A DNA stretch of 64,000 nt, from assembly GCF_001610835.1 (NCBI RefSeq), contig NZ_CP011270.1, positions 6,590,001 to 6,654,000 on the forward strand. Reading direction: 5' to 3'. A program made the translations under genes and the position numbers. Below are positions 1-64,000 of this stretch, piece by piece (within the stretch, counting starts at the first letter, position 1; every line of letters begins with the position of its first letter). Source of the stretch: Planctomyces sp. SH-PL14 (GTDB lineage Bacteria > Planctomycetota > Planctomycetia > Planctomycetales > Planctomycetaceae). Below the pieces are notes generated by a model. That model ran no database searches. It was not told the origin of the DNA and saw nothing but the letters and a program-made list of their open reading frames with translations.

Positions 1-1198
1 ACCGCAGGGCGGACTCGACCATCCGGTCCCCCCAGGCCGCTTTTTGCCGGGCGTATTCCTCGTCCGGGAGGGAAAACCAGTAGGCCGGGTTCGCCAGAGC
101 GGTGATCCGGACGATCCCGTCTTCCAAGGGTGGCTTTGCCTCCGCCGTCCCTAGTCCCTCGTCCCCAGACCCTGGTCCTTCCTCGTATCGAAAATTGTTC
201 GGCGAGCAGACGATCAGGCTCCGGACATCGCACGGCTCGTCCGGAACGGCGTAGGTGAACCGCTCGGAGTCGTTGTAGAAAATGATCGTTTCGCGGTGGC
301 CGAGGTCCGCCGGCTGCTTGTCGAGGACAAAGATCGTCTCGTTGAACGACAGTTCCCCCTCGGCGGGGCGGGGGACCGTTTCCCGGTTCGTTCCCGGCAG
401 GAGGTCGACCGTTTCGGCGGCCCCGGCGGAGGAGAGGACGTTGTCCGCCTCGATCTCCCGGCCGTCGTCGAGGATCACGCCGACCGCCCTGCCGTTTTCG
501 ACCTTGATCTCCCGCACGCCGTGGCGGAGCTTCAGCTCGCCCCCCAGCTCTTTGAAGTGCCGGGTCAGCACCTTGAGGATCTGCCGGACGCCGTCGAGCG
601 GCCGGCCGAACCCCTGCTGGAAAATGCTCTTGAACATGATGACGAACTGGCTGAAGTCCATGTCGTGCGGGATTGCCGACCCGTAGAACATCAGCGGGCA
701 GAAGAGCATGTCGATCAGGACCGGATCGCTCAGGTGCTCCTGAAGGACCTTGCGGGCCGAGACCGGCTCCTGCGACAGGTCCAGCTCGTCGAAGGCGTTG
801 ATCGTCTCGACGAGGCGGCGGAAGCGGTCCGCCTGCTGCGGGAAGACCGCCGCGACTTCATCGACAAAGGCCGGGAAATCGTTGGTGAAATTGAGCCGCC
901 GGCCGGGGAAGACGACCGCCGATCCGCACTGCGGTTTGAGCGAAAAATCGTCCCAGCGGAGCCGGAGCTGTTTGAGGAGCTTGGCGAGCGGGCCGGTCCG
1001 GGTCCCGGGCGGGGCGTAGTTCGTGACGGCGTGCAGGCCGACGTCGTAGTTTCGCCCGCGGAGGCGGTAGAACGAGTTCAGGCCGCCGATGGTGGTGTGG
1101 CGCTCGAGGATGCAAACCGGTTTCTCGTAGTAGGCGAGCCGGATTCCAGCCGCCAACCCGGACATACCGGCGCCGATGATGAGGGTGTGGTAACGCAA
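1..1198 (-). CDS. NAD(P)/FAD-dependent oxidoreductase, phytoene-desaturase/retinol-saturase-like (C-terminus outside window)
   Basis: The reading frame is open on the minus strand from about 1198 to the window edge, so the C-terminus is missing; about 399 residues are visible. It starts with an FAD-binding Rossmann motif (HTLIIGAGMSGLAAGIRLA) followed by ERHTTIGGLNSFYRLRG, the pattern of the CrtI/retinol-saturase/amine-oxidase flavoprotein group. Later segments such as VGLHAVTNYAPPGT and SSAGAAETVDLLPG also fit that group. An in-frame TGA lies upstream and the first plausible start is a TTG just before the dinucleotide-binding motif; no good ribosome site is visible. About residues 330-350 there is an odd Gly/Pro/Glu-rich insert, encoded by a GACTAGGGACGAGGGAC-like repeat (see findings). 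The substrate cannot be told; carotenoid-type desaturation or saturation is an inference from the family. Confidence 0.75.
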   Translation of the reverse strand, partial: MRYHTLIIGAGMSGLAAGIRLAYYEKPVCILERHTTIGGLNSFYRLRGRNYDVGLHAVTNYAPPGTRTGPLAKLLKQLRLRWDDFSLKPQCGSAVVFPGRRLNFTNDFPAFVDEVAAVFPQQADRFRRLVETINAFDELDLSQEPVSARKVLQEHLSDPVLIDMLFCPLMFYGSAIPHDMDFSQFVIMFKSIFQQGFGRPLDGVRQILKVLTRHFKELGGELKLRHGVREIKVENGRAVGVILDDGREIEADNVLSSAGAAETVDLLPGTNRETVPRPAEGELSFNETIFVLDKQPADLGHRETIIFYNDSERFTYAVPDEPCDVRSLIVCSPNNFRYEEGPGSGDEGLGTAEAKPPLEDGIVRITALANPAYWFSLPDEEYARQKAAWGDRMVESALR

Positions 1199-1325
1199 GG
1201 CCAGGAGGGGCTGGAGTGGGGAAGCCCGGAAGTATAGGGAGTTGCGGTGTCAGCGTCCTGCCAGGATATGGCGATGTCACGGCTTGGGTGCATTCGCCGA
1301 TTGGTAGTCACCCAGTGTCGGCCCA

Positions 1326-1652
1326 CCGGGGTCCAGGGGGCACCCCTGGTAGGGAGTGCAGAGGGGCAACGCCCCTTTGCCCGCCGGAGGCCGTCTCGTC
1401 GAGAGATGTCTGAAGGAGCACGTGTCCAAGCGCGGACAACGTGTCGTGTACCCCCTCACCAACCCGCTGGGATTGCAAAGCGAGCGGTGTAGGTTGGGGG
1501 AGTCCTCAACGCCGGTACCACAAAGCGGACATCCGTTGTGTCCCACGGTTCCTCACAGGAAGTGCCTCCGGCGGCAAGGGGGCGAGGCCCCCTTGACCCC
1601 AGTGGCCGTGGCACGTTGCGTTTGAGCGAGCAGAGTCGAGCCGGCAAGGACG
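1326..1652 (-). repeat. Dispersed ~320-bp intergenic repeat, copy R1 (reverse orientation)
   Basis: Near-full copy of the repeat family also found at about 9381, 18149, 43856, 51909 and 60769. In this orientation it begins CCGGGGTCCAGGGGGCACCC, runs through a hairpin GAGGGGCAACGCCCCTTTGC, a conserved centre (GTCCAAGCGCGGACAACGTG; CTCAACGCCGGTACCACAAA) and a second hairpin (GCAAGGGGGCGAGGCCCCCTTG), and ends CGAGCCGGCAAGGACG. Open frames inside it occur in several frames on both strands and are taken as by-products of base composition. Confidence 0.85.
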
Positions 1653-1693
1653 TGTTCCCTCGTTGACCGACCACCATCCGGCGAATGCCCCCC

Positions 1694-2194
1694 TCACGGC
1701 TCCGACCACGGACGTCGCGGTTGTCGACCGTCCCTCTGCAGAACCGCCAGCGCTGCGGCGGTCGCGGCTCCATAAAGGAGGCCGGTGATCGCAGCCGCGG
1801 GATCGCAGCCGAGTTCTGCGGTCGCCGGTGCGACCCAGAGGCTGCCGACGAGGCCTCCCGCGGCCCACCCCGCGGAACTCGCCACCAGCCAGAGTCCCGC
1901 CCGCCGATAGCCGCTCTCCTGCAGCAGGCCGAACTGGGCCAGTCCCAGCAGGAGGCCGAATTGCCACGCGAACATCCACGGAAAGAACTGGGCGATCAAC
2001 ACTCCTGCACACGTCAGGACGGGCCACTGCCAGCGCCCATCGACGGCGGGGAGGAGAGCCGCCTGCCAGAGTCCCAGCGCGGGAGCGAAGCCGAAGAACG
2101 CGATGCTGCTCCCTCCGCTGATCCCCGATCGGGAGAGCAGGGCCGTCCCGCCAAAGAGTGCCGCGTGGCCGACGATCCAGATGAGTGTGGTCAC
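1694..2194 (-). CDS. Hypothetical polytopic membrane protein
   Basis: About 166 residues, very hydrophobic from the first codon, with five or six likely membrane segments (starting TLIWIVGHAALFGGTALL; later APALGLWQAALL, PWMFAWQFGLLLGLAQFGLL, AGLWLVASSAGWAAGGLVG, and a final helix TGLLYGAATAAALAVL). The chosen GTG start is preceded by GGAG about 8 bases upstream. The frame continues further upstream, but that extension is polar and unlike the rest. It is transcribed divergently from aguB and ends close to repeat R1. No family is recognised and no catalytic motif is visible, so no function is proposed. Confidence 0.6.
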   Translation of the reverse strand: MTTLIWIVGHAALFGGTALLSRSGISGGSSIAFFGFAPALGLWQAALLPAVDGRWQWPVLTCAGVLIAQFFPWMFAWQFGLLLGLAQFGLLQESGYRRAGLWLVASSAGWAAGGLVGSLWVAPATAELGCDPAAAITGLLYGAATAAALAVLQRDGRQPRRPWSEP

Positions 2195-2471
2195 CGTTGG
2201 AGCTCCCGCTCCTCCGGACCGCAAAGGTTCGAGTCCTGTAACGTCCCGAACCCCGGGAATTCGGCTCGTCGGACCAACTGCAAAGTCAACGCTTTCATGG
2301 CCCGTCCGCGTCTCGGGCACGAAGGCTCGCGGCAAATTGCCCTCGCCGGGTTTCGTTGTCTTGTCCCAGGGGATCGCCGGGTCAATACTTCTGTCGCGCC
2401 GGTCCCGGACAGTCCCCTCGCCACGGTTGATTCGAGGGTTCGTCCGGCGGTGCCGAGGATGAGGAACGCAG

Positions 2472-3359
2472 ATGGCAGGTCAGTCTCGGAAGGTGCGGGT
2501 CGGTCTCGTGCAGACGCATGCGACGAAGGACGTGGCGGACAACCGCGCGCGGACCGTCGCTCTCGTCGACAAGGCGGCCAAGCAGGGGGCCCAGATCATC
2601 AGCACGCAGGAGCTGTTCTGCTCCGAATACTTCTGCCAGTCCGAAGACTACGCCTGCTTCGAACTCGCCGAGACGATCCCCGGGCCGTCGACCGAGGCGT
2701 TCTCGAAGGTCGCGAAAGACAACGGAGTCGTCGTCATCGCGTCGCTGTTCGAGCAGCGGGCGGCGGGGCTGTACCACAACACGGCTGCGGTGTTCGACAC
2801 CGACGGGAGCCTGATGGGGCTCTACCGGAAGATGCACATTCCGGACGACCCGCTCTTCTATGAAAAATTCTACTTCACGCCCGGTGACCTCGGCTTCAAG
2901 GTCTTTCCGACGAAGTTCGGCAAGGTCGGCGTCCTGATCTGCTGGGATCAGTGGTATCCGGAAGGGGCCCGGCTCACCGCGCTCGCCGGAGCGGAGATCC
3001 TCTTCTACCCGACGGCCATCGGCTGGCATCCGACCGAGAAGGCGGAGCAGGGGGCGGGGCAGCACAGCTCGTGGGAGACGATCCAGCGGAGCCACGCCAT
3101 CGCCAACGGCGTCTATGTCGCCTCAGTCAACCGGATCGGTCACGAGGGAGCGAAGGATGGCGGGCTCGAGTTCTGGGGGCAGAGCTTTGTCTGCGACCCG
3201 CAGGGGGTGATTCTCAAGAAGGCGAGCGTCGACAAGGAAGAGATCCTGATCACCGAATGCGACCTGGGCCGGCTCGACTACCAGCGGACCCACTGGCCGT
3301 TCCTCCGCGATCGCCGGATCGACGCCTACGGCGACATCACGAAGCGGTACCTGGGATAG
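2472..3359 (+). CDS. aguB: N-carbamoylputrescine amidase
   Basis: 295 residues, the usual length for this nitrilase-superfamily enzyme, which hydrolyses N-carbamoylputrescine to putrescine, CO2 and ammonia in the agmatine route to polyamines. The Glu-Lys-Cys triad is visible: E47 in STQELFCSEYF, K120 in YRKMHIPDDP and C157 in LICWDQWYPEGAR. The segments HIPDDPLFYEKFYFTPGD and FYPTAIGWHP are typical of plant and bacterial AguB rather than of other nitrilases. An AGGA element lies before the ATG. No agmatine deiminase gene is in the window, so the partner step must be encoded elsewhere. It is probably monocistronic, with a strong hairpin 27 bases downstream of the stop. Confidence 0.93.
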   Translation: MAGQSRKVRVGLVQTHATKDVADNRARTVALVDKAAKQGAQIISTQELFCSEYFCQSEDYACFELAETIPGPSTEAFSKVAKDNGVVVIASLFEQRAAGLYHNTAAVFDTDGSLMGLYRKMHIPDDPLFYEKFYFTPGDLGFKVFPTKFGKVGVLICWDQWYPEGARLTALAGAEILFYPTAIGWHPTEKAEQGAGQHSSWETIQRSHAIANGVYVASVNRIGHEGAKDGGLEFWGQSFVCDPQGVILKKASVDKEEILITECDLGRLDYQRTHWPFLRDRRIDAYGDITKRYLG

Positions 3360-3385
3360 TTCCCTTGGTTACCACTGAGTCATTT

Positions 3386-3415
3386 CGCCCCACCGACGAC
3401 GCCGTCGGTGGGGCG
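3386..3415 (+). terminator. Intrinsic-terminator-like hairpin after aguB
   Basis: A perfect 13-bp stem (CGCCCCACCGACG paired with CGTCGGTGGGGCG) with a 4-base loop lies just after the aguB stop. The following bases are only moderately T-rich (ACTCTGTTTCTG). Confidence 0.7.
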
Positions 3416-3923
3416 ACTCTGTTTCTGTGACGCGGTGGCTGTCCTGGCCGGGCCGGCTTGGGACAGGGACGTGAGCGGAATTCTCTCGGTACGTCGGGCA
3501 GCTGCAGCATCCTGAGCACGGGGCAGAACTGACTGGTCAGTCAGTTGCGGTCGGCCTCTCCGTGCAGCGTGCGCTCATTCCGATGAAGCACAACGTCGAT
3601 GCTGTTTCCTCCGCCACGCGGGCGTGATTTTCGCCGGCCGTCCTCTCCTCTTTGGCACTTGGCCGATGATCCATTCCGCACTGCGCTCCGTTCTGGATCG
3701 CGAACATCAGCGATCCTGTCCCGATCTGCAGTCCCATCAGCCCGCGTGATTGGGACCGTCTCGCGGTACCGCGCGGCGACTCGCGATCTTTGCAAAAAGG
3801 GATAGCCAAACCGGGTTTTCCCGCTTAGCGTGCGTCGCCAGTGGGGGTCGCGCTTCCGATCGAATTGCAAACAGCCGTCGGCACAGGAGTCTGTCCGGCG
3901 TTCCTTCTCAGGAGATGTCTCAC
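3416..3923. other. 508-bp intergenic region without a supported gene
   Basis: Short frames exist on both strands but none has convincing composition, a ribosome site or a recognisable product. The only structure seen is the dyad at 3527-3546, listed separately. The region presumably contains the promoter of the exported protein that follows; no -35/-10 pair could be chosen with confidence. Confidence 0.5.
3527..3546. promoter_or_regulatory. Palindromic operator-like dyad
   Basis: AACTGACT-GGTC-AGTCAGTT: two perfect 8-bp half-sites around a 4-bp centre, about 380 bp upstream of the start at 3924. The shape resembles operators of TetR-type repressors, but no regulator gene lies nearby, so the assignment is a guess from symmetry. 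Confidence 0.3.
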
Positions 3924-5591
3924 ATGTTGCGCTGGTTCGTGGTGGCCGTTGGTGGGTGGTTGTGCTGCGCGGGGGCGGCTCTTGCCCAGGAGGACAAGAG
4001 TCCCCTGGCGCGGTTTTCGTCGGATGCCTCGGTCGTGATCCGGCTGAGCGAGTTCGACAAGACGCTCAAGCAGATTGCGGAACTGGTCGATGCGATTCAG
4101 CCCGGCTTCGGAGAACAGGTCGAGCAGCAGGGGGGCCTGATCGGCGTCGCCCTCTCGAACCCGACGCTCGCCGGCGTCGACCGCGAAGAGGACTGGTTCA
4201 TCATCGTTTACGCGAGCGGTGAAGGGGAGCCGAACGTCGTCTTCGCCATCCCGGCGACGGACGCCGACGCGATGAAGGATGCCATTGATTCGAAGATGAC
4301 CGCGGTCGTCGACGGCGACTGGGTCTACTACGCCGACAAGGACAAGGGAGTCCCCGAGGCGGTCAAGGCGGAGGACTCGATTGAAGAGAACATGAGCGAA
4401 GAAGGGGACAAGCTCTTCTACGCCGGCGACCTGGCGATCTACATCAACGTCGCCCAGCTTGCCGAAGCATATGAGGACGAGATCGACGCCGCCCAGACGC
4501 AGGGGCATGCCGCGATCGAACAGCTCGGAGAGCAGCTCGGCCCGCAGGGCGAACAGATCAAGCCGATGCTCGCCGTCTATTCGACGATGCTCGACAAGGC
4601 CCTCGCCGCCCTCGGTGACGCCGAAGAGCTGACGATTGCTCTCAACGCCGACAAGACCGGCCTGAAGATCGAGGACTACGCGGTCTTCGAAGAGGACTCC
4701 AGCACGTCGAAGGCGCTCGCGGCCCATCCCCGCTCCAAGATGGCGCTCCTGGGCAAGCTGCCGGGCGACTCGGTTGGATACCTTGGGATTTCGGCCGACA
4801 TCCAGGCCCTGATGCAGTGGGGGATGAAGTACAACGCCGAGATGCTGAAGGACGAGGCCCAGAAGGCGGCCATGACCAAGGCTCTCGACGGGATGAAGGG
4901 GGTCAAGTTCTCCGGGATGGCGACCTCGTTCGACATCGGCGACGCGGCCACGGGCCTGCTGAAGGCCGTTGGCGTGACCGAGTGCGGACCGGTCGACACC
5001 CTCAAGAAGCAGATGCGGGCGATCACGAAGAGCATGGGGACGATCGAAGCTCCGGGCCTCAAGCAGGAGACGACGCTTGCCGAAGACGCCGAGACGATCG
5101 GTGGCACGAAGATCGACGTCATCACGATGAAGCAGGAAGTCGAAGACCCGCAGGCCGCCGCGTTCCAGACCATCGCCTTTGGTCCGGACGGGATGGTGGC
5201 CCGCGTCGCCTACCTCGACAAGGGGTATCTGCAGGCCTTCGGCGGCGGCAAGGAACTGATGGAAGCCGCGCTCAAGACCTACAAGTCGGCCAGCGCGACG
5301 AGCCCGGCCGTGGCGTTCAGCAAGACCCTGCTCCCCGAGTCGAACCTCGTGTGGATGCTCGACCTGCCGACGCTGGCGGTCCGCGGAGCCAAGCAGGCCG
5401 GGAACTTCGGAGCCCAGCTCCCGTTCGATCCGAGCGAGCTCGACGCTCTGGAAGTCGCTCCGTCCTTCATGGGAGGGGCGATCGGGATCGAGAAGGACGC
5501 GATTCGCGCCAAGTTCAGCCTGCCGGTCGAGAACGCCCAGAACATCTCCAAGCTGGTGATGTTCGGCATTCAGAAGCAGCAGGGCCAGTGA
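3924..5591 (+). CDS. Large exported protein of unknown function
   Basis: 555 residues from the ATG at 3924, which has GGAG 9-10 bases upstream; an ATG at 3915 abuts the same element and is less likely. The N-terminus MLRWFVVAVGGWLCCAGAA followed by LAQ is a clear Sec signal peptide. The mature part is soluble, acidic and rich in Ala, Asp, Glu and Lys, with no cysteine cluster or membrane helix after the signal. Segments such as VVIRLSEFDKTLKQIAELVD and VYYADKDKGV suggest an alpha/beta secreted protein of a type common in planctomycetes. No named domain is recognised. It is followed by a strong terminator, so it is probably transcribed alone. Confidence 0.8.
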   Translation: MLRWFVVAVGGWLCCAGAALAQEDKSPLARFSSDASVVIRLSEFDKTLKQIAELVDAIQPGFGEQVEQQGGLIGVALSNPTLAGVDREEDWFIIVYASGEGEPNVVFAIPATDADAMKDAIDSKMTAVVDGDWVYYADKDKGVPEAVKAEDSIEENMSEEGDKLFYAGDLAIYINVAQLAEAYEDEIDAAQTQGHAAIEQLGEQLGPQGEQIKPMLAVYSTMLDKALAALGDAEELTIALNADKTGLKIEDYAVFEEDSSTSKALAAHPRSKMALLGKLPGDSVGYLGISADIQALMQWGMKYNAEMLKDEAQKAAMTKALDGMKGVKFSGMATSFDIGDAATGLLKAVGVTECGPVDTLKKQMRAITKSMGTIEAPGLKQETTLAEDAETIGGTKIDVITMKQEVEDPQAAAFQTIAFGPDGMVARVAYLDKGYLQAFGGGKELMEAALKTYKSASATSPAVAFSKTLLPESNLVWMLDLPTLAVRGAKQAGNFGAQLPFDPSELDALEVAPSFMGGAIGIEKDAIRAKFSLPVENAQNISKLVMFGIQKQQGQ

Positions 5592-5634
5592 GATGACCGG
5601 TCCCGCGGCGTGCGGGACGCCAGTCTGAGAGTTC

Positions 5635-5674
5635 GAAGCCGGCAGGGGACATCAGTTCCCTGCCGGCTTCTTTT
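5635..5674 (+). terminator. Rho-independent terminator
   Basis: A 13-bp perfect stem (GAAGCCGGCAGGG with CCCTGCCGGCTTC), 10-base loop, then TTTTC. It sits 44 bases after the stop of the exported protein gene. Confidence 0.85.
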
Positions 5675-5686
5675 CTTGCCCTTTCC

Positions 5687-5764
5687 TATCTGTGTCCATC
5701 TGTGTTCATCCGTGGCTCAATCAGATCAGTTCAGCCACAGATAAACACAGATGAACACGGATAA
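5687..5764. repeat. Imperfect inverted repeat of CATCTGTGTT-type words
   Basis: Arms 5687-5717 and 5733-5764 are about 31 bases each and differ at only a few positions. Both are made of tandem words such as ATCTGTGTCC, ATCTGTGTTC and ATCCGTGGCT. It lies between two converging genes and could fold into a long hairpin able to stop transcription from either side. Confidence 0.75.
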
Positions 5765-5799
5765 GAGGGCTTATCGCCGATGGCAGCCGCTGGATGCCC

Positions 5800-8700
5800 C
5801 TACCGCTTCATCAGGACTTCGTCGAGATTGAGAAGGACGTTGGCAACGACCGTCCACGCCGCCGCTTCGGGCGGGGCGAGGCCGGCCGGCAGGTCGCCGA
5901 GGGGCTTCGTGGCGACCGCCTTGGCCTTCTCCGGAGCGGCGTCGAACTCCGTCTTGAGCTGCTCGTAGAGGGCGATGAGTCGAGCCGATTCGGTCGCCGA
6001 AGGGCTGCGGCTCGCGCACAGTCGGAAGCCCAGTTCCAGGTGCTCCGCCGGCGTCGCACCGTGTGCGGCCATCCGGCGGGCCAGGGCCTGGGAGGCTTCG
6101 ATGAAGACCGGGTCGTTCAGAGTGACGAGCGCCTGGAGCGGAGTATTGGTCCGCGAGCGGCTGATCGTGCAGACCTCGCGGTTGGGGGCGTCGAAGGTCG
6201 TCATCGACGGGTACGGGTTCGACCGCCGCCAGGTCGTGTAGAGGCCGCGGCGGAACTTGTCGTCGCCGGTGCTGGTCTGCCAGTCGATCCCGGCGCCGAA
6301 GGCCGCGTTGAGTCCCGTCGACGGCTGCGGCGGCTTGGTCGGCGGGCCGTACATCTTGGGGCTGAGGAGTCCGGAGACGAACAGGGCCTGGTCGCGGATC
6401 GTCTCGGCCGGAAGCCGGAAGCGGGGGCCGCGGGCGACGAGGCGGTTGTCCGGGTCGCGCTCGTAGAGTTCGGGAGAAACGCGCGACGACTGGCGATAGG
6501 CGGACGAGGTGACGAGGAGCCGCAGCAGAGCCTTGGCGTCCCACCGTTCCCGGACGATCTCCGTGGCGAGCCAGTCGAGCAACTCCGGGTGATAGGGGAG
6601 CTCTCCCTGGGAGCCGAACTCTTCGCTCGTCCGGACGATCCCGATGCCGAAGAGCTGCTCCCAGTAGCGATTGACGAGGATGCGGGCCGTCATGGGATTC
6701 GTATCGCTGATGAGCCACTTCGCAAGATCGAGCCGGCTCATCGGGGTCGATGGGGTGCCGGTCGCAAAGACGGCCGGGATCCCTTCATGAACCTCCTGGC
6801 CGAGGTCCAGGAAGTTTCCGCGATGCTGGAGCCGGGTGACACGGCGGGTCTCCTTGGCGAGCTCCTTCATCACCGGGACCGTTGTCTCGGGCTTGGCGTC
6901 GGCGAGTTGCTTCCGGACGAGAGCCAGCTGGTCGTGGGTCGGTTGGAGCAGGGGCGTTGTCGACAGGAAGAACTCTTGAATGGCGGTCGACTGTTCGGCG
7001 GTCCGCTGGTCGGCCGGGAGACCGACGATCTCGAGGATTTTCGAGGGGACGCGGGCGAACTCGGAGATCTTGGGCTCGGTCGTCGTCGCGAGGCGGAACT
7101 GGCCGAGGAGGTGATTGGGGTGCGGGGAGGACTGCTCGATCATGACGACCAGCCGGCCGCCGGCCGGGAGCTCGACGGGGGACTCGGGGATGAGCGTCAG
7201 CTGATGCGGCTGATCGATCGCTCCGCCGACGGCCCATCCATTCTGTTCCGGACGCTTTGCGTTCTTATTTCCTTTTTCGGCGGGAGCGTCGAGGACACCT
7301 GCGGCGGGGAAGTCCTTCTGGGCGTAGTCGGCCAGGGCGGTCGTGAAGCGGATGCCGCGGGCTCCGCTCAGCGAAGACGTCCGGCTCGGCATCGGGGCTT
7401 CGGCGACCTCTTCCTGCCATACCGGCTTCCGCTGGTCATCAAGGAGCGTGAGGCGGAAGTTCGAGAGCCGGTTCTCGACGCCGCCCGTCCGGTTCCAGAG
7501 GACGATCGAGTCGATCGCCTCGGTCCCCTTGAGGTCGAGCTCCCACCACGGATCGTCGGAGATCGCGGTGTGGGTCACCGAGCCCTGGGCGTAGTCGCCG
7601 TCCGGGTTCCCGTCGATGGCCAGCTTGGCTGGGCCGTTGTAGTCGGTCGTGCTCTGGGACGCCTCGCCGCGGCTGGCGAGGTTGTCCGTCCCGCGGAGGA
7701 CCTGGACCTCGGCCAGCGAGAGGATCTTCTGCGGACCGGGGATCTCGATCCGCACGAACCGCCCGGCGACCTGCGTCCCCGTCGGCGGGACGACGCTCAT
7801 CCCGACGCGGGTCACGACGAAGTTTCCTCCGCCGAATCCCGCCCCCTGGCCGGGGAGGCCGGCGCCGGGCTGCGTTTCGAGACGGAGTGCCGTCACGGTC
7901 TCGGCCGTCACGATGGGAAGTTCGACGGTGTAGGTGTCGGTCGCCGCCTCCTTCTCGACCCGCACGGTGCCGTCTTCGCGGATGGCCGCCGTCAGACCCG
8001 CCTTCGATTCAAAGCGGCTCGGCGTCCGGTTCCGCCAAGCGACTTCGCGGGGGAGGGATCGTTCCCATTCGGCCTGGGCGGCGGAGAGTTCGGGAGTCGC
8101 GGTTTTGAGCTTCTGTTCCAGGGTGGCGATCTGCTTGGTCCAGTCTTCCTTGCGGCGGAGCTGTTCGTCGGACCAGAGCTCGACGAGGGGGGATTCGTCG
8201 CGGCGGTCGGCGTCGTCCGTGTTGTTGAAGATCGCGAACAGGCGGAAGAATTCCTCCTGGGAGAGCGGGTCGTACTTGTGCGTGTGGCACTGGGCGCAGG
8301 CGATCGTCGTTCCCATCCAGACCGCCATCGTGGTGTTGACGCGGTCGACGATGGCGACGTTCCGGAACTCCTCGTCGTTCGTGCCCCCTTCGTTGTTGGT
8401 CAGGGTGTTGCGGTGGAACGCCGTGGCGACGAGCTGGGAGCGGGTGGGGCTGGGGAGGAGGTCGCCGGCGATCTGTTCGACTGTGAACTGGTCGAACGGC
8501 ATGTTTCCGTTGTAGGCCTGGATGACCCAGTCGCGGTACGCCCAGATCGTGCGGGAAGGGTCATCGGCGTAGCCGGCGCTATCGGCGTAGCGGGCGAGGT
8601 CCAGCCACAGTCGCGCCCAGTGTTCGCCGTACGTGTCCTTGCTCAGGAGGGCGTCGATCATCTGTTCGTAGGCGTCGGGGCGGGTGTCCTGGACGAAGGC

Positions 8701-9288
8701 GTCGACTTCTTCGGGGGTGGGTGGGAGGCCGATGAGGTCTAGGCTGGCGCGGCGGATGAGCGAGGCGCGGTCCGCTTCGGGGGCGGGGGAGAGGCCTTCT
8801 TTTTCGAGGCAGGCGAGGAGGAAGCGGTCGACGTCGTTCCGGGGCCACGCTGTGTTCTTCACTGCGGGGACGGGGGGGCGGATGGGGAGTTCGTAGGACC
8901 AGTGTTTGGCGTATTTGGCTCCTTGGCGGATCCATTCGCGGACGAGTTCGACTTCGGCGGGGGTGAGGCGTTTGCCTTTGCCCTTGGGGGGCATCTGGAG
9001 GTCGGGGTCATCGGTGGTGATGCGTTCGAGGAGGGCGCTGGTGTCGGGTTTGCCGGGTGAAATCGCGACGTGGCCGGAGCCGAGGTCGGTGGTGGCGCCC
9101 TCGAAGGTGTCGAGGCGGAGGCCGTCGACGCCCCCTTTGCGTTCGGCGGGGTCGGGGCCGTGGCAGAAGAAGCAGTTATTGGAGAGGAGGGGGCGGATGT
9201 CCCGGTTGAAGTCGATGGGAGGGGCGGCCTGCCCAGGCTGGGTGGTGAGGGAGAGGAGGATTGCCGGGATGACGAACCACAACCGCAT
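5800..9288 (-). CDS. DUF1549/DUF1553 protein with planctomycete cytochrome c domain and discoidin-like insert
   Basis: 1162 residues. Signal peptide MRLWFVIPAILLSLTTQPGQA, then a planctomycete cytochrome c (PSCyt1) domain with a haem motif C39-FFC-H43 (FFCHGPDPAERKGGVDGLRL). The DUF1549 (PSCyt2) region follows (DVDRFLLACLEKEGLSPAPE; WLDLARYADSAGY; NEGGTNDEEFRN) with a second haem motif CAQCH near residue 331. About residues 500-640 there is a galactose-binding/F5-8-type-C-like stretch (DNLASRGEASQSTTDYNGPA; DDPWWELDL). DUF1553 fills the C-terminal third (LVNRYWEQLFGIGIV; FDAPNREVCTISR). Such proteins are usually paired with a DUF1501 protein; none is here. Role unknown; a periplasmic redox function tied to polysaccharide use is often suspected. 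Confidence 0.92.
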   Translation of the reverse strand: MRLWFVIPAILLSLTTQPGQAAPPIDFNRDIRPLLSNNCFFCHGPDPAERKGGVDGLRLDTFEGATTDLGSGHVAISPGKPDTSALLERITTDDPDLQMPPKGKGKRLTPAEVELVREWIRQGAKYAKHWSYELPIRPPVPAVKNTAWPRNDVDRFLLACLEKEGLSPAPEADRASLIRRASLDLIGLPPTPEEVDAFVQDTRPDAYEQMIDALLSKDTYGEHWARLWLDLARYADSAGYADDPSRTIWAYRDWVIQAYNGNMPFDQFTVEQIAGDLLPSPTRSQLVATAFHRNTLTNNEGGTNDEEFRNVAIVDRVNTTMAVWMGTTIACAQCHTHKYDPLSQEEFFRLFAIFNNTDDADRRDESPLVELWSDEQLRRKEDWTKQIATLEQKLKTATPELSAAQAEWERSLPREVAWRNRTPSRFESKAGLTAAIREDGTVRVEKEAATDTYTVELPIVTAETVTALRLETQPGAGLPGQGAGFGGGNFVVTRVGMSVVPPTGTQVAGRFVRIEIPGPQKILSLAEVQVLRGTDNLASRGEASQSTTDYNGPAKLAIDGNPDGDYAQGSVTHTAISDDPWWELDLKGTEAIDSIVLWNRTGGVENRLSNFRLTLLDDQRKPVWQEEVAEAPMPSRTSSLSGARGIRFTTALADYAQKDFPAAGVLDAPAEKGNKNAKRPEQNGWAVGGAIDQPHQLTLIPESPVELPAGGRLVVMIEQSSPHPNHLLGQFRLATTTEPKISEFARVPSKILEIVGLPADQRTAEQSTAIQEFFLSTTPLLQPTHDQLALVRKQLADAKPETTVPVMKELAKETRRVTRLQHRGNFLDLGQEVHEGIPAVFATGTPSTPMSRLDLAKWLISDTNPMTARILVNRYWEQLFGIGIVRTSEEFGSQGELPYHPELLDWLATEIVRERWDAKALLRLLVTSSAYRQSSRVSPELYERDPDNRLVARGPRFRLPAETIRDQALFVSGLLSPKMYGPPTKPPQPSTGLNAAFGAGIDWQTSTGDDKFRRGLYTTWRRSNPYPSMTTFDAPNREVCTISRSRTNTPLQALVTLNDPVFIEASQALARRMAAHGATPAEHLELGFRLCASRSPSATESARLIALYEQLKTEFDAAPEKAKAVATKPLGDLPAGLAPPEAAAWTVVANVLLNLDEVLMKR

Positions 9289-9380
9289 CGGACCGGGCTC
9301 CGTGGAGGAGACGAACGCATCAATGTCGGTTAATCATACGATGGCTACCGGTGATGAACCATCGAAGTGCCGCTCAAGAA

Positions 9381-9693
9381 CCGGGTCCAGGGGCTACCCT
9401 GGTGGGGGATGCAAGGGGGCAACGCCCTCTTGCCCGCCGGAGGCCTAGCCGTCGGACACCATCGGAAACCTTGTGTGTCCAAACGCGGACGACGTGTCGG
9501 ATGCCCCCTCACCAACCCGCGGGGATTCCAGGGCGAGCGGTGAGTCCTCAACGCTGGTTCCACAAAGGGGACGTCCGTTGTGTCCCACGGTTCCGCGACG
9601 AAAATGCCTCCGGCGGCAAGGGGCGAGGCCCCCTTGACCCCGGCTGCCGTGGCACGTTGGGTTTGAGCGAGCACAGCTGTGCCGGCAAAGACG
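9381..9693 (-). repeat. Dispersed ~320-bp intergenic repeat, copy R2 (reverse orientation)
   Basis: Near-full copy in the same orientation as R1, from CCGGGTCCAGGGGCTACCCT to GTGCCGGCAAAGACG. The conserved centre (CTCAACGCTGGTTCCACAAA) and the second hairpin (GGCAAGGGGCGAGGCCCCCT) are present. It fills most of the 480-bp gap between the DUF1549/DUF1553 gene and the SGNH hydrolase gene. Confidence 0.85.
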
Positions 9694-9772
9694 GTGTTTG
9701 AGCCACCATTGAAATCGACCTGGGGGCCTCGCTGTGATACGGCTTCCCCAACCCGATCCACGGAGCCCCTCC

Positions 9773-10555
9773 ATGCGACGAGCCTTTCTCACCAGCCTCA
9801 CCCTCCTGCTCGTCACAGTTCCCTCCTTCGCCGACGACAAGCCGCAAGCCGCCGCCCCCGCCGTCGAAAACACCGCCATCCTCCCCGCCCCCGCCTGCGA
9901 AAAAGACTTCTACGACTGGAACGAACGCCACGCCGCCGTCCGCAAGACCATCGCCGAAACCCCGCCCGACCTCATCTTCATCGGCGACTCCATCACCCAC
10001 CTCTGGGGCGGACGCCCGCAACCCAACCGCTCCTCCGGTCAGAAGGTCTGGGACGATTACTACGCCAAGCGGAACGCCGCCAACCTCGGCTTCGGCTGGG
10101 ACCGCACACAGCAGGTCCTGTGGCGGCTTGAGAACGGTGAGTTCGAAGGAATCGCTCCGAAGGTCGCGGTCGTCCTGATCGGGACCAACAACCTCACCTC
10201 GCACAACGTCCGCGAGAACACGGACGACGAGATCGTTGCGGGGATTCGAGCCGTCTGCGAGACGATCCAGAAGAAATCGCCGCAAACCAAGATCCTCCTG
10301 CTGGGCCTCCTTCCCCGAGGAAAAGACCCCAAGAACCCCCACCGCCAGCGGATCCAGAACATCAACGCCTCTCTGAAAGAGTCGATGGAGGATCAGGGAG
10401 GCGTGACCTTCCTCGATATCGGCCCCTCATTCCTGATCGAGACGGGCGAGTTCCGGCCGGGGCTCGCTCCGGACCACCTCCATCTCAGCGAAGAGGGCTA
10501 CCGCGTGTGGGCCGAGGCGATGGAGCCGACCCTGGTGCGGCTTCTCGGCGAGTGA
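9773..10555 (+). CDS. Exported SGNH/GDSL hydrolase (platelet-activating-factor acetylhydrolase-like)
   Basis: 260 residues from the ATG at 9773; a GTG 39 bases upstream would only add a polar leader before the signal peptide MRRAFLTSLTLLLVTVPSFA. The SGNH blocks are visible: block I IFIGDSITHLWGG with the nucleophilic Ser, block III VVLIGTNNL, and block V APDHLHLSEEGY with the Asp/His pair. The NAANLGFGWDRTQQVLWRL segment is typical of the PAF-acetylhydrolase beta/gamma branch, whose planctomycete members are probably carbohydrate or lipid esterases. Substrate unknown. It ends 28 bp before the converging sigma factor gene. Confidence 0.88.
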   Translation: MRRAFLTSLTLLLVTVPSFADDKPQAAAPAVENTAILPAPACEKDFYDWNERHAAVRKTIAETPPDLIFIGDSITHLWGGRPQPNRSSGQKVWDDYYAKRNAANLGFGWDRTQQVLWRLENGEFEGIAPKVAVVLIGTNNLTSHNVRENTDDEIVAGIRAVCETIQKKSPQTKILLLGLLPRGKDPKNPHRQRIQNINASLKESMEDQGGVTFLDIGPSFLIETGEFRPGLAPDHLHLSEEGYRVWAEAMEPTLVRLLGE

Positions 10556-10583
10556 TTGTCCGAGCAGGGACCATTAACCGAAG

Positions 10584-11174
10584 TCACGCGATCCCCAGGC
10601 GGCTCTGCAACTCGGCGACCGTCCGGCTCAACAGCACCCGGACGGCACCGTCGGTCTTGCCGAGCCGCGCCGCGATCTCCTTCGTCGGCAACTGCTCAAC
10701 GTATCGAAGCCGGAGGGCGGTCTGCTGCTCAGGGCTGAGCTGCTCGACGGCGAGGGCGAGTTGCAGCTCCCGCTGATTTCGCGAGTACGCCTGACTGGCT
10801 GAGGTCATGCTGGCGACAAGCCAGTCCACGAAGTTCGCGCTGGCGTCCGTCGCGGCAGGACGGTCGAGCTCCCGTTCCCGCTCGCTGCTGCGGCGCTGGG
10901 CGGTGTGGTGCCGATGGGCGTCGATGATCCGCTGCTCCGCCATCTGGCACAGGAGCCGGAACGGGTCCCGCCCGGGGACCAGGAACGGATCGAGCGAGGC
11001 GAGGGCCGAGACCGTCACTTCCTGGAGGATGTCCTCGGGCTCGACCTTCTTGCGGAGGGCCGGCCCCAGATTGCGGTCGATGTAGACCAGGAGCGGCCGG
11101 CGGCTCTCCTGAACGAAGCGGCCGAGCGACGCCTCATCGGTGATCGAAATCGGATTGTCCGGTTCGGCCATCAT
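10584..11174 (-). CDS. ECF-type RNA polymerase sigma factor
   Basis: 196 residues starting at MMAEPDN; the frame is open further upstream, but that part overlaps the divergent promoter region and is not needed. Region 2 is visible (EPEDILQEVTVSALASLDPF, then FRLLCQMAEQRIIDAHRHH) and region 4 ends the protein (LSPEQQTALRLRYVEQLPTK; IAARLGKTDGAVRVLLSRTV). It should direct RNA polymerase to a specific set of promoters. It is divergent from a Ser/Thr kinase gene 179 bp away, an arrangement common in planctomycetes, where kinase signalling is thought to feed into ECF sigma factors. Confidence 0.88.
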   Translation of the reverse strand: MMAEPDNPISITDEASLGRFVQESRRPLLVYIDRNLGPALRKKVEPEDILQEVTVSALASLDPFLVPGRDPFRLLCQMAEQRIIDAHRHHTAQRRSSERERELDRPAATDASANFVDWLVASMTSASQAYSRNQRELQLALAVEQLSPEQQTALRLRYVEQLPTKEIAARLGKTDGAVRVLLSRTVAELQSRLGIA

Positions 11175-11353
11175 CCTGCTGTGTCGTTCGGGCGTTTCGG
11201 CGCGTGGGGATCGTAGCGGCGGGCCCCAGGACGGGCCATGCGGGTGGCATCCCGCTTCGAGTTGAGGGAAGATGACGAGAGCCGCGTGGCCGTCCGGGAT
11301 GTCCCCGGCTCGTTCTGCTTTCGCACAACACTCTCCCCGCACTTCGAGTCTCC

Positions 11354-13642
11354 GTGACCGATTCGTCGCGTCCTGTCCCGCGTTCGGAACTGGCGAGCCG
11401 CCGGCCGCCGGAGGACGACAATACATGGCGCGATGAACGCCTCGACCGCCGCGCCCAGGCCGCCGGAGCCGACTGGGACGAGGTGGCCCGGATTGTCGAG
11501 GCGTTTTCGAATGCCTGGTCTGAAGGAGGCTATCCGCCGACGATTGCGGAATACGTTCTCGAAGCGAACGGAAGCACGCGGGCGATCGTCGCGGCGGAGC
11601 TCATCAAGCTCGATCTCGAACAGCGGTGGCGGCAGGGACTCCGTCGGCTGGTCGAGGACTACCTCCCGGATGTTCCCGACCTGGGGGAGATTCCGGCCTC
11701 CGTGATCCTCGAGGAGTTCCACGTCCGCCGGCTGGCAGGGGACGTGGTTCAGGCCGGTGAGTATTTCCAAAGGTTCCCCGGCCGGGCGGCGGAGCTGCGG
11801 CACCTGTTCGGGATGGATCCGGCGCTGCACTCGACGCACGCCGCCGGTTCTGGAAGACGGCCCCGCGTCGACCTGCGGCCGGGGGAGACGATCGGCGATT
11901 TCGAGCTCCTGATCCGGCTGGGGGAGGGGGCCTTCGGGGCGGTGTTCCTCGCGCGGCAGACGTCGATGCAGCGGCTGGTGGCCCTCAAGGTCTCGGCCGA
12001 CGCCGGGACCGAACCGCAGACCCTCGCCCAACTGGACCACGACCACATCATCCGGGTCTACGACCAGCAGCAGCTCCCCGAACGGCGGCTCCGTCTCCTC
12101 TATATGCAGTACGCGGCGGGAGGGACCCTGGATGACGTCATCCAGCGGCTCGGCGACGTCGCGCCGCGGAGCCGGACCGGGCGGCACTATCTCGACGGCG
12201 TGGCCGCCATCCTCGACGCCCGGGGCGAATCCCGCCCGGCCGAATCGCCTGTCTCCCGCGAGCTGGCGGGACTGGCCTGGCCGCAGGTCGTCGCCTGGAT
12301 CGGCAGCCGTCTCGCGCGGGCCCTGGCCTATGCCCATGGCAAGGGGGTTCTGCACCGCGACCTCAAACCGGCGAACGTCCTCCTCATGGCGGACGGGACC
12401 CCCAAGCTGGCGGACTTCAACGTCAGTTTCAGCAGCCAGCTTCCGGACGCCTCCGCGGAGTCGCAGTTCGGCGGAAGCCTCGCCTACATGGCTCCGGAGC
12501 ATCTGGAAGCTCTCAATCCGCAGCATCCCCGGTCTCCGGCTGATCTCGATGTCCGTTGCGACCTGTATTCGCTGGGGATGTTGCTCAGCGAACTGCTGAC
12601 GGGGGGGCGTCCCTTCCGTGGCTCGCCGCCGGGACGAGATCTCCCGGCGCGATGGATCGAGCGGCTCACGATCGAACGCAGAACATCGCGGCCGGCCGGG
12701 CTCGACGATGGGGCGCTCGACGCAGCCGCGCCCGGTCTGGCCGAGACGCTCCGTCGCTGCCTGGCGCCGGAGCCAGCGGACCGGTTCGCCTCGGCGATCG
12801 ACCTGGCGACGGAGCTGGAGCTGTCCCTCAATCCGGCCGCCCGGAGGCTGTTCCGGGGAACCCGCGGCGGGTGGGAAGGGATCGTGCCGCGGCATCCCGT
12901 CCTGGCGATGACGGCGGTCACCGTCTTCCCCAACGCGGTCGCGGCCGTCTGCAATTTTCTGCACAACGCGCACGTCATCGCGACGCAGTGGCCGGCCGCC
13001 GAGCCGACGTTCATGCGGGTCCAGTCGGTCATCAACCTGATCGCGTTCCCCGTCGGCGCCTTCCTGGCGGTGGTCTTCGCCCGAGAGATCTCCCGCTGCC
13101 TGCAGGCGAACTACGCGGAGAGCCTGTCGGCCGAGGAGCTGGCGGGCGTCCGCCGCCGGTGTCTCAACCTGGGTCACGTCGCGGCCGCCATCGGGTTGAG
13201 CCTCTGGCTCCTCGCCGCCCCCGCGTATCCCGTCTCGCTCTGGCTCATCCTGGGAGAGCTGCCCGGCGCGGTCGTGATTCACTTCCTGGCGTCGCTGACG
13301 CTGTGCGGCCTGATCGCCTCCGCCTATCCGTTCCTGGCGGTCTCGGCACTGGCGGTCCGGAACTTCTATCCGGTCCTGCTGCGGTGGAACGTCCCCCACG
13401 GGGCGGACATCGAGGGGCTGGAACGCCTCCATCGGCACTCCTGGTTCTATCTCGCCCTGGCGGCGCTCGTCCCGATGCTCTCGACCGCCGTGCTCGCGGT
13501 TGTGGGGGACGGTCAGCGTCGGTCGCTGATTCTCACGGCGGTGGCCGGGGGGCTGGGGTTCGCCTTCGCCCTGCTGCTGTTCCGCCGGCTTCAGAACGAC
13601 CTCAACACGCTGACGGAGTTCCTCCGCCGGTCGGATCGATGA
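11354..13642 (+). CDS. Membrane Ser/Thr protein kinase
   Basis: 762 residues from a GTG start. An N-terminal helical region of about 175 residues precedes the kinase domain: glycine loop RLGEGAFGAVFLA near residue 190, the Lys in VALKVS near 211, the catalytic loop HRDLKPANVLL near 333, and the APE-type motif AYMAPEHL. The magnesium-binding DFG reads DFN (KLADFNVSF, near 353). Between the N-lobe and the catalytic loop is an extra stretch of about 45 residues (DVAPRSRTGRHYLDGVAAIL). The C-terminal third has several membrane segments (IGLSLWLLAAPAYPVSLWLI; VIHFLASLTLCGLIASAYPF). Likely a membrane-anchored signalling kinase, plausibly linked to the divergent sigma factor; the signal is unknown. 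Confidence 0.9.
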   Translation: MTDSSRPVPRSELASRRPPEDDNTWRDERLDRRAQAAGADWDEVARIVEAFSNAWSEGGYPPTIAEYVLEANGSTRAIVAAELIKLDLEQRWRQGLRRLVEDYLPDVPDLGEIPASVILEEFHVRRLAGDVVQAGEYFQRFPGRAAELRHLFGMDPALHSTHAAGSGRRPRVDLRPGETIGDFELLIRLGEGAFGAVFLARQTSMQRLVALKVSADAGTEPQTLAQLDHDHIIRVYDQQQLPERRLRLLYMQYAAGGTLDDVIQRLGDVAPRSRTGRHYLDGVAAILDARGESRPAESPVSRELAGLAWPQVVAWIGSRLARALAYAHGKGVLHRDLKPANVLLMADGTPKLADFNVSFSSQLPDASAESQFGGSLAYMAPEHLEALNPQHPRSPADLDVRCDLYSLGMLLSELLTGGRPFRGSPPGRDLPARWIERLTIERRTSRPAGLDDGALDAAAPGLAETLRRCLAPEPADRFASAIDLATELELSLNPAARRLFRGTRGGWEGIVPRHPVLAMTAVTVFPNAVAAVCNFLHNAHVIATQWPAAEPTFMRVQSVINLIAFPVGAFLAVVFAREISRCLQANYAESLSAEELAGVRRRCLNLGHVAAAIGLSLWLLAAPAYPVSLWLILGELPGAVVIHFLASLTLCGLIASAYPFLAVSALAVRNFYPVLLRWNVPHGADIEGLERLHRHSWFYLALAALVPMLSTAVLAVVGDGQRRSLILTAVAGGLGFAFALLLFRRLQNDLNTLTEFLRRSDR

Positions 13643-13680
13643 GCGATGGCCGGGGGGCGATGAGGGACGGAAATAAGGAA

Positions 13681-13706
13681 ACCTCGGAAGCGGTCGCTTC
13701 CGAGGT
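13681..13706. terminator. Hairpin between converging genes
   Basis: ACCTCGGAAGCG and CGCTTCCGAGGT form a perfect 12-bp dyad with a 2-base centre between the kinase stop and the end of the converging Pro-rich protein gene. No T-tract, so termination is inferred from position and symmetry. Confidence 0.55.
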
Positions 13707-13765
13707 CATCGGGTGAGGTCGCTCCGGAAGGCGATCTCTTCGAGGTGTCGTGAGCGACACGGCGT

Positions 13766-15142
13766 TCAGTTCGCTGCGGTCTGCATCCCGAGGAGCTGAT
13801 CAACCGGGCCCTGGGCGACGTTGTCCTTGTCGTTGGCATCGACATAGTTCTCCGGGAGCTCGACGCCGGCGATCAGCATCGGCATCCCGTTCGCCGTCAC
13901 CGGCATGTCGATCTCGACTTCCTTCGTCTGCCCCGCCGCGAGGCCGTTCAGCATCGCCATCGAGCGGGGGAGTTCTCCCGTCGGCTCTCCCGAGTTCGCG
14001 GCAAAGGCGGCCACGCGGCTTGCGTCCATGAGGTCCATCGGTCCCTTGTTGGCAACCTTCACCCGCAGCCGCATCCCGCGCTCCGCGGTTCCGCGGTCCA
14101 TCACCTGGACGCCGGCGATGCTCAGGTCGACCGTCCGCATCGTAGCCACCGGTGCGGCGACCGAGGCGGACTGCGTCACGCTGACCGCGGGGGCCGGCAC
14201 CGACGTGTAGACCGGCTCATACACCGGGATCGGGCAGGGCTGGACGACCGGCAGACGGAATCCGCCGTAGCAGCCGGGCCAGGGGTTCCAGGCCGAGGTC
14301 GTCGGCCACCATCCCCCCGGCCAGTAGGGCCAGTGCGGGTGGTGATGGCCGTGACCATGCCCGTGGCCGTGACCATGCCCGTGGTCGTGATCGTCGTGTC
14401 CACCGACCGGCGGCTTGACCGGACCGATGGGACCGATCGGCGGTTTGATGGGGCCGATCGGGGGCTTCACCGGACCGACAACCGGGCCGATGGGGCCAAT
14501 CGGGGGCTTGATCGGGCCGATGGGCGGTTTCACGGGACCGACAACCGGACCGATAGGACCGATCGGCGGCTTAATGGGACCAATCGGTCCGCCGGGGAAC
14601 TTGGGAGGCTTCACGGGGCCAACGCCCGTTCCGAACGGCGGCTTGAACGGTCCGAACGGCCCGCTTGGAAACGTCGGCGGCTTCACGGGACCGACGATCG
14701 GTCCGGTTCCCACGGGCGGCTTGAACGGCCCCGTCGGGAACGTCGGGGGCTTGAACGGGCCGGACCCGGTTCCCGTGGGGAACTTGGTCGGGAACGTGGG
14801 GAACTTCGGCGTCGTGACCGGGCCGGTCGGGAACTTGTGACCGGTCACAGGCGGGACGTGCGTGCCGTTGGTCGGGAACTTCGGAGTGAACTTGGGGAAG
14901 GTCGTGACGCCGCCCCCCTTGAAGCTCCCGCCACCGCCGTTGCCGTTGCCACCGTTTCCGTTTCCGAAGCCGCCGGTCCCGCGGGAACGGGAGTCCGACG
15001 AGCCCTGCCGGACAAAGTTCCCCTTGCCACCGAAGTTACCCTTACCGCCAAAGCCCGGGGGCCCCGCGTGGGCGGCCGACTGGCTCAGCATCAACAGCAT
15101 CAGCAGGGCGTTCACCCGGCGGAAAAGACGTGTCCTGACCAT
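13766..15142 (-). CDS. Exported Pro/Gly-rich repeat protein with His-Gly segment and CARDB-like C-terminal domain
   Basis: 458 residues from the ATG at 15142, which has AGGAG 8 bases upstream; a GTG at 15151 would abut that element. Signal peptide MVRTRLFRRVNALLMLLMLS ending SAAHA. Then a Gly/Asn-rich stretch (GGFGNGNGGNGNGGGG), a long run of Pro/Phe/Gly/Lys repeats (TFPKFTPKFPTNG; GPVKPPIGPIKPPIG), and an acidic-to-His segment DDHDHGHGHGHGHGHGHHH. A Trp/Pro-rich linker leads to a folded C-terminal domain (DLSIAGVQVMDRGTAERGMR; LRVKVANKGPMDLMDAS) like the CARDB/Ig-like domains of surface proteins. Probably an exported surface or matrix protein; metal binding by the His run is possible but untested. 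Confidence 0.85.
   Translation of the reverse strand: MVRTRLFRRVNALLMLLMLSQSAAHAGPPGFGGKGNFGGKGNFVRQGSSDSRSRGTGGFGNGNGGNGNGGGGSFKGGGVTTFPKFTPKFPTNGTHVPPVTGHKFPTGPVTTPKFPTFPTKFPTGTGSGPFKPPTFPTGPFKPPVGTGPIVGPVKPPTFPSGPFGPFKPPFGTGVGPVKPPKFPGGPIGPIKPPIGPIGPVVGPVKPPIGPIKPPIGPIGPVVGPVKPPIGPIKPPIGPIGPVKPPVGGHDDHDHGHGHGHGHGHGHHHPHWPYWPGGWWPTTSAWNPWPGCYGGFRLPVVQPCPIPVYEPVYTSVPAPAVSVTQSASVAAPVATMRTVDLSIAGVQVMDRGTAERGMRLRVKVANKGPMDLMDASRVAAFAANSGEPTGELPRSMAMLNGLAAGQTKEVEIDMPVTANGMPMLIAGVELPENYVDANDKDNVAQGPVDQLLGMQTAAN
14405..14600. repeat. Tandem coding repeats (about 63 bp) in the Pro-rich gene
   Basis: About three units of 63 bp encode a repeated 21-residue block of the form PIGPIKPPIGPIGPVVGPVK. Looser Pro/Phe/Gly/Lys repeats continue to about 14860. 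Such arrays are prone to change in copy number. Confidence 0.75.
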
Positions 15143-15310
15143 GATCTTCACTCCTGAGTCTCTCGCGGCGGGAGCGGATTGCCCCGGCCTGAGTCTCGAA
15201 GCGGGATCGCGGACGATCTGTTACAGAATATTCTTTCGAGGTTTCGACGAGCGGTCGGAGCCTGGCGGCATCTGCCTGGAGAGCAAGAGGTTACGCTGCG
15301 GCATTGCCGG

Positions 15311-16459
15311 TCAGCTTCGGCCGGGATCGGCGGTCTTGTCCGGCGAGCGGGTGCCGGTGGAATCGAAATTCATGTTCCCCAGCGTCCCCTCCTCCACGGT
15401 CAGGGTTCCGCCGCTGACCCGCGCCCGTCCCGGCTTCGGCCGGTCCGGGGCGTCGATAGCGACCCGGATCAGCTTGAGGTCGAACGACGCGTCCTTGGCG
15501 CGGGGGCCGGCCGAGAGGGCGGTGACGGCGGTCGTGTTCACGATCCGGCAGTCGATGAGCTGGTGCGCGGCGCCGGCGAACAGGACCTCGAAATTGACGT
15601 TCCCGGTGAACTCGCAGTTCCGGTAGATCGTCTCCGACGAGTTGACGTCCGCCACGCCGTTTTCGTTTCCGTAGAACCGGCCGCCGTCGATCTGGCATTC
15701 GCTCGTCTCGTGCGCCGAGAACCCTTCGTCGAAGCAGTCGTAGCCGGTGATGCTTTCGAACCGCAGTTCCCGGCAGCCGCCGTGGATGTTGAAGCCGTCG
15801 TTCAGGAAGTTCCGCGTATTGAGGTTCCGGACGACAAGGTTCCGGCACGTCCCTCCCGTGGCGATGCCGTTGACCCGGGTGGCCCACTCCAGGTTCTTCG
15901 TCGAGCCGCGGACGTAGAGCCATCCCGACTTCTCGCCGTCGTTCTCAAAGCAGAACTGTCCGCGCTTCAAGTCCGCCACAGCCGGGAACGCGGGCGAGTT
16001 CGCGCTCTGCGTCCGTCCCATCCGCTCCATCCGTCCACTAGTAATGAGCAGGTGTCGGTCGAGGGCGGGCCGCGGGAGCTTTCGCCGGACGAGGCCGGGC
16101 TCGACTTCTTCCCAACCGTCCGCGGGGAGCGGGTCCGCGCCGTCGAGCGTGACGTCGTTCCCTTCGATCGTGAGGTTCGAGCGGTTGTGGAAGGTGGCCG
16201 ACTGCCGGAAGACCGCTCCCTGGGGGTGGAGCTCGATCACGTCGCCGTCCCTGGCCGTCTGGATCGCCTTCTGAATCGTGGCAAAGGGGGCGTCCTCGTG
16301 TCCGCCGGCGGTGTCCTTTCCCGTTTCACAGTTCACATGCCAGCGGGCGGCGTGCAGCGGCCCCGCGGAAAGGAACGCCGCCATGCCTCCGACGACGGCC
16401 AGAATATAAAGCCGACGAGGCAGGGAACGACGGGGGGCCACAGGGCAGGGGAGGGACAT
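15311..16459 (-). CDS. Exported right-handed beta-helix protein
   Basis: 382 residues from the ATG at 16459, with GAGG about 7 bases upstream; a TTG 12 bases earlier is possible. The signal peptide ends about AGPLHA. The mature part opens like the parallel beta-helix (pectate-lyase-like) fold: GHEDAPFATIQKAIQTARDG followed by DVIELHPQGA, then coil-like repeats (RNLVVRNLNTRNFLNDGFNI; SECQIDGGRFYGNENGVADV). This fold is found in polysaccharide lyases, hydrolases and passive surface proteins. No catalytic residues can be assigned. Expected in the periplasm or outside the cell. It is followed by the Pro-rich exported protein gene on the same strand, 168 bp away. Confidence 0.82.
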   Translation of the reverse strand: MSLPCPVAPRRSLPRRLYILAVVGGMAAFLSAGPLHAARWHVNCETGKDTAGGHEDAPFATIQKAIQTARDGDVIELHPQGAVFRQSATFHNRSNLTIEGNDVTLDGADPLPADGWEEVEPGLVRRKLPRPALDRHLLITSGRMERMGRTQSANSPAFPAVADLKRGQFCFENDGEKSGWLYVRGSTKNLEWATRVNGIATGGTCRNLVVRNLNTRNFLNDGFNIHGGCRELRFESITGYDCFDEGFSAHETSECQIDGGRFYGNENGVADVNSSETIYRNCEFTGNVNFEVLFAGAAHQLIDCRIVNTTAVTALSAGPRAKDASFDLKLIRVAIDAPDRPKPGRARVSGGTLTVEEGTLGNMNFDSTGTRSPDKTADPGRS

Positions 16460-16619
16460 TCGCAACCTCAAAGGGGACCGGAGACTGCGGTTGATACCTT
16501 TCCGATGATCCGCAGTCGAACGATCGGCGTTCGTCTATCGAGACGCCCCCCGCCGCGGTAATCTGGGACGGAGGCGGATCGCTCCGATCAGGACTCTGTC
16601 CGTTCCATGTGAGGCCAAT

Positions 16620-17150
16620 ATGACGTGGTATGTTGCCCTGGCACTCCTGGTGTCGATTCCGCTGGCGCTGCAGTTCGTGCGTGAGAAGCGGCTGTTCCGT
16701 CGGTTGGGGCCGGTTCTCGTTGAATGCGGCCGGGTTCGGTGGGCCGGGGGTTTCCGTCTCTTTTCAGCGGTCTGGATGACGGGCCTCGTCCTGGCAAACA
16801 CGCTCTTACCCGACCGGACCCCATTCGGACCGCTGGCGCAGTTCGGGTTCGTGGTCATGGCCGGGGCCCAATACTCATGGCTGCTGGCCCGATATGAGAT
16901 TCGCGAACGGGGAATCGTGACTGCCGGGGGCGGTCTTCCTTGGGATGCTTTTAAGAGCGGCCGCTGGAAGAACGCGACGACCGTCGTGTTTCAGACGACG
17001 TCGCACTGTACGTTCACGCTCGACGTTCCCGCCGATCAGGCCGATCGGTGCGGTGCGATTCTGGAGAGGAGCCTGGGGATCCCGTTCGATCCCTCTCGAT
17101 CCGAAGCCGCGGCTGTGCCGGCTGGAGATCCAGCGACCTCTTCGGTTTGA
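16620..17150 (+). CDS. Small membrane protein of unknown function (paralogue-like to the next gene)
   Basis: 176 residues; ATG preceded by GAGG. An N-terminal membrane segment (YVALALLVSIPLALQFV), then two more (LFSAVWMTGLVLANTLL; FGPLAQFGFVVMAGAQYSWL). The C-terminal half is soluble (RERGIVTAGGGLPWDAFKSG; TTVVFQTTSHCTFTLDVPAD) and has the layout of a PH-like/DUF5673-type domain after a membrane anchor. The next gene has the same layout and a matching segment (FFPWKAIRSVRW against LPWDAFKSGRW), so the two look like diverged copies. They are 44 bp apart and probably form an operon. No function is proposed. Confidence 0.7.
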   Translation: MTWYVALALLVSIPLALQFVREKRLFRRLGPVLVECGRVRWAGGFRLFSAVWMTGLVLANTLLPDRTPFGPLAQFGFVVMAGAQYSWLLARYEIRERGIVTAGGGLPWDAFKSGRWKNATTVVFQTTSHCTFTLDVPADQADRCGAILERSLGIPFDPSRSEAAAVPAGDPATSSV

Positions 17151-17194
17151 GGGGCTGAGGCCGCGGAGCGCGGCGACGATCTGAGGGAGTGGCG

Positions 17195-17710
17195 ATGATC
17201 GACTTCCTGATGCTCGACCTGCAGCATCTTCTGGTCACGCTCGGGCTGTATCAGGATCCCGAGCAGGTGTCCGCATGGCCGGCGCTGAAGGGCCGGGTGC
17301 TGGCTGAGGCGGGGCGGCGTCCCGGGTGGGCGTGGACCGTGGGACTGCTGACGCTCGCGGGACTATACGGTGTGAAGCTGATCGTGGAAGCGGATCGACT
17401 CGAGTTCCAGATCCTTGGGTTGTTCACGCTGCTGCTCTCCGCATATCTCGTGTTCCGGGCGATGCAGCCCTTGCGGGTTCGGAGCGAAGGTCTCGATCTC
17501 TACGGTGTCTTCTTTCCGTGGAAGGCGATCCGCTCCGTCCGGTGGACACCGCGGGGTCAGGCGGTGGTGGGGACCGGCAACGGGTTCACCTGCACCCTCT
17601 CTTTGCCAGAGAGCGTGCGGGAGGAGTTCCGCGGCGCGGTTGATAGCGCTCGGGCCGAGCACGCGTCTCGTGATTCGGTGGCGCAGGCCGACATGCGGGC
17701 CCTGGGGTAA
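17195..17710 (+). CDS. Small membrane protein of unknown function (paralogue-like to the previous gene)
   Basis: 171 residues from the ATG at 17195, 5 bases after GAGGGAG; a GTG two codons earlier lies inside that ribosome site. Membrane segments AWTVGLLTLAGLYGVKLIV and EFQILGLFTLLLSAYLVF precede a soluble domain (RSEGLDLYGVFFPWKAIRSV, then GNGFTCTLSLPESVREEF) like that of the upstream gene. Probably an inner-membrane protein with a cytoplasmic PH-like domain; function unknown. The stop is 83 bp before the DUF2007-like gene. Confidence 0.7.
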   Translation: MIDFLMLDLQHLLVTLGLYQDPEQVSAWPALKGRVLAEAGRRPGWAWTVGLLTLAGLYGVKLIVEADRLEFQILGLFTLLLSAYLVFRAMQPLRVRSEGLDLYGVFFPWKAIRSVRWTPRGQAVVGTGNGFTCTLSLPESVREEFRGAVDSARAEHASRDSVAQADMRALG

Positions 17711-17792
17711 AGCGAAGGTCGTCGTGGTCGGGCTCCGCGCTACAATTCGGTGAGGACGAAGAGTCATCGGGGAGTTGCCGGGAGGTCGGAGG

Positions 17793-18149
17793 ATGGCAGA
17801 CGAACAGACACGCTTTCGCGAAATCTGCCGGCCGCGGAATGTTCCAGAGGCCCATGTGGTCCGGCTGCGGCTGGAGGAGGCGGGCATTCCGGTGATGGTC
17901 GAGAACGAGATCCTGCAGGGGGTGGTGGGGGAGCTTCCGTTCGGGTGGCCGACGGCTCCGCGGTTGCTGGTGGCGGACGAGGACGTCGCGATCGCCCGGG
18001 AGCTTCTGCGGACGCTTGAAGCGGAGCGTCCGGAGGCGAGGGCTGAGCTGCCGGCTGACAATGTCTGTCTCGCCTGCGGAGCGGAGATGGCAAGTGCGGT
18101 GGAGTGTCCGCAGTGCGGGTGGACGTTCACGGCTCCGAGCGTCAGCTGA
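17793..18149 (+). CDS. DUF2007-like protein with C-terminal zinc ribbon
   Basis: 118 residues from the ATG at 17793, with GGGAGG upstream; a TTG 18 bases earlier is less likely. Residues 5-85 match the DUF2007/signal-transducing fold: an N-terminal strand-helix (FREICRPRNVPEAHVVRLRL), EEAGIPVMVENEI, and VADEDVAIARELL. The C-terminus carries two CxxC knuckles (VCLACGAEM and ECPQCGWTF) forming a small zinc ribbon. Such proteins are cytoplasmic and often adapter-like; no role is proven. It is the last gene before repeat R3, which begins at its stop codon. Confidence 0.8.
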   Translation: MADEQTRFREICRPRNVPEAHVVRLRLEEAGIPVMVENEILQGVVGELPFGWPTAPRLLVADEDVAIARELLRTLEAERPEARAELPADNVCLACGAEMASAVECPQCGWTFTAPSVS

Positions 18150-18468
18150 ACCGCGTTCTTGCCGGCACGACTCTGCTTGCTCAAACCCAACGTGCCACGG
18201 CAGCCGGGGTCAAGGGGGTCTCACCCCCTTGCCGCCGGAGGCGCTTCTATGAGGAACCGTGGTAAGCAACGGGCGTCCGCTTTGTGGTACCGGCGTTGAG
18301 GATCACCGCTCGCCGTGAAGACGCCGCGGGTTGTTGAGGGGGCATACGGCACGGTGTCCGCGCTTGGACACGTACTCTTTCCGACACCTCTCGGCGGCTA
18401 GGCCTCCGGCGGGCAAAGGGGCGTTGCCCCTCTGCACTCCCCACCAGGGGTTCCCCCTGGACCCCGGC
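18149..18468 (+). repeat. Dispersed ~320-bp intergenic repeat, copy R3 (forward orientation)
   Basis: Near-full copy starting at the last base of the preceding stop codon (AACCGCGTTCTTGCCGGCAC) and ending ...CCCTGGACCCCGG. It carries the left hairpin (CAAGGGGGTCTCACCCCCTTG), the centre (GTGGTACCGGCGTTGAGGA; GTGTCCGCGCTTGGACACG) and the right hairpin (GGGCAAAGGGGCGTTGCCCC). The flanking words CCGCCGGAGGC and GCCTCCGGCGG are inverted copies of each other. Confidence 0.88.
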
Positions 18469-18566
18469 AAGGGAGGACTTGGTTCTTTGGTTGCGGTCGG
18501 CAATTCTCATTCCCTACCCTCCGACCACGTCTCCATCGCCACGAGTTTCTCTAGCCGGAGCCACAC

Positions 18567-19895
18567 ATGCCGCGTCATCTCCTCGCCACGCTGGCCTGCT
18601 TCTTCATCTCCTCCCTCGCCCTCGCCCAGACCCGCGAAGAAAAAGTCCGCAACGATCGCCAGAAAGTCGAGAAGACCGGCTACTGGATCTACAACGACCT
18701 CCCCCGTGGATTCGCCGAAGCCAAGTCCTCGGGCAAACCCCTCATCGTCGTCCTCCGCTGCATCCCCTGCGAGGAATGCGTCAAACTCGACGACGAACTG
18801 ATCGACCAGCACCCCGCCGTCGCTCCCCTCCTCGATAAGTTCGTCCGCGTCCGCCAGATCTCCACCAACGGCCTCGACCTCGCCACCTTCCAGTACGACT
18901 ACGATCAGTCCTTCGCCGTCTTCCTCCTCAACGCGGAAGGACAGATCTACGGCCGCTTCGGGACCCGCTCCCACCGCACCGACTGGCACGACGACGTCTC
19001 GATCGACGGCCTCGGAAAGGCGATGCAGAAAGCACTCGACCTGCACGCAAAGTGGCCCGCGGGCCAGCCGCTCGTGGAAGGAAAACGCGGCCCGGCACCG
19101 GAAGTCGCTTCGCCGGAGAAGTTCCCCGAGCTCAAGGACAAATACGGCCCCGCGCTCGCGACCTCAGGTGAGATCGTCAAGAGCTGCATCCACTGCCATC
19201 AGGTCGGAGAAGCCCTGAAGTCCTGGCATCGCGAGAAAGACGGCGGACGGCTGGCCGACAAGGTTCTGTTCCCCTATCCGCACCCCAAAAGCCTCGGCCT
19301 GATCCTCGATCCGCGAGAATGCGCCACGGTGGAACGGGGCGAGCCCGAGTCGCCAGCGGCCAAGGCCGGTTTCGAGGCGGGCGACGTCATCGAGAGCCTG
19401 GGTGGACAGATCCCTCTGAGCATCGCCGACGTGCAGTGGTTCCTGCACCACGTCCCGGCCGAAGGGGGACCGGTCGAGGCAGTCGTCACCCGCGGAGGGG
19501 CGAAGAAGACGCTGACGATGACGCTGGCCCCCGGCTGGCGGCGGAAGGACGACATCGCCTGGCGGGCTTCGAGCTGGACGCTCCGCCGCTGGGGAACCGG
19601 CGGGATCTTCAGCGAGGCGGTCCCGGCCGAAGAGCGGGCGCCGCTGAAGCTCGAACCGAACGCCATGGCGCTTCGGATCAAGCACGTCGGCCAGTACCCG
19701 CCGCACAACGTCGCACAGAAGGCGGGCTTCCAGAAAGGGGACATCCTCGTCTCCTTCGACGGCCGCGCCGATCTCGTCCGCGAGACCGATCTCCTGGCCT
19801 ACACGATGTCGGACCTCAAGCCGGGAGCCCGCGTGGAGGTTGGCGTCCTCCGCGACGGTGCGCGGAAGACGCTCTCATTCACCCTTCCCGAGTGA
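18567..19895 (+). CDS. Exported thioredoxin-fold protein with haem motif and two PDZ domains
   Basis: 442 residues; signal peptide MPRHLLATLACFFISSLALA. Residues 35-160 look like a thioredoxin_7-type domain (GFAEAKSSGKPLIVVLRCIP) with C65-IPC-EEC71 at the redox position. A single haem-binding motif C207-IHC-H211 follows (VKSCIHCHQVGEALKSWHRE). Two PDZ-like domains end the protein (PAAKAGFEAGDVIESLGGQI; NVAQKAGFQKGDILVSFDGR). The combination suggests a periplasmic redox or quality-control protein. The order thioredoxin-haem-PDZ-PDZ is unusual. It is separated from the upstream gene by repeat R3. Confidence 0.82.
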   Translation: MPRHLLATLACFFISSLALAQTREEKVRNDRQKVEKTGYWIYNDLPRGFAEAKSSGKPLIVVLRCIPCEECVKLDDELIDQHPAVAPLLDKFVRVRQISTNGLDLATFQYDYDQSFAVFLLNAEGQIYGRFGTRSHRTDWHDDVSIDGLGKAMQKALDLHAKWPAGQPLVEGKRGPAPEVASPEKFPELKDKYGPALATSGEIVKSCIHCHQVGEALKSWHREKDGGRLADKVLFPYPHPKSLGLILDPRECATVERGEPESPAAKAGFEAGDVIESLGGQIPLSIADVQWFLHHVPAEGGPVEAVVTRGGAKKTLTMTLAPGWRRKDDIAWRASSWTLRRWGTGGIFSEAVPAEERAPLKLEPNAMALRIKHVGQYPPHNVAQKAGFQKGDILVSFDGRADLVRETDLLAYTMSDLKPGARVEVGVLRDGARKTLSFTLPE

Positions 19896-19920
19896 GCGGA
19901 GGGCCGCGCACGTCGGCCGC

Positions 19921-19944
19921 ACCGGGACACTCTTAAGTCCCGGT
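19921..19944 (+). terminator. Hairpin after the thioredoxin/PDZ gene
   Basis: ACCGGGAC and GTCCCGGT form a perfect 8-bp stem with an 8-base loop, 26 bases after the stop. The T-tract is missing, so termination is uncertain. Confidence 0.45.
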
Positions 19945-20305
19945 GAAACTTGGCGACGCCTCTCGCCGCCGGTGTGACAGTCTCCCGTCAAGCGGGATCG
20001 CGCGGATTCGGTCGGGGAGCTGTCCCCGGCGATGGTGCGCTGTCGACCCGCGAATTACACTCGTGGCAACTGTGGTGAGATGTTGCGGCAGAAGGCGTGC
20101 GACGGCTCTCTCGCATCGGTCCGAATCCCGGCACTCTCGAAGTCTCTCCGGCGGAAACGGCCCTCATTGGGCACTCCCTCGGAGGGACATAGACGCAGGG
20201 GACGCGCATTTGATGCCTGAATGCCTCCGCTGGAGTTCCCGCGGTCCGGTCTCTTCGGACGGACGACGCTCCCGGTGTTGGAGGCAGGTGGACGAGCTCC
20301 CCCGG
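19945..20305. other. 361-bp gap, no gene seen
   Basis: The frame of the next gene stays open through this stretch, but its composition is not protein-like and it lacks a credible start. It is therefore treated as leader DNA and probably holds the promoter of the TPR metallopeptidase-like gene. Confidence 0.45.
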
Positions 20306-22939
20306 ATGAAGGGGGCGGCGCTATGGCTCGCCCTCATAGTGGCGGTGCTGCTCTGCCAGGCCGCCTCGGCCGACTATGACTCCGCGATGGCCCTCTATCG
20401 CTCCGGCAAGTACCAGGAGTCCGCGGCGGATGTGACTGCCGAGATCCCCCGGAACCCGTACAGCGAGAACCTGCACGTCCTCCTCGTCCGCGCCGAGATG
20501 CAGCAAGGACGTTACCCAGAAGCCCTCGCCGCCCTGGACGCGGGGATCGGAAAACTGCCGCAGAGCGTGCGGCTCCGCTGGATCGGCCGTGAGGTCGTCC
20601 GCTTCAACGGACAGCCGGAACGGGTTGCCCGCTTCGACGAAGAGATCCGGCAGTTCGTCACGCAGTTCGCCTGGCGGTACAGCGATTCCCCCAACCAGCT
20701 CGACATCGCCCGGCTGATGCTCGACCAGGGAGTCGATCCGAAGAAAGTCCTCAGCGGCATCTACGGGCCGATCAAGAAACGCGAGCCGAACTACGCTGAC
20801 GTCCACATCGCCAGCGGCGACCTGGCGCTGGAGAAGTCCGACTACCAGCTCGCGGCGGAAGCCTACGAGCAGGCGATCAAGCTCGATCCGAACAGCGCTG
20901 ACGCCCACGTCGGTCTGGCGCGGGCCTTCGCTCCCAGCGACGACGAGAAGGTCCAGGAAGAGGTCACCGCGGCGCTCACGCAAAACCCCCGGCATGTCGG
21001 GGCGCTGTTGCTGGTCGTCGACAACCATGTCGACGCCGAACGCTACGCCGAGGCCGAAAAGGTGCTCGCGGAGATCGAGGCGGTCAATCCCCGCCATCCG
21101 CGGGCACTGGCCTACCGGGCGGTTCTGGCCCATCTCAACAACAAGCTGGACGAAGAGAAACGGCTGCGGGACAAGGCGCTCGAGTTCTGGAAGCAGAACC
21201 CGGACGTCGATCATCTGATCGGGAAGAAGCTGTCGCAGAAGTACCGGTTCCGCGAAGGGGAGGCGTACCAGCGGCAGGCGCTCGCCTTCGACGGCAAGTT
21301 CCTCGCGGCGAAGTCCCAGCTCGCGCAGGACCTGCTCCGGCTGGGGCAGGAAGAGGAAGGACTCCGATTGGCACAGGAGGTCTCCGAGACGGACGAATAC
21401 AACGTCCACGCCCACAACCTCGTCGTCCTCCAGGAGAGCCTTGCGGAGTTCCGGACGATCGAGTCCGACGGGTTCCAGCTTCGGATGGACGCCCGCGAGG
21501 CGGACCTGTACGGCGAGCGGGTTCTCGCGCTCTTGAAGCGGGCCAAGCACGATCTGTGCGCGAAGTACGAGGTCGAACTTCCCGGACCGATCATCGTCGA
21601 GATGTTCCCGCGGCAGGAGGATTTTGCCATCCGGACCTTCGGGATGCCGGGGGGAGCGGGGTTCCTGGCGGTCTGCTTCGGGACGGTCATCACGGCCAAC
21701 AGCCCGGCGTCTCAGGGACGGACTCCCGCCTGCTGGGAGGCGACGCTGTGGCATGAGTTCTGTCACGTCGTCACGCTGAACAAGACCCGTAACAAGATGC
21801 CTCGCTGGCTCAGCGAGGGAATCTCGGTCTATGAGGAGCGGCAGGCCGACCCGCGGTGGGGGCAGGCGATGACTCCCCAGTACCGGCAGATGATCCTCGG
21901 GGACGACTTCGTCCCGGTCAGCAAGCTCAGCGGCGCATTCCTGGGGCCCAAGTCCGGCCTGCACCTCCAGTTCGCCTACTTCGAGTCGTCGCTCGTCGTT
22001 CAGTACCTCGTCGAGAACCACGGACTGGCGACCGTCAAGAAAGTCCTCGATGACCTGGCGGTCGGAATGCCGATCAACGAAGCCCTCGGTCGGCACACCG
22101 GCTCGATCGAAGAGCTCGACGCCAAGTTCGCCGAGTACGCCCGCGTCGCGGCGCACGCGATGGCGCCGCTGGCCGACTGGGCGCCGCCGGAGCTCCCGGC
22201 CAAGGCTGACCTGCGGATCATCGACGACTACCTGAGCCGCCATCCGCACAACTACGCCGCTCTCGCCCGGAAGGCGGACCAGCTCATCGAGGCGAAACGG
22301 TGGGAAGAGGCCCGCGCCGTCGCCGAGACGATGCTCTCGCTCTTTCCGCACGATGAGGGGGCGACCAGCCCACAGGCCCGGCTGGCCCGGATCGGGCGGG
22401 GGCGGGGAGACGCGGCCGAAGAGAAAGCGGCTCTCCTGGCGCTGACGGAACTGACCGACGATCAGGTCGACGTCCTCGACCGGCTCACCGAGCTCGCCGT
22501 TTCAGAAAAGGACTGGGGCACCGTTCGCGAGCAGGGGCTCCGCTGGCTGGCGGTCAACCCGCTCAACCCGCAGCCCTACCGGCGTCTGGCGGTCGCGGCG
22601 ATCGAGCTCAAAGACTATCCGCTGGCGGTCGAAAGCCGCTCGGCGCTGCTGCGGCTCGATCCGTTCGATCGGGCCGAGGCGCACTATCAACTCGCACGGG
22701 CGCACCAGCTCGCCGGCAGCCCGACCGATGCAAAGCGGCATGTCCTCCTCGCTCTCGAAGAGACCCCCCGTTACCGGGCGGCACAGCGGCTTCTGCTGGA
22801 AATCGTCAGCGACACTCCCTCTCCGAGCAGTCCCGCCCCGAAACCTTCCGATGCCGCGTCCCCGACAACGGAGGAGCCTCTCGTCCCTCCACCGCCGCCG
22901 TTGCCCGCAGTGACCGAAAAGAGACGTGTCGCGTTTTGA
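20306..22939 (+). CDS. Exported TPR protein with gluzincin-like metallopeptidase domain
   Basis: 877 residues from the ATG at 20306 (a GTG at 20288 is the alternative; the signal peptide MKGAALWLALIVAVLLCQAA is kept either way). The N-terminal 380 residues are tetratricopeptide repeats (YRSGKYQESAADVTAEIPRN; AAEAYEQAIKLDPNSADAHV). A peptidase-MA-like domain follows with H483-EFC-H487 (LWHEFCHVVTLN) and a downstream E504 in RWLSEGISVYEE, together the expected zinc ligands and catalytic Glu. More TPR repeats fill the C-terminus, ending in a Ser/Pro-rich tail. Probably a periplasmic protein whose TPRs recruit partners to the peptidase; activity is inferred from motifs only. It overlaps the upstream alternative start of the DUF4159 gene. 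Confidence 0.82.
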   Translation: MKGAALWLALIVAVLLCQAASADYDSAMALYRSGKYQESAADVTAEIPRNPYSENLHVLLVRAEMQQGRYPEALAALDAGIGKLPQSVRLRWIGREVVRFNGQPERVARFDEEIRQFVTQFAWRYSDSPNQLDIARLMLDQGVDPKKVLSGIYGPIKKREPNYADVHIASGDLALEKSDYQLAAEAYEQAIKLDPNSADAHVGLARAFAPSDDEKVQEEVTAALTQNPRHVGALLLVVDNHVDAERYAEAEKVLAEIEAVNPRHPRALAYRAVLAHLNNKLDEEKRLRDKALEFWKQNPDVDHLIGKKLSQKYRFREGEAYQRQALAFDGKFLAAKSQLAQDLLRLGQEEEGLRLAQEVSETDEYNVHAHNLVVLQESLAEFRTIESDGFQLRMDAREADLYGERVLALLKRAKHDLCAKYEVELPGPIIVEMFPRQEDFAIRTFGMPGGAGFLAVCFGTVITANSPASQGRTPACWEATLWHEFCHVVTLNKTRNKMPRWLSEGISVYEERQADPRWGQAMTPQYRQMILGDDFVPVSKLSGAFLGPKSGLHLQFAYFESSLVVQYLVENHGLATVKKVLDDLAVGMPINEALGRHTGSIEELDAKFAEYARVAAHAMAPLADWAPPELPAKADLRIIDDYLSRHPHNYAALARKADQLIEAKRWEEARAVAETMLSLFPHDEGATSPQARLARIGRGRGDAAEEKAALLALTELTDDQVDVLDRLTELAVSEKDWGTVREQGLRWLAVNPLNPQPYRRLAVAAIELKDYPLAVESRSALLRLDPFDRAEAHYQLARAHQLAGSPTDAKRHVLLALEETPRYRAAQRLLLEIVSDTPSPSSPAPKPSDAASPTTEEPLVPPPPPLPAVTEKRRVAF

Positions 22940-22982
22940 AGCCGAGACGTTTCCCGTTCCCAGGCCCCCGATCGACACCCGC

Positions 22983-23816
22983 ATGAACCGCCCCCCTTCG
23001 CTCCGCCGCCGTTCGCTCATGCTGCTGGCGCTTGTCGTCGTCGGCTCGCTGGCGACCGTCGCGGTGGCCCAGCGCGGCCGGTGGCGGCGGGAGGCTCCGT
23101 CCGAGATCGTCGACCGCAACGGCGTCCCGGACTGGAAGAACAGCGAGCAGTTCAAGCACGACGTCTTTACCTTCGTGCGCATCCGGTACGGCTCCTATGG
23201 CGGGCGGGGCTTCAAGTGGCAGACCGACTACCCGGACGCGGACCTGAACTTCTCCTATCGCCTCCATGAACTGACGGCACTCGAAGTCGATCCCAACGGC
23301 AAGATCCTGGAGCTAACCGATCCGCAGCTCTTCGACTACCCGTTCATCTACATCATCGAGCCGGGGGACATGTGGCTGGAAGAGGCCGAGGTCGCGGCCC
23401 TGCGGAAGTACCTGCTCAACGGCGGCTTCCTGATGGTGGACGACTTCTGGGGGGAAGCCGAATGGGAAGGCTTCTACCGGAACATCAAGCGGGCCTTTCC
23501 GGACAAGGAGCCGGTCGAGTTGCCGCTCGAGCATGAGATCTTCCACATCGTCTATGACCTCAAGAAGAAGCCGCAGGTCCCGAGCATCCACGCCTGGATG
23601 AGCGGCTATACCGCCGAGCGGTTCGACGCTCAGGAGCCGCACTACCGCGGCCTGTTCGACGACAAGGGGCGGATGATGGCGATCATCTGCCACAACACGG
23701 ACCTGGGGGACGGCTGGGAGCGCGAGGGAGAATCCCCCGACTACTTCCGCGAGATGTCGGAGAAGTGGAGTTATCCCCTCGGCATCAACATCGTCACGTA
23801 CGCCATGACCCATTGA
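22983..23816 (+). CDS. DUF4159 exported protein
   Basis: 277 residues from the ATG at 22983; a GTG at 22926 overlaps the previous gene and would add a polar leader. Signal segment RSLMLLALVVVGSLATVAVA. The body matches DUF4159 (FTFVRIRYGSYGGRGFKWQT; DYPDADLNFSYRLHELTALE; LRKYLLNGGFLMVDDFWG), a family related to class-I glutamine-amidotransferase-like folds and usually encoded beside MoxR and DUF58 genes. This gene starts such a cluster here. Role unknown; periplasmic by its signal. An inverted repeat separates it from moxR. Confidence 0.85.
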   Translation: MNRPPSLRRRSLMLLALVVVGSLATVAVAQRGRWRREAPSEIVDRNGVPDWKNSEQFKHDVFTFVRIRYGSYGGRGFKWQTDYPDADLNFSYRLHELTALEVDPNGKILELTDPQLFDYPFIYIIEPGDMWLEEAEVAALRKYLLNGGFLMVDDFWGEAEWEGFYRNIKRAFPDKEPVELPLEHEIFHIVYDLKKKPQVPSIHAWMSGYTAERFDAQEPHYRGLFDDKGRMMAIICHNTDLGDGWEREGESPDYFREMSEKWSYPLGINIVTYAMTH

Positions 23817-23823
23817 TGGAATT

Positions 23824-23935
23824 GGAAACACGAAGACACCAAGGAGGCACGAAGGACACAAAGAATCGAGAGCAAGTGCATGCTTTCTCCTCTTCGTGAT
23901 CTTGGTGCCTCCTTCGTGTCTTGGTGTTTAGTCTC
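23824..23935. repeat. Inverted repeat of CACCAAGG/CACGAAGG words (before the MoxR gene)
   Basis: Left arm about 23824-23862 and right arm about 23895-23935 pair over roughly 40 bases with a few mismatches. Both consist of words such as AACACGAAGACACCAAGGAG. It could form a long hairpin in the transcript between the DUF4159 and MoxR genes. The same word family occurs at 38937-39045 and, more diverged, at 32275-32455. Confidence 0.75.
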
Positions 23936-23952
23936 CTAACAGCGAGCCAAGA

Positions 23953-24960
<1,008 letters not shown>

Positions 24961-25009
24961 CGGTGCGTCGCGGCCGGGCTGTTGAGTCTCCTTCGTTGAA
25001 CTGCTTGGA

Positions 25010-25981
25010 ATGCCGAAAGCCAACCCCATCTCCGCCGCGGCCACTGCGACCGGCCGCTCCTATCTCGATCCCGCGACGCTGATGCGGATCAAGAACCTGG
25101 AGCTCCGCGCGCGGCTCGTGGTCGAAGGTTTTCTGAGCGGGATGCACCGCAGTCCGTACCACGGCTTCTCGGTCGAGTTCACGGAGTATCGCCAGTACAC
25201 GCCGGGGGACGACCCGCGGTATCTCGACTGGAAACTCTATGCCCGGAGCGACCGGTACTACCTCAAGCGGTTCGAGGACGAGACCAATCTGCGGTGCTAC
25301 CTGCTCGTCGACCTCAGCCGGTCGATGAGCTACGGATCGCTCGACTACGACAAGGCGACTTACGCCAAGACCGCGGCCGCGACGATCGCCTACTTCCTGG
25401 CCCAGCAGCGGGACGGCGTGGGGCTCGTCACCTTCGACCGGGAGATCCACGACTACCTGCCGGCGCGGTATCGCCCAGGGCATCTCCACAGGATCTTCGT
25501 CGCTCTCGAACGGGCCCCGGCCGGGACCGCGACCGATATCGCCGCGCCGCTGGAGCAGATTGCCAAGACCGCCCGCAAGCGGGGGATGGTGGTCCTCCTC
25601 TCCGATCTCCTGGCGCCCCCCGAGATGCTGGAGGTCCGCCTCGGCTATCTCCGGTCGCAAGGGCACGAGGTCGTCCTGCTGCGGACGCTCGATCCGGCCG
25701 AGCGGGACTTCCCGTTCCAGGACCCGACGATGTTTCAGGACGTCGAGACCGGACGGGAGCTGTATGTCGACCCGGACGCGATCCGCGGCCAGTACCGCGA
25801 GCGGTTCGCCGCCCACGCCGAGTCGCTCAAGACCCTCTGCAGCCGGTTGGGGGTCGACCTCTATGACCTCACGACCGATCAGCCCCTGGAGCACGCCCTC
25901 TTCGATCTCCTGAACGCCCGGATGCGCCGCGGCCGGCAGGTCGCCCGGCGTCCGGCGGTCCGCGGAAGGGGGGCCAGCTGA
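25010..25981 (+). CDS. DUF58 (vWA-like) protein
   Basis: 323 residues. The DUF58 signature EYRQYTPGDDPRYLDWKLYA at about 59-78 is followed by RSDRYYLKRFEDE and a vWA MIDAS DLSRS at 101-105 (DxSxS). DUF58 proteins are the standard partner of MoxR ATPases and probably bring metal-dependent adhesion surfaces to the complex. No membrane segment is seen, so it is probably cytoplasmic. The stop codon overlaps the next start (TGATG), pointing to translational coupling. Confidence 0.92.
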   Translation: MPKANPISAAATATGRSYLDPATLMRIKNLELRARLVVEGFLSGMHRSPYHGFSVEFTEYRQYTPGDDPRYLDWKLYARSDRYYLKRFEDETNLRCYLLVDLSRSMSYGSLDYDKATYAKTAAATIAYFLAQQRDGVGLVTFDREIHDYLPARYRPGHLHRIFVALERAPAGTATDIAAPLEQIAKTARKRGMVVLLSDLLAPPEMLEVRLGYLRSQGHEVVLLRTLDPAERDFPFQDPTMFQDVETGRELYVDPDAIRGQYRERFAAHAESLKTLCSRLGVDLYDLTTDQPLEHALFDLLNARMRRGRQVARRPAVRGRGAS

Positions 25982-28098
25982 TGGGACTCCTCGCTCCGCT
26001 CTACCTCGCCGGGCTCGCCGCGCTGTCGCTGCCGCTGGTCCTGCACCTGATCCGCCGGACCCCCAAGGGGAAGCAGGTCTTCAGCTCGCTGATGTTCCTC
26101 TCGCCGACCCCGCCGCGGCTCACCCGCCGCAGCCGGCTCGACCAGATTTTTCTCCTCCTGATGCGGCTGGGCGTCCTGGCCCTCCTGGCCCTCGCCTTCA
26201 CACGGCCGTTCCTCCGCGAGTCGGCTCTCCTTTCGGTAAGCGACCTACCGCGACGGCGGATTGCGATCCTCGTCGACGGCAGCGCCAGCCTTCGCCGCGG
26301 CGACCTGTGGCAGCAGGCGATCGCGAAGGTCGAAGACGAACTCAAGCAGGTTTCGCCGCAGGACGATGTCGCCCTGTTCCGGTTTAGCGACCGGCTGGAG
26401 ACGGTCGTCGGTTTCGACCGCGATCCCTCGGTCGATGAAGCGGCCGCCGCGCAGCTTCTGCTGACGAGCGCGCGGGAGATGAAGCCGACCTGGAGCACGG
26501 GAGACCTGGGGCTGGCGCTGACGACGCTCGCCGGGGAGCTCGATGCGTCGAGCGACGTCCAGCAGTCCCTCTCCGAGCCGCAGATCATTCTCATCAGCGA
26601 CCTTCAGAAGGGGAGCCGGCTCGAAGCCCTCCAGGCGTATGAGTGGCCCGAGCGGGTCCGCGTCGTTTCCCGACTCCTCGTGCCTGCCAAGACCTCGAAT
26701 GCCGCCGTGCAGCTCCTTTCCACAGCGGCGGACGAGCCGAACGCCGAGCCGCGGGTCAAGGTGGCGAGCGCCGCCGATTCGACGGTCGATCAGTTCTTCG
26801 TCCGCTGGGGGACCGCGACGGACACCGGCGGGTCGAAGGAGACGGACGTCGCGGTCTACGTCCCGGCGGGCGAGAGCCGCGTCGTGAAGCTCCCCCGGCC
26901 GGAAGGGAACGCCGTCTTCGACCGGATCATCCTCCACGGCGACGATCACGAGTTCGACAACACGCACTACGTCGTCCCGCTCGCGAAGCCGACCGTCCTG
27001 ATTCCGTACTACGGCCCCGAGAAAGCGGATGACCCCAATGGGCTGCGGTACTACCTTCAGATCGCGACCCTCGACGACCCGTATCGGGCGATCGAGATCG
27101 TCGATGGAACGGCCGACGCTCCGGCTGCTGTCGCGCCCACCGTCACCGTGGTTACGGCGCGGCCTGACGATGCGATCGCCGATCGTCACCTGAAAGAGGT
27201 CGAGCGGGGAGGGACGCTGCTCGTCGTGGCGGCGAGCGACGGGACACGGGACTGGCTGCCGCGGCTCCTCGACGACATCGAGATCCCGGAGGCCGCCGCC
27301 GCGAAGGGGAAGCGGGAGTATCAGCTGCTCGGCGAGATCGACTTCACGCATCCGCTGTTCGTTCCGTTCGCCAATCCCCGCTACAGCGACTTCACGAAGA
27401 TCCACTTCTGGCAGCATCGCCCGGTCCGGCTGACCGAAGGGGGAGCGAGCCGCGCCGTGGCCCGCTTCGATGACGGCACGCCGTGGCTCATCGAGCGTCC
27501 GGTCGGGAAGGGGCGGATTCTCGTCATGACGAGTGGCTGGCACCCGGACGACAGCCAGCTCGCCCTCTCCAGCAAGTTCGTGATGTTCCTCGGCGGGCTG
27601 CTCGACCAGACCCTCGGCTCGGCGCGGCTGCTCGCCGGGATTCCGGTCGGCACGCCGATTCCTCTGCGAGCGGACCGCGATGGTCCGGTTGTCGTCCGAA
27701 CGCCCGAGGGGCGGGATGTGTCGGTTCCTCTCTCCGAGGCCCGGTTCACAGAAACGACCGTCCCCGGGATCTACCAGGGCGCGGGGATGGGGGCGGATGT
27801 GCTCACGTTCGCGGTCAATATTCCGGCGGCCGAGAGCGACACCGCGCCGCTTCCGGTCGAGTCGCTGGAACAGCTTGGCGTGCGGCTCGGGACGGTCGCC
27901 ACGCAGACCGAGCGGCTCGGAAAGATCCGCCAGCAGCGGGACGTCGAACTCGAAAGCCGCCAGAAAGTCTGGCGGTGGCTGATCGTCGGCTGCCTGCTCC
28001 TCGTCATGGCAGAAACCTGGTACTCGGGACGTTCGGCCGCGGGATCGCCCCCCTCCGGCTCCGCGTCGCCGCTCCCTTCGGCTGAGGCCGTCACATGA
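25981..28098 (+). CDS. BatA-like membrane protein with vWA domain
   Basis: 705 residues. N-terminal BatA-type double membrane segment: a helix in LAPLYLAGLAALSLPLVLHL, the charged loop RRTPKGKQVFSSLMFLS, and IFLLLMRLGVLALLALAF. A vWA domain follows with DGSAS at 99-103 (DxSxS MIDAS). A later region (GGTLLVVAASDGTRDWLPRL; GRILVMTSGWHPDDSQLALS) looks like a class-I glutamine-amidotransferase-like fold. A last membrane helix near residue 663 (WRWLIVGCLLLVMAETWYSG). It is linked to DUF58 upstream and overlaps the next gene by 4 bases (ATGA). Likely an inner-membrane anchor for the MoxR machine. Confidence 0.87.
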   Translation: MGLLAPLYLAGLAALSLPLVLHLIRRTPKGKQVFSSLMFLSPTPPRLTRRSRLDQIFLLLMRLGVLALLALAFTRPFLRESALLSVSDLPRRRIAILVDGSASLRRGDLWQQAIAKVEDELKQVSPQDDVALFRFSDRLETVVGFDRDPSVDEAAAAQLLLTSAREMKPTWSTGDLGLALTTLAGELDASSDVQQSLSEPQIILISDLQKGSRLEALQAYEWPERVRVVSRLLVPAKTSNAAVQLLSTAADEPNAEPRVKVASAADSTVDQFFVRWGTATDTGGSKETDVAVYVPAGESRVVKLPRPEGNAVFDRIILHGDDHEFDNTHYVVPLAKPTVLIPYYGPEKADDPNGLRYYLQIATLDDPYRAIEIVDGTADAPAAVAPTVTVVTARPDDAIADRHLKEVERGGTLLVVAASDGTRDWLPRLLDDIEIPEAAAAKGKREYQLLGEIDFTHPLFVPFANPRYSDFTKIHFWQHRPVRLTEGGASRAVARFDDGTPWLIERPVGKGRILVMTSGWHPDDSQLALSSKFVMFLGGLLDQTLGSARLLAGIPVGTPIPLRADRDGPVVVRTPEGRDVSVPLSEARFTETTVPGIYQGAGMGADVLTFAVNIPAAESDTAPLPVESLEQLGVRLGTVATQTERLGKIRQQRDVELESRQKVWRWLIVGCLLLVMAETWYSGRSAAGSPPSGSASPLPSAEAVT

Positions 28099-31000
28099 TT
28101 CAGACCCGTTTGCGGATGCAGCTCGACCGCGTCGCGGCCCGCTACCGGCGGCTCCGGACCTGGCAGGTTCTGGCGGTCGTCTGGCTCCTCGCCGCCCTCC
28201 TGGGAGCGGTCGTTCTCGGCGTCCGGATCGCGACGTCGCTCCCGGCCTCCGCCGTGATTCCGGTCCTGTGCCTCGCGCCCTGTGTCCTCGCCGCCGTCGG
28301 CCTCTGGTGGGTCTTCCGCTCCGCCGCCAACGAGGAGTGGGTCGCCCGGCAGCTCGAACAGCGGTTCCCGGACCTCAAGCAGTCGCTCCTGGCGGCGATC
28401 GAGCTCCGTCCCGATCTTCCCGACGGGCGGTTCGGCTTCCTCCAGGCGAGCGTCATCCAGCAGGCGCTCGACCACTCCCGCAAGAACCCGTGGGCCGAGA
28501 TCGTCTCCCGCCGGCAGCTCCTCTTTGCCGCGTTCGCCAATGTCGCCACGTTCCTGCTGTTTGTCGTGGTCGTCGTGGCGGTCGCCCGCTTCGTTCCGCC
28601 CGCGATGGCGGCCGGCCTTGTCGCCGAGCCGCTCAGGGCGCTCCTCCCGGGGAACGGCTTCGCGGTGACGGTCGAGCCGGGCGATACCGAGGTCGAGAAG
28701 GGGACAAGTCTTCTCGTTCTGGCCCGGATCGCGGGGACGATGCCGCCGCAGGCGACGCTTCACTTCCATCCCGAAGGGGGCGAGGTGTCGGTACTCGCGA
28801 TGTCGGCCAGCCTGAGCGACCCGGTCTTCGGCGGACGGATTCCGTCGGTCGACCGGACCCTCACGTACCATGTCGATGCCGAAGGGCAGGTCTCGCCGAC
28901 CTATCGGGCCACGGTGTTCGAGTACCCGCGGCTCGAACGGGCCGACGCGAAGCTCGTCTTCCCCGCCTACACCGGGATGGAGGAGCGGCTCCTGCAGGAT
29001 GTCCGGACCGTCTCGGTCGTCGAGGGGACGAGCGTCACGCTCCGCTGCAAACTCAATAAGCCGGTGGTGAGCGCCGTGCTGGCCGATCTCGCCAAGGAGA
29101 CCCCGCAGCCGCCGATCGTCCTCGCCGCCGCGTCCGAGCCGGCGACCTATGAGGTGACGCTCCTCTGCACCGAGACCCGCAAGTACCGGCTCGACCTCGT
29201 CGACGACGCCGGCCGGAAGAACGTCAAACCGGCCGAGTTCCGGATCAACGTCAACCCGAACCGCCCGCCGACGATCAAGCCCCTCTTTCCCGGCCGGGAC
29301 ATGGAGCTCTCGGCGATCGAGGAGCTCGACGTGCGGGCCACGATCGTCGACGACTTTGGCCTCCCGAAGGCCGGAGTCTCCTACTCCCTGGCCGGCAAGG
29401 ACCCGGTCGATGTGACGCTGATCGAAAACGGCAAAGCCCGCGACAAGCGGGAGATCGCGTCGCAGATCCGCCTCGAAGAGCTCGACGCCAAGCCGGACGA
29501 GCTCCTCTCCTATTTCTGGTGGGCGGACGACATCGGTCCCGACGGCCAGCTCCGCCGGACCGCGAGCGACATGTACTTCGGCGAGGTCCGGCCGTTCGAA
29601 GAGCTCTTCCGCCAGGGGCAGCCGCAGCCGCGGGGGGCCCAGCAGCAGCAACAGCAGCAGGGCCAGAGTCCTGCCGGGCAGCAGGCGGAGGAGCTGGCGA
29701 AGCTCCAGAAGGACATCATCAACGCCACCTGGAAGGTCCTCCGCCGGGAGATCACCAAGACCGTCACGCCCGCCTTCCAGAGCGACGTCGAGCAGCTCGA
29801 AGCGTCGCAGCAGCAGGCGCTCGAGATGGCGAACGAGCTCCGCTCGAAGGTGCAGGACGAGAAGTCCAAGGGCTACGTTCAGGACATCCTGCGGCACATG
29901 TCGACGGCGATCACGGAACTCGAACGGTCGCACGACAAGCAGGAGCCCGAGGCCCTGCGGCCGGCTCTTTCGGCCGAGCAGGCGGCCTACCAGGGGCTGC
30001 TCAAGCTGCGGGCCCGGGAGCACGAGATCGTCCGGCAACAGCAGCAGCAAGGCCAGGGGCAGGGAGCCGGGCGGTCCCAGCAGCAGCGGCAGCAGATGAA
30101 CCAGCTCGATCTCAAGGACCAGGAGAGCCGGTACGAGACCGAGCGGACCGCGCAGCAGCGGCAGGAAGAGACCGCCGAGCAGCGGGAGAACCGGCAGGTC
30201 CTCAATCGCCTCCGCGAGCTCGCCCGCCGGCAGACCGACCTCAACGAGCGTCTGAAGGAGCTCCAGACGGCGCTGACGGCAGCCGAGACCGAACAGCAGA
30301 AGGAAGAGGTCCGCAAGCAGCTCAAGCGGCTGCAGGACGAGCAGCGCCAGATCCTTCAGGACACGGAAGAGCTCCAGTCGCGGCTCGACCAGCCGGAGAA
30401 CTCGGAGCGGCTCTCGGAGCAGCGGGAGCAGCTGCAGGAGACCCGCGAGGAAGTCCGGAAGGCGTCGGAGTCGCTGGAGAATGAGCGGGTCACGCAGGCG
30501 GCCGCGGCCGGGACGCGGGCCGAGGAGCAGTTCGACGAGCTGCGGGAAGAGTTCCGCCGCCGTGCCTCGGAAGGGTTCACCGACGAGATGCGGCAGATGC
30601 GGCAGGCGGCCCGCGAGCTCGACGAGAAGGAGAAGGAGCTGGCGCAGAAGATCAAGGACGAAGCGAGCCCTCCGATGGGCCAGGCCCCGACCCTGCGCGA
30701 GCAGGGACCGCAGGGACGGGAGAAGATTGGCGAGGAACTGTCGCAGCAGCGGCAGCGGTTCTCGGACCTGCAGGAGCAGATGCGGCAGACGATCGACGAG
30801 GCGGCCGAGACCGAGCCCCTCCTGTCCGAGCGGCTGTACGAGACCGCCCGCGACGCCCGCGACACCGAAGTCGACCGGGCCCTGCAGGTCTCCGAGCAGG
30901 CGATCCGCCGGGGCTTCGCGGAGGATGCCCAGCGGATCGAATCGATCGCCAATCAGGGAATCGAAAAACTCCGGCAGGGGATCGAGAAAGCGGCGGATGG

Positions 31001-32252
31001 CGTCATCGGCGACGACACCGAGGCCCTCCGCCGCGCCCGCCAGGAACTTCAGACTCTCTCCCGGGATCTGAACGGCGAAATGACCCGCAACGGCGCGGAG
31101 CCGCCGCAGCGGCCAGGAGACCAGACGCCCCGCGACGGAGCGGCAGCCGGCCAGCGGGAGGGGAACGAAGAGCCGATGTCGTCGCAGCACATCGGCGAAG
31201 ATCCCTCGCAGCCGGGACAGCTTGGGCAGCCGGAAGGCGAATCGCCGATGCCGCGCGAAGGGGAGCGGCCCGGACAGAGTCGCCGGTCGCAGTCCCAGCC
31301 GGGCCGCGAGACGCCGGGCGAAGGAACGGCCGGGGAGCCGATGGAGGGCGAGCCCGGGGAACGTCCGGGTCAGGGAACGGCAGAGCGGCCGGAGACCGAG
31401 TCGCCGATGCCGGGACAGCAACCCGGCCCGCAGCCAGGCCAGGGGCGGGGACAGCGTTCACCAATGAACGGCGGCTCGCCGATGCCGGGGGGGCAACCCG
31501 GCGGAGAGCCGATGCCTGCCGGAGAACCGGGCGAGCAGCCGATGGAGGGCCAGGCCGGTCAGAACCCGTCCGGCCAGAGTCCATCCGGTCAGGGCCAGCA
31601 GCCCGGTGGTCAGCAGCCGGGACAGCCGGGGCCGCGGGGCCAGCAAGGCCAGCGTGGGCAGCGCGGACAGCAGGGCCAATCCGGACAACAGGGAGAAGCG
31701 GACTCGCCGATGCCCGGTGAAGGACAAGGCCAGGGCGGGGGACAAGGGACCGGAAACCGCCCGCGCGGGAACCAGACCGATCCGCGGCAACGGGGCGCTC
31801 GTCAGCCGAGCCGGCTTTCCGATGGGCCGCGGCCCGACGGGAGTCCGAACGGCGGGGGAGCGATCACGTCGGGGGGCGGGAACATCGAGATGGCCCCGCA
31901 GGAGCGCTCGCCGCTCGTCGGGGAAGATTTCCGCGAGTGGTCGGACCGGCTCCGCGACGTCGAGGAGATGGTCGACGATCCCGAGATGCGAGCCCTCGCG
32001 GCGCGGATCCGCGAACAGGCCCGCGCGATGCGGGCCGAGTTCAAGCGGCACTCCAAGGAGCCGAACTGGGACCTCGTCCGACGACAGGTCGCCGAGCCCT
32101 TGATCGAACTCGAGAACCGCGTCGCGCAGGAACTCCTTCGCCGTGCCGGGAAGAAAGCCCTCGTCCCGCTCGACCGCGACCCGGTCGCCCCCGAGTACGC
32201 CGAGAAGACCCGCCGCTACTACGAGCGGCTCGGCGGAGCGGGTGGGGGCTGA
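28095..32252 (+). CDS. DUF4175-like membrane protein with long coiled coil and Gln/Gly/Pro-rich tail
   Basis: 1385 residues. Two N-terminal membrane helices (WQVLAVVWLLAALLGAVVLG; SAVIPVLCLAPCVLAAVGLW) and a third near residue 160 (ATFLLFVVVVVAVARF), followed by a beta-rich region (residues 190-480). Residues 500-990 are Gln/Glu/Arg-rich coiled coil (EELQSRLDQPENSERLSEQR). Residues about 1000-1245 are low complexity with collagen-like and SPMP repeats (GQQGQRGQRGQQGQSGQQGE; SPMPGEGQGQGGGQG). A folded C-terminal helix bundle follows (EWSDRLRDVEEMVDDPEMRA). DUF4175-like proteins sit in MoxR/BatA operons; the tail here is unusually long. Probably spans the inner membrane with the coiled coil outside. 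Confidence 0.8.
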   Translation: MIQTRLRMQLDRVAARYRRLRTWQVLAVVWLLAALLGAVVLGVRIATSLPASAVIPVLCLAPCVLAAVGLWWVFRSAANEEWVARQLEQRFPDLKQSLLAAIELRPDLPDGRFGFLQASVIQQALDHSRKNPWAEIVSRRQLLFAAFANVATFLLFVVVVVAVARFVPPAMAAGLVAEPLRALLPGNGFAVTVEPGDTEVEKGTSLLVLARIAGTMPPQATLHFHPEGGEVSVLAMSASLSDPVFGGRIPSVDRTLTYHVDAEGQVSPTYRATVFEYPRLERADAKLVFPAYTGMEERLLQDVRTVSVVEGTSVTLRCKLNKPVVSAVLADLAKETPQPPIVLAAASEPATYEVTLLCTETRKYRLDLVDDAGRKNVKPAEFRINVNPNRPPTIKPLFPGRDMELSAIEELDVRATIVDDFGLPKAGVSYSLAGKDPVDVTLIENGKARDKREIASQIRLEELDAKPDELLSYFWWADDIGPDGQLRRTASDMYFGEVRPFEELFRQGQPQPRGAQQQQQQQGQSPAGQQAEELAKLQKDIINATWKVLRREITKTVTPAFQSDVEQLEASQQQALEMANELRSKVQDEKSKGYVQDILRHMSTAITELERSHDKQEPEALRPALSAEQAAYQGLLKLRAREHEIVRQQQQQGQGQGAGRSQQQRQQMNQLDLKDQESRYETERTAQQRQEETAEQRENRQVLNRLRELARRQTDLNERLKELQTALTAAETEQQKEEVRKQLKRLQDEQRQILQDTEELQSRLDQPENSERLSEQREQLQETREEVRKASESLENERVTQAAAAGTRAEEQFDELREEFRRRASEGFTDEMRQMRQAARELDEKEKELAQKIKDEASPPMGQAPTLREQGPQGREKIGEELSQQRQRFSDLQEQMRQTIDEAAETEPLLSERLYETARDARDTEVDRALQVSEQAIRRGFAEDAQRIESIANQGIEKLRQGIEKAADGVIGDDTEALRRARQELQTLSRDLNGEMTRNGAEPPQRPGDQTPRDGAAAGQREGNEEPMSSQHIGEDPSQPGQLGQPEGESPMPREGERPGQSRRSQSQPGRETPGEGTAGEPMEGEPGERPGQGTAERPETESPMPGQQPGPQPGQGRGQRSPMNGGSPMPGGQPGGEPMPAGEPGEQPMEGQAGQNPSGQSPSGQGQQPGGQQPGQPGPRGQQGQRGQRGQQGQSGQQGEADSPMPGEGQGQGGGQGTGNRPRGNQTDPRQRGARQPSRLSDGPRPDGSPNGGGAITSGGGNIEMAPQERSPLVGEDFREWSDRLRDVEEMVDDPEMRALAARIREQARAMRAEFKRHSKEPNWDLVRRQVAEPLIELENRVAQELLRRAGKKALVPLDRDPVAPEYAEKTRRYYERLGGAGGG

Positions 32253-32274
32253 ATGTGGCTGCGGCGCTTGGGGA

Positions 32275-32455
32275 TTGGAAACACAGAGGCACAGAGATCA
32301 TAGAGAGGAGGGAGTGCATGGGCAGAGCATGGCACGTTCACCGCTGGCGTCGCCGGAGCCCTCCCGGAGATGGAGGTTTGTGGCCCCTCAGCGCCTCATC
32401 CTCGTCCGCCTGACTTCTCCTCCTCTGTGCCTCTCCATATCTCGGTGTTCAACCT
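32275..32455. repeat. Imperfect inverted repeat inside the MoxR operon
   Basis: Left arm about 32275-32315 (GAAACACAGAGGCACAGAG) and right arm about 32413-32455 (CTCTGTGCCTCTCCATATC) fold back on each other with several mismatches. It fills the only large gap between the DUF4175-like gene and the next gene and resembles the CACCAAGG/CACGAAGG family more weakly. Confidence 0.6.
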
Positions 32456-32473
32456 CTTCTTCTTCCCCCTCTG

Positions 32474-34834
32474 ATGCTTCTTCTGTTGCCCCTCGCCGCC
32501 ATTGTCCTGGGAGCCCGCACCTGGCTCGCTCCTGCGATCCTGCTGATCGCGGCCGCGCTCGCGATGCTTGCCTGGAATCTCTCCCGCGGCCGGCCGCGGG
32601 GCTGGGCCGGCGTCGTCGCGCCGATCCTCAAGTCCCTGGGGATCGTCCTGCTCGGCGTCTGTCTCGTCGAGCCGCTCTACACCGGCACGCGGCCCCGGCC
32701 GGGGAGCAACCTGTTCCTCGTCGTGGCCGATACGAGCCGCAGCCTCCAGCTCACGAACCCCGGCGAGCGGGAGTCGCGGGGGGCGGGGATTCAGAAGCAG
32801 CTCGCTCCCGATGCGGAGTGGCTGACGCGGCTGGGGCAGGATTTCGATGTCCGCCGCTACACCTTCGATTCGTCCGTCCAGCCAGTCGAGGATTTTTCGA
32901 AGCTCGAATTCGAAGGGGAGTCCTCGTCGATCGCGACGACGCTCGCCTCCCTCCGCGACCGTTTTCGCGGACAGCCGGTCGCCGGGATCCTGCTCCTCTC
33001 GGACGGCAACGCGACCGACCTCGCGGATGACGCGGGGGACTGGAAGTCGCTGCCGCCGGTCTATCCCGTGAAGGTCGCCTCGGGGCAGGAATCACCCGAT
33101 GTCTCGGTCTCCGGCGTCTCGGTCACGACGACAAACTTCGACGCCGCGCCGGTCACGATCCAGGCGGAGTTTGCGGCGAAGGCGGTGACGGGGAAGAAGA
33201 TCGTCGTCCGCGTCGTGGACGAGGCGGGGAAAGAGGTCGAGCGGCGGACGCTGGCGGCGGACGGAAAGCGGCTTTCGGAGCGGTTCCTCATCAAGCCCGA
33301 GAAGGCGGGGATCAGTTTCTACCAGGTCGAAGCGGCCCTCGAAGGGGAAGAGAACAAGAAGCCCGGCGAGTTCACGAGCGAGGAGGCGACGCTCGCCAAC
33401 AACCGCCGCTACGCGACGGTCGACCGCGGCGGGGGCCCGTTCCGCGTTCTCTATGTGGGTGGCTCCCCGAACTGGGAGTACAAGTTCCTCCGCCGCTCGG
33501 TCGAGTCGGACGACGAGGTGAAGCTCGTCGGGCTCCTGCGGGTCGCCAAAAAGGAGCCGAAGTTCAACTTCCTGAGCCGCACGGGGGAGCGGACGAACCC
33601 CCTCTTTCGCGGCTTCGGCAACGACAAGGACGAGACCGCCGAGCAGTACGACGAGCCGGTCCTGATCCGGCTGGGGGCCGAGGACCAGGAGGAGCTCAAG
33701 GGCGGGTTTCCCAAGAGTTCGGAAGATCTCTTCCGCTACCACGCGATCGTCCTCGACGACATCGAGGCGGCGTTTTTCAACCAGGACCAGCTTTCGCTGA
33801 TCGAGCGGTTCGTCAGCCAGCGGGGCGGCGGACTCCTGATGCTCGGCGGCAAGGACTCGTTCGCCGAAGGGGGTTATGTCCGGACGCCCGTCGGAGACAT
33901 GCTGCCGGTCTATCTCGACCGGGCCGCCCCTTCCGAGACGCCGGGGGAGCATCGTCTCAAGCTGACCCGCGAGGGCTGGGTCCAGCCCTGGGTCCGGGTG
34001 AAGGCCAACGAGCAGGAAGAAGAGAAACGGCTCGCCACGATGCCCCCCTTCCGGTCGTTCAACCGGATCGAGTCGATCAAGCCGGGGGCTTCGGTCCTGG
34101 CGGAGGTCGAGACGGAGGAGGGGGGCTCGCGACCGGCGCTGGCGGTCCAGCCGTTCGGCCGGGGTCGGGTCGGCTCGATCCTGATCGGCGACCTCTGGCG
34201 GTGGGAGCTCAAGCGGGACGAGCCGAAGGACAGCGATTTCGAAAAGTCCTGGCGGCAGACGGTCCGCTGGCTGGTGGCGGACGTGCCGCAACGGGTTGAG
34301 GTCGATGTGAAGCGGAAGACGGGACCCGGTCTCGCGCCGGTGGACCTCGTGATCCGGACGCGGGACAAGGAGTACGCCCCGCTCGACAACGCGACGATCA
34401 CGGTCGCCGTGAAAACGCCCGACGGGCGGGAGATCCAGCTCGTCGCGGAGGCGAGCGACCGGACGCCGGGAGAATACGTGGCGAGCTTTGCGCCCCGCGT
34501 CGCCGGGACCTACCGGGCCGAGGTCAAGGCGACCGATGCCGACGGGAGCGAGGTCGGGGGGCGTTCGACCGGTTGGGCGGTCGAGCCTGAGACCGAGGAG
34601 TTCTCGCGGCTCACCGGGAACGAGGCTCTCCTGACCCGGATGGCCCAGGAGAGCGGCGGCGAAGTGCTGTCGCCCGATGGACTCGGAGACTTCGTGACGG
34701 GTCTCCCCAATCGCAAGATCCCGGTCGTGGAGAACTGGACGTACCCGCTGTGGCACCAGTGGAGCGTGGCGACGCTGGCGATGGTGTGCCTGATCGGGGA
34801 ATGGGCGCTGCGGCGGATGAAAGGGGTGCCGTGA
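32474..34834 (+). CDS. Membrane protein with vWA MIDAS and glutamine-amidotransferase-like domain
   Basis: 786 residues. N-terminal membrane segments (LLLLPLAAIVLGARTWLAPA; LAPAILLIAAALAMLAW; ILKSLGIVLLGVCLVEPLY) precede a vWA MIDAS DTSRS at 86-90. A middle domain (GPFRVLYVGGSPNWEYKFLR; FVSQRGGGLLMLGGKDSFAE) has the class-I glutamine-amidotransferase-like fold; the usual Cys/His pair is not evident. A bacterial Ig-like region follows (RDKEYAPLDNATITVAVKTP) and a final membrane helix (WSVATLAMVCLIGEWAL). Its stop overlaps the next start (TGATG). It belongs to the MoxR/DUF58 cluster and is likely a membrane adapter of that complex. Confidence 0.85.
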   Translation: MLLLLPLAAIVLGARTWLAPAILLIAAALAMLAWNLSRGRPRGWAGVVAPILKSLGIVLLGVCLVEPLYTGTRPRPGSNLFLVVADTSRSLQLTNPGERESRGAGIQKQLAPDAEWLTRLGQDFDVRRYTFDSSVQPVEDFSKLEFEGESSSIATTLASLRDRFRGQPVAGILLLSDGNATDLADDAGDWKSLPPVYPVKVASGQESPDVSVSGVSVTTTNFDAAPVTIQAEFAAKAVTGKKIVVRVVDEAGKEVERRTLAADGKRLSERFLIKPEKAGISFYQVEAALEGEENKKPGEFTSEEATLANNRRYATVDRGGGPFRVLYVGGSPNWEYKFLRRSVESDDEVKLVGLLRVAKKEPKFNFLSRTGERTNPLFRGFGNDKDETAEQYDEPVLIRLGAEDQEELKGGFPKSSEDLFRYHAIVLDDIEAAFFNQDQLSLIERFVSQRGGGLLMLGGKDSFAEGGYVRTPVGDMLPVYLDRAAPSETPGEHRLKLTREGWVQPWVRVKANEQEEEKRLATMPPFRSFNRIESIKPGASVLAEVETEEGGSRPALAVQPFGRGRVGSILIGDLWRWELKRDEPKDSDFEKSWRQTVRWLVADVPQRVEVDVKRKTGPGLAPVDLVIRTRDKEYAPLDNATITVAVKTPDGREIQLVAEASDRTPGEYVASFAPRVAGTYRAEVKATDADGSEVGGRSTGWAVEPETEEFSRLTGNEALLTRMAQESGGEVLSPDGLGDFVTGLPNRKIPVVENWTYPLWHQWSVATLAMVCLIGEWALRRMKGVP

Positions 34835-35850
34835 TGGAAGCGGATCGACAGATCGGGATGGTCCTTCGCGGCGGCGGACTCCGGACGCTCTGCTTTTGGG
34901 CGTGTGCCTTTGTCCTGCTGGTGTCGAGCGGTCCGCTCTCGGCCGAGGCTCCGACGCCGGAAGCGGCCACGGTGATCGTTGTCGTCGGGGCGGCCGGGGA
35001 AGAGTCATTCGCGGAACCGTTCCGGACCTGGAGCGGGAACTGGAAGGCCGCCGCGGAGAAGGCCAAGGCGGAGTTGCAGGTGATCGGTCTCGACGACGCT
35101 GGCGAGACGAGCGACCGGGATCGGCTGAAGAAGGCTCTGACGGACGCGCAGGGCCGCACCTCTCCACTCTGGCTGGTTCTGATCGGACACGGGACGTTTG
35201 ATGGAAAGGTCGCCCGGTTCAATCTGCGGGGGCCCGATCTGACCCCCGGAGACCTCTCCGAATGGCTCCGGCCGGTCAAGCGGCCGGTGGCGGTCATCAA
35301 CAGTGCGTCGGCGAGCGGCCCGTTCCTGGCGGAGCTTTCGGGGCCCGGCCGGGTGGTCGTCACGGCGACCCGGAGCGGGCATGAGTACAACTTCGCCCGC
35401 CTGGGGGGCTATCTGGCGGAGGCGATTGCCGATCCGGCGGCGGATCTCGACAAGGACGAACAGACGTCGCTTCTCGAAGCGTGGCTCGCCGCCGCGGCCC
35501 GGACCGCGGAGTTCTACGCGGGCGACACCCGGCTCCAGACGGAGCACGCCCTGCTTGACGACAACGGCGACAAACTGGGGACGCCACCGGATTTTTTCCA
35601 GGGGATCCGGCCGGTCAAGGGGGCGAAGGAGGGGGCGGCGCTCGACGGCCCTTTGGCGGCCCGGCTCGTGCTCGTTCCCGGAAATCGCGAGGAAACGCTT
35701 TCGCCGGAGCAGCGAACCCGGCGGGATGAGATCGAAAAGACCCTCGCCGCGATGCGGAGCCGCCGGGCCGACATGGACGAAAGCCGCTATCTTGAGCAAA
35801 TCGAGCCGCTGCTCGTGGAACTGGCCCGGATCTATGCCGGGGAGAAGTAG
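34834..35850 (+). CDS. C13-peptidase/caspase-like exported protein, probably inactive
   Basis: 338 residues from an ATG that shares one base with the upstream stop. A signal or anchor segment (LCFWACAFVLLVSSGPLSA) leads to a caspase-hemoglobinase-type fold. The catalytic-His strand is present (LWLVLIGHGTFDGKVARFNL, H119). The strand that normally carries the nucleophilic Cys reads VINSASASGPF, so the Cys position (C-x-S-G) is occupied by S159. The protein is therefore probably a non-proteolytic member, or a Ser variant. It closes the operon and is encoded with vWA partners, which suggests a structural or binding role in the periplasm. Confidence 0.75.
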   Translation: MEADRQIGMVLRGGGLRTLCFWACAFVLLVSSGPLSAEAPTPEAATVIVVVGAAGEESFAEPFRTWSGNWKAAAEKAKAELQVIGLDDAGETSDRDRLKKALTDAQGRTSPLWLVLIGHGTFDGKVARFNLRGPDLTPGDLSEWLRPVKRPVAVINSASASGPFLAELSGPGRVVVTATRSGHEYNFARLGGYLAEAIADPAADLDKDEQTSLLEAWLAAAARTAEFYAGDTRLQTEHALLDDNGDKLGTPPDFFQGIRPVKGAKEGAALDGPLAARLVLVPGNREETLSPEQRTRRDEIEKTLAAMRSRRADMDESRYLEQIEPLLVELARIYAGEK

Positions 35851-36005
35851 CCTGCCGGTTCTCCGCACGCGCCTACGGCTTGTTCGTTTGTTCACTGGGT
35901 CGACGCTGGCGAGAATCCTTGAACTCGGCGGTCACTCTCGTTAACCTCCTCCCTTCCACAAAATGACCGGGAGATGATCGGGCGATCATCGATGGAGTTC
36001 GATTC

Positions 36006-36275
36006 ATGACAATTACCAAAGAACGCAAGACCGCGGTGATCAGCGAGTACCGTCGCAGCCCGGAAGACACCGGCTCCCCGGACGTGCAGGTCGCGGTCCT
36101 GACGACCAAGATCAACACTCTGACCGAGCATCTCCGGTCCCATATGAAGGACCATGCCGGTCGCCGCGGCCTGCTGATGATGGTCAGCCGCCGCCGCCAG
36201 CTTCTCGAATACGTCAAGCGGTCCGATCCCCAGCGTTACCTGGACCTGATCGGCCGCCTGAATCTCCGCAAGTAG
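36006..36275 (+). CDS. rpsO: 30S ribosomal protein S15 (uS15)
   Basis: 89 residues, the expected length. It binds 16S rRNA early in assembly of the small subunit. Conserved S15 segments are all visible: GSPDVQVAVLTTKINTLTEH, LRSHMKDHAGRRGLLMMVSR, and RRQLLEYVKRSDPQRYLDLI. It is followed by a terminator and then pnp, the rpsO-pnp order found in many bacteria. Confidence 0.97.
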   Translation: MTITKERKTAVISEYRRSPEDTGSPDVQVAVLTTKINTLTEHLRSHMKDHAGRRGLLMMVSRRRQLLEYVKRSDPQRYLDLIGRLNLRK

Positions 36276-36283
36276 ATTCGCTC

Positions 36284-36315
36284 GCAGGACGGAAGCTCTC
36301 CGTCCTGCTTTCGTT
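36284..36315 (+). terminator. Rho-independent terminator after rpsO
   Basis: A 10-bp perfect stem (GCAGGACGGA with TCCGTCCTGC), 5-base loop, then TTCGTTTT, 9 bases after the rpsO stop. It would partly uncouple pnp from rpsO. Confidence 0.85.
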
Positions 36316-36744
36316 TTGTCGGGGGCCGGGTTTCCATCGGCGCGTGCATGCGGGCTCGTGGCCGCGGGATCCGGGACCGGCTGTTTGAGGTGTTGCTGAT
36401 CGGGCGGATCGTCGGGAGCAAATCCATCTGCCACCGGGGCGGATGGGACCGACGGGCTCGGAAGGCATGTAGCGGTCGAGCAATCGATCAGGGGCTCCGC
36501 GGACAGGCCGCGTCGAGCCGGTTGTTTCGGACGGGTTTTGCGACTTCCCGTCCGGCTGCTCAAGAGTCGGTAGGCTGTCATCCGGCACAGGGTCGGGAGG
36601 CGGCGGCAGAACCAGGTGGGGTCGAAGTGCTCTGGAGACGGATTTCCGCTGCTGCGGACCGCGATGCGTGGGCGTCTTCCAGACCCGCTGGGGGCAGGGC
36701 AGGTTCAGAGAGTCGTTGTCGTTGCTGATAGAAAAGAGAAACCC
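36316..36744 (+). other. rpsO-pnp intergenic leader, 429 bp, no gene seen
   Basis: The pnp frame remains open upstream to about 36616, but the encoded residues are unlike PNPase. The stretch probably holds the pnp promoter and leader. In other bacteria a pnp leader hairpin is used for autoregulation; no comparable hairpin was identified by eye here. Confidence 0.45.
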
Positions 36745-38844
<2,100 letters not shown>

Positions 38845-38884
38845 GTTGAGATCGGGCGTGAGCCCGATCAGACTCCCGATACGA

Positions 38885-38927
38885 GCAAACGACCTTGAGG
38901 AGCCGTTCCTCAAGGCCGTTTGCGTTT
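38885..38927 (+). terminator. Terminator hairpin after pnp
   Basis: Outer stem GCAAACG/CGTTTGC and inner stem CCTTGAGG/CCTCAAGG, followed by a short GTTTC tail, about 40 bases after the pnp stop. A smaller hairpin (GATCGGGC/GCCCGATC) lies just before it. Confidence 0.75.
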
Positions 38928-38936
38928 CAGGACCGG

Positions 38937-39045
38937 ATTAAACACCAAGACACAAAGGATTCACGAAGAACACAAAGGGGAAAGAGTGGTGCGAGCCGGT
39001 CTCTCTTAGTGTCCTTCGTGCCTCCTTGGTGCCTTGGTGTTTAAT
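38937..39045. repeat. Long inverted repeat of CACCAAGG/CACGAAGG words (after pnp)
   Basis: Arms 38937-38978 and 39004-39045 are 42 bases each and pair nearly perfectly (ATTAAACACCAAG at both ends), around a 25-base centre. The same word family is seen at 23824-23935. It lies between pnp and the Nudix-like gene. Confidence 0.85.
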
Positions 39046-39065
39046 CCCCACCCTCTTCAAACCCC

Positions 39066-39680
39066 ATGACTTCTCCCGTTCAGCCCGTCGATTCCGTCGA
39101 GCACGTTCTCGTGACGCCGACGCTTCTCTTTCATCAGGTCGGAGTCTTCCAGGGCTTCACGGCGGACGCGGCGCGGTACCTCGACGTGCTGCTCGATCCC
39201 TCCTACACGAGCTACCGGCCCCGCTCGGAAGTCGAAGTCGACCCCAGCTACAAGCAGCTCATTCCGTACTGCATCTTCCGCTGCGAAGGGAAGATTTTTC
39301 ACTACCGCCGCGGCAAGCTGCAGGGGGACGGACGTCTCCGCAGCAAGCGGTCGGTCGGGATTGGCGGGCACATCTCGTCGGACGACCAGCACGCCGTCGA
39401 GTCGGTTTACCGGGAGGCGATGCGGCGGGAAATTGCCGAAGAGGTGTTCCTGGAGTCCGCCTTCCGCGAAGAATGCGTGGGGCTCATCAATGACGACTTG
39501 ACGGAAGTGGGCCGGGTCCATTTGGGAATTGTTCACATTTTTGATCTGGAAGCGCCCAAAGTTCGCCCCCGTGAAGAGTCGATCATAGAGTCAGGATTCG
39601 CAGAACCCGCAGAGTTGATCCGGAGTCGGGACGAATTCGAGACCTGGTCGCAGATCTGTCTCGATTACCTCATGAAGTGA
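39066..39680 (+). CDS. Nudix-superfamily-like hydrolase
   Basis: 204 residues. The central segment GIGGHISSDDQHAVESVYRE followed by AMRREIAEEVFLE has the spacing of a Nudix box (G-x5-E-x7-RE-x2-EE), the site that binds metal and the diphosphate. The N-terminal part (VEHVLVTPTLLFHQVGVFQG) and the later LTEVGRVHLGIVHIFDLEAP fit a family sometimes annotated as phosphoesterase. The substrate is unknown. Cytoplasmic. The preceding long inverted repeat and pnp terminator suggest separate transcription. Confidence 0.78.
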   Translation: MTSPVQPVDSVEHVLVTPTLLFHQVGVFQGFTADAARYLDVLLDPSYTSYRPRSEVEVDPSYKQLIPYCIFRCEGKIFHYRRGKLQGDGRLRSKRSVGIGGHISSDDQHAVESVYREAMRREIAEEVFLESAFREECVGLINDDLTEVGRVHLGIVHIFDLEAPKVRPREESIIESGFAEPAELIRSRDEFETWSQICLDYLMK

Positions 39681-39829
39681 CCCGTCCCCGTCCGATGGGC
39701 TGCGATCCCAGGCAGGGAGGTTCCCTGCCGCACCCGGCGCCCTCGCGGCCCAGGCCGCGGCGGTGGAGGAAAGTGGTCGACCGGCTCCGACGACGCGAGC
39801 CGGCCATCGGACAAGGGAGTGTCATCTCG

Positions 39830-40504
39830 ATGAAAAGTCTTGCGCGCAAATGGATTCTGGCCGGTGCGACCCTCGGCGTCCTCGCCGGAGCCCCTCTGGC
39901 CCGCCTTGCTCTCGCCCAGCAGCCCGCCGCCGCTCCGGCGGCTGCCGCCCCCGCCGCGGTTCCCGCCGGCGGCGTCAATGAAGAACAGCTCGGCCAGCTC
40001 GTGGCCGCTCTCGGCCTGAAGCCGGAGAAGCAGCAGCAGCGGTACGACTTCGCCTTCCGGGCGACGCTCGACGATCAGGAATGGACTCTCTCGATGTCGT
40101 CGGTGCTCAGCACCGACCAGCAGTCGATCTGGATCATGGCCTGGCTCGACGAGCTCCCGAAGAACGCGGCCGACGTCCCCCGCAACGCCCTCCTGCGGAT
40201 GCTCGCCACGAACGACGCCATGGGAAGCGGCAAGTTCTTTGCCTACATCCCGAACAACCGCCGGTTCGTCCTCCAGCGTTCGTTCCCGAACGAAGGGATG
40301 ACCCAGGCCAAGTTCCGCCAGCTCCTTCAGGACCTCGGCAGCACGGTCGTCGAGACCTACCCGGTCTGGACCGTCTCGAACTGGAACGCCAACGGCGCCG
40401 CCGTCGCCCAGCCGGCCAACCCGGCCACCGCGACGCAGCCGGGGGGCGCTCCGACGCAGTCGGCCGCTAACGATCCGAAGAACACCGGAACGATTCAGCG
40501 CTAG
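39830..40504 (+). CDS. Small exported protein, possible YbjN/CesT-like fold
   Basis: 224 residues from the ATG at 39830, with AGGGAG 10 bases upstream; the frame is open further upstream but is not protein-like. Signal peptide (WILAGATLGVLAGAPLARLA, cleavage after ALA), an Ala/Pro linker, then a folded domain (QQQRYDFAFRATLDDQEWTL; IWIMAWLDELPKNAADVPRN; KFFAYIPNNRRFVLQRSFPN) that loosely resembles the YbjN/type-III-chaperone-like fold, and an Ala/Pro/Gln-rich tail. The resemblance is by eye and weak. Function unknown; expected in the periplasm. Confidence 0.72.
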   Translation: MKSLARKWILAGATLGVLAGAPLARLALAQQPAAAPAAAAPAAVPAGGVNEEQLGQLVAALGLKPEKQQQRYDFAFRATLDDQEWTLSMSSVLSTDQQSIWIMAWLDELPKNAADVPRNALLRMLATNDAMGSGKFFAYIPNNRRFVLQRSFPNEGMTQAKFRQLLQDLGSTVVETYPVWTVSNWNANGAAVAQPANPATATQPGGAPTQSAANDPKNTGTIQR

Positions 40505-40546
40505 TCGAAGAAAACGGCGGGCCTGTTTTCGGGGGCGATGCCAAGA

Positions 40547-40590
40547 CAACCGCGACGAGACGGTCCGAAGGACCAGTTTCGCCGCGGTTG
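40547..40590 (+). terminator. Imperfect hairpin between converging genes
   Basis: CAACCGCGACGAGACGGTCC pairs imperfectly with GGACCAGTTTCGCCGCGGTT (plus a final G) around a GAA loop, 43 bases after the stop. It could act on both the exported protein gene and the converging hydrolase gene. Confidence 0.5.
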
Positions 40591-40673
40591 CGGCATTTGG
40601 GGGAGGACGAAGTTCCAAGTTTCAAGTGGCAGGTATCAAGGATCAGGAGGAATTGCCTGGCACCTGGTCCCTC

Positions 40674-41756
40674 TCACTCCGTGTATGTCCGTAGCCACTC
40701 GACTCCCTTGGCGAAGGCGTCCGGCGTCAGCGGATGTCCCATGCCGTGGTTGAGGAGGCCGAGCCGCGCGGGGGAGCCGTAGAGGGCGTAGACGGGCTCC
40801 GCGGCGCGGAGGTAGGGGAGCGAGCGCGTGCCGTCCGCCGCACCTGGGCCGTGTTCGCCGCCGATGACGAGGAACGGCCGGGGGGCGATCAGGGCCAGAA
40901 GCTCGTGGTGGTTGCGGGACCATTTCGAGTCCTTCGCCATCGGGCCGAGATACCAGGCGGCGTCCCAGTTCGTGGAGTCGAGGGCGATGCCTCCTTCGCT
41001 GGCGACTCCGGCATGGACGCGGTCGTCGAACGCGAGCAGATAGAGAACTTCCTTCGCCCCGAGTGAATGGCCGAACGCGGCCACGCGTTTGGCATCGACG
41101 TCGGGCTGCGCCAGCAGCAGGTCGACGCCCCGCTCGGCGTCGTAGAGCATCTTCGCCATCCCCTTCGCGTCCGGATGGCGGGCCTGGAACTTCTCGACCG
41201 CAACATTGAGCGTCTTGGCGTCCTTCCAGAGGAAGTTCATCGGGCAGACGACGACAAAGCCCGCCCCGGCGAGCTTGAGCCCGGTGTGCTGCCGGTCTTC
41301 CCCCTGGACGCCGGCGATGGCGTCGATCGTCAGGGCGGTCGTCGGATGGAGCGCGACGATTCCGGCCCGCGTTCCCGGCTTCGCGTCCCCGGCGGGGCGG
41401 AGGATGTAGGCTCGCTCCCGAAGGCCCGGCTCGCCCGTGTACTCGACGAGCTCGCGCGTTCCCCAGTCGAAGGTCTCCTTGGAGATCGACTTGATCTCCA
41501 GGTCGGCCGGCCGTTTTGGCATCGGGCCGAGGAACGTGCGCCACTCACTGCGGAGAGTGTCCCGCCGGGCATTCCACGCATCGAGCGACGCGATCGGGGT
41601 GCCGGCGGCGTCCTGAAGCAGGGGTGTCAGCGGCTTCCAGACCGGAACGTTTGCCGCGGTCTCCGGAGCCAGCACATCCTTGAGCCAGGGGACGTCGTCC
41701 GCCGATGCCGCCAGGGGCCACAGACACACGAAGAGGGCGAGAAGACGAAAGTTCAT
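40674..41756 (-). CDS. Exported alpha/beta hydrolase (dienelactone-hydrolase/acetyl-xylan-esterase-like)
   Basis: 360 residues from the ATG at 41756, which starts a signal peptide MNFRLLALFVCLWPLAASA; the longer frame only adds a basic leader. The nucleophile elbow GHSLGAKE is visible in RVAAFGHSLGAKEVLYLLAF, an acidic-residue strand RPFLVIGGEHGPG, and a C-terminal catalytic-His segment LLNHGMGHPLTPDAF. The family contains esterases of plant polysaccharide and xenobiotic breakdown; substrate not predictable. Probably periplasmic. Divergent from the cytochrome-domain gene upstream. Confidence 0.83.
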   Translation of the reverse strand: MNFRLLALFVCLWPLAASADDVPWLKDVLAPETAANVPVWKPLTPLLQDAAGTPIASLDAWNARRDTLRSEWRTFLGPMPKRPADLEIKSISKETFDWGTRELVEYTGEPGLRERAYILRPAGDAKPGTRAGIVALHPTTALTIDAIAGVQGEDRQHTGLKLAGAGFVVVCPMNFLWKDAKTLNVAVEKFQARHPDAKGMAKMLYDAERGVDLLLAQPDVDAKRVAAFGHSLGAKEVLYLLAFDDRVHAGVASEGGIALDSTNWDAAWYLGPMAKDSKWSRNHHELLALIAPRPFLVIGGEHGPGAADGTRSLPYLRAAEPVYALYGSPARLGLLNHGMGHPLTPDAFAKGVEWLRTYTE

Positions 41757-41954
41757 CGGGAAGAATCGCTCCGGGGGGAAATGTCGAATCGGCGGGAGGC
41801 GGCGGCGCGTCACCCTCGCCACGTCGCATTACATCAGCCATCGTCGATGGACGATAGCGTCCGCGTCCGAGGACTCTCCTCGGGGCGCTGAGGCATCCCG
41901 CGCTGCGAGGGCGTACAATCGAGGCTCCTCGTCTTGGTCGTCGGAGCACCTCGC

Positions 41955-43520
41955 GTGCGTACGTGCCTTGTCCTGTTGTCTCTCCTGATTCTGTCCGGGC
42001 CGGTCGCCGCCTTCGCTGCGGCCGCCGCTCCTGACATGCCGCCGCCGTCCGCTCCGATGGTGGATTTCAATCGAGACATCCAGCCGCTGCTCGCCCAGCA
42101 TTGCCTCCGTTGTCACGGCCCGATGAAGCAGGACGGCGACCTGCGGCTCGATTCCCGCGTAGCGGCGGAAAAGGGAGGGGATTCGGGCCGGAGCGTCCTG
42201 ATGCTGCCTCCGGAGAAGAACGAGATCCTGCGGCGGCTCCGGTCGATGGAACCGGGGGACCGGATGCCGCTCGAAGGGCCGCCGCTCGACGAGGCGTCGC
42301 TCCAGAAGTTCGAAGCCTGGATCCGCGCCGGTGCCGTCTGGCCGGAGAAAATGGTGGCCAAGTTCACGCCGTACCAGGAGGCGTGGTGGGAAACGGCCGC
42401 CGGCTGGCTGCTGAGCAAGTGGGAGGAGTGGTACGGAAAGACGATCGTGCCCGCCCTCTACTTCCTGATACCGCTCGCGATCGTGGTCCTGTTCCTGGAG
42501 CGGGCCCGTGAGACGCGGCGGGCGCAGCTCAGGAAGGGGGAGCCGGTCAGCCCCTGGGCGGAGCGGTGGGCTCACGTCTCGCGGGCGTGGCAGCTCGCCG
42601 GGTTCCTGGCGGTGACGGTCGGGGCGCTGGTCCTCTGGACGCGCAGCCGGCTTGCGGAGATTCCGCGGCTGCAGGGGGAAGTGACCAAGCTGCAGAAGCA
42701 GCTCAGCAAGATGGATGCGGATCCGGAGCGGACTGTCCGACCCGTTCACGCGCCGCGGATGGGGGGGAAATACTATCGCGGGAACGACGAGCGGAGCCCG
42801 GCCCTCTTCAACGGGGGCTATTACCGGACGGCGACCTTCGAAATCCATCTCCTCGATCCGGCGGGGCAGCCGCTGATCTGGGGCGATCCGATTCCCGCGC
42901 GGGCGACGGTCCAGGTCTTGATCGCGAAAGCGCCGTTTGCGGCTCCCTCGCTCTTCACGGGCGAGATGATGGGAGCAGTGGGGATGTCGGCCAAGCACAT
43001 CAATGCGCAGGGGACCGGGGAAGAGGTCCCCCCGTATTCGTTTCTCAAGCCGAGCGATCAGGAAGGGATCTGGGTCGCCGAACTGCCGGTGACGCTCGAC
43101 CCGCAGGCGCCGCGGCAGGAGGGGAAGGTCTATCTCAACGCCGGGATGCAGGAGACGGGGGGCCGTCTTCAGGGGGTCTGCCACTATTCCGTGGGCTACA
43201 AGCTCGTCGCGGCGGACGGAAAGCTGACGACCGAGTCCGAGGTCTGGATGGAGTCGATCCTGAAGCCGGGGCAGCTCATCTGGACCCCGGAGGGGCGGAT
43301 CAGTGCGCAGGAGTGGTTCGACGCTCTTCCGATCCCTGAGATCGTCAACGGCAACAGCAGCGATCCGAAGCTGCTGGGGACCGAAGTCCACATCGAGATG
43401 CTCCGCCGGCTTCGCGAGGATCGCGAAAGGGAACGGGCCCTGGCGCCCGAGCCGGCAACGCCGCCTCCACCGCCGCCGGCGGTTCTTCAGCCCATGACTC
43501 CGAACTCCTCACCACCATGA
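41955..43520 (+). CDS. Membrane protein with N-terminal planctomycete cytochrome c domain
   Basis: 521 residues from a GTG with GGAG about 8 bases upstream. Signal or anchor (TCLVLLSLLILSGPVAAFA), then a PSCyt1-type domain with C50-LRC-H54 (VDFNRDIQPLLAQHCLRCHG). Two central membrane helices (VPALYFLIPLAIVVLFLERA; WQLAGFLAVTVGALVLWTRS), a short coiled coil (RLQGEVTKLQKQLSKMDADP), and a C-terminal soluble domain of unknown type (NGGYYRTATFEIHLLDPAGQ) with a Pro-rich tail. It may carry electrons across or along the membrane. It overlaps the following YbjQ-like gene by 4 bases. Confidence 0.82.
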   Translation: MRTCLVLLSLLILSGPVAAFAAAAAPDMPPPSAPMVDFNRDIQPLLAQHCLRCHGPMKQDGDLRLDSRVAAEKGGDSGRSVLMLPPEKNEILRRLRSMEPGDRMPLEGPPLDEASLQKFEAWIRAGAVWPEKMVAKFTPYQEAWWETAAGWLLSKWEEWYGKTIVPALYFLIPLAIVVLFLERARETRRAQLRKGEPVSPWAERWAHVSRAWQLAGFLAVTVGALVLWTRSRLAEIPRLQGEVTKLQKQLSKMDADPERTVRPVHAPRMGGKYYRGNDERSPALFNGGYYRTATFEIHLLDPAGQPLIWGDPIPARATVQVLIAKAPFAAPSLFTGEMMGAVGMSAKHINAQGTGEEVPPYSFLKPSDQEGIWVAELPVTLDPQAPRQEGKVYLNAGMQETGGRLQGVCHYSVGYKLVAADGKLTTESEVWMESILKPGQLIWTPEGRISAQEWFDALPIPEIVNGNSSDPKLLGTEVHIEMLRRLREDRERERALAPEPATPPPPPPAVLQPMTPNSSPP

Positions 43521-43852
43521 TCGATGAACATTTTGTGACGGGTGCTTTTGAACTTCCGGGGTGCCGGATCGTGGCCAGTCATGGCCTGGTCCGCGGGATC
43601 GTGTGTCGGTCGCGGAGCGTCGTGGGCAACTTTGCCGCGGGGCTGCAGACGATCTTTGGCGGGAACATCACGATCTATACGCAGCTGTGTGAGCGGGCGC
43701 GGCAGGATGCGTATGAGCTGATGATTCAGCATGCCGATGAGCGGGGGGCGAATGCGGTGATTGGTGTGCGGTATGACGCCAATGAGGTGATGGCGGGGGT
43801 GACGGAAGTCCTCGCTTACGGGACGGCGGTGACGGTGGAGCAAGTTCGGTAG
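43517..43852 (+). CDS. YbjQ-family (PF01906) protein
   Basis: 111 residues, typical length for YbjQ/DUF74. The conserved pattern is visible: VASHGLVRGIVCRSRSVVGN, FGGNITIYTQLCERARQDAY, and HADERGANAVIGVRYDANEV. These small cytoplasmic proteins form pentamers; metal binding is often annotated but not well proven. It overlaps the end of the cytochrome-domain membrane protein gene (ATGA), so the two are probably co-translated. Its stop is 3 bases before repeat R4. Confidence 0.88.
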   Translation: MIDEHFVTGAFELPGCRIVASHGLVRGIVCRSRSVVGNFAAGLQTIFGGNITIYTQLCERARQDAYELMIQHADERGANAVIGVRYDANEVMAGVTEVLAYGTAVTVEQVR

Positions 43853-43915
43853 GCGAACCGCGTCCTTGCCGGCACGACTCTGCTCGCTCAAACCCAACGT
43901 GCGACGGCAGCATGG

Positions 43916-43941
43916 GGTCAAGGGGGTACCCCTTTAAAGGT
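43916..43941. repeat. Left target duplication and left terminal inverted repeat of the IS
   Basis: 43916-43926 is GGTCAAGGGGG, the target copy. 43927-43941 is TACCCCTTTAAAGGT, the left end of the element, matching the right end at 14 of 15 positions. Confidence 0.88.
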
Positions 43942-45402
43942 GAGCGAGTCAGTCCTTACCCTGTCTCTGTCTGGAGGTTGCGACGGACTCCTGGAGAGGA
44001 CAACAGGGATGTTGCCAGCCGAAGTGTTGGAGCGTTTTGTCGAATGCTGTCCCGCCGCGGTCATGGTGCGGGCCGTTCTGGAGAACCTGCTGCGGCCCGA
44101 GCGGCTGGATGAGGTCTTCCAGCGGGCCGCCCAGCGGCAATACAGCCGCCAGCTCCTGTTCTCGCAGCTCGTGGCGATCATGTCGGCTGTCGCCACCCGT
44201 TCGCAGCCGTCTGTCCATGCCGCCTATCTGGCGGCTCAGGACAAGCTCGACATCTCACCCCAGGCCCTGTACGACAAACTTCGACGGCTTGAACCGGCCG
44301 TCACGGCCGCCCTGGTCCGCGAGACCGCCCGCGATGCCGCACGAGCCATCGATGCTCTGCCGGGCCTGCGGCCACCCGTGCTGACCGGGGGACTGAAGAC
44401 GTACGACGTCTATTGTGTCGACGGGAATCACCTGGCCAGCACGGAGCACCGGCTTGCCGAGTTGCGGACGACCCGCGAAGCGGCCCTCCCCGGACAGACG
44501 CTGGCCCTGCTGGACCTTCGTCGGGGGCTGATCACGGAACTTGTTCCCGGCGAGGATGGCCATGCCCAGGAACGCTCGCTCGTCCCGGAGCTGCTGGAGC
44601 GGTTGCGGAAGGGGATGGTGCTCGTCGCCGACCGGAACTTCTGCACGAGCCGGATCCTGTTCGGAATCGTGCAGCGTTCGGCCTTCTTTGTGATCCGTCA
44701 ACATGGCTCGACCCTCTCCTGGGAGCGGGAGGGGAAGCGGCGGCGGATCGGCCGGACGGTGACGGGGATGATGTTCGAGCAGATCCTGGACCTGAACTAT
44801 GAGGGCCAGACGCTGCCGGTCCGGCGGCTGACGATCGAACTGGACGGACCGACGAACCAGGGGGAGAGCGAAGTCCACATCCTGACGAATCTTCCGGCCG
44901 AAACAGTCCCGGCCGGCGAGGTGGTGGAGGCGTACCGCCTGCGGTGGACGATCGAAGAGGCGTTCCAGTGTCTGACGGAGGTTCTGCGGTGCGAGGTGGA
45001 AACGCTGGGCTATCCGCGGGCGGCCCTGTTCTCGTTTGCCGTGGCGGTGGTGGCCTGGAACACGTATGCGGTGGTCAAGGGGGCGCTGAAGTCGGTTCAC
45101 GGCTGGGAGACGATCGAGGCGACGCTGTCCGACTATCACCTGATGCATGACGTGCTGCTGACGCACTGCGGCCTGGAGATCGCTGTGGAGGCTTCGGCGT
45201 GGTTCTGGCACCAGGGGTTGTGCCCCCAGGGGCTGGCGAAGGAGCTGGTTCGTCTGGCGAAGACGGTGAAGTTGTCCCGGTATCCCAAGCGGAAGCGAGG
45301 TCCGAAACACCCGCCTCCCGCGAAAACAGGACGCCGCAACGATCACCTCTCGACCGCCAGACTCCTTGAGAAACGCAAAGACAAACGACCTTGAAAGGGG
45401 TA
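43927..45402 (+). mobile_element. Complete IS4-family insertion sequence, 1476 bp
   Basis: Bounded by 15-bp inverted repeats (TACCCCTTTAAAGGT and, read inward from the right, TACCCCTTTCAAGGT; one mismatch). It is flanked by an exact 11-bp direct repeat GGTCAAGGGGG at 43916-43926 and 45403-45413. It carries one transposase gene with an intact DDE triad. Length, duplication size and the Y-x2-R-x3-E motif place it in the IS4 family. Both ends, the gene and the duplication are undamaged, so the insertion is probably recent. Confidence 0.93.
44009..45394 (+). CDS. IS4-family transposase
   Basis: 461 residues from the ATG at 44009, which has GGAGAGG about 9 bases upstream; the same frame is open from a GTG at 43940 that overlaps the element's end. 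DDE catalytic residues: D138 in YDVYCVDGNHLAS, D208 in VLVADRNFCTSRILFGI, and E316 in YRLRWTIEEAFQCLTEVLRC, which also gives the Y-x2-R-x3-E signature of IS4 transposases. An N-terminal helical region (QLLFSQLVAIMSAVATRSQP) precedes the RNase H-like core and the C-terminus is Lys/Arg-rich. It cuts and pastes the surrounding element. The frame is intact. Confidence 0.93.
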   Translation: MLPAEVLERFVECCPAAVMVRAVLENLLRPERLDEVFQRAAQRQYSRQLLFSQLVAIMSAVATRSQPSVHAAYLAAQDKLDISPQALYDKLRRLEPAVTAALVRETARDAARAIDALPGLRPPVLTGGLKTYDVYCVDGNHLASTEHRLAELRTTREAALPGQTLALLDLRRGLITELVPGEDGHAQERSLVPELLERLRKGMVLVADRNFCTSRILFGIVQRSAFFVIRQHGSTLSWEREGKRRRIGRTVTGMMFEQILDLNYEGQTLPVRRLTIELDGPTNQGESEVHILTNLPAETVPAGEVVEAYRLRWTIEEAFQCLTEVLRCEVETLGYPRAALFSFAVAVVAWNTYAVVKGALKSVHGWETIEATLSDYHLMHDVLLTHCGLEIAVEASAWFWHQGLCPQGLAKELVRLAKTVKLSRYPKRKRGPKHPPPAKTGRRNDHLSTARLLEKRKDKRP

Positions 45403-45413
45403 GGTCAAGGGGG
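45388..45413. repeat. Right terminal inverted repeat and right target duplication of the IS
   Basis: 45388-45402 is ACCTTGAAAGGGGTA, the right end. 45403-45413 is GGTCAAGGGGG, identical to the left target copy. The transposase stop codon lies within the right end. Confidence 0.88.
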
Positions 45414-45667
45414 CCACGCCCCCTTGCCGCCGGAGGCACTCCTGAGAGGAACCGTTGTAAGCAATGGGCGGCCCCTTTGTGGTACCAGCGTTGAGGACTC
45501 CCCGCTCGCTCTGCAATCCCCGCGGGTTGGTGAGGGGGCATCCGGCACGTTGTCCGCGCCTGGACACTCGCTCCTTCAGACAACTCTCGACGAGACGGCC
45601 TCCGGCGGGCAAAGGGGCGTTGCCCCTCTGCACTCCCCACCAGGGGGCCCCTGGACCCGGTGAGGCA

Positions 45668-46567
45668 CTACCCGATGAATTCCAGCTCGACCGGGTTCGG
45701 AATGATCCCCGCCTCATATCCCTTCTTCAGCAACAGCGCGACTGCCTCACGGCCCCGAGGACCAAAGTCGAGCGTCCAGTCGTTCACATACATCCCGACA
45801 AACTTGTCCGACTTCGCCACATCGAGATCCCGCCCATACTTCATCGCATAGTCGAGCGCTTCCTTCCGGTGCGCCAGAGCGTACTCAATGCTCTTCTTGA
45901 GCAGCGCGGTCACCTCATCCATCGCCTTCCGGCCCAAGTCCTTCCGGATCGCGTTCCCGCCCAGCGGCAGCGGCAACCCCGTCTCCTCCATCCACCACAC
46001 GCCAAGATCGACAACCAGGTGCAGGCCCTGGTTCTGATACGTCAGCTGTCCCTCGTGAATGATCAGCCCGGCATCAACCTCGCCCTTCTCGACGAGATTC
46101 AGGATCTCGTCAAACGGGCGGATCACAAACCGCACCGTCGTCTCGCCGGCGAGACCGGCCGGAGCCCCGACTTCTTCTGCCGGAGCGGCGTCGAGTCCCT
46201 TCGACTTCAGACACAACCGCAGAGCCAGGAACGCAGTCGTCAGCGTGCCGGGAATGGCGATCGTCTTGCCCGCCAGATCCTCGATCTTCATCGGCTTGGG
46301 GGTGACGACCATCGGGCCGTAACCATCCCCCATGCTGCATCCGCACGCGCACAAGGCGTACTTGTCCGTCATGAACGAATAGCCGTGCAGGCTCACCGCC
46401 GTCAGCTCCAGCTCCCCCTTGAGAGCCCGGTGGTTCAGCGTCTCGATGTCCTGGAGCTGATGCGTGAAGCGGTAATCCCCCGTGTCGACCTTGTCGTTCG
46501 TGAGGGCGTGGAACATGAAGGCATCGTCGGGATCAGGACTGTGGCCGACGCGGATCAGTGTGGGCAT
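45668..46567 (-). CDS. mqnD: 1,4-dihydroxy-6-naphthoate synthase (futalosine pathway)
   Basis: 299 residues. It converts cyclic dehypoxanthine futalosine to 1,4-dihydroxy-6-naphthoate in menaquinone synthesis. Periplasmic-binding-protein-like fold with MqnD hallmarks: RVGHSPDPDDAFMFHAL at the N-terminus, ELTAVSLHGYSFMTDKYALC, IAIPGTLTTAFLALRLC, and DAGLIIHEGQLTYQNQGLHL with LGVWWMEETGLPLPLGGNAI. No other mqn gene is in the window. It is the last gene of a long minus-strand series; its stop is 7 bases from the end of repeat R4. Confidence 0.93.
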   Translation of the reverse strand: MPTLIRVGHSPDPDDAFMFHALTNDKVDTGDYRFTHQLQDIETLNHRALKGELELTAVSLHGYSFMTDKYALCACGCSMGDGYGPMVVTPKPMKIEDLAGKTIAIPGTLTTAFLALRLCLKSKGLDAAPAEEVGAPAGLAGETTVRFVIRPFDEILNLVEKGEVDAGLIIHEGQLTYQNQGLHLVVDLGVWWMEETGLPLPLGGNAIRKDLGRKAMDEVTALLKKSIEYALAHRKEALDYAMKYGRDLDVAKSDKFVGMYVNDWTLDFGPRGREAVALLLKKGYEAGIIPNPVELEFIG

Positions 46568-46726
46568 GGCGGGGGGGAGGGAGGGACGAGGGTCTAGGGA
46601 CTAGAGACTAGGGAGTGAGGCCGAGCGGTGAAAGCGATCGGATGACCAGGGCTGCGTTGGATCGGCGAACTCCGATTCGCTGCCTTGGAGCGAAAATATC
46701 GGGCTCAGGCGGCGTCTCTCCACCCG

Positions 46727-47710
46727 TCATCCCAGCACGGACTTAACCGCCGCCACGACCGCTTCATGCAGGCCGCCGTTCGTCACGACGACACCGCGGT
46801 TCTCGCGCAGCTCGCGTCCCAGCGAGAAATCGAGCGGCCGGCCGTCGACGTCCGTGACCCGGCCGCCGGCTTCTTCGACGCAGATCACGCCGCCGGCGTG
46901 GTCCCAGATCTTCTCGCGGTAATCCGCCCGGGTCGGGAGGCGGAGATAGATGTCCGATTCCCCGCGGGCGACGGTGGCGTACTTGGCCTGACTGTCCATC
47001 CGGACCGGCGGAGCGGTGATCCCGAGCTTTGCGGCGATCAGGGCACTGGCATCCTGCGAGCTGTGGCCGGACTCGACCGATTCGCAGACCCGGGCCATGT
47101 CGGCGCGGGTCGTCGAACTCGTGCGGACCGCCTGCGGAGCGGCATCGGGCTGCGACAGCGGACGGAGCTGCGTCCCCTGTCCCCGGACCGCCGACATCAG
47201 GACCCCCTTGGCATTATCCCAGGCGTCCGCGGACGAGAGGTTGGGGCAGCCCAGCACCCCCAGCTCAATCCGGCCGTGGACGATGAGAGCCAGCGAGACC
47301 GCGTACTGCTCGCCCCGGAGGAACCCCTTGGTGCCGTCGATCGGGTCGAGCGTCCAGAACCGCCCGCTTCCCCCCTGTCCGTTGCCGCGGTCGATCCACT
47401 CGCAGAGATCGGCCTCGCTGGCGTCGATGCCGACTTTCGAAAGCTCGGACCGCAGGTCCCCCATATGGCGGGCGTTGTCCGGAGCCTTGAGGGCCTCGGC
47501 CTCCTCCTCGCCGACGATCTCATCGCCGGGGAAAGCGTCTCCCAGAATCCGGCAGATCGCCGCCTGGGACGCGAAGTCTGCGATCGTGACCGGGCTGCGG
47601 TCTTTCTTCTCGATCGACTCGCGGGTGATCCGGGACTGGACCGACTGGCAAACCCGGGCGGCCACGGCGACCGCCTTCAGGGCGACTTGGAGTTCAGCTT
47701 CGAAAGACAT
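46727..47710 (-). CDS. 3'(2'),5'-bisphosphate nucleotidase-like inositol-monophosphatase-family enzyme
   Basis: 327 residues. The family's metal sites are visible: EEEAEALK in the first loop, TLDPIDGTKGFLRGEQYAVS (the DPIDGT motif) and WDHAGGVICVEEAGGRVTDV near the C-terminus. The GTKGFLRGEQYAVSLALI run is typical of the HAL2/PAP-phosphatase branch, which removes the 3'-phosphate from 3'-phosphoadenosine 5'-phosphate left by sulfate activation. Its position downstream of cysK, on the same strand and 104 bp apart, supports a sulfur-assimilation role. Inositol monophosphatase is a less likely alternative. Confidence 0.85.
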   Translation of the reverse strand: MSFEAELQVALKAVAVAARVCQSVQSRITRESIEKKDRSPVTIADFASQAAICRILGDAFPGDEIVGEEEAEALKAPDNARHMGDLRSELSKVGIDASEADLCEWIDRGNGQGGSGRFWTLDPIDGTKGFLRGEQYAVSLALIVHGRIELGVLGCPNLSSADAWDNAKGVLMSAVRGQGTQLRPLSQPDAAPQAVRTSSTTRADMARVCESVESGHSSQDASALIAAKLGITAPPVRMDSQAKYATVARGESDIYLRLPTRADYREKIWDHAGGVICVEEAGGRVTDVDGRPLDFSLGRELRENRGVVVTNGGLHEAVVAAVKSVLG

Positions 47711-47728
47711 CAGCAGAGAGATCAGGGT

Positions 47729-47815
47729 TTTCAGTTGTCCGTCATCGGTTTTCAGTCAGAGTGCTCGCGACGTGCCGCGCCTCTGACTGAAAACTAACAA
47801 CTGACGACTGATGAC
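47729..47815. repeat. Inverted repeat of CAGTTGTC/TTTTCAGTC words
   Basis: Left arm about 47729-47762 and right arm about 47781-47815 share a perfect inner stem (GTTTTCAGTCAGAG with CTCTGACTGAAAAC) and weaker outer pairing. It lies between the cysK stop and the nucleotidase gene and may act as a processing or termination hairpin. Confidence 0.6.
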
Positions 47816-48747
47816 TAGCTTCTGGTAAAATCGAACATCGGCGTCGAGAGGTAGCGTTCGCCGGAGTCGGGCAGGACGACGACGATCGTCTTCCCTTCGT
47901 TCTCAGGACGGGCAGCAACCTTGACGGCGGCGGCCATCGCGGCGCCGCAGCTGATCCCCGCCAGGATCCCCTCTTCGCGAGCCAACCGGGGAGCCATTTC
48001 GAGCGACTCCTCGTCTGTGACCTGGATCACCTCGTCGATCAGCTTCATGTCGAGGATCTTCGGGATGAAGCCGGCGCCCAATCCCTGAATCTTGTGTTTC
48101 CCTCGCTGACCACCGGAAAGGACCGGGCTGCCGGACGGTTCGACGGCGATCGACTGGATCTTCTTGCCGCGGACTTCCTTGAAGTACCGCGAGACGCCGG
48201 TGATCGTTCCGCCGGTGCCGACCCCCGCCACAAAGATGTCGACGTTGCCGTTCGTGTCGTCCCAGATCTCAGGGCCGGTCGTGACGACGTGGATCGCCGG
48301 GTTGGCGGGGTTCTCGAACTGCTGGGGGATGAAGTAGCTGGGATCCTTGGCGATCTCTTCCGCTTTGGCGATCGCGCCCGGCATCCCCTCGGCCCCGGGG
48401 GTCAGGACGAGCGTGGCACCGAACGCCTTGAGGAGCATCCGCCGCTCGATCGACATCGTGTCCGGCATCGTGAGCGTCAGGGGGTATCCCTTGGCGGCAC
48501 AGACGTAGGCCAGGGCGATTCCGGTGTTGCCGCTGGTCGGCTCGACAACCTGCATTCCCGGCTTGAGTTTGCCCGACTTCTCGGCGTCCCAGATCATCGC
48601 CGCGCCGATGCGGCACTTGACGCTGTAGGCGGGGTTGCGGCCTTCGATCTTGGCCAGGACGGTCGCCTTGAGTCCCTTGGTCAGGCGGTTGATTTTGACG
48701 AGCGGGGTTTTGCCGATCGACTCGGCGTTGTCCTGGTAGACGGGCAT
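47815..48747 (-). CDS. cysK: Cysteine synthase (O-acetylserine sulfhydrylase)
   Basis: 310 residues from the ATG at 48747, with CGGAG 8 bases upstream; the frame is open far upstream but that part is not conserved. PLP fold-type II enzyme that makes cysteine from O-acetylserine and sulfide. The PLP lysine lies in [20 protein letters not shown], the substrate loop is [20 protein letters not shown], and the phosphate-binding loop is [16 protein letters not shown]. The C-terminal [20 protein letters not shown] is standard. Upstream is trpD and downstream the PAP-phosphatase-like gene, all on the same strand. Confidence 0.94.
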
Positions 48748-48880
48748 GCTGCGACTCCGTTCGGGGTTTCGTGGTGCGGGTTCGATTATGGAGGGAAGTT
48801 CCGATTGGAACAATCCCTCTGAGGCCGGGAAGCGACTCCCGTCTCGAAACCGAACTCTCCGCAGGAAACGGGTTTCCGGC

Positions 48881-49921
48881 TCACGTTCCCTGGGGGCGCG
48901 AGGCGGACTGCGTCCACCGCGCGAGTCGCTCCAGGAACGCCGCTCCCCGGCCGGAATCGAGGGTCTCGGCCGCGGTCCGGACCCCCTCTTGAAGCGACGC
49001 CGCGCGGCCCGAGACAAGCAGGGCGGCAGCGGTGTTGGCCAGGACCATGTTGCGGGCCGGTCCCTGAACGCCCGAGAGGATGCCGCGGATCGTCTGGGCA
49101 CTGGAGTCGGCGCCGGTGATCCGCAGGTCTTCCACGCGGCATTCGGGGAGTCCGAAGTCGGCGGCGGTCCAGATCCGCTCCTCGATCTCGCCCCCCCGGA
49201 CCTCAAAGACCCGCGTCGTCCCCCACAGGGCGACTTCGTCGAGCTGATCGTTCCCGCAGACGACGAGCGTGCGGTTCGTCCCCAGGCGCCGGGCTGCATC
49301 GGCCATCAGGGCGGCGGTGGCGGTCCGGTTCGTGCCGATGAGCTGGAACTCCGCTCTAGCCGGGTTCGTCAGCGGGCCGAGGAGGTTGAAGATCGTCCGG
49401 AATCCGAGCATCGCCCGGACCGGGCCGACGTGCCGCATCGCCGTGTGAAGCGTCCGGGCGAAGCAGAACCCGAGTCCCGTTTCATCGAGGCACCGGCCGA
49501 CTTCGTCCGGCGTCAGGTTCAAATTCAGTCCGAGCGACTCCAGGACGTCCGCCGAGCCGCTCGTGCTGGTCGCGCTACGGTTCCCGTGCTTCGCGACCGG
49601 CACCCCGCTCGCCGCGGCGACGATTGCCGTCGCGGTACTGATGTTGAAGGTGTTCAGCCGGTCCCCGCCGGTGCCGCAGGTGTCGAGGAGTCCCGTCCGC
49701 CGGGTGGGGATCGTCGAGGCCCGTTGCCGCATGGCCCGCGCGGCTCCGGCCAGCAGCTCTCCGGTTTCGCCCGCGATGGCGAGCCCCGTCAACAGGGCCG
49801 CGGTCTCCGCCTCATGGGCGCGGCCGTCCATCAGCGCGCCGATGGCCGACTCGACCTGGAACTCGTCGGGAGCCTCGTGGCGGATCAGGGTTTCGAGGAG
49901 AGAGGAGAGCTCAGGAATCAT
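48881..49921 (-). CDS. trpD: Anthranilate phosphoribosyltransferase
   Basis: 346 residues, the normal length. It transfers phosphoribose to anthranilate, the second step of tryptophan synthesis. Signature segments: [20 protein letters not shown] (PRPP site), [40 protein letters not shown], and [20 protein letters not shown] at the N-terminus. No other trp gene is nearby, so the pathway is scattered. It precedes cysK on the same strand with a 133-bp gap. Confidence 0.96.
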
Positions 49922-49987
49922 CGAAGCATCGTAAAGACTGAGTCGAGAAGTCTCGACGGTCCGAACCGGATCGTCGCCTCCAGTTGC

Positions 49988-50851
49988 TCAAGGGACTTCT
50001 TCTCGGACTGGCCAGAAATCCTTCCAGTTCGTCGGCTCCCGCTCAAACGCCACGATCCTCCCGAGTGCGTCGGTCGTGACCTGATCGGTGATGGTCCCTT
50101 CCGGGGACCGAAACGTCCGTTTCACCAGTTCGCCATTCTTGTATTCGAAGTCGATCTGAACTCTGCCGTAGTCATGCTGGGTGTCCCGTGTGTTCCAGAT
50201 CGATCCGTCCGCCACCCAGGAGTTGCCATGGCTCGACATGCGTCCCTGGGGCAGTGGTACCGACTCCCATTCCCGGTACAGAACCTCGTCTTTGATCAGA
50301 AACTGATCGGACGTTTCCCAATTGCCAAGGAGATCCTTCGATGTCTTCTCCGGGGTGCGGCAGGCCGTCCTGCCGCTATCGCCCGTCATCAGAATCACGG
50401 AGTCATATCCCTCCTGAGGTTTCTCGGCGAGGAGAACCCAGTGCGATGGAGAACCTTGCAGTCGAGGCGGATTGAGATACTCGAAATCGGACTGTTCCAG
50501 GCGCCCTTGAGTGTGATCCCACCGAGCCTCCGCACGCGGTTGCCTTCTGGGATAGCCGTCGAAGACGGATGCCGGCAGTTCTGCCGACAGTCTGTAGAGT
50601 GCGTACTCTGCTCCGCGCGGGTCGTAGGGAAACGCCCCATGTTTCGCTTCGTATGTCGCCAGCGCAATGACGATCTGCCGCATGTTCCGGTAAACCTGCG
50701 GAATTGGCCGGCTCCCGACTTGCTGCACGGCGGGGAGCAGCATCGCGACCAGAAGGACGAGGACGAGAAAACCTGTTGCCACGTACCAGGCTGAGCTCAC
50801 ATTCCGGCCTGTCGGCGTCTCGTTCGGCGATTTGACGTCCTCAAGGGGCAT
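49988..50851 (-). CDS. DUF1559-like pseudopilin-type protein
   Basis: 287 residues. A single N-terminal membrane helix (SSAWYVATGFLVLVLLVAML) runs into LPAVQQVGSRPIPQVYRNMR, a diverged version of the planctomycete DUF1559 start (LLPAVQQAREAARR). The usual prepilin-peptidase motif is not evident, so it may be a degenerate or non-processed member. The rest is a soluble domain of unknown fold (VRIEDFEYLNPP is not conserved; DSVILMTGDSGRTACRTPEK is visible). It starts 18 bp after the stop of the SGNH hydrolase gene, so the two are probably one operon. Probably anchored in the inner membrane. Confidence 0.65.
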   Translation of the reverse strand: MPLEDVKSPNETPTGRNVSSAWYVATGFLVLVLLVAMLLPAVQQVGSRPIPQVYRNMRQIVIALATYEAKHGAFPYDPRGAEYALYRLSAELPASVFDGYPRRQPRAEARWDHTQGRLEQSDFEYLNPPRLQGSPSHWVLLAEKPQEGYDSVILMTGDSGRTACRTPEKTSKDLLGNWETSDQFLIKDEVLYREWESVPLPQGRMSSHGNSWVADGSIWNTRDTQHDYGRVQIDFEYKNGELVKRTFRSPEGTITDQVTTDALGRIVAFEREPTNWKDFWPVREEVP

Positions 50852-50869
50852 GAACCAGACCCTGATGTG

Positions 50870-51823
50870 CTACGGCGTGCCGTCGATCTTCTTGAGAAGC
50901 TCCGCCGCTTTGCCCTGCGCCGTGTCGAGCGGTTCGCCCTTTGGCATGTCGGGACGTTTGTGGCCGACGTGGACGAGCCAGGCGTTGTGGAGGAGCGTCT
51001 GGCGCTGCGAATGAAGATTGAGCCGTTCGCCGGTCGGGAGCGGACCGGGGTCAGTGGGCTGGAGATGCCAGGCGGACCAGAGCGTGCGGGCGATGACCTC
51101 GTGGCCGTCCGTGTTGAAGTGGATCCCGTCTCCGGCGAGGTGGTACTTCGCGTCTGCGGCTTGCTTGCGCTTCAGAAAGTCGAGCAGCGGCGTGCGGATG
51201 TCGACAACCATGTCGACGTCCTTGTCCATTTTCAGGACCGCCGCCGAGAACTCGGCCAGGGCGTCGTCGTACTTCTCGTAGGGGGCGAACCAGGCGTATT
51301 CCTTCTCGCCAGCCGGCCGGAGTTTTCCGCCGGGCCGGAGGGCGTCCGCTTCGAAGGGCGGGGGAGTGAGGAAGCAGATCCGGGCTCCGATCGCCCGGGA
51401 CTTGTCGGCGATGATCTTCATCCCCTTCTTGTAGGCATCCAGGCGTTCCGGCGACGGCGGGTAGTAGATGCCGTCGTTCATCCCGTAGCAGGCGATGACG
51501 ACCTGGGGCTTCACTTTTTCCAGGGCCCGGTCGAGGCGCTCGTGGACGGTGGGGCGGGGGAAGGGGTGAGCTGGTTCGGAGAGGCCGCTTGAGGTTTCGC
51601 TGGGGAGGCCGAGGTTGAGGAGTTCGTAGGTCTCGGTCGGGTGATGTTTCGTCAGCCAGGCTTCGAGGTAGACGATGTAGTGTCCGGCGTTGGTGTTGGA
51701 GTCGCCGAGGAACAGGACGCGTTCGCCGGGGCGGAGGAATGGCTTGTCGTCGGCGGGGGCGGTTGTGCCGAGGCCGGTCAGGAGGAGGAGGGCGATGACG
51801 AGGAGTCGGCAGGCGAGCGGCAT
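50870..51823 (-). CDS. Exported SGNH/GDSL hydrolase
   Basis: 317 residues from the ATG at 51823; the frame is open further upstream but that DNA leads into repeat R5. Signal peptide ACRLLVIALLLLTGLGTTAP. SGNH motifs: GERVLFLGDSNTNAGHYIVY with the nucleophilic Ser, a block II Gly in ELLNLGLPSETSSG, QVVIACYGMNDGIYYPP (block III, N as in GxN), and AGDGIHFNTDGHEVIAR with the Asp/His pair. A long C-terminal tail (HNAWLVHVGHKRPDMPKG) is common in planctomycete members. Probably a periplasmic esterase; substrate unknown. Confidence 0.87.
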   Translation of the reverse strand: MPLACRLLVIALLLLTGLGTTAPADDKPFLRPGERVLFLGDSNTNAGHYIVYLEAWLTKHHPTETYELLNLGLPSETSSGLSEPAHPFPRPTVHERLDRALEKVKPQVVIACYGMNDGIYYPPSPERLDAYKKGMKIIADKSRAIGARICFLTPPPFEADALRPGGKLRPAGEKEYAWFAPYEKYDDALAEFSAAVLKMDKDVDMVVDIRTPLLDFLKRKQAADAKYHLAGDGIHFNTDGHEVIARTLWSAWHLQPTDPGPLPTGERLNLHSQRQTLLHNAWLVHVGHKRPDMPKGEPLDTAQGKAAELLKKIDGTP

Positions 51824-51908
51824 GGCGGTTCGTCCAGAGTGGGGAGTCTTCAGATCGTCGTGACCGTCGGCGGGGAATTCAATCCGTGAGGCACTCTTCG
51901 AACGCGCA

Positions 51909-52226
51909 CTCGCCGGCGCAGCGTTCATAGCTCAAACCCAATGTGCGACGGCCGCCGGGGTCAAGGGGGTCTCACCCCCTTGCCGCCGGAGGCATTCCTG
52001 TGAGGAACCGTTGTAAGCAACGGGCGTCCCCTTTGTGGGACCAGCGTTGAGGACTCCCCCACACGCAACCGCTCGCTTTGCAATCTCCGCGGAGTAGTGA
52101 GGGGGCATCCGGCACGGTGTCCGCGCCTGGACATGTGCTCCTTCAGATATCTCTCGACGGCCAGGCCTCCGGCGGGCAAAGGGGCGTTGCCCCTCTGCAC
52201 TCCCCACCAGGGGGACCCTGGACCCG
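51909..52226 (+). repeat. Dispersed ~320-bp intergenic repeat, copy R5 (forward orientation)
   Basis: Near-full copy from TCGCCGGCGCAGCGTTCATA to GACCCTGGACCCG. Both hairpins (CAAGGGGGTCTCACCCCCTTG; GGCAAAGGGGCGTTGCCCC) and the centre (CGTTGTAAGCAACGGGCGTC) match R3. It occupies the gap between the SGNH gene start and the hflX terminator. Confidence 0.88.
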
Positions 52227-52230
52227 ATAG

Positions 52231-52264
52231 AAAAAGAAAAGGACGGCTTGTGGGGCCGTCCTTT
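52231..52264 (-). terminator. Rho-independent terminator of hflX
   Basis: Read on the minus strand: AAAGGACGGC, 7-base loop, GCCGTCCTTT, then a T-rich tail (TTCTTTTTC). It begins 28 bases after the hflX stop. Confidence 0.9.
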
Positions 52265-52291
52265 GAGAGTGCTGGTTGGAGGCCGGCGAGC

Positions 52292-53614
52292 TCACTCCTC
52301 ATTCGCCTTGCCGTTGAGAACCGTTCCATCGAGCGGAATCACCACGCCCCCCTCCTGCTCCACCGCCCACGTAAACCGCCGCGGCAGCCGGCATTCGTAA
52401 GCGACCTGATTCTCATCATACTCCGTCTTGAGAAGCTCCGAATGCTGCTGCAGATACCGCAGCAGCCGGCCATTCCCAGCCGACCCCTCCACCCGGGCCT
52501 TCATGAACCCGTCGCTCAAGCGGTCGGCCACCGCCCGCCCCAACTCCGCGATCCCCGTCCCCTCCACCGCACTGACCGAGATCGCCTCCGGATATCGCGA
52601 CTGGAGAACATCCAGGAACGAGCGGTCCTCCACTGCGTCGGTCTTGTTCAGAACGAGCAGCGGGTGATGGTCCTCCACCCCCAGCTCCCCCAGAACCTCT
52701 TGCACCGTCGTGATCTGGAGCTGCGCCTCCGGATGGCTGGCATCCACGACATGCAGCAGCAGATCGGCGTGCCGGGCCTCCTCCAGCGTCGACCGGAACG
52801 AGGCGACGAGATGGTGGGGCAGGTTCCGGATGAATCCGACGGTGTCGCTCAGCAGCACGTCCCCCCAGTGGGGAATCGTCCACGAGCGGGTCCGCGTGTC
52901 GAGCGTGGCGAACAGCTGGTTGGCGATATAGACGTCCGCCCCGGTCAAAGCCCGCATCAGCGTGCTCTTGCCGGCGTTCGTATAGCCAACGAGCGAGACC
53001 GTCATCTTCTCCTTGCGGCCCGCGACTTCCCGCTCGCGGCGCTTCTCGACCTCGGCCAGCTTCCGCTTGAGGTCGGTGATCCGCTTGTCGATGAGCCGGC
53101 GGTCGGTTTCGAGCTGCTTTTCACCAGGACCGCGTCCGCCGACGATACCGCCGGCGATACGCTCAAGGTGGGTCCACATCCGCGTCAGGCGGGACCGCAT
53201 ATAAAGGAGCTGTGCGAGTTCGACCTGCAGCCGGGACTCGTGCGTCCGGGCATGCGTGGCGAAGATGTCGAGGATCACCTCGCTCCGGTCGACCACCTGC
53301 GTCTTCGTCAGCTCCTCGACCGCCTTGGCCTGTGATGGCGAAAGGCTGTTGTCGAAGGCGATCAGGTTCGCGTCGGTGGCGTGGATCAGCTCCCGGAGCT
53401 CATCGATTTTGCCGCTGCCGATATAGGTCCCGATGTCGGGTTTGTCCCGCATCTGGACGACCGAGCCGACGACCTCCGCTCCGGCCGTTTCCACCAGCCC
53501 CTGCATTTCTTCCAGGGCCTTGTCCTTCCCGCGCTGTTCGCGAGGGTCGACGACGGCCACAAGAATCGCCCGCTGGGCGTGAACTTTCAGTTTGTCGCGA
53601 GTCGGCTCACCCAA
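52292..53614 (-). CDS. hflX: Ribosome-associated GTPase HflX
   Basis: 440 residues from a TTG start that has AGGAG about 10 bases upstream; the frame is open further upstream but is not HflX-like there. HflX splits stalled ribosomes after stress. N-terminal HflX domain (GTYIGSGKIDELRELIHATD; DRSEVILDIFATHARTHESR; LQVELAQLLYMRSRLTRMW), the glycine-rich GGIVGGRGPGEKQLETDRR, then the G domain: G1 VGYTNAGKSTL, G3 SDTVGFIRNLPHHLVASF, G4 LNKTD. Monocistronic by the terminator just downstream. Confidence 0.94.
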   Translation of the reverse strand: MGEPTRDKLKVHAQRAILVAVVDPREQRGKDKALEEMQGLVETAGAEVVGSVVQMRDKPDIGTYIGSGKIDELRELIHATDANLIAFDNSLSPSQAKAVEELTKTQVVDRSEVILDIFATHARTHESRLQVELAQLLYMRSRLTRMWTHLERIAGGIVGGRGPGEKQLETDRRLIDKRITDLKRKLAEVEKRREREVAGRKEKMTVSLVGYTNAGKSTLMRALTGADVYIANQLFATLDTRTRSWTIPHWGDVLLSDTVGFIRNLPHHLVASFRSTLEEARHADLLLHVVDASHPEAQLQITTVQEVLGELGVEDHHPLLVLNKTDAVEDRSFLDVLQSRYPEAISVSAVEGTGIAELGRAVADRLSDGFMKARVEGSAGNGRLLRYLQQHSELLKTEYDENQVAYECRLPRRFTWAVEQEGGVVIPLDGTVLNGKANEE

Positions 53615-53822
53615 GTGTTTTTCGTCTCCTGAGGACTGCGTCCGTGGAACTCGGTCCCGTTGAATCGGCTTTCCGGCCGCTGGACGCGACCCGCCGAATT
53701 CTACGCAACGCGCCGGCCCGTTCCCAACACCAGCTCGGAATCCGGGAAAATCCTGGCCCTCGCCGGACACGCGGAATTCCCAGGGGTTCACGGGAAACTC
53801 GGCGGGAGTTCACGCGGCCGTC

Positions 53823-54281
53823 TCAGCTCCCCGATTCCGGGGGCCGGTCGTCGGCGCATTCCGAACGCCGATGCGCAGCCAGCAGAAACGAAGCGGCCGC
53901 TCCGGTGAACACCGAATAGTCGAGCGGCGGCTTCACGCCCAGCGCGGCGATCATCGTCACGCCGAAGATCGACAGCAGCACCCCCGAGGCCGCCGCAAAC
54001 CAGCCGAGCCGCCATCCGACGAGCAGTCCCACCGCCAGAATCCCCTCGGCAATCGTCGCGGTCCAGGCCAGGGCGGGCTGCACCGCAGCGGGCGCGTACC
54101 TGTTGAGGAGCGACGCATACTCCAGGAACGGCTGCCAGGCCCCCCAGGCGACGCCGGGGGTTCCCGGCGGTCCCCAGAACCCGAACCGGTCGGCGACGGC
54201 GGAGAGATACGTGGTGGCCAGGGCAATCCGCAGGAACCACTCCGCCCCGGTCAGGGCCCAGTCGCGACGTTTCGAAGTCAT
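53823..54281 (-). CDS. DoxX-like membrane protein
   Basis: 152 residues with four likely membrane helices (WFLRIALATTYLSAVADRFG; ALAWTATIAEGILAVGLLVG; GWFAAASGVLLSIFGVTMIA; FTGAAASFLLAAHRR). The layout and the RFGFWGPPG/EYASLLNRYAP loop resemble DoxX/MauE-like proteins, small inner-membrane proteins of uncertain function often linked to quinone or thiol redox. The cupin gene lies upstream on the same strand, about 100 bp away. Confidence 0.7.
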   Translation of the reverse strand: MTSKRRDWALTGAEWFLRIALATTYLSAVADRFGFWGPPGTPGVAWGAWQPFLEYASLLNRYAPAAVQPALAWTATIAEGILAVGLLVGWRLGWFAAASGVLLSIFGVTMIAALGVKPPLDYSVFTGAAASFLLAAHRRSECADDRPPESGS

Positions 54282-54380
54282 GGCGGATTGCTCGATCGGG
54301 ATCAGAGGAACAGGAGGGGCCGCCGCACGGGTGCTGTCGGTGTCGGCCGCGGGATCGCCTCCCGGGATGCTCAGCGGGGC

Positions 54381-54803
54381 CTACTTGTCCGCCTCGGGGA
54401 TGGCGAGCTGCTTGGCATCGCGGGGATGCAGGACGACGGCCAGGACCCGCGTCGTTCCCGTCTCCGCCGGGTTCTTTGACACCCGGTGCAGGCAGCCGGT
54501 CGGCTCGTAGAACGTCTCGCCCGCCTTGAAGATCTTCGTCGGCTGGTCGTCGATCCCGAGTTCGTAAGTCCCCTCCAGCACATAGCCGAAGACCGGTCCC
54601 GGATGCCGGTGCGGTTTCCCCGCGACTCCCGGGCCGAGCGTCACCTCGACCACGCTGGTGTTCGTCTCGTGTCCGTCGAGCTTTTCCGTGATCTCCTGCA
54701 TGGAGATCAGCCGGACCTTGTCGGCCCCGTCCTTCGGCAAGGCGCACATGCCGGCGATTCCAAATGAAACGCCTAGCGTCAGAGCGATGATCGTGCGAGC
54801 CAT
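54381..54803 (-). CDS. Exported cupin-domain protein
   Basis: 140 residues from the ATG at 54803, with GAGAGG 6 bases upstream. A hydrophobic signal (RTIIALTLGVSFGIAGM) leads to a single cupin fold: VVEVTLGPGVAGKPHRHPGP (first metal motif with HRH), VFGYVLEGTYELGIDD, and GETFYEPTGCLHRVSKN (second motif). Probably a periplasmic metal-binding cupin; the reaction is unknown. It is divergent from the methyltransferase gene and may be co-transcribed with the DoxX-like gene. Confidence 0.83.
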   Translation of the reverse strand: MARTIIALTLGVSFGIAGMCALPKDGADKVRLISMQEITEKLDGHETNTSVVEVTLGPGVAGKPHRHPGPVFGYVLEGTYELGIDDQPTKIFKAGETFYEPTGCLHRVSKNPAETGTTRVLAVVLHPRDAKQLAIPEADK

Positions 54804-55063
54804 GGCTTTCCTCTCAATCTGAAGTCCTGTTTCCGGGCCGACGATCGGCCAATTCACCAAGAGGACTCCCGGGTGAGCGAATTTGTGACAGAGGGGGCGG
54901 GAATTGCGGAGAGATCGAGCTCCACGATTCAAAGAAGGCAGGTCCCGTTGCCCGGGCCCGCTCTCCGAGCAACTGTGGGAGATCGGCCGTCCTCTCTACC
55001 TTCGGCCTTCCGCCTTAAGCCTCCAGCCTCTCCCAATCGGACACTCGCCGCTACGCTGTCCGC

Positions 55064-55864
55064 ATGTCCCACCTCGAACAGAACCGCCACGCCTGGAACT
55101 ACCTGGCCGAGTCGAAAAGCCAGTTCGCCCACACCGCCACGGACGAGGAGTGCGCCCACCCGCTCGTCCCGCTCGACGGCCGGGGCTGGCTCCCCGGCAG
55201 CGTCCAGGGGCTCAACGTCCTCTGCCTGGCGGCGGCCGGCGGCTGGCAGTCGGTCCTTTATGCGTGCGCCGGGGCGAACGTCACGGTCGTCGACCTCAGC
55301 CCCTCGATGCTGGCCCTCGACCGGCAGGAGGCCGACCGCCGCGGACTTTCGATGACGATCCTTGAAGGGAGCATGGACAACCTCTCGATGCTCGAAGACG
55401 CCAGCTTCGACATCGTCCACCAGCCGGTCAGCACCTGCTACATCCCGCGGCTCCAGGACGTCTACAACGAGATCGCCCGCGTCCTCCGGGACAAGGGCCT
55501 CTACATCAGCCAGCACAAGACCCCCACGTGTCTGCAGGTGGTCGACCGGGATCGGCATGACCGGTACGTCATCGGGATTCCGTACTACATCGGCGACGAC
55601 CCGCTTCCGCCGGTCGGGGACACGTCGTACCGGGAGCCGGGGGCGACGGAGTACCTCCATCGCTGGGAAGAACTCGTCGGCGGGCTGTGCCGGGCGGGCT
55701 TCGTGATCGAGGACCTTACCGAGCCGAAACGGGGCGATCCGGCGGCAAAACCGGGGAACTTCCGTCATCGCGGCATGTACGTCGCCCCGTATTTAAGGAT
55801 CAAAGCCCGGCGAATGCGGGAAAAGACCGCGATTCCCGGCACGAAGCCGATCTGGCTGCCGTAG
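55064..55864 (+). CDS. Class I SAM-dependent methyltransferase
   Basis: 266 residues. A Rossmann-type methyltransferase: motif I LNVLCLAAAGGWQSVLYACA, the acidic end of strand 2 VTVVDLSPSMLALDRQEADR, motif for strand 4 DASFDIVHQPVSTCYIPRLQ, and VYNEIARVLRDKGLYISQHK. The C-terminal half (GIPYYIGDDPLPPVGDTSYR) may hold the substrate site. Related planctomycete and cyanobacterial proteins are annotated only as methyltransferase. Substrate unknown. Cytoplasmic. The 260-bp gap to the divergent cupin gene shows no further structure. Confidence 0.87.
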   Translation: MSHLEQNRHAWNYLAESKSQFAHTATDEECAHPLVPLDGRGWLPGSVQGLNVLCLAAAGGWQSVLYACAGANVTVVDLSPSMLALDRQEADRRGLSMTILEGSMDNLSMLEDASFDIVHQPVSTCYIPRLQDVYNEIARVLRDKGLYISQHKTPTCLQVVDRDRHDRYVIGIPYYIGDDPLPPVGDTSYREPGATEYLHRWEELVGGLCRAGFVIEDLTEPKRGDPAAKPGNFRHRGMYVAPYLRIKARRMREKTAIPGTKPIWLP

Positions 55865-56052
55865 GGACGGACGCGGCGAGGCGGATCGGCCAAATTGCCT
55901 CGCGGCATTCGTGACCGGCGCCGCTTTCGCCCGTAGAATTCAACCGGCCTCCTGTCTGGAGTATGGTTCCGGTGCCCCGGAGCCGGGATCGGCTCGGGCG
56001 CAGTGGAATCAACTCTCCCGTTCCCACCGATCAGGTCAGGAGGAGAGTGGTC

Positions 56053-57471
56053 ATGACTACGGCGGTAGCAACAGCGATGAGCGACGAACAGCCCGAGTTC
56101 CGCAACAGCGAAGACAACATCAAGCGGGCCACGCTCTGCTACAAGCGCGGGGTCGAGGCGGTCGAGAAGCTGAACTGGGACCTGGCGGGGGAGATGTTCC
56201 TCAACGCCGTCAAGTTCTGTCCGGACAAGCTGAACTTCCGCCAGCTCCTCCGCAACAGCCAGTGCAAGCGGTACAAGGACAACAAGACCGGGGCCGGCAC
56301 CCTCGCCAAGATGAAGCTGACCGGGATCCGGGGCCGGATCAAGAAGGCCAAGGTCGCCCAGACCTGGGCCGAGGCCGACCTGGCCTGCGAAGAAGGGCTG
56401 ATGCTGAACCCTTGGGACGTCGCCCTGAATGTCGAGCTCGGCGAAGTGGCCCGGGCCCGCGGCTTTCTGGACATCGCCAAGTTCAGCCTCAACTTCGCGC
56501 GGGGGCTCGACCTCAAGAACCGCGACATCAACGTCCGGCTCGCCGAAGTCCTCAAGGAGAAGGGGGAGTACGACGAGGCGACCAAGATCTGGCAGCACCT
56601 CTACAACCTCGACCCGACCGACGCCCAGGCCCGGTCGGAGATGACCCGTCTCCAGTCGCAGAAGGTGGCGGAGAAGGTCGAAGGGGCGACGACCTCGCGC
56701 GAGGCGATGAAGGAACCGAACGTCTTCGCGAAGCCGCAGCGGGAAGCGGCCGCCCCCGGCCAGTCGATCGAGCTGGACCTCAAGCACGCCATCCGCAAGG
56801 AGCCGACGCGGCTGGAGCACTACCTCAAGCTCGGCGAGTTCTACAAGCGGGCCAACAAGTTCGAGGAAGCGATCGAGGTCCTCAATCAGGGGCTCGCGGT
56901 CAGCGGCAACTCGCCCGACGTCCGGGAGAAGATCGAGGATATCGACCTCCTGCTCCTTGAGCGGAACCTGGAGAACGCCAAGGTCGAAGCGAGCAAGGGG
57001 GAGAACGAGCAGGCCCGCCTGCACGCCCGGTCCCTGGCCGAAGAACTGCTTAAGCGGGAGATCGAAGTCCTCCAGCGACGGACCGAGCGGTATCCGGCGG
57101 ACCTCGGCCGGAAGTATGAGCTGGCCTCCCGCTACATGCGGGTCCAGAACTGGGCCCAGGCCATCCCGCTGTTCCAGAAGGCGACCCAGGACCCGCGACT
57201 CAAGGTCAAGGCGCTGTTCAACCTCGGCAAGAGCTTCATGTACGACAAGAAGCTCAGCCTCGCCCGGGGGCAGTTCGAGCGGGCGATCCCCGATCTGAAC
57301 TTCGACTTTGATCCCGAGCTCTTCAAGGAGTGCTACTACTGGGCGGGCCGGATTGCGGAAGAACTGAAGGATCCGGCCAAGGCCGAAGAATACTACGGCC
57401 GCGTCCTCGAACGGGACTACGACTACAAGGACACGAAGGATCGCCTCGAAGGTCTCCAGGGGGGAGGCTGA
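56053..57471 (+). CDS. TPR-repeat protein
   Basis: 472 residues from the ATG at 56053 with a strong AGGAGGAGA site. No signal peptide. Tetratricopeptide-like helices throughout (YKRGVEAVEKLNWDLAGEMF; AEVLKEKGEYDEATKIWQHL; YKRANKFEEAIEVLNQGLAV; WAQAIPLFQKATQDPRLKVK; PAKAEEYYGRVLERDYDYKD). TPR proteins are scaffolds for protein complexes; the partner is not shown by context. A highly conserved planctomycete type judging by composition. A perfect hairpin terminator lies about 130 bases downstream. Confidence 0.85.
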   Translation: MTTAVATAMSDEQPEFRNSEDNIKRATLCYKRGVEAVEKLNWDLAGEMFLNAVKFCPDKLNFRQLLRNSQCKRYKDNKTGAGTLAKMKLTGIRGRIKKAKVAQTWAEADLACEEGLMLNPWDVALNVELGEVARARGFLDIAKFSLNFARGLDLKNRDINVRLAEVLKEKGEYDEATKIWQHLYNLDPTDAQARSEMTRLQSQKVAEKVEGATTSREAMKEPNVFAKPQREAAAPGQSIELDLKHAIRKEPTRLEHYLKLGEFYKRANKFEEAIEVLNQGLAVSGNSPDVREKIEDIDLLLLERNLENAKVEASKGENEQARLHARSLAEELLKREIEVLQRRTERYPADLGRKYELASRYMRVQNWAQAIPLFQKATQDPRLKVKALFNLGKSFMYDKKLSLARGQFERAIPDLNFDFDPELFKECYYWAGRIAEELKDPAKAEEYYGRVLERDYDYKDTKDRLEGLQGGG

Positions 57472-57598
57472 ACTCGGCTCGCGCATCCGCGGTCCGCAGG
57501 TCACAGCCGGTTCCCGCGGACGGAACGCCTGGTTCCGACGAACGCCGCCGCGGGGTGAGTTTCCTTTTGCGTTTGGGACGTTCGGAACGTATCTCCCG

Positions 57599-57630
57599 CG
57601 TCGAGGCGCGAAAACGCGCCTCGACGTTTC
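57599..57630 (+). terminator. Perfect hairpin between the TPR gene and the next gene
   Basis: CGTCGAGGCGCG, loop AAAA, CGCGCCTCGACG, then TTTC. A 12-bp perfect stem with only a short T-run; it lies directly before the ribosome site of the next gene, so it could also be a leader hairpin. Confidence 0.75.
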
Positions 57631-57641
57631 GGGAGAGCGAA

Positions 57642-59201
57642 ATGGGCCAGACCGTTCTGAGTCGAACGTTGGACCGGGAGATCCGTCTCTTCATGCGGCC
57701 TCTCGTCTGTCTGTTCTGCGCCGCGTTGGTCGGCGCGGGTCTGATGGCGAAGGTCGCCGCAGCCGAGCCGGACCGACCCACGGCCGCGGAGATCGGGCTG
57801 GAATGGGGGCCGGAGACGACGGTCATTTCAGAACCGCGGACGGCCGACGGCTATCCGGACTACGTCGAGTTCCTCAACCGGCGGATGAGCGCCGGCGTCC
57901 CGAAGGAGGAGAACTTCTGGGCCGCGATGTGGGGGGCGGTGGGGAACATCGAGCGCCTCCCGGAGCCGCTTCTGGAGCGGGTCGAGCGCGGACTGCTGAG
58001 CGACATCGATTCCGAACCCCGGATGGAAGCGCTCTGGACCCTGGTCGGGGTGACAGGGGAGGCGGAGGCGGCGCTGAGCAAAGCCGTTGGGCAGGCGCAA
58101 TCGGGTCCCTGGCGGCGGGGAGACCATCCCGAGCTTCAGCTCTGGCTCGATGTCAACGACGAGGTCCTCGCAAGAGCGTCCGAGGCGGCTCGCCGCCCGC
58201 GGGGCTGGATGCCAGTGCTGGGGATTTCCGACCCACGTGTGACCACAAGGACCGTCGCGCACGTGGCGGCGGCCCGGTCCGTGGCCCGCCTGCTGAAGAT
58301 CCGGGCGATGCGGTGCCTGGGGGATGGTGATCATGAAGGGGCCTGGAGCGACCTGATGACCGCGCATCGCATCGCGGGGCACCTGGAGCGGGAAGACTTC
58401 CTGTTCGATCGCCTGTGCGGGATGGAGATGCGGGCGTCCTTGCGGAAGCCGCTCGGGCACTGGCTGTCCCGGACTTCGCTCGCGGCAGAGGAGCTCGAAC
58501 GCCGGCGCTTGGAATGGGCCTCGGTCATCCCGGTCTGGTCCGCGTCCGCAACCCTGGAGACGATGCGGTTCGAGTTCCTGGAGAAGGTGCTGGCTCTCAA
58601 GTCGGGGGCCTGTTCGATCGAGATGTTCACCGGCAGCCGGGATCACGCCGCCACCAACCAGCTGGTCGTCGACGCCGTGGACCTGAACGAGGTTCTCCGC
58701 GAGGGGAACCGGATCTTGGACGCGCTGGACGCGGTGCTGAAGCTCGACCATCAGGCGACCCGCCTCGTCGGTCTCCGCGAGATCGTGAAGCCCCTCGAGG
58801 AGGTCCAGCAGCGGATCGGAGGCGAAGGGAATCTGATGCCGGTGTTCCTCCAGTCTCTCCTGGAAGGGCAGGACCGTTTCCTGGCCCAGTTTCTCGTCCG
58901 TTTTGACGCCCGAAGCATCGAGATTCTGGAGATCCAGTCGGTCGCGGATGCGGCCAAGCGGGCTCTCATGAAAGCCGCTTTCCTGGCCAGGATCCAGATG
59001 GCCGACAGCGGAGCGGCGGCGATGACGGTCAACGCCTCCTATCCCCTCGACCCATTCTCCGGCGCGGCGCTCCGCTCGCAGCGGACGGAGAAGCAGTTCG
59101 TCCTCTACAGCGTGGGGCCCGACCGGCAGGACGACGGGGCCAAAGAGCACGAGGAGGGGCCGGGAAACGACGACATCCGCATTGTCCTCGATCTGCCGTA
59201 A
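57642..59201 (+). CDS. Exported protein of unknown function, tandem paralogue A
   Basis: 519 residues from the ATG at 57642, 5 bases after GGGAGAG; a signal-like segment follows (LVCLFCAALVGAGLMAKVAA). The body is alpha-helical and shares positions with the next gene: DGYPDYVEFLNRRMSAGV, EENFWAAMWGAVGNIERLPE, HEGAWSDLMTAHRIAGHLER, NQLVVDAVDLNEVLREGNRI. The C-terminus DPFSGAALRSQRTEKQFVLY with SVGPDRQDD and DDIRIVL recalls the calcium-binding end of type II secretion major pseudopilins (GspG). Probably periplasmic. Function unknown. Confidence 0.8.
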   Translation: MGQTVLSRTLDREIRLFMRPLVCLFCAALVGAGLMAKVAAAEPDRPTAAEIGLEWGPETTVISEPRTADGYPDYVEFLNRRMSAGVPKEENFWAAMWGAVGNIERLPEPLLERVERGLLSDIDSEPRMEALWTLVGVTGEAEAALSKAVGQAQSGPWRRGDHPELQLWLDVNDEVLARASEAARRPRGWMPVLGISDPRVTTRTVAHVAAARSVARLLKIRAMRCLGDGDHEGAWSDLMTAHRIAGHLEREDFLFDRLCGMEMRASLRKPLGHWLSRTSLAAEELERRRLEWASVIPVWSASATLETMRFEFLEKVLALKSGACSIEMFTGSRDHAATNQLVVDAVDLNEVLREGNRILDALDAVLKLDHQATRLVGLREIVKPLEEVQQRIGGEGNLMPVFLQSLLEGQDRFLAQFLVRFDARSIEILEIQSVADAAKRALMKAAFLARIQMADSGAAAMTVNASYPLDPFSGAALRSQRTEKQFVLYSVGPDRQDDGAKEHEEGPGNDDIRIVLDLP

Positions 59202-59246
59202 ACTCCGGACTCGGTTTTTACCTCCGGATTCGATGAAGCACGATCG

Positions 59247-60761
59247 ATGCGCCACCTCCTGACGCTCGCTGTTCTTGCCTGCGGGATGATGTGGTCCGCA
59301 GCCCCTCGCGGCGTGGAGGGGGCCGACCCGCTGCGTCGGCGTTCGGCCGCCGAAGTCGGCCTGCGGCTCGGCCCGCAGACCACCGTCATCACGGCGCCGC
59401 TGACGGATGAGGGCTACCCCGACTATGTCGAGTTCCTCAATCGTCGGCGGCGGGCCGGAGTCAAACCGGAGGAGAACTTCTGGGCGGCCATGTGGGGGGC
59501 GATGGGGAGCGTCGGCCGGATTCCGGAGGCCCGCCGGAAACAGCTCGAGCTGCGTCTCGAGGTCCGCATTCCCGCTGAGCCGCAGATCCGCGAACTGACT
59601 CCGATCGCCGCCCGGTTGGGGCTCTCCGCGGACCTGACGGAACAGATGCGGACGACGTCGTCCCGCCCCTGGCTCCCCGAGGATCACCCCGCGATCCAGC
59701 GGTGGCTGGAAGAGAACGAGGCACTCCTTGCCGCGGTGACCACGGCCGCCCGACGCCCCAAGGCCTTTACCCCGCTTTTCCGGCTGGAGGGCGAGCCGCT
59801 CGTGTTCCAGTCGTTGGCCCACGTCGATGGAGCCCGCACGGTCGCCCGGATGCTCGCCTGCCGTTCCATGCGGCGGATCGGAGCAGGGGACCTCGACGGC
59901 GCCTGGAGCGATCTGCTCACCGTGATCCGGATCGCGCGGCACATCCAGGGGGGAGAATTGCTGGTGGAGTGGCATCTGGCGGCGAGCGTTCGCGGGCTGG
60001 CCTGGGCTCCGCTGGCCGAGTGGCTTTCCGTCTCCCCGCACCCCGCGGACGAACTGCGTCGGAAGTGGGAGGAACTCTCGGAGGTTGCGATCCCGAGGCC
60101 GTTTCACGAGGCGGTGGAATCCGAGCGGTATCTCTACCTGGACTTCCTGCTGAGGCTGAAGTCGGGAGATCTCCTGCTGGAAAGCTGGATCGGGGGAAAG
60201 GGGAACTGGGCCGCAAATCAGCTGGTCGTCAGCGGCATGGACATCAACGCGGTCCTGACGCGTGGGAATCAGACCTACGACGCGGTCGCGGCGGCCATGA
60301 AGGCGGAGGAGCACGCGTTGCGGTTGCGCGACATCGAGAAGGCGGTCAGCCCCCTGCACGAGGCCGATCGTCGCGTCGGGACCGACACCGATCTTGTCGC
60401 CGCGATGGCCCGGTCGATTTTCCAGGAGCCGACGACCCTCCTGGCGGACTTCCTTGCGGCCCGATTCATCAGCTTCGGCGTCAACAACGAAGAGATCCTG
60501 ACCGAAGATCTCGCTCGAACGGCGGTTGCGAAGGGGGCCTTCCAGCTGCGAATCGCCGTCGCGGAAGGACGCGATCTCCCGGCCGAGGGGGCGGGAGCGC
60601 TACCCAGTGACCCCTTTTCCGACGCGCCGCTGAAGATGGCCCGGACCGGGGAGCGGACGATCATTTACAGCGTCGGGCGCAACGGGCGGGACGACAACGG
60701 GAATGGCTATGGCGACCGTCCGGACACCGACGACATCCGGCTGATCCTGACCGGGCCGTGA
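59247..60761 (+). CDS. Exported protein of unknown function, tandem paralogue B
   Basis: 504 residues; signal MRHLLTLAVLACGMMWSAAP. Clear paralogue of the upstream gene, 45 bp away: EGYPDYVEFLNRRRRAGVKP, EENFWAAMWGAMGSVGRIPE, LDGAWSDLLTVIRIARHIQG, NQLVVSGMDINAVLTRGNQT. The same tail type is present (DPFSDAPLKMARTGERTIIY, SVGRNGRDDNGNGYG, DDIRLIL). The pair is probably an operon created by tandem duplication. It ends just before repeat R6. Function unknown; likely periplasmic. Confidence 0.8.
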   Translation: MRHLLTLAVLACGMMWSAAPRGVEGADPLRRRSAAEVGLRLGPQTTVITAPLTDEGYPDYVEFLNRRRRAGVKPEENFWAAMWGAMGSVGRIPEARRKQLELRLEVRIPAEPQIRELTPIAARLGLSADLTEQMRTTSSRPWLPEDHPAIQRWLEENEALLAAVTTAARRPKAFTPLFRLEGEPLVFQSLAHVDGARTVARMLACRSMRRIGAGDLDGAWSDLLTVIRIARHIQGGELLVEWHLAASVRGLAWAPLAEWLSVSPHPADELRRKWEELSEVAIPRPFHEAVESERYLYLDFLLRLKSGDLLLESWIGGKGNWAANQLVVSGMDINAVLTRGNQTYDAVAAAMKAEEHALRLRDIEKAVSPLHEADRRVGTDTDLVAAMARSIFQEPTTLLADFLAARFISFGVNNEEILTEDLARTAVAKGAFQLRIAVAEGRDLPAEGAGALPSDPFSDAPLKMARTGERTIIYSVGRNGRDDNGNGYGDRPDTDDIRLILTGP

Positions 60762-60768
60762 CCGGACT

Positions 60769-60929
60769 CCCTGCGGTTTGGTGAGGGGGCATACGGCACG
60801 CTGTCCGCGCTTGGACACGCAAGGTTTCCGATGGCGTCCGAAGAGACAGGCCTTCGGCGGGCAAGGGGGCCCAAAGAAGAACAAGACAGTCCCCCTTGCA
60901 TCCCCCACCGGGGTCGCCCTTGGCCCCGG
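60769..60929 (+). repeat. Dispersed repeat, half copy R6 (right half only)
   Basis: Matches only the right half of the family, from CTCCCTGCGGTTTGGTGAGG through TGTCCGCGCTTGGACACGC and GGCCTTCGGCGGGCAAGGGG to GGGGTCGCCCTTGGCCCCGG. The left hairpin and the centre upstream of it are absent. The right hairpin is altered and contains an AAAGAAGAACAAGACAGT segment not seen in the other copies. Confidence 0.75.
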
Positions 60930-60957
60930 TGGTCGTGCCCGGAACGACGGTTTCCGG

Positions 60958-62220
60958 TCAGGCCTCCGTGCGGGAGTCCATGTCCATGTAGTCCATCTGG
61001 ATTTCGATGATTTCGGCGCTGCGGCGGAAGAAGGCGTCCAGCACCGTCGGATCGAAGTGCGTGCCGCGGCCTTCGTTGAGGATCGCGAAGCACTTCTCGC
61101 GGGGGAAGGCGGGCTTGTAGGGACGCTTCGTGCTCAGCGCGTCGAAAACGTCCGCCACGGCGGTCATCCGGCCTTCGATCGGGATGTCTTCCCCCTGCAA
61201 CCCCAGCGGATACCCCGTCCCGTCCCACCGCTCATGGTGCGTCTGGGCGATCCGGGCCGCGAGCATCAGGAGCGGCGAACTGGCGACGTTCAGCAGGTTC
61301 GCCCCCAGGTTGGCGTGGCTCTTGAGCATCCGCCAGTCGGAGCTGGTCAGCGGGGAGATGATGTCCTTCCCCATTGCGCAGTGCCGGCGGATCCGCTCGA
61401 GCTCGTCCGGCTCGAACTTGCCGGGCTTCCGCAGCACCGCGTCCGGGACGCCGATCTTGCCGATGTCGTGAAGCTGCGCGGCTAGCTCCAGGACCTCAAC
61501 CCGCGACTCGGCGTAGCCAAGCTCGCGGGCGATGACCCCGACGTACTTTCCAACGCGGACGACGTGCCGGCCTGTGTCGTCGTCGCGGTATTCCGCGGCC
61601 CGGGCCAGGCAGTGCACGACCTCCTCGCGGGAGGCGGCGAGCTCGGCGGTCCGCTGGCGGACCTGCTCTTCGAGCTGTTCGGCGTGCTGGGCGAGCTGGT
61701 CCCGGTCGTGCTTGCTGAGGAGGACGTTCCGGACGCGGGGGAGGAGCTCGTACGGATCGACCGGCTTGGCGAGGAAGTCCGTGACCCCCAGCTCCAGGCA
61801 GACCCGCTTGAGCTCCACCTCGGTCGAGGCCGAGAGGATCAGGACGGGAATCTGCCGCAGGCGGTCTTCCAGGCTCAGGAGATGCAGGATGTCGAGCCCG
61901 CTCACTTCGGGCATCATGATGTCGAGCAGGATCAGGTCGGGCCGGTCCGCCCGGATGCTGGCGATCGCCTGCCTCGAATCGGTGATCGGGAGAAAATTCG
62001 AATAGCCCGCGTCCGCCAGGTGCTTCCGGACGACGCGGACGTTCAGCTCCTCGTCGTCGATGATCGCGATCCGCGCGTTCTTGACGTTGACCGAGCGGCG
62101 GTGCGCGAACAGGTCGAACGGTCGCGGCTGCGAACCTCCCCCGGTCCGCGGGACCGCGGGTGCGGGGGCCGGAGTCGGGTCGGTGGGGATGTGATCGAGC
62201 GGGGAGATCGAGGACAGCAT
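60958..62220 (-). CDS. Response regulator with HD-GYP phosphodiesterase domain
   Basis: 420 residues from the ATG at 62220; a GTG 51 bases upstream is possible. A Pro-rich lead is followed by a receiver domain (IAIIDDEELNVRVVRKHLAD; phospho-acceptor Asp in LILLDIMMPEVSG; DFLAKPVDPYELLPRVRNVL), a coiled linker, and an HD-GYP domain: HD in QLHDIGKIGVPDAVLRKPGK, and HHERWDGTGYPLGLQGEDIP for the GYP. HD-GYP proteins degrade cyclic di-GMP. It is downstream of and on the same strand as the hybrid kinase gene, 147 bp apart, so the kinase may phosphorylate it. Confidence 0.93.
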   Translation of the reverse strand: MLSSISPLDHIPTDPTPAPAPAVPRTGGGSQPRPFDLFAHRRSVNVKNARIAIIDDEELNVRVVRKHLADAGYSNFLPITDSRQAIASIRADRPDLILLDIMMPEVSGLDILHLLSLEDRLRQIPVLILSASTEVELKRVCLELGVTDFLAKPVDPYELLPRVRNVLLSKHDRDQLAQHAEQLEEQVRQRTAELAASREEVVHCLARAAEYRDDDTGRHVVRVGKYVGVIARELGYAESRVEVLELAAQLHDIGKIGVPDAVLRKPGKFEPDELERIRRHCAMGKDIISPLTSSDWRMLKSHANLGANLLNVASSPLLMLAARIAQTHHERWDGTGYPLGLQGEDIPIEGRMTAVADVFDALSTKRPYKPAFPREKCFAILNEGRGTHFDPTVLDAFFRRSAEIIEIQMDYMDMDSRTEA

Positions 62221-62367
62221 GAGGCGTTTCCGATGGGACAGCCTCCCTGCCTTCTTCAACTGATAGGTCACTCGCCGCGTGCCGCGTGGCGATTTCTCAA
62301 CGGAACGTCCGAATCCCCGGAACCGGATGGAGCGGTCGCAGCGGTTGTGCCGCCGTCTCCGACGGCG

Positions 62368-64000
62368 TCAGGCGGAAATCTCGACCCGTCCGAGGAGCTC
62401 GCCGATGGCCTGGATCGCCTGAGCGGCTGCCTGGGGATTCTTCTCCTGGGCAGCCCGCTCCAGATCCCGGGCTGGCGTGGTGAATTCGGGGAACCCTACG
62501 GTTCCGCCCGCCCCTTTGAGCCAATGCCCCCGCCGGGCGAGGGATTCGAGCCCGCCCGGATGCAGGTCCGCGATCATCAGCCGGTGCTCGTCCCGGAGCT
62601 TGCCGACGAACTGCTCGACGATCGACCGGAATTCCGGGTCGCTCATTGGCAGACGCGAGGTGATCGGACCCTCTTTGCGGAGGGGGGGCGGCGCCGGTGG
62701 GGCAGGGAGGGGGCCGCCGCGGGTGCGGGCCGCCTCCAGGAGACGGAGGGAGGGGCGGGTGAACTCCCGGCCGGTCTCGTCCGGCACGGGAAGGGGTGAG
62801 TACGCTGCCGTCGCGGGAGCAGCGACGGGAGCGGTGGGGGCGGTGGAGAGGGGAGGCTGGACGGTCCGGATCTCCCGGTGAGGGAACGGGGCGGACAGAA
62901 TGCCGCTTTCCGAGGCGGTCCGGGGGCCGGTACCGCGGGAGGAAGCTGCCGGCTCCTGGGGGGCCGCTGCCGGGGCGGGGAGGCTCGCCGGTTCCGCCGG
63001 TTCTTCGGCCCGCCCGACGATGTTGGCGATCCGGCCGAGCAGGACGTCGATGTCGACCGGCTTCGTCAGGAAGTCAGAGCATCCGGCCTCCAGGCACTTC
63101 TCGTCGTCCCCGGTCATGGCGTGCCCGGTGAGGGCGATGATCGGCTTGCGGAAGTTGTGGTCGCGGAGTTCGCGCGTCGCCGTGTATCCGTCCTTGACCG
63201 GCATCTGCATGTCCATCAGGACGACGTCGAAGTCCCGGAGGGAGACGATGTCGACTGCCTCCTGCCCGTTGATCGCCTGCTCCACCGTGGCTCCGGCCCG
63301 CTTGAGGACCAGGCAGAGGAGGCGGCGGTTCGCCTCGCCGTCGTCGACCACCAGGATCCGGCACTTTCGCAGCCGGATCGACACGGGATTGGTGTTGCGG
63401 TTCTGCTGGCGGTTCCGGATCTCGACCAGCGCCTCGTCCGCCGTCGTGAGCCGGAACCCCTTGGTGTTTCCGGTCGGAATCCGCAGCGAAAACGTGCTCC
63501 CCTCGCCGGGCTGGCTGGTGACGACGATGTCACCCCCCATCGCCCGCGCGTACCGCCGGCTGATGACGAGCCCCAGTCCCGTCCCGCCGAATTTTCGCGT
63601 CACGGTCGAGTCCGCCTGAACGAACGCCTCGAACAGACCCGCGACGACGCTCTCGGACATCCCGACGCCGGAATCGGTGACGTCGACCCGCAGGATCGGA
63701 GCTTTCCCTTTCTCCGCCTCGTAGGACGAGACGACCGTCACGCCCCCCTTCTCGGTGAACTTCACCGCGTTCCCGACGAGGTTCATGAGGATCTGCCGCA
63801 GCCGCGTCGGGTCGGACTGGATCCCTTCCGGGATCGGCGCGGCGGAGCTGTACTGGAGCGTGATCGCCTTCTCGCGGGCGTTGACCCCCAGGACGTTCAC
63901 GACGTCGAACAGGATCTCGTGCGGATGGGTCTCGAGCGTCTCGATCTGGAGGTGTCCCGCCTCAATCTTCGAGAGGTCGAGGACGTCGTTGATGAGCCCC
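62368..64000 (-). CDS. Hybrid sensor histidine kinase with receiver and HPt domains (N-terminus outside window)
   Basis: About 543 residues visible; the start lies beyond the window. The visible part opens at the end of a dimerisation domain (GLINDVLDLSKIEAGHLQIE), then a HATPase domain (RQILMNLVGNAVKFTEKGGV; DSGVGMSESVVAGLFEAFVQ; KFGGTGLGLVISRRYARAMG), a receiver domain (CRILVVDDGEANRRLLCLVL; Asp in DVVLMDMQMPVKDG), a Pro/Ala-rich linker, and a C-terminal HPt domain with the phospho-His in LARRGHWLKGAGGTVGF. All parts of a phosphorelay are in one chain. The next gene downstream encodes the HD-GYP regulator, a plausible output. Confidence 0.93.
   Translation of the reverse strand, partial: GLINDVLDLSKIEAGHLQIETLETHPHEILFDVVNVLGVNAREKAITLQYSSAAPIPEGIQSDPTRLRQILMNLVGNAVKFTEKGGVTVVSSYEAEKGKAPILRVDVTDSGVGMSESVVAGLFEAFVQADSTVTRKFGGTGLGLVISRRYARAMGGDIVVTSQPGEGSTFSLRIPTGNTKGFRLTTADEALVEIRNRQQNRNTNPVSIRLRKCRILVVDDGEANRRLLCLVLKRAGATVEQAINGQEAVDIVSLRDFDVVLMDMQMPVKDGYTATRELRDHNFRKPIIALTGHAMTGDDEKCLEAGCSDFLTKPVDIDVLLGRIANIVGRAEEPAEPASLPAPAAAPQEPAASSRGTGPRTASESGILSAPFPHREIRTVQPPLSTAPTAPVAAPATAAYSPLPVPDETGREFTRPSLRLLEAARTRGGPLPAPPAPPPLRKEGPITSRLPMSDPEFRSIVEQFVGKLRDEHRLMIADLHPGGLESLARRGHWLKGAGGTVGFPEFTTPARDLERAAQEKNPQAAAQAIQAIGELLGRVEISA

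Follow-up and report, generated by a model that had tools for sequence, protein, structure and literature searches.

The window, a stretch of 64,000 nucleotides from Planctomyces sp. SH-PL14, contains a series of forward-strand genes in which P0001 appears to encode the last product of a MoxR/DUF58/BatA/DUF4175-like/vWA-GATase operon (Table 1). The ATG of P0001 and the TGA of the upstream gene overlap by one base, forming TGATG at 34832-34836. The open reading frame and its two motifs, LIGHGTFDG with H119 and INSASASGPF with S159, are present exactly as described in an earlier sequence-only reading of this DNA. Judged by eye from its N-terminus, P0001 is probably exported; its sole cysteines, C20 and C24, both lie in the leader, leaving the mature protein Cys-free. 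Searches against Pfam and NCBIfam assigned P0001 to no family, and the C13 peptidase profile PF01650 matched neither P0001 (at E up to 1) nor any other protein of its genome. At the same threshold, weak matches to PF01650 were found in 5 of the 24 members of the A1 alignment (best E 0.0014) and in 8 of the 81 members of the A2 alignment (best E 0.021). The Pfam C13 search across 40 genomes also returned two proteins, in genomes G029 and G036, which have no P0001 ortholog.

Table 1. Genes and protein features at the P0001 locus, in window coordinates
Feature	Position	Strand	Remarks
MoxR-type AAA+ operon gene	23932..24957	+	label by reading; stop-to-stop frame
DUF58-like operon gene	24986..25978	+	label by reading; stop-to-stop frame
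BatA N-terminal/vWA operon gene	25981..28098	+	
DUF4175-like operon gene, 1385 aa	28095..32252	+	
Upstream partner gene, 786 aa, GATase1-like (PF07090)	32474..34834	+	vWA label by reading, not Pfam
P0001, 338 aa, putative legumain-fold pseudo-protease, probably secreted	34834..35850	+	predicted fold, sequence
Leader of P0001, approximately residues 1-37			judged by eye
Predicted clan CD (legumain-like) domain, residues 42-287	34957..35694	+	span of VIA-align matches
H119, catalytic His column	35188..35190	+	His in 183/183 covering members
S157	35302..35304	+	column is Cys in 118, Thr in 38 of 184 members
S159, nucleophile column	35308..35310	+	Ser 168, Ala 14, Pro 2 of 184
EF-hand-like loop D204-x-D206-x-D208-x-Q210-x-S212-x-x-E215	35443..35478	+	predicted Ca2+ site
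Second acidic loop DDNGD, residues 242-246	35557..35571	+	D243 in 184/184, D246 in 183/183 covering members
C-terminal helical hairpin, helices 291-309 and 316-335	35704..35838	+	AlphaFold2 model

The AlphaFold2 model of P0001 (pLDDT 88.1, pTM 0.83) superposes on legumain in VIA-align with a Z of 19.2 and an rmsd of 2.5 Å over 193 aligned residues, spanning residues 44-287. The structure prediction thus points to the legumain-like clan CD fold that had been proposed from the sequence, not to an unrelated one, and P0001 would possess the caspase/haemoglobinase fold of peptidase family C13. The superposition is a good test of residues 42-287 only; the C-terminal hairpin of the model lies outside this region and might possibly act as a docking element. 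Searching solved structures by sequence, with P0001 and then with the A2 alignment, yielded nothing useful, and only the Cys-bearing relatives (A3 alignment) were linked in this way to structures of metacaspase-4 and legumain.

The family was assembled from the best 80 of 556 confirmed relatives, a set biased towards P0001's own kind, which comprises 76 distinct loci (36 titled Planctomycetota and 37 Verrucomicrobiota). Whole-genome searches, with few candidates scored per genome, were added to it, as were matches of over 280 bits from searches of the phylum and the class that had no locus in the set. Merging the rows identical over a 180-residue stretch reduced 268 loci to 184 distinct members and 51 distant relatives; a few distant matches and fragments (e.g. 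G325, G209:C37 and G780:C151) were left out of the counts. No pair of members reaches 99% identity, and clustering at 90% gives 171 clusters with Ser in 155, Ala in 14 and Pro in 2 at column 159. The family is patchily distributed: matches of over 280 bits occur in 34 of 392 genomes of the phylum and in 91 of 198 of the class, and in 13 of 288 genomes of the phylum to which one carrier of a verrucomicrobial locus belongs. Its orthologs in 24 of the 40 genomes, own genome included, and its loci in two phyla indicate that P0001 is more than a chance occurrence.

The catalytic His of C13 is present as H119, while the catalytic Cys is absent: none of the 184 distinct members has Cys at column 159, all of them carrying Ser, Ala or Pro there. 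The sequence-only reading had left it to a homologue alignment whether Ser is universal at this site. It is neither universal nor rare, being instead the family norm with 168 of the 184 members, and the same count dismisses the notion that S159 is an accident of its own genome. The adjacent columns add a complication that the earlier reading did not raise, because column 157, Ser in P0001, is often Cys in the family. The majority motif at the nucleophile strand is N-C-A-S-A-S-G, and this Cys might have been the nucleophile, for which reason we tested the C-x-S-G register. The Cys-bearing relative L152 (NPCHSGGF) aligns here without gaps and places its Cys on S159; a profile of five Cys-bearing relatives places their Cys on the Cys of metacaspase-4 (6w8s) and on the Ala of its C139A mutant (6w8r). 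For one very remote relative, L158 (NSCYSGGF; 29 bits), the alignment requires a gap of one residue at the nucleophile site. Both alignments bear out the assignment of S159 to the nucleophile position.

One could suppose, given the Cys at column 157 in 118 members and at column 160 in 16, that one of these residues took over as the family nucleophile and that P0001 is a dead variant. We consider this extremely improbable: both alignments with Cys-bearing proteins place the catalytic column at 159, columns 155-165 are devoid of Cys in 63 of the 184 members, and in 29 no Cys occurs from column 45 onward (two rows are partial). C157 was accordingly set aside as the real nucleophile, and P0001 itself offers no Cys elsewhere that could fill the active site. 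A kept fold, as predicted here, combined with loss of the nucleophile Cys is what characterizes pseudo-peptidases of clan CD in general.

Could S159 itself be catalytic? If P0001 were an active serine hydrolase of caspase/legumain fold, H119 would activate S159, perhaps only with Ca2+ bound or with a substrate presented by the operon partner, and the Ala and Pro lineages would lack activity. The prevalence of Ser over two phyla is consistent with such an enzyme, as are the intact predicted fold, the invariant H119 and the conservation of S161 in 182 of 184 members. Column 159 belongs to the better kept fifth of columns, since it is still mostly Ser and is exchanged only for Ala or Pro. However, Ser and Ala/Pro interchange at this column at least 12 times while H119 never changes (two trees, with the same count from FastTree), a count that gives no direction and comes from a quick tree built without columns 157-159. 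Of the 289 columns, 58 show fewer changes than S159 and 11, including H119, show none. The His is kept in all 16 Ser-less members, and the operon partner is still adjacent in 12 of the 13 whose locus extends far enough to show it. The His is also mostly retained in relatives that have Pro, Ala, Thr or Gly at column 159: among the 30 distant relatives in which this column aligns with neither Ser nor Cys, 27 have it (L158 is not counted, since a gap displaces its Cys). The repeated interchange beside a constant His makes a Ser-His catalytic dyad appear unlikely in this family, and we regard the serine hydrolase as an unlikely explanation. We know of no Ser-type peptidase in clan CD. It is quite unlikely, too, that P0001 represents the first serine-nucleophile enzyme of the caspase/legumain fold, namely a periplasmic Ca2+-gated H119-S159 hydrolase or acyl-transferase that is activated by its GATase1-like partner and persists as a scaffold in about a tenth of the members. 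Between the pseudo-protease and the rare Ser variant that had been suggested at first, the substitution pattern favours the former.

The protein carries two acidic loops. Positions 1, 3, 5 and 12 of the EF-hand-like loop are acidic or Asn in all 184 members, and the 12-residue loop follows the arrangement of Asp or Asn at 1, 3 and 5 with an acid at 12, which suggests that it may bind Ca2+. The strict EF-hand pattern is matched by only 4 of the 184 members, with 180 failing, and by 18 of the 51 distant relatives, where shuffling predicts 0.04 matches; Thr is the usual residue at position 8 in the first 104 members. On the tree, D204, S212, E215, D243, D246 and D271 undergo no changes at all. 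This invariance, together with the restriction of column 159 to Ser, Ala and Pro, would also suit a Ca2+-binding structural subunit whose old active site has no role, the residue at 159 just packing the loop and binding proceeding via the C-terminal hairpin or the acidic loops. Such an explanation is very unlikely in our estimation, because G118, H119, G120 and S161 change only 0, 0, 1 and 2 times, respectively, which suggests that the old site is retained for some purpose, conceivably a purely structural one.

The position of the gene at the end of a MoxR/vWA operon, previously described as fixed, is confirmed by the related loci. In the 143 loci with at least 400 nt of upstream sequence, a GATase1-like partner lies within 400 nt in 136 and within 800 nt in two more, with five lacking it upstream. 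Partner orthologs, defined by scores above 300 bits (the runner-up scores 152), occur in 23 of the 40 genomes, all of which also have the P0001 ortholog, and 16 genomes have neither; the two are therefore together present or absent in 39 of 40. The one departure, G012, has its P0001 ortholog 56 bases from a contig end, and in G001 the two genes are about 94 kb apart. From this association we infer an interaction between P0001 and its GATase1-like partner.

What, then, might P0001 do? Ser in place of Cys, combined with co-inheritance with a membrane partner, most likely speaks for partner binding and not for cutting. We consider it probable that P0001 is an exported pseudo-protease of legumain-like fold that binds its operon partner through a Ca2+-ordered groove. 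With Ser, or Ala or Pro in some relatives, at the position of the nucleophile Cys, the groove would no longer cut, and the EF-hand-like loop would hold Ca2+ and so give order to the former substrate groove and surface. These might in turn bind a peptide or loop from another protein, for which the co-inherited GATase1-like membrane protein is the likeliest candidate, making P0001 a putative periplasmic subunit or sensor of a BatA-type complex worked by MoxR.

Pseudo-forms of clan CD are already known. Among the literature matches listed, with subscription papers and preprints outside the coverage, none concerns the P0001 family. Legumain and the C13 peptidases share with it the predicted fold, the G-H-G His strand and the S-G after the nucleophile position, but they have Cys where the family has Ser, Ala or Pro and lack its EF-hand-like acidic loop, and legumain carries an LSAM prodomain (PMC4357240), whereas the model of P0001 has a C-terminal helical hairpin. 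The pseudo-orthocaspases of cyanobacteria, C14-like proteins with Tyr-Ser for His-Cys that are presumed inactive, are likewise bacterial members of clan CD in which Ser replaces Cys (PMC6426788). P0001, in contrast, has His-Ser, not Tyr-Ser, is operon-bound and finds its nearest solved fold in legumain; the main text of that paper contains neither Planctomycetota nor Verrucomicrobiota, the phyla of the P0001 family. A 2012 survey of prokaryotic metacaspases reported Cys-His conservation of only 64% in Planctomycetes and Ser as the commonest substitute for Cys; its set is of C14-type metacaspases, and its main text mentions neither legumain nor EF-hand (PMC3501461). In SERA5 of Plasmodium falciparum, a papain domain with Ser for Cys, protease activity was undetected, and replacement of the Ser by Ala was tolerated while the bulky Arg was not obtained (PMC4671257). 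This tolerance recalls the natural Ala and Pro variants found here; SERA5 belongs to another clan and fold, and its Ser at the nucleophile site is a convergent precedent for a pseudo-protease. The vWA-MoxR ternary conflict systems (VMAP etc.) also bring caspase-like domains together with MoxR and vWA genes, and many of the domains that serve as effectors are inactive (PMC7159879), whereas P0001 is a single-domain protein with a leader among BatA/DUF58/DUF4175-type genes. Closest to the family stand the Cys-bearing planctomycete relatives L144, L147, L151, L152 and L267, whose homology extends along the domain (hhalign E 8.4e-32) and which all have the DDNGD loop. They differ in the Cys on column 159 and, in four of the five, in a long linker before that loop; L151 and L267 are without the EF-hand-like loop.

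The P0001 family probably represents a legumain-fold pseudo-protease associated in two phyla with a BatA/MoxR-type operon and co-inherited with one membrane partner, and this link offers a concrete handle on the function of these poorly understood operons. In related families a single column holds Cys, Ser, Ala, Pro or Thr with the His mostly kept, a natural series through which one may ask how a protease gives up cleavage yet continues to bind.

P0001, the legumain-fold protein at the end of the operon, has no match in Pfam or NCBIfam, and some of its orthologs weakly match Peptidase_C13 (5/24 and 8/81 members in two sets, at E up to 1). The AlphaFold2 model (pLDDT 88.1, pTM 0.83; input alignment of 81 sequences) has legumain as its top solved structure in Foldseek (E 2.2e-6) and in VIA-align (Z 19.2; model positions 44-287, with 193 residues aligned at 2.5 A), and lower in the latter ranking metacaspase-4 (Z 17.9), GPI transamidase (16.1) and caspase-8 (15.6). 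The clan CD-type fold proposed in the sequence-only reading is borne out by the predicted model, which is not of an unrelated fold. The stop codon of the upstream gene and the P0001 start codon share one base, an arrangement also seen where translation is coupled. Judged by eye, the N-terminus resembles an export signal; the only Cys residues of the protein, C20 and C24, both lie inside it.

Coordinates of the genes and protein features discussed
Feature	Position	Strand	Remark
P0001 gene	34834-35850	+	encodes 338 residues
GATase1-like (PF07090) partner gene	32474-34834	+	directly upstream of P0001
Second conserved acidic loop of P0001	residues 242-246		DDNGD
Paralog L029 with flanks, own genome, outside the window	G000:C1:5977089-5988166		

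Does Ser really stand at the site of the protease Cys, as was claimed from the sequence? Because most orthologs carry Cys at 157 (N-C-A-S-A-S-G and similar), C157 was considered as a rival nucleophile; it is ruled out by Cys-bearing relatives from other planctomycetes, which align their Cys on column 159. One of these, L152 (NPCHSGGF), aligns with P0001 ungapped at the nucleophile loop, its Cys over S159, and the profile-profile alignment of 81 family members with five Cys-bearing relatives (probability 99.9, E 8.4e-32) again pairs Cys with this column. Against the PDB, the profile of the five matches Arabidopsis metacaspase-4 (E 7.1e-10), its Cys falling on the position mutated to Ala in entry 6w8r (C139A), so the assignment of S159 to the nucleophile site stands. 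L158, a very distant relative, requires a one-residue gap at this loop. Known proteins with Ser in place of Cys include pseudo-orthocaspases of cyanobacteria (PMC6426788), and such forms have been counted among prokaryotic metacaspases (PMC3501461); SERA5 is a precedent from a different clan (PMC4671257).

Ser at column 159 proved to be the majority state and not a universal one: the 184 distinct members, P0001 among them, carry Ser (168), Ala (14) or Pro (2) and never Cys, and the 171 clusters at 90% identity divide into Ser 155, Ala 14 and Pro 2. Ser at column 161 is found in 182/184 members, and His at column 119 in all 183 that cover it, including the 16/16 without Ser at column 159. On a tree built without columns 157-159, Ser and Ala/Pro interchange at least 12 times (12 also with a second program), a count that gives no direction of change; 58/289 columns change less often than S159, and eleven never change (W113, G118, H119, D135, D204, S212, E215, E237, D243, D246 and D271). 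In 51 distant relatives column 159 holds Ser 14, Pro 12, Cys 6, Thr 5, Ala 4, Asn 4, Gly 3 and single Glu, Arg and Tyr residues, the Tyr being that of L158, whose Cys is shifted; of the 30 in which the residue is not Ser or Cys (L158 excluded), 27 retain His. Since His stays in members and distant relatives lacking Ser or Cys, its conservation, judged from these alignments, is not for the sake of the nucleophile. A mixed history may also have produced the column 159 pattern. Taken with column 119, it is what would be expected of a pseudo-enzyme with a loop needing a small residue, not of a Ser-His dyad; of the two roles suggested from the sequence, the pseudo-protease is favoured over a working Ser variant. 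Neither the repeated Ser-Ala/Pro interchange with His kept, nor this C13-like family with its acidic loops and its tie to a BatA-type operon, was found in the literature searched.

The loop D204-L-D206-K-D208-x-Q-x-S212-L-L-E215 of P0001 has EF-hand spacing, with positions 1, 3, 5 and 12 acidic or Asn in 184/184 members. The strict EF-hand pattern occurs in 4/184 members vs 18/51 distant relatives (0.04 expected after shuffling), and Pfam EF-hand models touch some members (3/24; 9/81) and the related locus L028, below cut-off where one is shown. We infer that P0001 may bind Ca2+; Ca2+-dependent clan CD enzymes, namely metacaspases and gingipain R, are known (PMC4357240). Five planctomycete relatives (L144, L147, L151, L152 and L267) combine Cys on the nucleophile column with a DDNGD loop, three of them also having the EF-hand-like loop, and are candidate active clan CD proteases. 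Four proteins of ~1420-1520 residues under one planctomycete family code, f49 (L157, L159, L161 and L162), have Asn on this column, in a faintly similar domain (E 8e-10 to 2e-5).

The place of the target at the end of a MoxR/vWA-type operon was confirmed. Among the best 80 of 556 confirmed relatives (76 distinct), the order MoxR, DUF58, BatA, DUF4175-like, GATase1-like, target is kept on one strand for every gene found in 80/80 loci, the MoxR and DUF58 labels being assigned by reading; all six genes are present in 31/80, and many contigs stop earlier. The GATase1-like gene is a constant companion of the target. Forty of 183 loci have <400 nt upstream; in the other 143 the partner lies within 400 nt in 136 and within 800 nt in 2, and it was not found upstream in five (L014, L034, L080, L086 and L097), the last four having 5.6-10 kb of upstream sequence still without it. 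Members without Ser at column 159 and with upstream room have the partner in 12/13 cases. Across 40 genomes, including the one that encodes P0001, 23 have a partner ortholog (>300 bits), all 23 with the target, and 16 have neither; the sole genome with the target but no partner, G012, has it 56 bases from a contig end. In G001 the target (L014, Ala at column 159) lies ~94 kb away from the partner. The paralog L029 has Ala at column 159, and additional GATase1-like and DUF4175-like genes lie close to it on the opposite strand, as if every copy of the BatA-type operon had a legumain-fold partner of its own; G001 and G038 show comparable neighbourhoods. In the GATase1-like domain of the partner, LLMLGGKDSF would stand in place of the G-x-C-x-G elbow of class I amidotransferases, and this domain may also be a dead enzyme fold.

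By record title, some possibly wrong, the 76 distinct loci (best 80 of 556) belong to Planctomycetota (36), Verrucomicrobiota (37) and Pseudomonadota (1), with 2 unplaced. The family also turns up in public MAG records (L076, L060, L070, L071) whose titles, Klebsiella pneumoniae or Akkermansia muciniphila, may be wrong. Its distribution is patchy: with few candidates scored per genome, matches >280 bits occur in 34/392 genomes of the phylum, 91/198 of the class and 13/288 of the phylum to which a genome with a verrucomicrobial locus belongs.

How could such a protein work? P0001 would be exported and ordered by Ca2+, its old groove retained for binding with no cutting, and would most likely serve as a subunit or sensor gripping a segment of the co-inherited GATase1-like membrane protein or of the latter's client. 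MoxR/vWA pairs elsewhere, such as NorQ/NorD, are chaperone-like systems maturing complexes or loading cofactors (PMC9976466). By analogy, we conjecture that P0001, outside the membrane, may signal or maintain the state of a MoxR/vWA-type complex.
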